This document shows positions 1 through 35,601 of a stretch of DNA of 35,601 bases, one piece after another. Within the stretch, counting starts at the first letter, position 1. The number at the start of each line of letters is the position of its first letter. Below the pieces are notes generated by a model. The model did no database searches and was not told the origin of the DNA. It saw only the letters and a list, made by a program, of their open reading frames with translations. Origin of the DNA: Actinomycetota bacterium (GTDB lineage: Bacteria; Actinomycetota; Acidimicrobiia; Acidimicrobiales; Ilumatobacteraceae). Location of the stretch: contig SXPV01000012.1 of the NCBI GenBank assembly GCA_005793215.1, forward strand, positions 1-35,601, given 5' to 3'. Position numbers and translations under genes: made by a program.

Positions 1-80
1 GAGGTATCCCCAATCTTCCATGGCCGCCGGCTAGTTTTTCCTTTACCTAAGCTCTCAATTGTTGCACTCTGAGTTAACTG

Positions 81-833
81 ATGGTAGAAATAAAAGTCCT
101 AATTGCTGTTCCGACGTACAACGAGTGCGAAAACATCTTGCAGTTGTGCAAACGAATCACACAGGTTCTACCGAATAGTGACATCGTCGTGCTCGATGAT
201 AGTTCGCCTGATGGAACCGCCGAGATAGTCCGAGAGATTGCAAGATCAAACCCAAGAGTTCGTCTTTTTTCGCGAAATCAGAAGTTGGGAATTGGTTCAG
301 CACACAAGGAGGCGTTCCGGCAGGCTATCGCGTGCAATGCTGATGTCCTCGTGACTCTGGATGCAGATCTTACACACGACCCAGAGGACATCCCGAAACT
401 TCTCGATGCGCTAAAAGTAGCGGACGTAGTCGTAGGTTCTCGATTTATGAGAGGCGGTGGTCTGCAGGATTGGACGCCGATTCGGCGCACCTTAACACAT
501 CTTGGACACATTGCAACAAAATATCTGCTTCGAGTTCCGTTTGATGCCACCGGCGCACTTCGCGCATACCGGATGACTGATTTAGCGGTCAAACTACCCG
601 AAGCACCGTTGCACAACGGATACCCTTTCCTTTATCAAAGTTTGACTTGGTTCGTCCGCCACGACTCATCAGTGGCTGAGGTACCAATCGTTTTGACAGC
701 ACGGGCTTACGGATCATCGAAAATGCAGACCCGAGATGTTCTATTAGGACTCCTGGGCTTGTTCAAATTCGCCTTAATGCATCGCAAGTCCTTTCGCAGA
801 TATCGAGTTTCAAGGATTGGGGGCAAACAATGA
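81..833 (+). CDS. DPM1-like family 2 glycosyltransferase (polyprenol-phosphate mannosyltransferase-like)
   Basis: ORF with VAVPTYNE-type N-terminus (LIAVPTYNECENI), VVLDDSSPDGT, TLDADLTHDPEDI and VVGSRFMRGG motifs typical of DPM1/GT2. Confidence 0.9.
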   Translation: MVEIKVLIAVPTYNECENILQLCKRITQVLPNSDIVVLDDSSPDGTAEIVREIARSNPRVRLFSRNQKLGIGSAHKEAFRQAIACNADVLVTLDADLTHDPEDIPKLLDALKVADVVVGSRFMRGGGLQDWTPIRRTLTHLGHIATKYLLRVPFDATGALRAYRMTDLAVKLPEAPLHNGYPFLYQSLTWFVRHDSSVAEVPIVLTARAYGSSKMQTRDVLLGLLGLFKFALMHRKSFRRYRVSRIGGKQ

Positions 834-1510
834 CAATCTCAAGCAATGACTGGGACGCATACTGGAGTCAGCAGGGGTCAGTTACCAAGACATACGGAAG
901 AATCGCAAACTTCTACCGACGATGGATTATTCCACGGAGCCTCAAACAAACTCTAAGGAAAACCGTGGCCCCAGGGTCAACTTTGCTCCATGCTGGCTCC
1001 GGGGGTGGAGAAATTGATGTTCACTTGATTGAACGATGGAATCTCGTTGCAATTGATTTCTCAAGAAGAGCCGTTGAAGAACATCGGAATAGACACATCA
1101 ATGTGAGGCAGAGTGACCTCATCAGTCAAGCTGATTTATTCTCGCTTCCCTATCAGGACGAAACTTTTGATGGAGTTTTCAATCTTGGCGTTATGGAGCA
1201 CTTTACCGACCAGCAGATTGCCGCAGCGCTCCGTGAGATGCGGCGAGTCACCAAGCAGGGAGGAGTACTCATATTGTATTGGCCACCAATTTGGGGGCTG
1301 TCGGTGCTGGCTCTCAAGATTGCTAAATCCATTCTGCAGTTGGAGAGACGACGAGGTATCGCTCTCCATCCGCCTGAGATAAACCTCATGCGCTCGCGCC
1401 ACCAGTGTTCCAAGTGGATGATAGACGCAGGCCTACAACTTGAGCGCTTTTCTTTTGGAATCGGAGACCTTTTCACGCATCAAATTATCGTAGCTCGAAG
1501 GATGAAATGA
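830..1510 (+). CDS. class I SAM-dependent methyltransferase
   Basis: LLHAGSGGGEIDVHL (motif I-like), FDGVFNLGVMEHF, LREMRRVTKQGGVLIL. Start overlaps previous stop (ATGA). Confidence 0.85.
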   Translation: MTISSNDWDAYWSQQGSVTKTYGRIANFYRRWIIPRSLKQTLRKTVAPGSTLLHAGSGGGEIDVHLIERWNLVAIDFSRRAVEEHRNRHINVRQSDLISQADLFSLPYQDETFDGVFNLGVMEHFTDQQIAAALREMRRVTKQGGVLILYWPPIWGLSVLALKIAKSILQLERRRGIALHPPEINLMRSRHQCSKWMIDAGLQLERFSFGIGDLFTHQIIVARRMK

Positions 1511-2385
1511 CAAACAAATCAAATTGCCCAGTTTGCTTAGGCGTCGATTCGTTTGAACGATATCCGGATGAACTTCATGGTTTGTCGCCAACTGTCGATT
1601 ACAAATTCACACCCACCACACGACTTACGTATGAAATAGTTGAATGTTCAGATTGCGGTCATCAATACGTTTCTTCTGCCCCGCAAGTTGAGATCCTGTA
1701 CACCGAAAACGAGGATGAGACATACCTCGCAGCTCAGCAACAACGAGAGAAGTCTGCCGAAGCGTGGCTTCAAATAGTTACATCGGCTGCGCCACCAAGT
1801 AGCGCACGGACTTTGTTGGACATCGGCTGTGCGACAGGAATATTCTTAGACAAGGCTTCTCGGTTTTATGTCGTCTGTGGAGTTGAATTGTCTGAATGGG
1901 CTTCCAAAATCGCATCTAGACAACATGAGGTATGGCGGCAACCAGTCTCCCAACAAACCACGACCAGAAGATTTGATATTGTAACCATGTGGGGTGTAAT
2001 CGAGCACCTCTCTAATCCACGGGACGAGATCAATGCAATTTCGGAGTTGACAAATGTCGACGGATTGCTCTTCATCTATACTGGAGATCGCGCCGCTTTC
2101 TTACCTCGCCTTCTCAAGAAGAAGTGGTGGTGGTATCAAGGAATGCATATTCAGTATTTCTCCAAATCGGGATTGCGACAACTCTTGGAAACGTCGGGAT
2201 TTGAGGTTGTAGGAACGCGTAATCTGCCAATCTTCTTCTCACTTCGTTCTCTAGCCCAGTCAATGAATCGATACGCTTTGCTCAAGCCATTCGTCTGGAT
2301 CCTGAGCAAGCGTCCATTTTCAAGACTTACAATACGATTGACTCTCTCGGGTGAGATGTTGATGATTGCCCGCAAGGTTGGATAG
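1507..2385 (+). CDS. class I SAM-dependent methyltransferase with N-terminal zinc-finger-like CPVC...CSDCGH segment
   Basis: LLDIGCATGIFLDKA, FDIVTMWGVIEHLSNP, N-terminal CPVC/CSDCG pairs. ATGA overlap with upstream gene. Confidence 0.85.
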   Translation: MTNKSNCPVCLGVDSFERYPDELHGLSPTVDYKFTPTTRLTYEIVECSDCGHQYVSSAPQVEILYTENEDETYLAAQQQREKSAEAWLQIVTSAAPPSSARTLLDIGCATGIFLDKASRFYVVCGVELSEWASKIASRQHEVWRQPVSQQTTTRRFDIVTMWGVIEHLSNPRDEINAISELTNVDGLLFIYTGDRAAFLPRLLKKKWWWYQGMHIQYFSKSGLRQLLETSGFEVVGTRNLPIFFSLRSLAQSMNRYALLKPFVWILSKRPFSRLTIRLTLSGEMLMIARKVG

Positions 2386-2424
2386 TCGGATTCACAGCAA
2401 TGTACTTCAGGAGCACAAAATTGC

Positions 2425-3459
2425 TCAGCGACGCCACTGAAGAACGCTGAAAGCACCAATTCCAGCCAAGTCGCACAGCGCCTCAGCTTCACGCACTCGA
2501 CTGCGCATCGTCATTGTGGCAACCGTCGGCGAGCTTGCAGCACGCTCCCATGCAACTCGACCCTCCTCCACCAACCCATCGATACCAAACTCGCGCAAGA
2601 ACTCTGCCTGCGAGGTGAGCGAAGTTGGCGGCAGGAGTTGATCAACGGCTACTTCCACGGTGATGTCCTGTTGGCCGACGCTCTGCAGATAGTGCACTCC
2701 CCGCTCGTGCCCCGAGTAGGTGCGCAGCCACTCGCGCCACGGCCGGCTCGCCATCTCGGTTGAGGTAGTGCAGTAGTCAAACACCACAAGCCGACCCGCC
2801 TGAATTAATGACAGCGCATCACCGACCCATCGCGTCGCAGCATCGTGAACTGCTACGCGTGACCCATGAGCTGCGACTGCGGGAAGGCATGCAGGAACAT
2901 CCGAGATGGTCACCAGTCGCTCCACGAATCGCTCGCCATCGTCTGCAACGAATGCCTCTCGCCAACCACCATCAAACACGAACAGGCGAAAGGGCAGATT
3001 ATCGAGCAATTCATTGGCGATGATGACACCGACGAATGGCTCCGGAGGCATGCCTGAACGGGACTCCACGCCCGCAGGATGCAACGCTCGCTGCGCTGGC
3101 GAAACCTCCACTGCCACGTATCGCATCGCCGATGAGCAATGGGGATTTGCAGCCAACACCGATCGGCTCAACGTCCCTGGACCCGCCCCGGCATCCACCA
3201 CGGTGAACGGATCCGGGCGACCAAGTTCTTCCCACCACGCATCCAACGCTCGCGCAATCACCATCCCAAAGAGCGGCCCAACTTCGGGTGAGGTCAGGAA
3301 GTCGCCACGCCGACCGGCGCGGCCTGCTGTGCTGTAGAAGCCGTGCTCTCCGTAGAGCGTGATCTCGATGAACTTGTCAAAGCGCAGAAGTCCGCCGTCG
3401 GCGTCAATGGCGCGACGCACGTCGTCGGAGGCTGCGTGGACGTGGTGGCCAGATGCCAC
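2425..3459 (-). CDS. MidA/NDUFAF7 (DUF185) family SAM-dependent methyltransferase, putative complex I assembly factor
   Basis: GDFLTSPEVGPLFGMVIARAL, VVDAGAGPGTLSRSVL and IANELLDNLPFRLF are hallmarks of the family. It starts 10 nt after the nuoN stop of cluster 2, same strand. Confidence 0.9.
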   Translation of the reverse strand: MASGHHVHAASDDVRRAIDADGGLLRFDKFIEITLYGEHGFYSTAGRAGRRGDFLTSPEVGPLFGMVIARALDAWWEELGRPDPFTVVDAGAGPGTLSRSVLAANPHCSSAMRYVAVEVSPAQRALHPAGVESRSGMPPEPFVGVIIANELLDNLPFRLFVFDGGWREAFVADDGERFVERLVTISDVPACLPAVAAHGSRVAVHDAATRWVGDALSLIQAGRLVVFDYCTTSTEMASRPWREWLRTYSGHERGVHYLQSVGQQDITVEVAVDQLLPPTSLTSQAEFLREFGIDGLVEEGRVAWERAASSPTVATMTMRSRVREAEALCDLAGIGAFSVLQWRR

Positions 3460-3469
3460 GTGCTACTCG

Positions 3470-4984
3470 TCAGCCGCCGAAGGCGCCGACGAGATCGGCC
3501 ATATCGCCGAAGTTCAGCACCACACCAGGCAGGATGCCAAGAACAAGCGTGGCAATAGCGGTGATGCCGAGCGCAATCTGCAATGACGATGGGGTGACGA
3601 TCGGAGTGTTGTCGCCATGCGGCACCGGTCGCATCCACACTTCGCGCATCACATTTCCGTAGTAGCCAAAGGCGATCACCGAGTTGACGGCCCCAATGAC
3701 TGCGAGTGCATACGCCCACGGTGTGGCATCGGTAAGCAGCGCTTGAAATGCGGCAAACTTGCCGATCCAGCCACCCAGTGGCGGTATGCCTGCGAGCGAT
3801 GCCAGAAATATGGTGAGCAACACACCGAGTGCCGGCGCATACGAGAACAATCCGCCCAACGATGCAATGTCACCGCTGCGAGTCTTGCGCGACACCGCAA
3901 GAATGACGCCGAACATTCCCAAGTTAGTTGCCGCGTACACCACGAGGTACACCACCACTGCGCGCAACGCAGCTTCTCCTGCTGCCCCTCCGGCAACGGC
4001 GAGTGGCATCAGCACGAAGCCACCTTGGCTCACCGACGAATAAGCGATCATGCGAACAAGATTGGTTTGTCGCAACGCAAATACGTTGCCGATGGTCATC
4101 GTGAGAGCAGAGAGTACCCAGATGAAGGGTTGCCACACATCGCGACCTTCCGGAAAAGCCGTGAGCACGAGTACGACCAGTGCAATGAATCCAGCAGCCT
4201 TACTTGCCACCGACAAGAATGCGGTGACCGGAGTTGGTGCGCCTTCGTAGGTATCGGGTGCCCAGGTGTGGAACGGCACCGCAGAAACCTTGAAAGCAAA
4301 ACCAACCACCACGAATACCACCGCCAGCGCTTGTACCGCAGCAAATTCACCGTCAAGATCGATCGACTTGCTGATGTCCACCAAGAGCGTGGAGTCGGCC
4401 ACCCCGTACAACAACGACATTCCATACAGCATCACTGCCGATGCAAACACACCCAGCAGGAAGTATTTGACGCCGGCTTCGTTGCTCCTCAAGTCGCGCT
4501 TGCGCCAGGCAGCCAGCATGTACGCCGGGATTGACAAGAACTCAAGCGCAACAAATATCGATACCAAGTCGCGCGACGACGCCATCATCACCATGCCCAA
4601 CAAGCTGGTGAGGAGCAGGAACCAATACTCGCCACGCCAGTAATCGCCCTCCTCCACATGCGACGACGACAACAGCACGATCACATATCCCGCCAGGAGG
4701 AACAGACCCTTCATCACCAGGCTGAACTCATCCACCACGTAACGACCATCAAAGATTGAACGCACTGAATTGTCGTGCAACGCAAGGGTGAGTACCGGCA
4801 GTGTGGCGCCGAGCAAGGAGAAACCGGTGAGAACCGAGAGCAACCACTTGTTGCGCTCACTGGTGAAAAGATCCACCAACAACACTGCCGTGAGCCCGAC
4901 TGCCAGCACGATCTCGGGCGCAAGCGCGTGATAGTCGATGACTGGTGCCGTCCAGGCGGCAGCAGAAAGCGCAAGCAGTGTCAC
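3470..4984 (-). CDS. nuoN: NADH-quinone oxidoreductase subunit N (cluster 2)
   Basis: Antiporter-like polytopic protein; FHTWAPDTYEGAPTPVTAFLSVASKAAGF, KYFLLGVFASAVMLYG; position at cluster end. Confidence 0.93.
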   Translation of the reverse strand: MTLLALSAAAWTAPVIDYHALAPEIVLAVGLTAVLLVDLFTSERNKWLLSVLTGFSLLGATLPVLTLALHDNSVRSIFDGRYVVDEFSLVMKGLFLLAGYVIVLLSSSHVEEGDYWRGEYWFLLLTSLLGMVMMASSRDLVSIFVALEFLSIPAYMLAAWRKRDLRSNEAGVKYFLLGVFASAVMLYGMSLLYGVADSTLLVDISKSIDLDGEFAAVQALAVVFVVVGFAFKVSAVPFHTWAPDTYEGAPTPVTAFLSVASKAAGFIALVVLVLTAFPEGRDVWQPFIWVLSALTMTIGNVFALRQTNLVRMIAYSSVSQGGFVLMPLAVAGGAAGEAALRAVVVYLVVYAATNLGMFGVILAVSRKTRSGDIASLGGLFSYAPALGVLLTIFLASLAGIPPLGGWIGKFAAFQALLTDATPWAYALAVIGAVNSVIAFGYYGNVMREVWMRPVPHGDNTPIVTPSSLQIALGITAIATLVLGILPGVVLNFGDMADLVGAFGG

Positions 4985-4987
4985 GAA

Positions 4988-6511
4988 TCAGCCTCCGAAC
5001 GCGCGCAGCGTTTCCTGTACGGCCGGGTCGATGATGCTGAACAACAGATTTGGTGCCACACCGAATGCCACGATGGCAATCAACAGCGGCATCCAGGCCA
5101 CCCACTCGTAGGTGTTCACGTCGTGCACATCGTGATGGTCGTGTCCCTTTGGTGTACCGAACGCAGTGCGTTGATACAGCCACAACAAATATGCGGCGGC
5201 AAACACGGTGCCAAGTGCCGCAATCACCATGTACGTGCGGAACACCGTGACATTCAGGCCGTCGGCCGGGTTGTAGGCAGAAAGAATCGCAGGGAACTCG
5301 CCCCAGAAACCGGCGAGACCAGGCAAGCCGAGTGAGGCCATCGAGCACAAGCCCAAGATCCAGCCCAATTGTGGTGCCTGCGTGAGCATGCCACCCAACT
5401 TGGAGATCTCCAGCGTGTGGTAGCGCTCCTTCACGCTGCCAGCGATGAAGAACAGCATTCCGGTGATCAAGCCGTGTGCCACCATGCCGAACACCGCGGC
5501 GTTCACGCCGAAGGGAGTGAGCGTTGAAATGCCGAGCATCACGAATCCCATGTGCGCAACGGACGAGAACGCAATGAGTCGTTTCATGTCGGTTTGTGCC
5601 AAGCAACCCAGTGCTCCGTAGATAATGCCGATGACGGCCAAACCACCAATCCATGGCGCCCATTCGATTGCGGCGTCGGGCAGGGTTGGAATGGCAATTC
5701 GAACGAAACCGTAGGTGCCGAGCTTCAGCAGGATTGCCGCAAGAATCACGGACCCTTGGGTTGGCGCCTGGGTGTGTGCGTCGGGCAACCAGGTATGGAA
5801 TGGGAACATCGGCACCTTCACTGCAAATCCGATGAACATGCCGGCAAAAATCCATACCTGCACGTTCTTGGCGATGCCAGCACCGTTCTCGACCAGATAC
5901 GGAATCGCAAAACTCTCCGCTCCGGTTTTGAAGAAGATGGCGAGGAACGCCACCAACATGAGAGCGGATCCGAACATGGTGTACAGGAAGAACTTGAGCG
6001 ATGCATACTGGCGCTGTTCGCCACCCCACACACCGATCATGAAGTACATCGGTAGCAACACCAATTCGAAGAACACGAAGAACAGGATGAGGTCTTGTGC
6101 GATGAAGGTTCCCGCCATGCCCGTTTGCAAAATCAGCATGAGCACGAAGAACGCCTTGGGGTTCCCGGGTGACGGAATGTGATCGAGACTGTAAATGACC
6201 ACGAGCAACGTCACCACCATGCTGAGGAGATACAACGGCAGGCTGATGCCGTCCACGCCAATGAAGTACGTACTCTTAATGACGGGAATCCAATCGGTTT
6301 GTGCCACGAATTGCATCGATCCGGCTTGATCGAAGTCGAAGTTCACGAGCGTGAATACACCAACAAGTACCGTGGCAATCGAGGTGAGTAGTGCCACCAT
6401 CTTGATGGCAGCTTCGTTTGCCTTAGGTGTGATCAGCAGCACGAGCACTCCGAGCATCGGCAAGAACGTGCCGACACTCAGTACCCAGTTGTTGTCGCGG
6501 ATCATCTGCAT
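4988..6511 (-). CDS. nuoM: NADH-quinone oxidoreductase subunit M (cluster 2)
   Basis: FFVFFELVLLPMYFMIGVWGG, KVPMFPFHTWLPDAHTQAPTQGSVILAAILLKLGTYGF. ORF track start at 6553 would overlap nuoL by 20 nt; internal ATG (MQMIRDNN) at 6511 preferred. Confidence 0.92.
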   Translation of the reverse strand: MQMIRDNNWVLSVGTFLPMLGVLVLLITPKANEAAIKMVALLTSIATVLVGVFTLVNFDFDQAGSMQFVAQTDWIPVIKSTYFIGVDGISLPLYLLSMVVTLLVVIYSLDHIPSPGNPKAFFVLMLILQTGMAGTFIAQDLILFFVFFELVLLPMYFMIGVWGGEQRQYASLKFFLYTMFGSALMLVAFLAIFFKTGAESFAIPYLVENGAGIAKNVQVWIFAGMFIGFAVKVPMFPFHTWLPDAHTQAPTQGSVILAAILLKLGTYGFVRIAIPTLPDAAIEWAPWIGGLAVIGIIYGALGCLAQTDMKRLIAFSSVAHMGFVMLGISTLTPFGVNAAVFGMVAHGLITGMLFFIAGSVKERYHTLEISKLGGMLTQAPQLGWILGLCSMASLGLPGLAGFWGEFPAILSAYNPADGLNVTVFRTYMVIAALGTVFAAAYLLWLYQRTAFGTPKGHDHHDVHDVNTYEWVAWMPLLIAIVAFGVAPNLLFSIIDPAVQETLRAFGG

Positions 6512-6533
6512 GGTGTTATCTCCCGTTTCGTAT

Positions 6534-8873
6534 TCAGGTGTTGAGTATGACAAAGACGAGCGCCGCTACTGCAGCGGTTGCAAACAGCAACGCGCCGTAG
6601 TGACCCACTCGTCCTGATTGGATTGGTTGCACCGTGGTGCCTGCAGCCTTCGTGACGTCGGCCGATGCATTGACAGCCCCGTCGACGAGACGCTGGTCAA
6701 TATCGCGGTACACCACTTGGGCAACGACGCGCGATACGCGCGCCACACCATGCAAGATGCCATCCAGCACCTGCTGATTGAACCAATAGGCGCCACGCGC
6801 AAGTGGTCCAACGATGAAACTCACCACGCCGCGCTCATAGAGATGATCGAGGTAGTACTTGTTGATCAAGAGTTGATATCCAGAGCGAGCAACGGCGTTA
6901 CGTTGAGTAAGCCCGACCAATCGCGGGTCGCGACGACCGTAAAGTGCTGCACTCACTACCCAGCTGACTGCAATCCCGGCAAACACGATCGCCAGCGACA
7001 ACAGAGCCTTTGACCACTTGAATTTGGCGTGGTTGAGCTGCGGGGCGTAGCACACTCCATCCTTTGGTGTTTCCTTGCCGCACGGCGACTCGCCATAGCC
7101 CGACTCTGCGGCTGGCACCACGAATGCTTCGCCAGGGCCGCCAGAGTACGACTCCTCCACCACTGCTGCGCGCGGCTCCGTCCACTTCTTCATGTACTCC
7201 CACGATTCACCAAAGGGCGTGGCATTGAACAAGCCGGAGAAAATTGCGAGCACCGCCAAGATGGCAAGTGGTGCGGTAATCAGGATTCCTGATTCGTGCG
7301 GGCCTGCATGCGCGTCGTGTGAATCCTGTGCGTCGTGGCTGTCGTGCACAGCATGTGCGTCGTGTGCATCGTGGCCGTCGTGCGCAGGGTGCGTGCCGTG
7401 GCTGCTCTCGCCGTGCTCTCCCGCTGATGCTCCGCGCGGCTCGCCAAAGAACGTGAGATATGTCGCTCGGGTCATGTATGCAGCAGTGAGGAACGCGCCA
7501 CCCAAGCCCACCACCATGAAGAACGTGTAGCCATTCCCACCAACGTTGTCGATGATCTCATCTTTGGAGAAGAACCCGGAGAAGGGGAACACTCCGCACA
7601 ATGCAAGCGTGGACACTGTCCATGCCGCGAACGTAATCGGCATGTGCTTACGCAGGCCTCCCATGTCCTTTTTCATGTCGAAGGAATGATGCGACGCACT
7701 GTGGCTGATTGATCCTGCCGATAAGAACAAGCACGCCTTGAAGAATGCGTGGGTGAAGATGTGAAACACTGCTGGCAGCCATGCACCGGCACCCAAACCC
7801 AGCATCATGTATCCCAGTTGGCTCACCGTGCTGTAGGCGAGCACGCGCTTGATGTCGGTTTGGACGAATGCCAACGCCGCCGCAATCACGATGGTGATCG
7901 CCGCGATGATCATGATGATGTTCGATGACGGCCCGAGGATGTCCAGCCCGGTGAAGAACACCGGATACAAACGGGCAACGAGGAACACGCCAGCCACCAC
8001 CATCGTGGACGAGTGCAAGAGCGAGCTCACTGGAGTGGGGCCGGCCATCGCATCCGGCAACCATGTGTGCAGTGGGAATTGACCGCTCTTTCCGATTGCC
8101 GCGATAAATAGGGCAATTGCTGCAACAAGAATCACCGTGGAATTCGGCTCACCCGACAATGCCCATGCTGACAAGCCCCGAATGGAAAAACCCGACAAGC
8201 CAAGGTTGGTAGTGGTCCACTCGTTGGCGGCGAAGAAGAGAATGCTGATGCCCACGAGCAAGCCGACGTCACCCGTTCGCACCGTGAAGAACGCCTTCAA
8301 GGCAGCACGGCTGTTCGCGCCATCCTCCCACCAGTGGCCGATGAGCATGAACGAACACAGACCCATGATTTCCCAACCGAGGAGGAACAAGATCATGTCT
8401 TCGGCAATCACCATCGCCAACATGCCGGCAGAGAACAGGGTCAGAGCGGCGAAGAAATGCGTGTAGCGGCGATCACCCCGCAGGTACTCGAGTGAATAGA
8501 CCTGCACCAGCGTGGAGATGAATGCCACGACGAACAGGACCACCACCGTGAGACCATCCACATGCTGGCCAATGGTGAATTCCATTCCACCGGACTGCCA
8601 CCACGTCCAGGTTCGAATCACCGGCGAGACGAACTGCTCTTCTCCAGCACCGCCAACTCGCTGAATCCACTGCCATGCGGCACCACTCGCCAACACCAAA
8701 CTGGCGAGCATGGAGAGCACTCCGACTTCGCTCCCCTTCTTTGGCAACCGCTTGCCGAACAGGATGATGAGCGCAAAACCGATGGTCGGGATCACCGGCG
8801 CAAGCCATGCGTTTTGCAAGAACCAGCCGTCACGCAATGGTGACAACACCTCGGAGGCCGCGAACATCCTCAT
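6534..8873 (-). CDS. nuoL: NADH-quinone oxidoreductase subunit L (cluster 2), with His-rich loop insertion
   Basis: LLGWEIMGLCSFMLIGHWW, FPLHTWLPDAMAGPTPVSSLLHSSTMVVAGVFL, THAFFKACLFLSAGS. 779 aa. Confidence 0.93.
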   Translation of the reverse strand: MRMFAASEVLSPLRDGWFLQNAWLAPVIPTIGFALIILFGKRLPKKGSEVGVLSMLASLVLASGAAWQWIQRVGGAGEEQFVSPVIRTWTWWQSGGMEFTIGQHVDGLTVVVLFVVAFISTLVQVYSLEYLRGDRRYTHFFAALTLFSAGMLAMVIAEDMILFLLGWEIMGLCSFMLIGHWWEDGANSRAALKAFFTVRTGDVGLLVGISILFFAANEWTTTNLGLSGFSIRGLSAWALSGEPNSTVILVAAIALFIAAIGKSGQFPLHTWLPDAMAGPTPVSSLLHSSTMVVAGVFLVARLYPVFFTGLDILGPSSNIIMIIAAITIVIAAALAFVQTDIKRVLAYSTVSQLGYMMLGLGAGAWLPAVFHIFTHAFFKACLFLSAGSISHSASHHSFDMKKDMGGLRKHMPITFAAWTVSTLALCGVFPFSGFFSKDEIIDNVGGNGYTFFMVVGLGGAFLTAAYMTRATYLTFFGEPRGASAGEHGESSHGTHPAHDGHDAHDAHAVHDSHDAQDSHDAHAGPHESGILITAPLAILAVLAIFSGLFNATPFGESWEYMKKWTEPRAAVVEESYSGGPGEAFVVPAAESGYGESPCGKETPKDGVCYAPQLNHAKFKWSKALLSLAIVFAGIAVSWVVSAALYGRRDPRLVGLTQRNAVARSGYQLLINKYYLDHLYERGVVSFIVGPLARGAYWFNQQVLDGILHGVARVSRVVAQVVYRDIDQRLVDGAVNASADVTKAAGTTVQPIQSGRVGHYGALLFATAAVAALVFVILNT

Positions 8874-9169
8874 CCTCGCATCTCGCTGAGTTCATCCAAA
8901 CCAATGCTGCGACGGTTGCGGTAGATGAGGAGCACCATCGCCAAACCCACACCAACCTCGGCGGCGGCCACTGCGATGATGTACAACGCAAAGGTGTGAC
9001 CATCAGCCGAACCATTGCGCAGGGCAAATGCCAGCAGGTTGATGTTCACCGAGTTGAGGATGAGCTCAATCGACATGAGCACCAGGACGGCATTCTTCCG
9101 AGCGATGACGCCGTACACACCGATGCAAAACAGGATTGCTCCGAGCAGCAGGAACTGACTCGTCAACAT
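8870..9169 (-). CDS. nuoK: NADH-quinone oxidoreductase subunit K (cluster 2)
   Basis: FLLLGAILFCIGVYGVIARKNAVLVLMSIELILNSVNINL. Start trimmed to ATG at 9169 (MLTSQF), avoiding overlap with nuoJ. ATGA overlap with nuoL. Confidence 0.92.
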   Translation of the reverse strand: MLTSQFLLLGAILFCIGVYGVIARKNAVLVLMSIELILNSVNINLLAFALRNGSADGHTFALYIIAVAAAEVGVGLAMVLLIYRNRRSIGLDELSEMRG

Positions 9170-9200
9170 ATCGGTGCCTTCACTGCATCGTTCATCTGGG

Positions 9201-9713
9201 CTAGTCCTTGCGGGCCAACACGATGGCCCCGATGATCGCACCGAGCAAGACGAACGAGAGTGCCCAGAAAGGCAGGAGATAGGGACCAACAATCTGATCG
9301 GAAATCTCCTGTACTCCGATGACGCGAGGCTCATCAGGCAACTGTTCGTCGCCGAACGATGACACGACTGCAATTGTCATCGCGGCGAACAGCACACCGG
9401 CCACGGGTATCCCGAGTCGCCAATAGTTGTTGTTGAGATCACGCTCGGCACCGATGCGTGCACGCGTGAGCATGGTTCCGAAGAGGAACAGCACCATCAC
9501 CGCACCGATGTACACCAAGACCTGTGTGATGGCCACGAATTCCGCTGCGAGCAGGATGTACTGGGCCGCCGCACCACTCAGGACCACCACCAACCACAAA
9601 GCAGCATGCACCACGTTGCTGGTAGTTACCACGCGCAGCGCGCCAACGATCATGACCAACGCAATGACGGCAAACCCGATGTTCTGGGCGACGAGCAGAT
9701 CGGCTGCAAACAT
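9201..9713 (-). CDS. nuoJ: NADH-quinone oxidoreductase subunit J (cluster 2)
   Basis: VVTTSNVVHAALWLVVVLSGAAAQYILLAAEFVAITQVLVYIGAVMVLFLFGTML. Confidence 0.92.
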   Translation of the reverse strand: MFAADLLVAQNIGFAVIALVMIVGALRVVTTSNVVHAALWLVVVLSGAAAQYILLAAEFVAITQVLVYIGAVMVLFLFGTMLTRARIGAERDLNNNYWRLGIPVAGVLFAAMTIAVVSSFGDEQLPDEPRVIGVQEISDQIVGPYLLPFWALSFVLLGAIIGAIVLARKD

Positions 9714-9716
9714 CTA

Positions 9717-10205
9717 CTACTTCTTCTTTTTTTCTGCGCCGGCTTCGAGTTCCGGGGCTTCGGGCACCGTCTCCATCCATTCACCGAGCTTGGCTTTGTC
9801 ATGCAACAAGTCGGCGATTCTTGGCTCGGAGTATTCGTACTCGGGAGTCCAGAACAGGGCATCGAACGGACACACTTCCACGCAAATGCCGCAGTACATG
9901 CAGAGCGCATAGTCGATGTCGAAACGATCCAACATGTTCACCTTGCGAGGCTTGCCGCCTTCGCGACGCGGTGGCGCAAGCTCTTTGTGGCCTTCGATGT
10001 AAATGCACCAGTCGGGGCACGAACGCGCGCACAACATGCATGATGTGCAGTTGCCTTCATGCAGCGCGATCACTCCACGTGCGCGAGTTGGCGGGGATTC
10101 CTTCTCGTGCGGATACTGCACGGTGTTTGCGCCCTTCGTCACCGTTTCAAAGAGCGTGCCGAGCGTTACCCCGAGACCCTTCACCAAACCAGGAACTTTT
10201 GCCAT
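9717..10205 (-). CDS. nuoI: NADH-quinone oxidoreductase subunit I (cluster 2), two [4Fe-4S] motifs
   Basis: [12 protein letters not shown] and [12 protein letters not shown] ferredoxin motifs. Start trimmed to ATG at 10205, overlapping the nuoH stop by 1 nt. Confidence 0.92.
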
Positions 10206-11260
10206 TACATCACCACCTTGAAAATAGACGTGAGTGCGATGTTGGCGAGCGATACGGGAATGAGGACCTTCCACGCAAACCGTTGCAATTGGTCTTCGCG
10301 GAATCGTGGATAGCTGAAACGCACCCACATGATGATGAAAGCAACCAGCATCATCTTGGTGATCATGATGATGGGTCCGACGATGTTCATCCAATTGGCC
10401 ACCGAATCAACGTCGGTCCAACCAAACCACGCAAATGGAACTCCCCAGCCACCCAAGAACAACACTGAGGCGATCAGCGAGAACACGCCGGCAGTGGCAA
10501 ATTCGCCGATGAAGAAGATGAGGAATCGGAAGCCCGAGTACTCGGTCATGTATCCCGATACCAATTCACTCTCGGCGATCGGCATGTCGAAGGGTGCTTG
10601 CGTGAGTTCGGCCTGAATGGCAATCATGAACACCACAAAACCGACGAATTGCGTGATCACGTACGGATTTCCCAGCCCACTGAAGCCGAACATGGAGCCT
10701 GAGTTTTGGGCAATCACAATCTGTTGCAGATTCATGGTGCCGGCCTGGATGATCACTCCGATGACTGCCAATACCATCGGCAACTCGTATGCGATCAACT
10801 GACCAGCTGCGCGCAGACCGCCGAGAAGTGAGTACTTGTTGGCGCTGGACCACCCCGCCATGAGGATTCCAAGCACCGACAGTGACGACACGGCGAGTGC
10901 GTAGAAGATGCCAACTTCAAAGTCGGTGAACCATGCATCTGGACCGAATGGCACGACTGCAATCAAGAGGAACGTACTCAACAACACCACGATGGGTGCC
11001 ATCTTGAAGATTCTCGCGTCGGCTCGTTCCGGGACGATGTCTTCCTTCTGGAGCCACTTTCCGACTTCGGCTACCAGCTGCAGGGAGCCGTACGGGCCGG
11101 CTTCCATCGGACCAAGTCGGCTCTGCATGAACGACATCATCTTGAACAAGAACACGTACACGATGGTTCCTGCCGGCAGCAAGACGGCAACAATGCCGCC
11201 GAGTACCCGCAGCAACGATTGTCCCCAGTACGGCACTTCGACTGCGAGCATCGACATCAT
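10205..11260 (-). CDS. nuoH: NADH-quinone oxidoreductase subunit H (cluster 2)
   Basis: [90 protein letters not shown]. Start placed at 11260 (ATGA overlap with nuoD). Confidence 0.92.
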
Positions 11261-12441
11261 CGGTCGATATCTCCGAGAATGAAGTACAGCGACGCCAAGA
11301 TCGTGATGATGTCGGGCACGTACACACCTCGCAGTGCCCACGGGGCCACCGAGATGTTGTTGAAGCTGGCAGAGCGAATCTTCACGCGGAATGGTCCGAG
11401 TTCGCCTCGAGACACCACGTAGTAGCCCATCTCGCCGAGTGGGTTCTCCGTGGAGACCCACGCCTCACCCTCGGGCACCTTGATGATCTTGGGAACTTTG
11501 GCCATGATCGGACCGCTCGGAATGGTGTCGAGCAGCTGGTCCACGATGCGCGTCGACTCACGGGTCTCCTGCAGTCGCACCCAGCAGCGCGCGAAGCTGT
11601 CGCCATCGGGGTGGGTCCACACCTTCCAGTCGGCCTTGTTCCATGCCATCGGCAACGGATGATCGCGACGCAAGTCCCAGTCGACTCCGCTCGCTCGTAG
11701 ATTCGCGCCGGACAAACCGTACTGCAGGGCGATATCGCGCGGGATCACGCCAATGCCTCGTGTGCGCGACTGGAAGATCTCATTGCCGAACAACAAATCC
11801 TCGATCTGGTCACAGAAGTTGCGCAACTTCTTCATCACCGCTTTGGTTTCTGCAATCCAACCCTTCGGCAAGTCGTCCTTCAATCCGCCGATGCGGTCGA
11901 AGTTGGGGTGGAATCGCCCGCCCGTTGCACCTTCGATGAGGTTGAGCACGTACTCGCGGTCACGAAATGCAAAGAACACCGGCGTAATGGCGCCCATTTG
12001 CACGCCGAGGTCACCCAGAAACAGCGACACGTTCGCAATGCGCGAGAGTTCGAAAAGAATCGTGCGGATGTGTTGAGCGCGCGGTGGTGCTTCAACTTCC
12101 ATCAACTTCTCTGCTGCCAGAATGAACGGCACCTCGTTGGCAAAACTCCCCAGCCAGTCGATGCGGTTCACGAGCGAGGTGACTTGCGGATAGGTACGAA
12201 CTTCGGCGAGCTTTTCGTATCCGCGATGCATGTACCCACACGACGGCTCTGCCCACACCACTTGTTCGCCATCGAGTCGTGCGATGATGCGTAGCGTGCC
12301 GTGTGTCGCCGGATGTTGCGGTCCAATGTTGAGGGTCATTCCCTCGGTTTCCAACTCCACGTTGAGTCGAGCATCGGCAGCCTGACTGGCGATGTACGCG
12401 AGTCGTTGACGATCACCCAAGACTCGGTCGGTAAGACTCAT
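11257..12441 (-). CDS. nuoD: NADH-quinone oxidoreductase subunit D (cluster 2; HRGYEK type)
   Basis: NIGPQHPATHGTLRIIARLDGE, CGYMHRGYEKLAEVRTY, C-terminal [18 protein letters not shown]. Confidence 0.94.
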   Translation of the reverse strand: MSLTDRVLGDRQRLAYIASQAADARLNVELETEGMTLNIGPQHPATHGTLRIIARLDGEQVVWAEPSCGYMHRGYEKLAEVRTYPQVTSLVNRIDWLGSFANEVPFILAAEKLMEVEAPPRAQHIRTILFELSRIANVSLFLGDLGVQMGAITPVFFAFRDREYVLNLIEGATGGRFHPNFDRIGGLKDDLPKGWIAETKAVMKKLRNFCDQIEDLLFGNEIFQSRTRGIGVIPRDIALQYGLSGANLRASGVDWDLRRDHPLPMAWNKADWKVWTHPDGDSFARCWVRLQETRESTRIVDQLLDTIPSGPIMAKVPKIIKVPEGEAWVSTENPLGEMGYYVVSRGELGPFRVKIRSASFNNISVAPWALRGVYVPDIITILASLYFILGDIDR

Positions 12442-13067
12442 TACTCGTCACCACCTTCGTCACCATCGCCGCCTGGCAACGGTTCCACATCGACGATGCC
12501 GGGCCATGGCTTCACCATGCGAGCCAGCAGCGGGAAATCCTTTCGCAACGGGAACCCTTCGAAATCCATCGGCAGGTACATGTTGCGCAAGTCGGGGTGG
12601 CCGTCAAAGCCGATACCGAACATTTCGTGAGTTTCGCGCTCGTGCCAGTTGGCGCCGGCGTACACGTCGTGAATCGACTCGATGGCGAGCGAATCGTCAG
12701 GAACATCCACCTTGATGATCACGCTCACGTGCGTGACCGGATTCGTGACTCGAGCGAACACTTGCATCCGAGTTGCCCCGCCGGCGTAGCCCTGTCGAAT
12801 GGTGGTGTCGCGCTCTGGAGGTGGTTCGGTGGGATCGTCTTCGCCCCGACCATAGGGGGATGGCATCCAGTCGATTGCCGACAAGAAGCAGAAGTAGTGG
12901 AAGCCGAGGGTGTCGCGCAGCGTTCGCATCGACGATTTCCATGCGTCGGTGCGAACACGCAACCAAAGATCGTCCTTATGAAAGGAGTCGACAAGTCGAT
13001 CACCGAGTGTGGCTTTCACTTCGGCAACAGAGGTGATGCGCGGTTGTGTCTCGGATGTGGTGCTCAT
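12441..13067 (-). CDS. nuoC: NADH-quinone oxidoreductase subunit C (cluster 2)
   Basis: WHERETHEMFGIGFDGHPDLRNMYLPMDFEGFPLRKDFPL; followed directly by nuoD. Confidence 0.92.
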   Translation of the reverse strand: MSTTSETQPRITSVAEVKATLGDRLVDSFHKDDLWLRVRTDAWKSSMRTLRDTLGFHYFCFLSAIDWMPSPYGRGEDDPTEPPPERDTTIRQGYAGGATRMQVFARVTNPVTHVSVIIKVDVPDDSLAIESIHDVYAGANWHERETHEMFGIGFDGHPDLRNMYLPMDFEGFPLRKDFPLLARMVKPWPGIVDVEPLPGGDGDEGGDE

Positions 13068-13076
13068 GAGTGAAGA

Positions 13077-13628
13077 TCAGCTGCCAACGACAACTGGCTT
13101 TCCTTTCCGTTCTGCGGCGGCACTCGCATCGAGCGACCGCGTGCCTTCGCCTCGCCAGCGGGCTCCCATATCTTCGTTCTTGATGCGCTCCTGCAGGAGC
13201 ACGATGCCTTCAAGCAACGCTTCGGGTCTTGGCGGACAACCTGGTACATAGACATCCACCGGAATGATTTGGTCGACACCCTTGGTGACCGAGTACGAAT
13301 CCCAGTACGGCCCACCACAGTTGGCGCAACTGCCCATGCTGATCACATACTTCGGCTCGGGCATCTGTTCGTACAGACGTTTGATCGCGGGAGCCATCTT
13401 GTCGGTGACGGTTCCAGAAATCACCACGAGGTCGGCTTGACGTGGACTTGCCGGCAATGGAATAACCCCAAGTCGCATTACGTCGTAGCGCGGCGAGCCG
13501 AATGCTGCACCCATCTCGATTGCGCAACATGCAAGACCCCATTGGTACACCCACATGCTGTACGAGCGCCCCAAGTTGAACAACGCCGACAACGGGCGAG
13601 GCATACGACCGCGTTCCACTAGACCCAT
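13077..13628 (-). CDS. nuoB: NADH-quinone oxidoreductase subunit B (cluster 2)
   Basis: [68 protein letters not shown]. Start trimmed to ATG at 13628. Confidence 0.93.
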
Positions 13629-14005
13629 CGCAACACTCCCTTGCGCCACGCGTACACCAGACCGAGCAACAAGACGAACACGAACACACCCATCTCCACC
13701 AAACCAAAGGTGCCGTAGCGCTCGAGCTGCGTGGCCCATGGGAAGATGAACACGGCTTCGACGTCGAACACCACGAACAACAACGCAAAGATGTAGTAGC
13801 GCACCTGGCTCTGCGACCAACCTTCACCAACGGGGTCGACACCGCTTTCATAGGTGAGGAGTTTCTCGTGACCCGGTCGTGACGGGCGCACCAGCGACGA
13901 CACCCACAGCAGCAGCCCCGCCAGTGCCACCGCAGCAATACCGAACCAGCCAACGGTCAGGTACGAACGCAGAAAATCCGACACGCCAGACATACCCACA
14001 GACAT
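13619..14005 (-). CDS. nuoA: NADH-quinone oxidoreductase subunit A (cluster 2)
   Basis: [43 protein letters not shown]. Confidence 0.92.
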
Positions 14006-14018
14006 CGGGAAAAAACTA

Positions 14019-14119
14019 CTACGCGGCTACTTCGCCGAGAAACCAGTCGACCAGCCGAGTAGTGGCAGGTGCCCTGGCAGCCACCTGATCTATGGACATT
14101 TCACAAAGGTGCTTGGCGT
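14019..14119 (-). pseudogene. Displaced 3' fragment of the class I glutamine amidotransferase gene (C-terminal ~31 codons, in-frame stop)
   Basis: Reverse-strand translation AKHLCEMSIDQVAARAPATTRLVDWFLGEVAA* versus intact gene C-terminus AKHLCEMSVDQVAARAPASTRLVDWFLGEVA*. Confidence 0.9.
14026..14119. repeat. Direct repeat, left copy (94 bp, 90/94 identical to 16454-16547)
   Basis: Manual base-by-base alignment at constant offset 2428; 4 substitutions, no gaps. Confidence 0.95.
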
Positions 14120-14188
14120 AGTGTGGGAATTGGTCAAGACAGTTCAGGCTGCGCGACCCGACTTATCACAATAAGACACCTTTTGACC

Positions 14189-16444
14189 GTGCACACTTCT
14201 TTCCACAACCAAGTGCTCTCCCGCTCGGAAGTTCCAGAACTATTGCTGCTTGCTGGGGTGTTGGCACCAGCATTTGCCTACCTTGATGTTCCTCTATGGA
14301 ATGCACTGTTGTTCAGTCTGGCGGTGATATCCCAGGCGGCATTCGGAACGGTGATTCTGACGCGAATCTTTAAAGGGGTTCCTGCGTCGCTGTTGTTGCT
14401 GCTCGGTCCTGGCCTGATTCTGGGCGGGGCGCTTTCGTTTGCACTGTTCCAAATTGTTGCTCGGGGAGTTCTCGGGCTTGTCGTCGTGGTCATGGTGGGG
14501 TTCGCCTCGGTGGTGTACTTGCTTCGCGCACCGAACTGGCAACCCCTCGGATCTGAACGCTTATGGATTCTTGGACAGGTAGTCGGACTAGCGGCACTGG
14601 CATTGACGTGGGAGTTTCCTGAACTGCTGCCAGTTGCTATTGCCTTCTTTGTCCTTGGCTTTGTCACCGGAGACATGTTCACCACACCACGATGGGTTAA
14701 GCAGGTAGCAGCAGCCGTCGCTGCTGTCGCAATCATCACACCACTGTTCTTCCGGCAGGAGTATTGGTGGATGGTTACCGATGACTATCAATTTTTTGAG
14801 GTGCTGTCGCAACATCTTACCCACTCTGGACCATTCGCAGATTGGGGGGTTACCAACTTCAGTAGGTACCACTGGCTGTCATACGGATGGGCGGGGCTTC
14901 TCAATGAATTCGGTGGCCGACCAGAAACCTTCACCACCCTCACCCGAGTAATGCCGTTGGTCTACTCGGTCACACTGACCGGATCATTGGTGCACATGGC
15001 TGGGTACTTGAACAGAACTAGCAACTGGAATCTGAGTCTCGTGCCAGTGTGGACAATTCTGGCAATCAATCGTCTCGACTGGTCAGGCACTTCAACTGCG
15101 GGGGTGTTCGCAGTGGTAGCAGCCACTGCTGCAGTGATTCTCCTAGCCCTCGGCACAACTCAAAGTTTTGGGCGAAGAGTCCTTCTATATATGTTGTTTG
15201 GCATAGGTACTGTCTTTACGAAACTGCCTAGTCTTTTTACTGTAGTAATAATTATTCTTTGTGCAGAAACTTTTGTGCTTACTCGACAGTTTGCAACACG
15301 TCCTCGAATTCTTGTTCTGCTGTTTGGTGGTGCCGTCGCATCGTTCGGTATCATCCCATTGATCTGGCTTGCAAGCAAAGTTATTGATGGCTTTGCTTTT
15401 GCCGATGTAAACCCTGGGCTCGGAAAGATTGCAGCGTACGGACCGGGATTTGCATATCTTCTGGTCTCGCTACAGCGTCTCTGGTTAATAGTGCCAATTG
15501 TTGCCATGGTTGTTCTGGTGCTCTCTTCAGGAAAAAGAGCACCCTGCAAACGCCCGATCAACCTCTATTTATTGGGCTTGGCTCCGATCGCATTGTTGGG
15601 TGTGCTGATGGACGTCATCATGACGGGTAACGCCAACACCTATGAGTACTTCAGCGGACCGATGTACTTCGTCACCTCACTCATCCTGATGGGCATCGTT
15701 GCACCTGACTCAGCCGTTCTACTACCAGCAAGAAATCTGCGACTGTTTTGCTTGCTTGTAACTTGCGTAGTGACTTTGGGATTCTTGTGGGTTCGGCTTG
15801 GCCTAGCAGAAAAAATATGGCATCTTGCCCAATCACAACTTGGGCAGGATACATCTATCCCTCAGTTTCTTTCCACCGATAGCCGAATCAGCGCTGCTGC
15901 CGTCACCATAGTCATCCTGAGCGCCACTACGAGAAGCAAGTGGTACTCTCCCCGACTCGTATTGGGATCGCTACTAGTGTCTCTTTCAATTCTGACTCTC
16001 TACGGATACTGGAATAGTGCGGTAAGCGAGCTTCAACGCGAGCGGGAACCATCCGAAATTGCAACAAGCCTGGGCCAACTAGACAATCAATTAGTTGGTC
16101 GTTGGCTTCGATCCAACACCTTGCCAACTGACCTGATTGCTACCAACGAGTTATTCGACTCCTCCACCGGGCAGCCACTCAGTGATTTTTCACTAGCCGC
16201 CTGGTCCAAGCGAGAGTTTTTAGTTTTGGGTCCTAGTTTTCTTGGTGATTATTCTCGGCTCAGATCCCAGCTTGACGTGTCCCAGCAATTCGGATACGCC
16301 CCATCGCAGACTGAAGCCGAGCAACTGCGTCAGTGGGGCGTCAAATGGTTCGTGGTTGACCGTTTGGATAGTTCATTCAATGACTGGGAAAATACTTGGG
16401 ATGTCCATTACGCCAACGAACACTTTTTTGTCGTCAAGATATAA
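14189..16444 (+). CDS. Polytopic membrane protein, possibly a GT-C superfamily glycosyltransferase
   Basis: Many hydrophobic segments; acidic TDDYQFFEVLSQHL in a predicted early extramembrane loop, reminiscent of GT-C. The track start at 14069 lies inside the repeat/pseudogene; GTG at 14189 (VHTSFHNQ) is a plausible start. Confidence 0.65.
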   Translation: MHTSFHNQVLSRSEVPELLLLAGVLAPAFAYLDVPLWNALLFSLAVISQAAFGTVILTRIFKGVPASLLLLLGPGLILGGALSFALFQIVARGVLGLVVVVMVGFASVVYLLRAPNWQPLGSERLWILGQVVGLAALALTWEFPELLPVAIAFFVLGFVTGDMFTTPRWVKQVAAAVAAVAIITPLFFRQEYWWMVTDDYQFFEVLSQHLTHSGPFADWGVTNFSRYHWLSYGWAGLLNEFGGRPETFTTLTRVMPLVYSVTLTGSLVHMAGYLNRTSNWNLSLVPVWTILAINRLDWSGTSTAGVFAVVAATAAVILLALGTTQSFGRRVLLYMLFGIGTVFTKLPSLFTVVIIILCAETFVLTRQFATRPRILVLLFGGAVASFGIIPLIWLASKVIDGFAFADVNPGLGKIAAYGPGFAYLLVSLQRLWLIVPIVAMVVLVLSSGKRAPCKRPINLYLLGLAPIALLGVLMDVIMTGNANTYEYFSGPMYFVTSLILMGIVAPDSAVLLPARNLRLFCLLVTCVVTLGFLWVRLGLAEKIWHLAQSQLGQDTSIPQFLSTDSRISAAAVTIVILSATTRSKWYSPRLVLGSLLVSLSILTLYGYWNSAVSELQREREPSEIATSLGQLDNQLVGRWLRSNTLPTDLIATNELFDSSTGQPLSDFSLAAWSKREFLVLGPSFLGDYSRLRSQLDVSQQFGYAPSQTEAEQLRQWGVKWFVVDRLDSSFNDWENTWDVHYANEHFFVVKI

Positions 16445-16449
16445 AAACT

Positions 16450-17118
16450 TTAAGCTACTTCGCCGAGAAACCAGTCGACCAGCCGAGTAGAGGCAGGTGC
16501 CCTAGCAGCCACCTGATCCACGGACATTTCACAAAGGTGCTTGGCGTCAATCCCGAGTCGTGACAGCTCGGTGGTTCCCGTGCCGGTGCTCCATCGGGTG
16601 ATGATGTCCTGCGTCGCCTCGGGGTGGAACTGTGTGGCAAACACCCGCTTGCCCAACATGGCCTGAGGACCAACATCGTTGACTGCTACCGCCCGCAGAC
16701 TCGACGGAACAGTAAAGACGTCATAGTGCCATTGCAGCCATGTGCCAGCGAGAAGGTCGGGATACGCGGTGCTCGATACGTCGTGCCACCCGACTTCTGG
16801 TGTCTGTGCACGTGTGACCGTTCCTCCCAGGGCGTGTGAGATGAGTTGAGCACCGTAACAAATTCCAAAAATTGGGACACCGCGCTGCATGGCGGTAGTA
16901 ACCAAATCCACTTCCGCAGCAACCTCCTTTTCGTTGCCTTCCGAATACACCGACCATTCGGACCCGAGCAACAGTACGAGATCCACTCCGGCCAACGACT
17001 TCCATTCACGCGGATACTCGCGTTCATTTCGCTCAAGTCCGAAGCCAACCTCACTGAGCCGCGATCCAACCAAGCCTGGATCGGCATCACCGCGGTTGCC
17101 AACAATGAGTGCACGCAC
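16450..17118 (-). CDS. class I glutamine amidotransferase (GMP synthase GATase-like)
   Basis: IFGICYGAQLISHALGG nucleophile elbow and QFHPEAT catalytic His/Glu. Confidence 0.88.
   Translation of the reverse strand: MRALIVGNRGDADPGLVGSRLSEVGFGLERNEREYPREWKSLAGVDLVLLLGSEWSVYSEGNEKEVAAEVDLVTTAMQRGVPIFGICYGAQLISHALGGTVTRAQTPEVGWHDVSSTAYPDLLAGTWLQWHYDVFTVPSSLRAVAVNDVGPQAMLGKRVFATQFHPEATQDIITRWSTGTGTTELSRLGIDAKHLCEMSVDQVAARAPASTRLVDWFLGEVA
16454..16547. repeat. Direct repeat, right copy, forming the 3' end of the intact amidotransferase gene
   Basis: See left copy 14026-14119. Confidence 0.95.
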
Positions 17119-17138
17119 AGCGATACCGTAGTTGTTGC

Positions 17139-18359
17139 ATGGGTCGCAGTGGCGCCGTCGAGATTTCCCTCGAACACGTACGCCATATCGCCGAGCGCGA
17201 CCGCCGAATCGTCACCCACACCCCTGTCACCCCGTCGGCACACCTGAGCGAACGGTGTGGCGGCTCCGTCGTCTTGAAGGCCGAGAATCTCCAGCGCACG
17301 GGTGCATTCAAGATTCGCGGCGCGATGAACAAACTGTTCACCCTTGGTGACAGTGCACGCAAAGGAGTGGTTGCAGGTAGCGCAGGCAACCATGCGCAAG
17401 CCCTGGCTTTTGCTGCTCGACAATTTGGTGTGCCGTGCGAGATCTATGTTCCTGCCGGCGCATCACTCGCCAAGATTGCAGCGTGTCGCGGCTACGGGGC
17501 AACGGTGCACGAAGGAGGCGACAGCCTCGATAATGCAGTCACACTGGCCCAGGCACGAGCCCAAGAAACCGGCATGGTGTTCTGTCATCCGTACGACGAC
17601 CCCGTAGTGGTCGCGGGCCAGGCAACACTCGGAGTCGAGCTCATCGACGACATTCCCGATCTCGCGCAGGTCATCGTGCCACTTGGTGGTGGTGGGCTGC
17701 TGGGTGGAGTTGCACTGACGGTAAAACAGTTCGACCCATCGATTCGAGTCATCGGCGTACAGATCTCTTCCTGCGCTCCGTACATCTACGGCAAGGCCCC
17801 ACAGGGACCGGTTCCCACGTTGGCCGACGGAATTGCGGTGAAGGTACCCGGAGTTGTCACTGCCCCGTTGATCGAGAAGTGGGTGGATGACATCGTCGAT
17901 GTTGATGAAGACAGCGTGGCCGACGCAATGATGCTGCTGCTCGAGCGATCAAAGTACTTCGTCGAGGGCGGCGGAGCAGTTGGCGTTTCGGCACTGCTCA
18001 ACGGAAGGGTCACTCCCGCCGAGCGCGGCTCCACCTGCGTGGTGCTCTCCGGAGGCAACGCCGATCTTGGCCTTCTCACCGGCTTGGTACGTCGACACGA
18101 GACCAATCGTGGCCGCCGCTTGATCGTGTTTGCGCGCATCAGCGACCGCCCGGGTGGACTGGCCCGTCTGTTGACCCTGTTTGCCGAACACGGTGCAAAC
18201 CTCATCGAGGTGGAACACGTTCGCGAGGGTGTCGATCTTCACGTGCGTGAAACCGGCGTGCAAGTGGTGCTCGAAGTTCGCGGTCGAGACCACGCAGAAT
18301 CACTGATCGCCGGAGCCAAGGCCGATGGCTACGAAATCTCCGAAGTCACCGGACGCTAG
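17139..18359 (+). CDS. ilvA: threonine dehydratase (PLP-dependent) with C-terminal ACT domain
   Basis: VLKAENLQRTGAFKIRGAMNKL (PLP lysine), GSAGNHAQALAFAA, VPLGGGGLLGG, C-terminal ACT-like segment (ISDRPGGLARLLTLFAEHGANLIEVEH). Start at 17109 or 17139. Confidence 0.92.
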   Translation: MGRSGAVEISLEHVRHIAERDRRIVTHTPVTPSAHLSERCGGSVVLKAENLQRTGAFKIRGAMNKLFTLGDSARKGVVAGSAGNHAQALAFAARQFGVPCEIYVPAGASLAKIAACRGYGATVHEGGDSLDNAVTLAQARAQETGMVFCHPYDDPVVVAGQATLGVELIDDIPDLAQVIVPLGGGGLLGGVALTVKQFDPSIRVIGVQISSCAPYIYGKAPQGPVPTLADGIAVKVPGVVTAPLIEKWVDDIVDVDEDSVADAMMLLLERSKYFVEGGGAVGVSALLNGRVTPAERGSTCVVLSGGNADLGLLTGLVRRHETNRGRRLIVFARISDRPGGLARLLTLFAEHGANLIEVEHVREGVDLHVRETGVQVVLEVRGRDHAESLIAGAKADGYEISEVTGR

Positions 18360-19080
18360 ACAACTCGTGGCTCCACGAATTCTGCTGCCTGGAAAGCTCA
18401 CGTCGGGTGCCACCGGCGTTCGTGGTGACAGTTATTCCAATGGTCTCAAATATGCCCAAGCGATTGCTCGGGCTGGTGGTGTCACGATGACGGTGCCGCC
18501 ACTTTCCGAGGCCATTCAGCATGTTGCCGATCTCGTGGGAGCCGCTGACGGTGTACTCATTCAAGGTGGTGGTGACATCGCACCGGAGCGATACGGGGAG
18601 TCCCGTCGTAGTGACACCGTCTACGGCATTGTCCACGAACACGACGAATTCGAGATTGCCGTTGCACGCGAAGCAGTGAAGCAGAACAAGCCGTTACTCG
18701 CCATCTGCCGCGGCCTGCAGGTGCTCAACGTGGCACTCGGCGGCACCCTGCACCAAGACCTCGGAGATGTACTCCCCGACCGTGAGAGCCATTGGAACAC
18801 CTACCACCCGATTACGGTTACTGAGGGATCTCGCCTGGCAGCCGCACTTGGAACGTCGGCACCCGAACGTTCGCACTCGTTTCATCACCAAGCTTTGAAG
18901 CACGTTGCGAGTGACCTTGTCGTCGTTGCGCGCGCACCGGACGACGTCATCGAAGCGGTGGAACACGGAAGCTGCGACTTCGTGGTTGGCGTGCAGTGGC
19001 ACCCCGAAGACGACGCCGAAACGACCGAGTGCCAACAACAACTCTTCGTCAACTTCATCTCGAGGTGCAACTCCCGCTAG
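18325..19080 (+). CDS. gamma-glutamyl-gamma-aminobutyrate hydrolase family protein (class I GATase-like, PuuD/peptidase C26)
   Basis: GVLIQGGGDIAPERYGE, PLLAICRGLQVLNVALGGTLHQDL, HSFHHQA, VGVQWHPEDD. Start either ATG 18325 (35-nt overlap with ilvA) or GTG 18367. Confidence 0.88.
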   Translation: MATKSPKSPDARQLVAPRILLPGKLTSGATGVRGDSYSNGLKYAQAIARAGGVTMTVPPLSEAIQHVADLVGAADGVLIQGGGDIAPERYGESRRSDTVYGIVHEHDEFEIAVAREAVKQNKPLLAICRGLQVLNVALGGTLHQDLGDVLPDRESHWNTYHPITVTEGSRLAAALGTSAPERSHSFHHQALKHVASDLVVVARAPDDVIEAVEHGSCDFVVGVQWHPEDDAETTECQQQLFVNFISRCNSR

Positions 19081-19116
19081 CGGAATTCCCGTGAAGTTGT
19101 TGCTTCTGCTACAGGA

Positions 19117-20682
19117 CTAGCGAGCGAAAGTCGTCAACGAGTCGCTGATATCCAAGAGCCACGTTGGCAGAACTCCCAGCATCAACGTGATAGCGACGGC
19201 ACATGCAAGAGTGACGCGACTGGAAAGTGACAACACGGGTGATGCAGCCGGTGAAACTCCACCTGAAACCGGCTCCGACAGCCACATGCTCACCATGATG
19301 CGCAGGTACAAATACGCAGCGATTACCGCCGACACCATGGCGAGCACGGCCAACACATAACTCTCGGTGGAAACCGCCGCACGTATGACCCCGAACTTGG
19401 CGACGAATCCACTGGTCAGCGGCACGCCGGCCTGAGCCAACAGCAACACCGTGAAGCCCAGCGCAAACACGGGGTTGGTCTTGGCCACACCATTGAATGC
19501 ATCAAGCGAGGTGAGTGTGTTACCCGATGATCCGTCAGCACCACCACCCGACACCACCGACACTGCAGCAAAGGACCCGATGGCCAGAACCGAATACAAC
19601 ACCACGTACACCAGTGCCGACGAGACACCATCATTCGCCGATGACGAGCCAACACGGCCGGCTGCTTCCAGACCCACCAACATGAAGCCCGCATGACTGA
19701 TCGACGAATACGCCAACATGCGCTTCACGTCGCTTTGCACGATTGCCAGCACCGAACCGACCGCCAAGGTGAGCGCCGCAAGAGCAAACACTGCCGGTCG
19801 CCAGTCATCGGCACGTGTCGGGAATGCGACGACGAACAAACGCACCAGTGAAACGACGGCGGCCACCTTGCCCAACGATGCCATGAACCCGGTGACATGC
19901 GTGGGTGCGCCGTGATACACGTCGGGTGTCCAGGAGTGAAACGGCACGAGCGACACCTTGAATCCAAAGCCCACGAGCAGCAAGGCGACGCCCGCGAGCA
20001 GCATCGCATCATTGCGCGGCACACTGACCTCGCTCGCCAAGATGTTGGCAATACCCGTCATGCTGGTTTGTCCGGTGGTGCCGTACACCAGCGCGATGCC
20101 GTACAGCAGGAACGCCGAGGCAAATCCACCGAGGATGAAATACTTGAGCCCGGCTTCCTGGCTTGCTGCCCGACGACGATCACTCGCCGCCAAAACATAC
20201 AGCGACAAACTCAACGTTTCGATTCCGAGGAACGACACCACGAGGTCGTTTGCGGTCACCATGATTGCCGCGCCAAGTGCCGCCGTGAGCAGCAACGCAT
20301 AGTGCTCCAGCGAATCACTTGTGCTGCGGGAAGTGCCGTCAGCAACATTTGTGCGACCCGAAGCAGCATCCACGGTGGTCATGCTCGTGAACACCACCGC
20401 AAGACAAATGGCGATCAAGGCCAGCAACCCGAATCGGTCGTGAGCCAGCGTTCCTCGCACCAAGGTGCGAGGTGCTTCCTCAGAAAGATCGACGAACTGC
20501 AGAGCCGCGAGTACACCTGACACACCAGCGCTGGTCGCCGACACCAGCCCGTACCACCCGCGAGGCCACTGCGGGGTTAGTGAGCCAAGCAACAACACCA
20601 ACGCACCTGCAACCAGCGCGATGTATGGCGAGAGTGCGAACCACTCAATCGTTGGTGGAACAAAATCGCTGGCTAGATCCAT
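19117..20682 (-). CDS. nuoN: NADH-quinone oxidoreductase subunit N (cluster 1)
   Basis: FHSWTPDVYHGAPTHVTGFMASLGKVAAV, KYFILGGFASAFLLYGIALVYG. Confidence 0.93.
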   Translation of the reverse strand: MDLASDFVPPTIEWFALSPYIALVAGALVLLLGSLTPQWPRGWYGLVSATSAGVSGVLAALQFVDLSEEAPRTLVRGTLAHDRFGLLALIAICLAVVFTSMTTVDAASGRTNVADGTSRSTSDSLEHYALLLTAALGAAIMVTANDLVVSFLGIETLSLSLYVLAASDRRRAASQEAGLKYFILGGFASAFLLYGIALVYGTTGQTSMTGIANILASEVSVPRNDAMLLAGVALLLVGFGFKVSLVPFHSWTPDVYHGAPTHVTGFMASLGKVAAVVSLVRLFVVAFPTRADDWRPAVFALAALTLAVGSVLAIVQSDVKRMLAYSSISHAGFMLVGLEAAGRVGSSSANDGVSSALVYVVLYSVLAIGSFAAVSVVSGGGADGSSGNTLTSLDAFNGVAKTNPVFALGFTVLLLAQAGVPLTSGFVAKFGVIRAAVSTESYVLAVLAMVSAVIAAYLYLRIMVSMWLSEPVSGGVSPAASPVLSLSSRVTLACAVAITLMLGVLPTWLLDISDSLTTFAR

Positions 20683-20685
20683 CGC

Positions 20686-22233
20686 TTACTTCCCTGCTTC
20701 TTCGTGAGATGGTTGCACGTACGTAGTGCGCGATTCCACATGTTCGATGAGAGCGTTCACGCTTGGCTCGATTCGCGACAACATCGGCTTGGGATACACA
20801 CCGGTGAACACGATGATGGCAACGAACACGCTCAGGAGCAGGCCCTCGCGCAATCGCAGCTCTGCAAACCCGGAGTTGGCTTCGTCTGGCTCGCCATGGA
20901 ACACGCGCTGGTACGCCCACAACAAATACAGTGCCGCCAAGACCACACCAACCGTTCCGATGATGACCCACCAGCGTGCGGTATCGAACGAACCGATCAG
21001 AATCAAGAACTCTCCGACGAATCCGTTGAGTCCCGGCAAACCGATGGATGACAGCATCACCACCATGAAGAATCCGGCGAACACCGGGGCCACGTGCTGC
21101 AAGCCGCGCAGATCGGCGATTTGACGCGTATGGCGACGTTCGTAGATCATTCCGACCAGCAAGAACAACGCACCGGTCGACACACCGTGGTTGACCATCT
21201 GCATGACACCACCGGTCACCGCCTGATCCGTCAGCGCAAAGGTTCCCAGGACGATGAAGCCGAGGTGCGCAACACTGGAGTACGCGACGAGGCGCTTCAA
21301 ATCGGATTGCATGGTGGCGGCAATCGCGCCATACAAGATGCCGATGACCGCCAGGGTGTACGACACGGGACGCGCCCACACGCTGGCTTCGGGAAACAGG
21401 TACACACAGAAGCGCAACAATCCGTACGTACCCATCTTCAACAACACGCCGGCAAGAATCACCGAACCAGCCGTCGGCGCTTGGGTGTGTGCATCGGGTA
21501 ACCACGTGTGCACGGGGAAGAGTGGCACCTTCACGGCGAAGGCAATGGCGAACGCAACGAACAGCCAGCGGCCTTGCGTTACCGAGAGCGCGCCACTTTC
21601 GGCCAACGCCACGAGATCAAAGGTGACTACACCGACTGCGTCACGCGACAACAATGCGGTCGCAACGATGCCGACCAGCATGAAAGCCGAACCCGCCATG
21701 GTGAAGAGGAAGAACTTGGTTGCGGCATACACGCGGTCGTCGTAACCCCAACCACCGATGAGGAAGTACATCGGCACCAGCACGATTTCAAAAAAGACGA
21801 AGAAGAGGAACAGGTCGAGGCTGACGAACGAGCCCATCACGCCGGCCTGCAGGATGAGCAGCCACGCAAAATACGGGCGCTCGTCGTGATGCGGATCAAC
21901 TCCTGCGATCACCAGCGGGAAGAGCACACCTGTGAGCACCACCAGGAACAGGGAAATGCCGTCGAGGCCAAGATGCCACGAGATGCCCCACTGCTCGATC
22001 CACTCGTGCCGTGAAACAAACTGAAAGCCGGCGTCAGCGGAGTCGAACGCCTGCAACACCCACAAACTCAATGCGCCAGTGACCACGCTCGACGTGAGTG
22101 CAGCCAACTTCCCCCACTCCGCGCGCATACGACCAAGGAACAGAACTGCTACGGCGCCGATGAGTGGCACCAGTATCACAGCGGTGAGGATCGGAAAGTC
22201 CAGTGTGGAAGCACTCGAGGATGCGGCGATCAT
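20686..22233 (-). CDS. nuoM: NADH-quinone oxidoreductase subunit M (cluster 1)
   Basis: FFVFFEIVLVPMYFLIGGWGYDDRVYAATKFFLFTMAGSAFML, FPVHTWLPDAHTQAPTAGSVILAGVLLKMGTYG. Start at ATG 22233 overlaps nuoL stop by 1 nt. Confidence 0.93.
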   Translation of the reverse strand: MIAASSSASTLDFPILTAVILVPLIGAVAVLFLGRMRAEWGKLAALTSSVVTGALSLWVLQAFDSADAGFQFVSRHEWIEQWGISWHLGLDGISLFLVVLTGVLFPLVIAGVDPHHDERPYFAWLLILQAGVMGSFVSLDLFLFFVFFEIVLVPMYFLIGGWGYDDRVYAATKFFLFTMAGSAFMLVGIVATALLSRDAVGVVTFDLVALAESGALSVTQGRWLFVAFAIAFAVKVPLFPVHTWLPDAHTQAPTAGSVILAGVLLKMGTYGLLRFCVYLFPEASVWARPVSYTLAVIGILYGAIAATMQSDLKRLVAYSSVAHLGFIVLGTFALTDQAVTGGVMQMVNHGVSTGALFLLVGMIYERRHTRQIADLRGLQHVAPVFAGFFMVVMLSSIGLPGLNGFVGEFLILIGSFDTARWWVIIGTVGVVLAALYLLWAYQRVFHGEPDEANSGFAELRLREGLLLSVFVAIIVFTGVYPKPMLSRIEPSVNALIEHVESRTTYVQPSHEEAGK

Positions 22234-24146
22234 CACGCCAACCATCCCCGCCACACGAACCACGCCAACACCACCACGGTGCCCAGTGACAGAATCACCG
22301 CATAGGCGCGCACGAAACCCGATTGTGAGCGGCGCACTTGCGAACCCGTACCACGAGCCAACGCCCCCACACCGTTGACTGCCCCGTCAACGATTCGTGA
22401 ATCAAACGTGGTGATACCGCGGAATGCTGCGGCGCCGGGGCCACCCACCAAACGGGCGACGGTGGCGTCGTACCACCATGCGTTCTCCAGCACCTTGGGC
22501 TCGAGTGCCGGCAATCGGCGCTTGGCGTAGACCGCTACCGACAGTGCAATACCCGTGAACGCCACCACGATTGCCGCCAGCAACAACACGTACTTATTGT
22601 CGTAGGCCCACGTGCCCTTGATGCTGCGCTCGGCTTCTTCGACGACCGGTTCGAGCCAGTGTTCGAGGAAGTGCAATTTCTTGCTGAATGGCAACTGCAT
22701 CGCGCCACCAACAATCGACAGCACCGCCAACACCACGAGTGGAATCAACATCACCTTGGGGCTCTCGTGTGGTCGAAAATCACCGTGCGCACCATGCTCG
22801 TCTGCAGCATCGTTCCAACGTGCTTCACCAAAGAACAACATGATGACTTGTCGTGTCATGTAGTACGCCGTGAGCAGCGCAGTAATCATGCCCACTGCAT
22901 AGAGCAGACGGTTGTCGGCGTACACATACAACAGAATCTCGTCCTTCGACCAGAAGCCCGCAAACGGTGGCACGCCGGCGATTGCCAGCCATCCAATGAT
23001 GAAGGTAAAGGCGGTCACTGGCATCGCGATACGAAGAGCACCCATCTTGCGCATGTCTTGTTCGTGGTGCATGCCATGGATGACGGAGCCCGAACCAAGG
23101 AACAGCAACGCCTTGAAGAACGCATGCGTCACCATGTGGAAGATTGCCGCGACGTACGCACCGGAACCGATCGCAAGGAACATGAAGCCGAGTTGCGAAA
23201 CCGTGGAATACGCAAGTACTCGCTTGATGTCGTGTTGGGCAACCGCAATCGATGCCGCGAACAGTGCAGTTGCTGCACCAACGACGGCGATGGTGTCAGG
23301 CACCCATCCGTACGACTCCGCGAGTACCGGACCGACTCGCGTCATCAGGAACACGCCGGCGGTCACCATCGTTGCGGCATGAATCAAGGCCGACACGGGA
23401 GTTGGACCCTCCATGGCATCGGGCAACCAAAAATACAGCGGAAGTTGCGCACTCTTGCCACACGCACCCACGAACAACAAGATGGCGATGGCGGAGATTG
23501 CCGTTTGCGAAATGGTGCCCTCGTGAGCGGCTTCGTTGATTGCCTTGTACGACACCGATCCCACCGCGGAGAAGGCAATGAACATCGCTGTCATTACTCC
23601 CCAGTCGCCGATTCTGTTGGTGACGAAGGCCTTCTTGCCTGCTACTGCAGCGCTGTTGCGCGTATGCCAGAACGAGATGAGGAAGTACGAGCATGCACCC
23701 ACGCCTTCCCAGCCAAGGAAGGTGACCAACAAGTTTTCACCAAGCACCAGCATGAGCATGGAGAACACGAACAGATTGAGGTACAAAAAGAACTTCGAGA
23801 ATTTCGGGTCACCGTGCATGTAGCCGATCGCGTACAGGTGGATGAGTGAACCAATTCCCGTAACAAACAGCGCCATCGTGATGCTGAGTGGATCGGCGAG
23901 GAGCGCAAAATCAATCTGTAGAGCACCAACGGGAATCCACTGGAACAGCGTCACTACATGGGAACGTTCCTCGGATGGCATGCCGAGCAGGTCGAAGTAC
24001 ACCGCAACCGTCACCAGGAACGAAGTTGTCGTTGCAAGCGTTGCCAACCAGCCGGATCGCGGCTCGCCGATGCGCGAGCCAAACGCCATGAGCACCACTC
24101 CTCCGACGAGCGGCAAGAAGGGCACCAACCAGACGAGATCGACCAT
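22233..24146 (-). CDS. nuoL: NADH-quinone oxidoreductase subunit L (cluster 1)
   Basis: FLGWEGVGACSYFLISFWH, LPLYFWLPDAMEGPTPVSALIHAATMVTAGVFLMTR. Confidence 0.94.
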   Translation of the reverse strand: MVDLVWLVPFLPLVGGVVLMAFGSRIGEPRSGWLATLATTTSFLVTVAVYFDLLGMPSEERSHVVTLFQWIPVGALQIDFALLADPLSITMALFVTGIGSLIHLYAIGYMHGDPKFSKFFLYLNLFVFSMLMLVLGENLLVTFLGWEGVGACSYFLISFWHTRNSAAVAGKKAFVTNRIGDWGVMTAMFIAFSAVGSVSYKAINEAAHEGTISQTAISAIAILLFVGACGKSAQLPLYFWLPDAMEGPTPVSALIHAATMVTAGVFLMTRVGPVLAESYGWVPDTIAVVGAATALFAASIAVAQHDIKRVLAYSTVSQLGFMFLAIGSGAYVAAIFHMVTHAFFKALLFLGSGSVIHGMHHEQDMRKMGALRIAMPVTAFTFIIGWLAIAGVPPFAGFWSKDEILLYVYADNRLLYAVGMITALLTAYYMTRQVIMLFFGEARWNDAADEHGAHGDFRPHESPKVMLIPLVVLAVLSIVGGAMQLPFSKKLHFLEHWLEPVVEEAERSIKGTWAYDNKYVLLLAAIVVAFTGIALSVAVYAKRRLPALEPKVLENAWWYDATVARLVGGPGAAAFRGITTFDSRIVDGAVNGVGALARGTGSQVRRSQSGFVRAYAVILSLGTVVVLAWFVWRGWLA

Positions 24147-24150
24147 TGCG

Positions 24151-24459
24151 TTAGCCCTTCAGCTCCGCCATGTCGTCAGCCGTCAGTGACGAGCGATTGC
24201 GCATGATTGCCACGATGATGCCGAGACCCACCACCACTTCTGCCGCTGCCACCACCAACACGAAGAACACGATGGTTTGGCCGTCGATGTCGGTGAGTTC
24301 TCGGGCCAAGGCAACGAACGAAAGATTCACGGCGTTCAGCATCAACTCGATGCACATGAACATGACCAGTGGATTTCGACGCACCATCACACCGACAGTT
24401 CCGATGACGAACAGCAGGGCCGCAACGATCAGATAGGAGAGCGTCGTTGGCTCGGGCAT
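24151..24459 (-). CDS. nuoK: NADH-quinone oxidoreductase subunit K (cluster 1)
   Basis: [44 protein letters not shown]. Confidence 0.93.
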
Positions 24460-24995
24460 TACGCCTCAACTCCTGCGCGGCGTCGCGCCAGCAGCACGGT
24501 GCCCACGACTGCAACCACCAACAGCACCGATGTGAGTTCGAACGCCACCACGTAGTCGCCAAACACCGACCGTGCCAATTGTTGAATGTTGGCGTCCCCA
24601 GTTGCGCCGTTTGCTGCAGTGTCGAGACCTTCTGCACGCGTGATGAGCGCGTCAGCGCCACGTGAAACCGCAACCACCAAGAGACCAAGCAGCCCGAGAC
24701 CCGCAACACCTGCCAACCATCGCTGGGCGATGAGCGGTTCGGTACCGAGATTTTCGGCCTTGTCGACGCCCAACAGCATGATGACGAAGAGGAACAGCAC
24801 CACGATGGCTCCGGCGTACACGATGATCTGTACGGCAGCCAGGAAGTACGCCTCGAGTGCCACGAAGTGCACGGCAACTCCAAACAGCGTGAGCACAAGC
24901 GAGAGTGCAGCATGCACGGGATTGCTGCGTGTGACCACACCGAGCGCCCCGACGAGCATCATCGCACTCGCCAGAACGAAGACGACGAGCTCCAT
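24459..24995 (-). CDS. nuoJ: NADH-quinone oxidoreductase subunit J (cluster 1)
   Basis: [56 protein letters not shown]. Start trimmed to ATG 24995. Confidence 0.93.
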
Positions 24996-25681
24996 CAGTG
25001 ATTCACGCTCGCATCGGGTTCGGGTTGCACATGAGCCGAGGTATCGGCCTGTGCTTGAGTGGCTTCCGCCGGTCGTACGCCATAGCCACGTTCGCCGGCC
25101 CACGACACCACGCCGACGAACGACGAGTCCCCCGCTGGCGCAGTTGCTCGCATCCAAGCTGAGGTGTGCTGATCCTCCCCTGGCCGCCAGTCTTCCCAAG
25201 GCAAGTGCCGAGGTGCACCATCGTCGCCGACGAGCAATTCGTTCTTGGTGTAGATGGCGTCCTTGCGATTGGTGAAGGAGAATTCGAACAACTTCGTTTC
25301 GGTGATGGCCTCAGTGGGACATGCTTCCACGCAGAGGTCGCAGTGGATGCAACGCAAGTAATTGATTTCGTAGATCCAACCAAAACGTTCGCCCGGCGAG
25401 GTGGGGTTGTCGGGATCGTTGTCGGCGCCACGCACGTGAATGCACTTGGCCGGGCACACTGCCGCACACAATTCGCAACCGATGCACTTTTCCATTCCGT
25501 CTTCGTAACGGTTGAGCACATGCCGGCCGTGCAAACGTTCCGGTTTATCGATCTTTTCGTCCATCGTCGCTGCGTTGCGCTTCTTGCGCTTGAACAAACG
25601 ACCACCGGAGTACTGGGTGGTCACACGGTTCTTGCGACCGTGTTGACGAAACGTAACGAGAAAGCCGCCGAGATATCCCAT
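24995..25681 (-). CDS. nuoI: NADH-quinone oxidoreductase subunit I (cluster 1)
   Basis: [16 protein letters not shown] and [16 protein letters not shown] motifs. Confidence 0.93.
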
Positions 25682-26899
25682 CTAGAACTGAGCTCCTTCG
25701 CGTTCGCGAGTCTTGTTGCTGACGGTGAATGCAGCCTGCAGCAACGCGTAACACACACCGAGTGCAATCACCGCAGCGGCAGTGGTGGTGAACACGTTCC
25801 ACCCTTCGTTGCGGGCCAAACGCTGCACGGCCAGCAACATGAACCATGCCAACGAACCGGGAATCAAAACCTTCCAGCCCAGGTCCATCAGTTGGTCGTA
25901 ACGCAGTCGCGGCAACGTTGCACGGAACCAGACGTACACGTAGAGGAACACCAGCACCTTGCCGAGCAACCACACCGTGCCTTCCAACCCGTTCGGAATC
26001 AACGGAATGTCCAGAGTGACGCCCCCGTATGAAATTGGTTGCGGTCCACCGAAGAACAGCGTGACGATCATCGCCGACATGGTGACCGTGTTCATGAATT
26101 CCGCGAGATAAAACAACGCGAAGCGAATCGACGAGTACTCGGTGTTGAAACCTCCCACCAGTTCCTGCTCGGCTTCCACCAAGTCGAACGGCGGACGGTT
26201 GAGTTCGGCAGTCGCAGCGATAAGGAAGATGATGAATGGCACGATGCCGGTGGCAATGACGTTCCAGTCCGTCAAGGTCGACTGCCCCGCCACGATGCCG
26301 CTCGTCGACAACGTGCCCGAGATGAGAATCACCGACGCCAGCGACAATCCGAGGGCTGCTTCGTAGCTCACCATCTGCGCCGACGCACGCACCGAACCGA
26401 GCAACGGATACTTCGAACCACTCGACCAGCCCGCCAGCATGATTCCATACACGGCGATGGACGAAATGGCGAGCGCAAACAACACACCGATGTGTGGATC
26501 GGCGAGTTGCACGCGCGTTTCGACACCGAACCAGGTGACGATGCCGTCGTTGCCATCGCGATAGTCGCCTCCCAGCGGAATGATCGCGAACGACAAGAAT
26601 GCCGGAACGAACGACAGGAACGGGGCGAGCGCAAACACGAACTTGTCGGAGCGGCGCGGCAGCAGGTCTTCCTTGAAGAACAACTTGATCCCGTCGGCCA
26701 GCGTTTGCAACAGCCCGAATGGACCGGCTTTGTTGGGTCCGATGCGATTTTGCATTCCGGCAATGACCTTGCGCTCAAACCACACCATGAGCATGGTGGC
26801 CACGAGTCCCACCACGAACACGACCAACACCTTCAGCACCACGATGAGGAGAGGCGTCCACAACACCTCGCTTTCCAACATCGGGTCGAGAGCGAACAT
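25682..26899 (-). CDS. nuoH: NADH-quinone oxidoreductase subunit H (cluster 1)
   Basis: WFERKVIAGMQNRIGPNKAGPFGLLQTLADGIKLFFKEDLLP, GWSSGSKYPLLGSVRASAQMVSYE, NRPPFDLVEAEQELVGGFNTEYS. ATG at 26899 overlaps nuoG stop. Confidence 0.94.
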   Translation of the reverse strand: MFALDPMLESEVLWTPLLIVVLKVLVVFVVGLVATMLMVWFERKVIAGMQNRIGPNKAGPFGLLQTLADGIKLFFKEDLLPRRSDKFVFALAPFLSFVPAFLSFAIIPLGGDYRDGNDGIVTWFGVETRVQLADPHIGVLFALAISSIAVYGIMLAGWSSGSKYPLLGSVRASAQMVSYEAALGLSLASVILISGTLSTSGIVAGQSTLTDWNVIATGIVPFIIFLIAATAELNRPPFDLVEAEQELVGGFNTEYSSIRFALFYLAEFMNTVTMSAMIVTLFFGGPQPISYGGVTLDIPLIPNGLEGTVWLLGKVLVFLYVYVWFRATLPRLRYDQLMDLGWKVLIPGSLAWFMLLAVQRLARNEGWNVFTTTAAAVIALGVCYALLQAAFTVSNKTREREGAQF

Positions 26900-29253
26900 C
26901 AAATCACCTCCACCACGACATCGGTTACCGGCACATCGTGGCGAATCAACTGGCGAATATCGCTGCCGTGTTGGTTGAACGGCACGAACACCACGCCGCG
27001 CGACACTGCGTCATCGACTTTCAGCGGCAAGACCACCGCTGATCCGTTGGCTGCCAGGCGAACATCCGCACCCTCGCGTGCACCCAGTCGTTGTGCATCG
27101 ACCGAATTCATGTGCACAGCTGCTTCACGCGCGAGTGGCGCAAGCGACGGACTCTCGCTCGTGGAAACTGCACGGTCGTACATCACGCGCGCCACATGCA
27201 GGCGGAACTGGTGCGTCAATCGAGGTGCCGCAGAACGTGGTGCCGCGGTGATGCGAACCGGTGTCGGGTGTGCCACCACCACTCCCTCGCGACGAACGGC
27301 CTTTGCTTCTGCTGCGGGTACGAACGCCGCCACGGATGTGGTCATGGCATCGTGCAGCTCCCCAAAAGAGGAGATCCCCAAATCCCCTCCAAGTTCGAGT
27401 GCAAGCTCGGCGGCAATCATCCAGTCGGGTCGCGCAGTGCCGGCAGTGGTGATTTTTTGGGCAACGTCGCTGACACGACCTTCACAGTTGGTGGTGGTGC
27501 CAACCTTCTCACCGTAGGCCGAAGCCGGCAACAATACTTCGGCGTGTCGTGCCGACTCGGTGATGAAGGTGTCGACTGCAATCACGTGCTTCACCGAGGC
27601 GAACGCTCGTCGTACGAGATCTGCATCGGGTACATCGCTCACCGGGTCGGCACCAACCAGCACGAGGCACTCCACTTTTCCTGCGGCGGCAGCCGAAAGA
27701 ATTGCGTTGGTATCGGCGTCCGGTCGTTGTGGCGTCATCCCGGCCGTGACTGCACCACGCACGTTGCCGCGGCGAACCACGGGCAACACTCGCGCCGTTG
27801 GCACCGCAGTCAGTACAGCACCGGTGGCGAGGAGGGTGAATTCGGGCGACTCGGCCAAGTTCCCCCGACCCATCACCACGGTGACGGCACCACGCGAGAG
27901 TTGTTCTGCAATTTCCGGTGTGGCCAGCAGTTCACCGACGATGCGAGGTTGGTCACCTGGATCATGACGCACCGACTTCCACGCGTACTTGCTCAAACCC
28001 GTCGCATACGGCGACACCTCGATGATTCGCGTGGTGCGCTTCTCCGCTGCATCGCGCAATCGTAGGTACAGCACCGGCAATTCTTCCTTCACGTCGGGCG
28101 CCAGCAAAATCACCGTTGGTGAAGCACACGTCTCGGCAATCGTTGCTTGCGGAAGTGCGAATACCTCGGCGGGTAATCCATCGCCCAACTGTGCATCACG
28201 TGCAGCGATGCCGAGGGTGTCGGCCAACTTCGCCCATGCGAATGCATCCTCATTGGTGCCCCGAGCCCCACCGATGATGCCGACGGCGTCCGGGCCTTTG
28301 TCGTTCAACACCGTGCGCAGGATTCGTCCAGCGGCATCGAGCGCGTTCGACCACGTTGTTTCGGCGAGTGCGCCATCCTTGCGCATCAATGGTGCATGCA
28401 CACGGTTCTTGGAATTGACCGACTCGAAATTGAAGCGGCCACGGTCACACAGCCAACCCCAGTTGACGGACTCGATATCGACTCCCTGGTAGCGCACCAG
28501 TTCGTCACGACTACTTTGCACCACCGTTCGACAACCCACGCTGCAGGAGGTGCAGGTGCTCTCCACTTGTTCCAAGTCCCACGGACGTGCCTTGAATCGG
28601 TACGCACTCGCGGTGAGTGCTCCCACCGGGCAGATCTGCACCGTATTGCCCGAGAAGTACGAGCTGAACGGCTCATCAGGGAAGGTCATCACCTGGGTGT
28701 TGTTGCCTCGGCTGGTGAACGAAATCAACGGGTCACCAGCAACTTCGCCGGCAAAGCGCGTGCAACGATCACAGAGAATGCACCGTTCGCGATCCAAGAA
28801 GACCAAATCACTGATGGGTATCGGCTTTTCATAGTGGCGCTTTTCCTCCACGTAGCGACTCTCGCCGGGTCCATGGGAAAACGCCTGATCTTGCAGCGGG
28901 CATTCGCCACCCTTGTCACACACCGGACAATCCAGTGGATGATTTGCCAACAACAGCTCGAGTACACCTTCTTGTGCTCGCTTCGCTGGCTCGGACGTGG
29001 TCGATACCACTTGACCCTCGGCCACTGGCGTCATGCACGACACCACCAATGACTTGCCGCGCGGTCCATCCACCTCGACGATGCACTGTCGACACATGCC
29101 CACGGGCGACATGCGCGGGTGATAACAGAAGTGTGGCACGAATGAGCCGGACTGTTCGCATGCAGTGATGAGCAACTCGCCGGGCTTGGCTTCGACGGCG
29201 CGACCGTCCACCGTGAGGCTCACGGTGGTTTTTGGGGCGGCGGTATCAGTCAT
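26899..29253 (-). CDS. nuoG: NADH-quinone oxidoreductase subunit G (cluster 1)
   Basis: N-terminal [2Fe-2S] (CEQSGSFVPHFCYHPRMSPVGMCRQC), HPLDCPVCDKGGECPLQDQ, CILCDRCTRF, CTSCSVGC-x27-C and molybdopterin-type domain. Confidence 0.94.
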   Translation of the reverse strand: MTDTAAPKTTVSLTVDGRAVEAKPGELLITACEQSGSFVPHFCYHPRMSPVGMCRQCIVEVDGPRGKSLVVSCMTPVAEGQVVSTTSEPAKRAQEGVLELLLANHPLDCPVCDKGGECPLQDQAFSHGPGESRYVEEKRHYEKPIPISDLVFLDRERCILCDRCTRFAGEVAGDPLISFTSRGNNTQVMTFPDEPFSSYFSGNTVQICPVGALTASAYRFKARPWDLEQVESTCTSCSVGCRTVVQSSRDELVRYQGVDIESVNWGWLCDRGRFNFESVNSKNRVHAPLMRKDGALAETTWSNALDAAGRILRTVLNDKGPDAVGIIGGARGTNEDAFAWAKLADTLGIAARDAQLGDGLPAEVFALPQATIAETCASPTVILLAPDVKEELPVLYLRLRDAAEKRTTRIIEVSPYATGLSKYAWKSVRHDPGDQPRIVGELLATPEIAEQLSRGAVTVVMGRGNLAESPEFTLLATGAVLTAVPTARVLPVVRRGNVRGAVTAGMTPQRPDADTNAILSAAAAGKVECLVLVGADPVSDVPDADLVRRAFASVKHVIAVDTFITESARHAEVLLPASAYGEKVGTTTNCEGRVSDVAQKITTAGTARPDWMIAAELALELGGDLGISSFGELHDAMTTSVAAFVPAAEAKAVRREGVVVAHPTPVRITAAPRSAAPRLTHQFRLHVARVMYDRAVSTSESPSLAPLAREAAVHMNSVDAQRLGAREGADVRLAANGSAVVLPLKVDDAVSRGVVFVPFNQHGSDIRQLIRHDVPVTDVVVEVI

Positions 29254-29259
29254 GATCGT

Positions 29260-30609
29260 TTACGCGTGGCTCGCAAGGTGGGTGGCAAAGGGCGACTCGA
29301 CGCCGTCGATTGGGCGACCGTGCTCGATGTAGTGCTCGAATTCGTGACGGAAGCGGCGCACCGCCGAGGCAATGGGTGACACTGCCGAGGGTCCGAGCGG
29401 ACAGATGGTGGTTTGACGTGGGGGCCACGCGATACCTGGACTGATGCTCTCGCTCACTTCGAACAACAAGTCGATGTCTTCGGGGCGACCGTGACCGTCC
29501 AATATTCGCTTCAACACGCGCTCCAACCACGTGGTGCCTTCACGGCACGGTGTGCACTTACCGCACGACTCACGAGCAAAGAATCGAACGATGCGCCAGC
29601 AGGCTGCGACCATGTCGGTGGTCTGGTCCATCGCCACGATTGCGCCAGAGCCGAGCATCGATCCGGCCTTGTCGACGGTCGGCTTGTCGAGGGCCATGTC
29701 CAGGTGTTCGGGGAAGAACCACATCGCCGATGCGCCGCCGGGGATGAACGCCTTGATCGATCCCCCGTTGCGAATGCCACCGCAATACTCCGGTGCTTCA
29801 AAGAGCATACGGAAGGTGGTGACGCCATTGGGCACTTCGAACACACCTGGCGTGTTCACGTGTCCGCTGACTGCAAACATGCGCATGCCAGTAGACGTCG
29901 GGGCACCGATCGCCTTGAAATCGCCGCCACCCCTGCCCACGATGTAGGGAACATTGGCGAGGGTTTCGACGTTGTTCACGATGGTGGGCTGCATGTACAG
30001 CCCCTTCACCGCAGGGAAGAACGGCGGCTTCAAACGCGGCATGCCACGCTCGCCCTCGAGACTCTCGATCAATGCGGTTTCCTCACCCACGATGTAGGCG
30101 CCAGCACCCCACGTGAGCGTGATGTCCACGGAGAAGTTGCTGCCACAGATGTTCTTGCCCACCATGTTGTTGGCGTACGCGTCATTCAATGCTTGAGCCA
30201 ATCGCTCCTGTGCATGAGCCATCTCGCCACGAACGTAAAGGAAGGCTTGCGCCGCATTCAGCGCATAACACGCGATGACGATGCCTTCGATCAACTGGTG
30301 TGGGTCGCGCTCCATGAGCAGACGATCCTTGTAGGTGCCGGGTTCGCTCTCGTCACCGTTGATCACCAGATATCGCGGGTGGACCCCTGCTGGCAGGAAA
30401 CCCCACTTGGTGCCGGCGGGAAAACCTGCACCACCACGACCCTGAATCTCTGCCGCCTTCACTTCGTCGTGTACTTGTTGCGGTGTCATGCTGCTTACGG
30501 CCTTGCGCAACGACGCATAGCCACCGGTGCGAACGTATCCGGCATAGGTATGCCCGTCGGCAACGTCGAAGCGCGACGTAATGATGCGTGGGCCTGTTGG
30601 AACGCTCAT
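29260..30609 (-). CDS. nuoF: NADH-quinone oxidoreductase subunit F (cluster 1)
   Basis: GRGGAGFPAGTKWGF, NGDESEPGTYKDR, GAGAYIVGEETALIESLEG, CGKCTPCREGT. Start trimmed to ATG 30609 (MSVPTGPR). Confidence 0.95.
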   Translation of the reverse strand: MSVPTGPRIITSRFDVADGHTYAGYVRTGGYASLRKAVSSMTPQQVHDEVKAAEIQGRGGAGFPAGTKWGFLPAGVHPRYLVINGDESEPGTYKDRLLMERDPHQLIEGIVIACYALNAAQAFLYVRGEMAHAQERLAQALNDAYANNMVGKNICGSNFSVDITLTWGAGAYIVGEETALIESLEGERGMPRLKPPFFPAVKGLYMQPTIVNNVETLANVPYIVGRGGGDFKAIGAPTSTGMRMFAVSGHVNTPGVFEVPNGVTTFRMLFEAPEYCGGIRNGGSIKAFIPGGASAMWFFPEHLDMALDKPTVDKAGSMLGSGAIVAMDQTTDMVAACWRIVRFFARESCGKCTPCREGTTWLERVLKRILDGHGRPEDIDLLFEVSESISPGIAWPPRQTTICPLGPSAVSPIASAVRRFRHEFEHYIEHGRPIDGVESPFATHLASHA

Positions 30610-31193
30610 CGGGCATCCACCTGTGCTTGCTCTTGCACTCCCCGATTGCTCCACGCTTGCGTGGTGGTTTGTCGCACCGAGGCCAGCGTGCCGTGCGGTG
30701 GAACTTCGTCGGTCAACTTGCCGCTCTCCAGTTCGGTGATGAGTGCATCAAACGACTCCGGAGTCACCTTGTATCGGTATCGATAGTTCACCTGCAGCGC
30801 TGGCGCTTCGGTACAAGCCGCGATGCACTCCACATCTTCGATGGTGAACATGCCATCGTCGGTGGTGCCACCCGACTTGATACCGAGCCGCTCTTCGGCG
30901 TGGTGCAAAAGATTCCATGCTCCCACCAACTGGCAGGAAATGTTGGTGCAAATGTTGATGCAGTACTTGCCGACCGGATGGAACTTGAACATCTCGTAGA
31001 AGCTGGCGGTGCCGTACACCTCGGCTGGAGCGAGTTCCAAGAGTTCGGCGATGTGCACCATGGCATCTTGCGCGACGTACCCGTCTTGTTCCTGGGCAAG
31101 ATGCAACAACGGAATGAGTGCGGACTTCTTGCGCGGAAACCTCCCGATGATTTCCCTTGCGGTAGCCACGCGTTCGTCAGTGAGGCGACTCAT
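30606..31193 (-). CDS. nuoE: NADH-quinone oxidoreductase subunit E (cluster 1)
   Basis: ALIPLLHLAQEQDGYV, EVYGTASFYEMF, CTNISCQLVGA, CIAACTEAPALQVN. Confidence 0.94.
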   Translation of the reverse strand: MSRLTDERVATAREIIGRFPRKKSALIPLLHLAQEQDGYVAQDAMVHIAELLELAPAEVYGTASFYEMFKFHPVGKYCINICTNISCQLVGAWNLLHHAEERLGIKSGGTTDDGMFTIEDVECIAACTEAPALQVNYRYRYKVTPESFDALITELESGKLTDEVPPHGTLASVRQTTTQAWSNRGVQEQAQVDAR

Positions 31194-32533
31194 CGATCAA
31201 CCTCTCCGAGGACGGGGTCGATCGAGGAAATGACGGCAACGGCGTCGGCAACCAGACCGCCTCGCATCATGTGCGGAAGGCACTGCACGTTCACGAAACT
31301 TGGTGCACGCACGTGCATGCGATACGGCACTGCCGACCCATCACTGGCGATGTAGCAACCGATCTCGCCGCGTGGTGACTCGATGGCCACGTACACCTCA
31401 CCTTCGGGGACCTTGAAGCCCTCGGTGAAGATCTTGAAGTGGTGGATGAGTGCTTCCATCGACTCGTCGATGCGGCCGCGCGGTGGTGGAGTGACCTTCT
31501 TGTTCTGGATTCGATAGTCGCCCATCGGCATCTTGTCGAGCACTTGTCGAACGATCTTCATCGACTCGCGAATCTCCTGCAGTCGAATGGCGTATCGGTC
31601 GTATGCGTCACCGTGCGCACCAACCACAACATCGAATTCGACATCTCGGTACTTGAGATACGGCATGTCCTTGCGAAGGTCCCACGCAACGCCAGTGGAC
31701 CGAAGGATCGGTCCGGTCGCAGCCAAAGCGATGGCTTCGCTCTGGGTGATGACACCGACTCCCTGCAAACGCTCGCGCCAAATTGGCTGACCGGTCATCA
31801 AGACTTCGTACTCCGCCAAGCGATCGGGCAACATGTCGAGGATGTGCAACACGTCGTCACGCCAACCTGCCGGCAAGTCGGCAGCCAATCCGCCGGGACG
31901 AATGAAGTTGTGGTTCATGCGCAGTCCGGTGACCTTCTGGAAGAAGCGCAACACTTCTTCGCGCTCGCGCCAGCCGTACAACATCATGGAGACCGCGCCG
32001 AGGTCCATGCCGTTGGTGGCCATGAACAACAAATGGCTACTCATGCGGTTGAGTTCCGACAGCAACATGCGCATCCATAGCGCACGTTCAGGAATGTCAC
32101 CATCGATACCGAGCAGTTTCTCGGTGGCCATGGAGAACACCAACTCGTTGTTGAGCGGTGAGAGATAGTCCATGCGCGTCACATTGGTTCCGCCCTGCAT
32201 ATAGGTGAGTGACTCACCCGTTTTTTCCATGCCGGTGTGCAGGTATCCGATGACCGGCTTGCAACGCAACACCCTTTCGCCCTGCAACTCCAACATCAAA
32301 CGCAGCACGCCGTGGGTGCTCGGATGTTGCGGCCCCATGTTGATGATCATCGACTGGTCTTCGCCGACGTCCGTGGCCACATCGGCAAGTGCCGCTGCAG
32401 CCGACTCGCTCATTCGCAGTACTGCACCTGCTTCGCGCATCAACTCCTTCTGCGAGATGTCAGCACGAGACCGGAGTTCTTGACCGCCTTCGCTGGTTGC
32501 GGCTCCGGCCGAGGTGATCGCCGTACTAGTCAT
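31190..32533 (-). CDS. nuoD: NADH-quinone oxidoreductase subunit D (cluster 1; HTGMEK type)
   Basis: [60 protein letters not shown]-terminal [13 protein letters not shown]. Start trimmed to ATG 32533. Confidence 0.95.
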
Positions 32534-32973
32534 GACGCGGCACCCTTGAACTGAACCGGAATGCGACCCTGTGAGTAGTCCTTGCGCAGTGGGTAACCAT
32601 CCCAATCTTCCGGCATGAGAATGCGCGTGAGATCCGGATGACCGTCGAAGGAGATTCCGAACATGTCGAACACTTCGCGTTCCATGGCTTCGGTGCTGGG
32701 GTGAATGTCGAACAACGAGGGAACCGACCCCCCTTCCGCAACCTGCAGACGCACCCGCATCCGTTCATGCTTGGAGATCGATAGGAGATTCACCACTACT
32801 TCGAAGCGCTGCGCAGTTACATCACTCGGCACCGTTCGACTGGGTTGCAACAAGTAATCCACCGCGGTGAGGTCCACACACATCGTGAAGCCCTCTGCGT
32901 ACAACTGTTGAATGACGGAGATGTAGTCGGACGACGTCACGAACGTCACCGACTGTCCGCGCGAATCGGTCAC
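32530..32973 (-). CDS. nuoC: NADH-quinone oxidoreductase subunit C (cluster 1)
   Basis: [39 protein letters not shown] start. Confidence 0.92.
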
Positions 32974-32976
32974 GGC

Positions 32977-33561
32977 TTATCGTCGCTCCAGCGTCACCGG
33001 CGTGGTGATGCCGGCAGGAATCTCTTGAATGTGCACGTTGGCGCCGGCACCCGTTGCGGCACGACGATTCATGATCTCGCCGTCTTCAATCAGTTGATGC
33101 AGGGTTTCAATCGCATGAATGAGCGTCTCGGGTGTTGGCGGACAACCCGGCGCATACACATCCACCGGCACCACTTGATCGACACCTTGCACGATGGCGT
33201 AGTTGTTGAACATTCCACCGCTCGATGCACACACACCCATGGAGATGACCCACTTCGGCTCCATCATCTGGTCGTACACCTGTCGAAGTACTGGGGCCAT
33301 CTTCTGGCTCACGCGCCCGGCCACGATCATGATGTCGGCCTGACGGGGCGACGCACGGAACACTTCCATGCCGAAGCGTGCCAAGTCGTAATGCGGAGCA
33401 CCGGTACCCATCATCTCGATGGCGCAACATGCCAGACCGAACGTTGCCCCCCAGCTCGATCGCGAGCGCGACCACTTCACCAGGTCTTCGACTCGACCCG
33501 TCAGGAAGTTGTGTTTGATTCCACCCAACCCGTTGTCGAGCACATCACGTACTGCGCTCAT
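32977..33561 (-). CDS. nuoB: NADH-quinone oxidoreductase subunit B (cluster 1)
   Basis: [74 protein letters not shown]. Start trimmed to ATG 33561. Confidence 0.95.
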
Positions 33562-34031
33562 GCAGCACCCGCCTGGTACTCGATCGGCGCGGAACGTCCG
33601 TCGAGTCCCACCACCTTGATGCCAGCGCCTCCGACGGGGGACGCACTTACGTCCGCGACGGGTGACGCTTTCTTGATCGGACCCCATGCCAAAGCACCAC
33701 GAGCAACCACGTACACGAACGCCACGAAGAACACCGCACTGAACGCGACCATTTCCCAAAAGCCAAACGCACCCAAGACCTCATGGGCCACGGCGTAGGG
33801 GTACGCGAAGATGATCTCGATGTCGAACATGATGAACAACATCGCCACGATGTAGAACGACACAGGAAACCGCTCGGGAGATTCGCGACTCGGCACGATG
33901 CCACACTCGTACGGTGCGTCCTTGGCGGTATTCGGTCGCTTCGGCGCCAACACCTTCGACGCAACCAGACTCAGTACGCCGAACACCACTGCTAACACCG
34001 TGAGCACGACGATTGGCAGGTATTGGCTCAT
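33558..34031 (-). CDS. nuoA: NADH-quinone oxidoreductase subunit A (cluster 1)
   Basis: [43 protein letters not shown]. Start trimmed to ATG 34031 (MSQYLP). Confidence 0.93.
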
Positions 34032-34051
34032 CGTCGCTTCGCCCGAAGGGC

Positions 34052-34873
34052 TCAGACTTTCTCGAGCTCGCGTGCTGCTGCCAGGTTCTCGCGCAACATC
34101 AGGTCGCGACGGTGCAACAACCAGCACAAGATGACGAACACCAGGAGTGAACCGAGCGTGATCAACATCGCTGGCTGACGCTTGTTGCCGAGATCGCGAA
34201 TCATGTAGACGTACCGACGTTCCTGCGACTCATCGATCTTTGGTCGCGCCGGAGCGCGACCTGGCTCTACTCGCTGGGGGACCACGGGCGCCACCTCCAC
34301 CAACGCATATCGCGGCTCATGGAAGAAGGCCACGAAATCCAGGGAGTCGTTGATCTTTGGCCAGCGGTCGCCACCACGGTCGAACACTCCGACGGAGACA
34401 TACTCACCGGCAGCGAATTCTTCTGCCTCGTTGATCAATATTTCGTCCGACGACGCCACTGCTTGTCCGCGCTGCGGGTCGGCCTCGTCCAGCAATCGCC
34501 AGCCCTCTTGGGTGAGTGCTTCGGCTACCGCATCTGCATTTTCTTGGGCGGTCCCCGTCAACTTAAGTGGTTGCTCGAGGATCTCCACTTGCTGCAACAA
34601 CTCACCGTCACGAACGATGGTCGCCGGTTCGGCGGGTTTCCACGATGGCTCACGACCCTTCAAACCAATCCCGTACGTCCACCAGATGATGCCCATCGCC
34701 ACCATCCAGCCGAACAATCCCGCGAGCACCACGAGAAAACCGAGCCGTGCACCCATGTTGGTGCCCACCACCAGATACGTGCCACCGATCAACACCACCA
34801 CGGAAATCAACACCACCACGTAACCGCGCAATTGCGGTTCCCAATTGATCGCCAACATCGACAACAAATGCAT
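34052..34873 (-). CDS. uncharacterised membrane protein (hydrophobic helices near N-terminus, one near C-terminus, soluble middle)
   Basis: Intact ORF whose ATG overlaps the upstream cytochrome stop by 1 nt, directly upstream of nuoA; family not recognised. Confidence 0.8.
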   Translation of the reverse strand: MHLLSMLAINWEPQLRGYVVVLISVVVLIGGTYLVVGTNMGARLGFLVVLAGLFGWMVAMGIIWWTYGIGLKGREPSWKPAEPATIVRDGELLQQVEILEQPLKLTGTAQENADAVAEALTQEGWRLLDEADPQRGQAVASSDEILINEAEEFAAGEYVSVGVFDRGGDRWPKINDSLDFVAFFHEPRYALVEVAPVVPQRVEPGRAPARPKIDESQERRYVYMIRDLGNKRQPAMLITLGSLLVFVILCWLLHRRDLMLRENLAAARELEKV

Positions 34874-35601
34874 CACAGACCTCGGACGTATTCGACGACG
34901 GCCTTGATTTGTTCTTGCGTCAACATGCCCGCGAAGCCAGGCATACGTCCGCCGCCTTGACCTTGCTCGCCGTACTTCTTGCCGTATTCACTGCCGGCAG
35001 AGATGAATGCGATCATGTCGTCTTGATTCGGGAACTGACGAATCGTAGATCCGCCGGTGAGGTTCGGACCAAAGGCACCACCACCGGTGATTTGTGGTTC
35101 TCCGTACGACCAACCCTTCGTGTGGCATCGTGCGCACGAGTAACTACCGGCGCCGAGATCCAGATTGAAGAGGGCTTCACCCAACGACGCATAGGTTCCG
35201 GCTGCAACGAGGCGCTCGGCTTCGGCCTGAATTTCATCCTGATTCTTCTTGGCCAACGTGCCGCCGTCGCACATCTTCGCATCTGCGTCGGGTGACGCGC
35301 AGTTCTCGCGCGGCACCTGAATGCTCTTCAAGTAATCGAGGACCGTTTGAATCTGCTGCTCGTTCATGGGGCCACCACCCACCAAACCCCACGCCGACAT
35401 CGGTGAGAACGGACGACCGTAGTTGAGGATGAACCTCACTTCTTCCTCGCTGTATCGCAAGTAGACGTTGTTGATTGCCGGAGCCTTCCAGTTCACGGCT
35501 TTGACTTCACCGGTCTTTGGATCGGTGACTGCGTACGACGCGACACCACCTCCACCGTTCATGCCGCCATGACAACCCGCGCAATTGAAGCCACCTTCGG
35601 C
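34873..35601 (-). CDS. diheme cytochrome c (QcrC-like), 5' end truncated by window edge
   Basis: Two CXXCH motifs: CAGCH at 35569-35583 and CARCH at 35122-35136; C-terminal MPGFAGMLTQEQIKAVVEYVRGL. The frame is open to the window edge, so the track start at 35562 is internal. Confidence 0.88.
   Translation of the reverse strand, partial: AEGGFNCAGCHGGMNGGGGVASYAVTDPKTGEVKAVNWKAPAINNVYLRYSEEEVRFILNYGRPFSPMSAWGLVGGGPMNEQQIQTVLDYLKSIQVPRENCASPDADAKMCDGGTLAKKNQDEIQAEAERLVAAGTYASLGEALFNLDLGAGSYSCARCHTKGWSYGEPQITGGGAFGPNLTGGSTIRQFPNQDDMIAFISAGSEYGKKYGEQGQGGGRMPGFAGMLTQEQIKAVVEYVRGL

What the first reader, a model, noticed from the sequence alone, without database searches (positions are those of the whole stretch)
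14026..16547. 94-bp direct repeat flanks a single GT-C-like gene: an insertion that duplicates the 3' end of an amidotransferase gene
Seen: 14026-14119 and 16454-16547 align without gaps with 4 mismatches (90/94). The right copy is the true C-terminal coding end of the amidotransferase (16450-17118, minus strand). The left copy encodes the same C-terminus in frame with its own stop (differences: V to I, S to T and one silent change). Everything between the copies is one AT-richer membrane protein gene. This is the footprint expected when an element integrates at a gene's 3' end and supplies a replacement 3' end, as integrative elements do at tRNA genes, but here the target is a protein-coding gene and no integrase is present. 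The conservative substitutions suggest two allelic lineages rather than neutral decay. Alternative: homologous exchange with DNA carrying a diverged amidotransferase allele plus cargo.
Basis: partly seen in the sequence, partly recalled or inferred. Interest (0 to 1): 0.75.

Follow-up and report, generated by a model that had tools for sequence, protein, structure and literature searches.

The report
Swappable membrane-protein gene between duplicated ends
In a small-genome Ilumatobacteraceae bacterium, a single membrane-protein gene that comes, goes and is swapped between species sits at one chromosomal spot, flanked by two copies of a 94-base segment that seems to serve both as the end of one gene and as the upstream control region of the respiratory complex I operon.

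Summary
In detail: 14026-14119 and 16454-16547 are a 90/94 direct repeat around one 751-aa, AT-richer, ~14-TM gene (here GTC). Across the genus the insertion is real and polymorphic: five sister genomes have clean empty sites, and two other genus-type loci carry diverged GTC alleles (54% and 70% aa) at the same junction. GTC was found nowhere else in samples of up to 397 relatives' genomes. In one sister genome the assembly graph indicates that empty and occupied alleles coexist. GTC has moved between species: dS to one allele is ~0.3 over the first 180 codons, while host genes differ by 1.1-1.6. The classical 'element brings a replacement 3' end' is only partly supported: both repeat copies are host-like in each genome and no integrase is present. 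In this genus the amidotransferase stop codon overlaps the conserved TAGTAG block just before nuoA, and a 19-bp run invariant at DNA level lies exactly at the repeat's inner edge. The repeat thus spans a segment with two likely jobs (amidotransferase C-terminus, nuo upstream region), so an insert here must duplicate it. Most likely it spreads and is lost by homologous recombination; a trans-acting site-specific recombinase is not excluded.

The parts
14026..14119 (-). left (nuoA-side) copy of the 94-bp direct repeat: native amidotransferase 3' end plus nuo upstream region; the in-frame remnant runs on to TAG at 14019-14021
   Evidence: 90/94 to the right copy; continues GCCGCGTAGTAGTTTTTTCCCGATG into nuoA exactly as in empty sites
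16454..16547 (-). right copy: functional C-terminal codons of the amidotransferase gene, ending in its own TAA at 16450-16452; lacks the TAGTAGTTTT block
14097..14116 (-). block 1, CCAAGCACCTTTGTGAAATG, at the inner edge of the left repeat copy; DNA-invariant in the genus (one last-base variant, G010)
16525..16544 (-). block 1 in the right copy (inside the amidotransferase gene)
14038..14048 (-). block 2, GACTGGTTTCT, invariant in the genus (left copy)
14012..14021 (-). block 3, TAGTAGTTTT, probable -10 region of a leaderless nuoA promoter; overlaps the native amidotransferase stop codon
   Evidence: GTAGTA block immediately upstream of nuoA in 30 of 33 loci across the family
14120..14188 (+). 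left end of the insert, non-coding, homologous to that of G120:C90 (51/69 identical) but not to that of G008
   Evidence: z 11.7 against 1.0
14189..16444 (+). GTC: 751-aa polytopic membrane protein, possible GT-C glycosyltransferase; the cargo
   Evidence: alleles in G008 and G120:C90
16450..17118 (-). class-I glutamine amidotransferase-like gene (host core gene, target of the insertion)
   Evidence: PF00117 E 5.5e-16; syntenic in genus and outgroups
13619..14005 (-). nuoA, first gene of the nuo operon, same strand as the amidotransferase and directly downstream of it in empty sites

Best explanation
This is a presence/absence-polymorphic, horizontally exchanged single-gene insertion at one fixed junction, amidotransferase-nuoA, of a streamlined Ilumatobacteraceae genus. 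In this genus the last ~31 amidotransferase codons overlap the upstream region of the nuo operon: block 1, block 2 and the TAGTAG block at the stop codon. An insert between the two genes is tolerated only if this shared ~94-bp segment is present on both sides, the right copy as the amidotransferase C-terminus and the left copy as the nuo upstream region. Alleles then move between strains and species, and are lost, by ordinary homologous recombination through the repeats and the flanking core genes. Shown: repeat, empty and occupied sites, gene mobility, DNA-level invariance of block 1, overlap of the stop codon with the TAGTAG block. Inferred: promoter function of the segment, selection for keeping both copies, homologous recombination as the agent, a surface-glycan role for GTC.
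For: Empty sites in G001, G002, G004, G009 and G012 and in outgroup contigs L029 and L031. GTC alleles at the same site in G008:C75 and G120:C90. GTC dS G000-C90 ~0.3 over codons 1-180 against 1.15 (amidotransferase) and 1.64 (ilvA); conversely GTC dS 2.3 to G008 although G008 is the closer host (nuoD dS 0.68). Both repeat copies are host-like. G008 contigs C38 (amidotransferase) and C75 (GTC-left copy-nuoA) overlap by exactly 55 bp, starting just after the last mismatch between copies, as expected of a k=55 assembly graph in which empty and occupied alleles merge. Contig ends cluster at the site in 6 of 12 genomes, P ~6e-7. GTAGTA block before nuoA in 30/33 loci; amidotransferase-nuoA distance 8-20 bp in this genus against 54-154 bp in nearly all other family members with the same order. 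Six consecutive invariant codons (193-198), next longest run three. Only the two Xer-type tyrosine recombinases were found in nearly all genus genomes.
Against: No transcription start data; block 1 lies ~100 bp upstream of nuoA, farther than a core promoter, and its palindromic partner is missing. Recombination with donor flanks should leave some donor-like sequence in one copy, and none is seen. The origin of the first duplication is not explained. The sharp left junction exactly at the DNA-invariant block in three loci is also what an attachment core would give.
Confidence: 0.5

Rival explanations
1. Site-specific integration: the insert is a non-autonomous element whose attachment core is block 1 (CCAAGCACCTTTGTGAAATG), moved by a tyrosine recombinase acting in trans (Xer-like or from a helper element), and the 94-bp identity block restores the gene end, as in islands at tRNA genes, guaA or rplL.
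For: The left copy starts exactly at block 1 in three loci with two unrelated insert ends. Block 1 is invariant at DNA level in the genus; outside it only 12/126 comparable codons are invariant. The identity block ends at the stop codon. Empty sites are precise. Integration at 3' ends of housekeeping genes with the repeat restoring the gene is well known (PMC5704250).
Against: No recombinase in the insert. Right copies should be donor-like beyond the core but are host-like. The core was not found in viral contigs, nor at other sites in the genus. No clear inverted arms. A generic actinobacterial dif-type pattern (from memory) found nothing convincing, so a Xer site could not be compared.
Confidence: 0.25
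2. One ancient insertion inherited vertically and lost repeatedly, with the two copies kept alike by gene conversion; no horizontal movement of GTC.
For: Same site, orientation and junction in all occupied genomes; copies more alike within than between genomes; GTC confined to this site.
Against: GTC dS is far below host dS for G000-C90 and above it for G000-G008, so vertical descent alone fails. Gene conversion with repeated loss may still be part of the story.
Confidence: 0.15
3. Long target-site duplication made by a transposon-like insertion.
For: Both copies are host-like, as a target duplication would be.
Against: 94 bp is far longer than usual target duplications, there are no inverted repeats and no transposase, and the same boundary recurs in three loci.
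Confidence: 0.05
4. Assembly artefact or chimera.
For: The genome is a fragmented draft (143 contigs).
Against: Same gene and junction in separate draft genomes, with allele-specific differences between copies.
Confidence: 0.02

Closest known systems
Integrative mobilizable elements and genomic islands at the 3' end of protein-coding genes (guaA, rplL, rpmE; PMC5704250)
   Same: Insertion at a gene's 3' end, direct repeat restoring the C-terminus, precise empty sites, foreign cargo
   Different: No recombinase or mobilization gene, a single cargo gene, both repeat copies host-like, repeat also covers the next operon's upstream region
[quoted passage not shown] 2017, PMC5635113)
   Same: Fixed spot between core genes, rapid allele turnover, no integrase, cargo incongruent with host genes
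   Different: Here a direct repeat of shared coding and upstream sequence flanks the cargo and gives a built-in loss route
Rex- or CRP-controlled nuo promoters of Actinobacteria (S. avermitilis nuoA1 operator TTGTGACCTGCTTCACAT at -42 to -16, PMC5355995; Crp in M. smegmatis, PMC12713383)
   Same: Several other genera of the family carry TTTGTGAGCCGATTCACA-like palindromes at the equivalent place before nuoA
   Different: The window's genus lacks the palindrome there; only a TTTGTGAAAT half-site exists in block 1, inside the amidotransferase gene

Membership tests
Site-specifically integrated element (IME/genomic island) at a gene 3' end | direct repeat that restores the end of the target gene | tested here: met
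   90/94, in frame, to the stop codon
Site-specifically integrated element (IME/genomic island) at a gene 3' end | precise empty sites in relatives | tested here: met
   five genomes of the genus plus outgroups
Site-specifically integrated element (IME/genomic island) at a gene 3' end | recombinase encoded by the element | tested here: not met
   single long ORF without Pfam match; elsewhere in the genus essentially two Xer-type recombinases per genome
Site-specifically integrated element (IME/genomic island) at a gene 3' end | element-borne end differs from the host's own end | tested here: not met
   distance matrix: copies closest to each other or to the host's relatives
MGE-free hotspot diversified by homologous recombination | no mobile-element genes, cargo between core genes | tested here: met
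MGE-free hotspot diversified by homologous recombination | cargo history incongruent with host genes | tested here: met
   dS comparison
MGE-free hotspot diversified by homologous recombination | raised recombination in flanking core genes | not tested
   needs several conspecific genomes; one genome per species is held
Transposon insertion with target-site duplication | terminal inverted repeats and short target duplication | tested here: not met
   no inverted repeats, 94-bp direct repeat
Xer-dependent integrative element (IMEX) | dif-like site at the junction | tested here: inconclusive
   dif of this genus not found with a generic pattern, so no comparison
GT-C glycosyltransferase | polytopic membrane fold with acidic motif in an early loop and a soluble C-terminal domain | tested here: inconclusive
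   14 TM segments and an invariant TDDY motif, but no Pfam, NCBIfam or PDB match and an unusable structure model, pLDDT 42

The most novel reading that the evidence does not exclude
Block 1 (CCAAGCACCTTTGTGAAATG) is the core of an unknown site-specific recombination system that moves single membrane-protein genes into one coding-gene end in trans, with no recombinase in the cassette, and that coexists with a nuo control site in the same codons.
Probability: 0.15. Interest if true: 0.7.

Novelty: new variant of a known kind. Interest (0 to 1): 0.45.

Why it matters
If right, it explains a direct repeat without invoking an integrase: in compact genomes, where one gene's 3' end doubles as the next operon's control region, any accessory gene entering the junction has to carry a duplicate of the shared segment. 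That duplicate then gives a ready route for loss by recombination, so the locus behaves as an on/off spot. It is a testable rule for finding integrase-free variable loci, and it gives freshwater Ilumatobacteraceae a concrete candidate locus for exchange of what may be a surface-glycan gene.

Tried and rejected
The core in viral contigs and GTC in viral contigs and plasmids: nothing. Search for GTC in order (397 genomes) and class (296): only the window. A generic dif pattern in the genus: nothing convincing. A further accessory insert in G012 between ilvA and the peptidase C26 gene has no flanking repeat and no similarity to GTC. An integron-cassette reading was dropped on inspection: no GTTRRRY core and no run of cassettes. 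A paper search for Ilumatobacteraceae genomic islands with glycosyltransferases gave none; two paper searches were malformed.

Full report
OBSERVATION. The right copy is the end of the amidotransferase gene 16450-17118 (-), PF00117 at 5.5e-16. Between the copies lies one gene, GTC, 14189-16444 (+), 751 aa, 14 predicted TM segments, GC 0.509 and GC3 0.521 against 0.58-0.61 and 0.59-0.76 in most neighbours. The GTC frame stays open upstream into the left repeat (start at 14069 possible), so its true start is not settled.

RELATIVES. The window is contig C54 of a draft genome of 1.53 Mb (82% complete); close relatives are labelled Ilumatobacteraceae. Thirteen genomes of the genus are held. Amidotransferase and nuoA are directly adjacent in G001, G002, G004, G009 and G012; outgroup contigs L029 and L031 have the same order with a longer spacer. 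So the empty state is most simply ancestral. Two other loci are occupied: G008:C75 (GTC fragment 54% identical, left copy, nuoA) and G120:C90 (ilvA, amidotransferase, GTC 70% identical, left copy at contig end). G120 is filed in another genus but has its own divergent amidotransferase and nuoA on contig C34, and C90 matches the window's genus (amidotransferase 95% aa to G002); I treat C90 as a misbinned contig of the window's genus (inference).

GTC IS LOCUS-BOUND. Searches of 151 family, 397 order and 296 class genomes (partly overlapping samples) found GTC only in those three loci. Viral contigs and plasmids gave nothing. Pfam, NCBIfam, PHROGs and PDB gave no credible match. 'GT-C-like' remains a guess from topology and an invariant TDDY motif.

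MOBILITY. Between the window and C90, GTC dS is 0.33, 0.30 and 0.28 in the first three 60-codon blocks and rises toward the C-terminus, where protein identity drops to about 30%. The host genes on the same contigs have dS 1.15 and 1.64. Between the window and G008, the closer host (nuoD dS 0.68), GTC dS is 2.3. This is incongruent in both directions: alleles have been exchanged between species, as mosaics with a conserved front half and divergent tail. The non-coding left end (14120-14188) is 51/69 identical to C90's and unrelated to G008's.

COEXISTENCE OF ALLELES. In G008 the amidotransferase contig C38 ends with 55 bases found in C75 just before nuoA, beginning directly after the last mismatch between the two repeat copies. 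A shared 55-mer is what a k=55 assembly graph leaves where two paths merge, so an amidotransferase-nuoA (empty) path and a GTC-nuoA (occupied) path probably coexist in that population. The alternative, a right copy with the same 17 bases past the stop and then diverging exactly at 55, needs a coincidence. Contig ends fall within ~150 bp of this site in 6 of 12 genomes (0.38 expected, P ~6e-7); the window size was chosen after the fact.

THE COPIES FOLLOW THE HOST. Right and left copies are nearest to each other in the window and in G008, and C90's right copy is 2 changes from G002 but more than 20 from the window's. The inserted gene moved between species but the flanking copies did not. The left copy continues into nuoA exactly as in empty sites, while the right copy ends at a stop followed by insert sequence.

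WHY THE REPEAT IS THERE. Across the family a GTAGTA block sits right before the nuoA ATG in 30 of 33 loci, without an obvious ribosome-binding site, as expected of a -10 region of a leaderless transcript (promoter role inferred). In nearly all other family members with this gene order the amidotransferase ends 54-154 bp upstream, and several loci of other genera carry a TTTGTGAGCCGATTCACA-like palindrome (Rex/CRP type) about 45 bp before the ATG. Rex protects -42 to -16 of nuoA1 in S. avermitilis (PMC5355995). In the window's genus the distance is 8-20 bp, and the amidotransferase stop codon is part of the TAGTAG block. Native copies in this genus share three invariant blocks: CCAAGCACCTTTGTGAAAT, GACTGGTTTCT and TAGTAGTTTT. 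The first corresponds to six consecutive codons invariant in ten genes, where the next longest run is three and only 12 of 126 other amino-acid-invariant degenerate codons are fixed. The residues there (KHLCEM) are absent from the corresponding region in other genera (read), so this is likely DNA-level constraint. The repeat runs from the first block to the stop codon: it is the stretch needed both by the amidotransferase and, on this model, by nuo. The left copy keeps all three blocks; the right copy keeps the codons and has lost the third block.

MECHANISM. Best supported: homologous recombination through the shared segment and the flanking core genes, as in hotspots without mobile elements (PMC5635113). 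Integrase-type integration would explain the sharp junction at block 1 and the DNA invariance, and follows a known pattern at gene 3' ends (PMC5704250). It predicts donor-like right copies, which are not seen, and no candidate recombinase beyond the usual Xer pair was found. How the first duplication arose is unknown.

VERDICT. A real, mobile, allelic single-gene insertion of a kind close to known ones, with an unusual and testable reason for its direct repeat.

Noticed in passing
L112 (G012:C15) 13871-17500: A different 3.6-kb insert with two large ORFs without Pfam matches (489 and 706 aa, membrane-protein-like) between ilvA and the peptidase C26 gene in G012, without flanking repeats; the amidotransferase-ilvA-C26 stretch looks like a wider insertion spot.
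   Followed up: partly
window 16450-19080 between nuoA (14005) and nuoN-like (19117): The nuo genes are split in the window: nuoA onward on one side and nuoN/nuoM-like genes on the other side of the amidotransferase-ilvA-C26 stretch, with a second set of nuoM/N-like genes downstream of nuoD on related contigs.
   Followed up: no
G120:C90 (L135): Contig probably misbinned: filed in a genome of another genus that has its own amidotransferase and nuoA on C34.
   Followed up: yes
window 14152-14188: CACCTTTTGACC in the insert's left end, conserved in C90, is a near-inverted copy of the TCACAAAGGTG part of block 1.
   Followed up: no
loci L188, L190, L192, L197, L199, L200, L205, L206: Rex/CRP-type palindrome TTTGTGAGCCGATTCACA-like just upstream of a leaderless-looking nuoA in several other genera of the family.
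   Followed up: partly
window 81-2385: A family-2 glycosyltransferase and two methyltransferase genes lie at the start of the contig.
   Followed up: no
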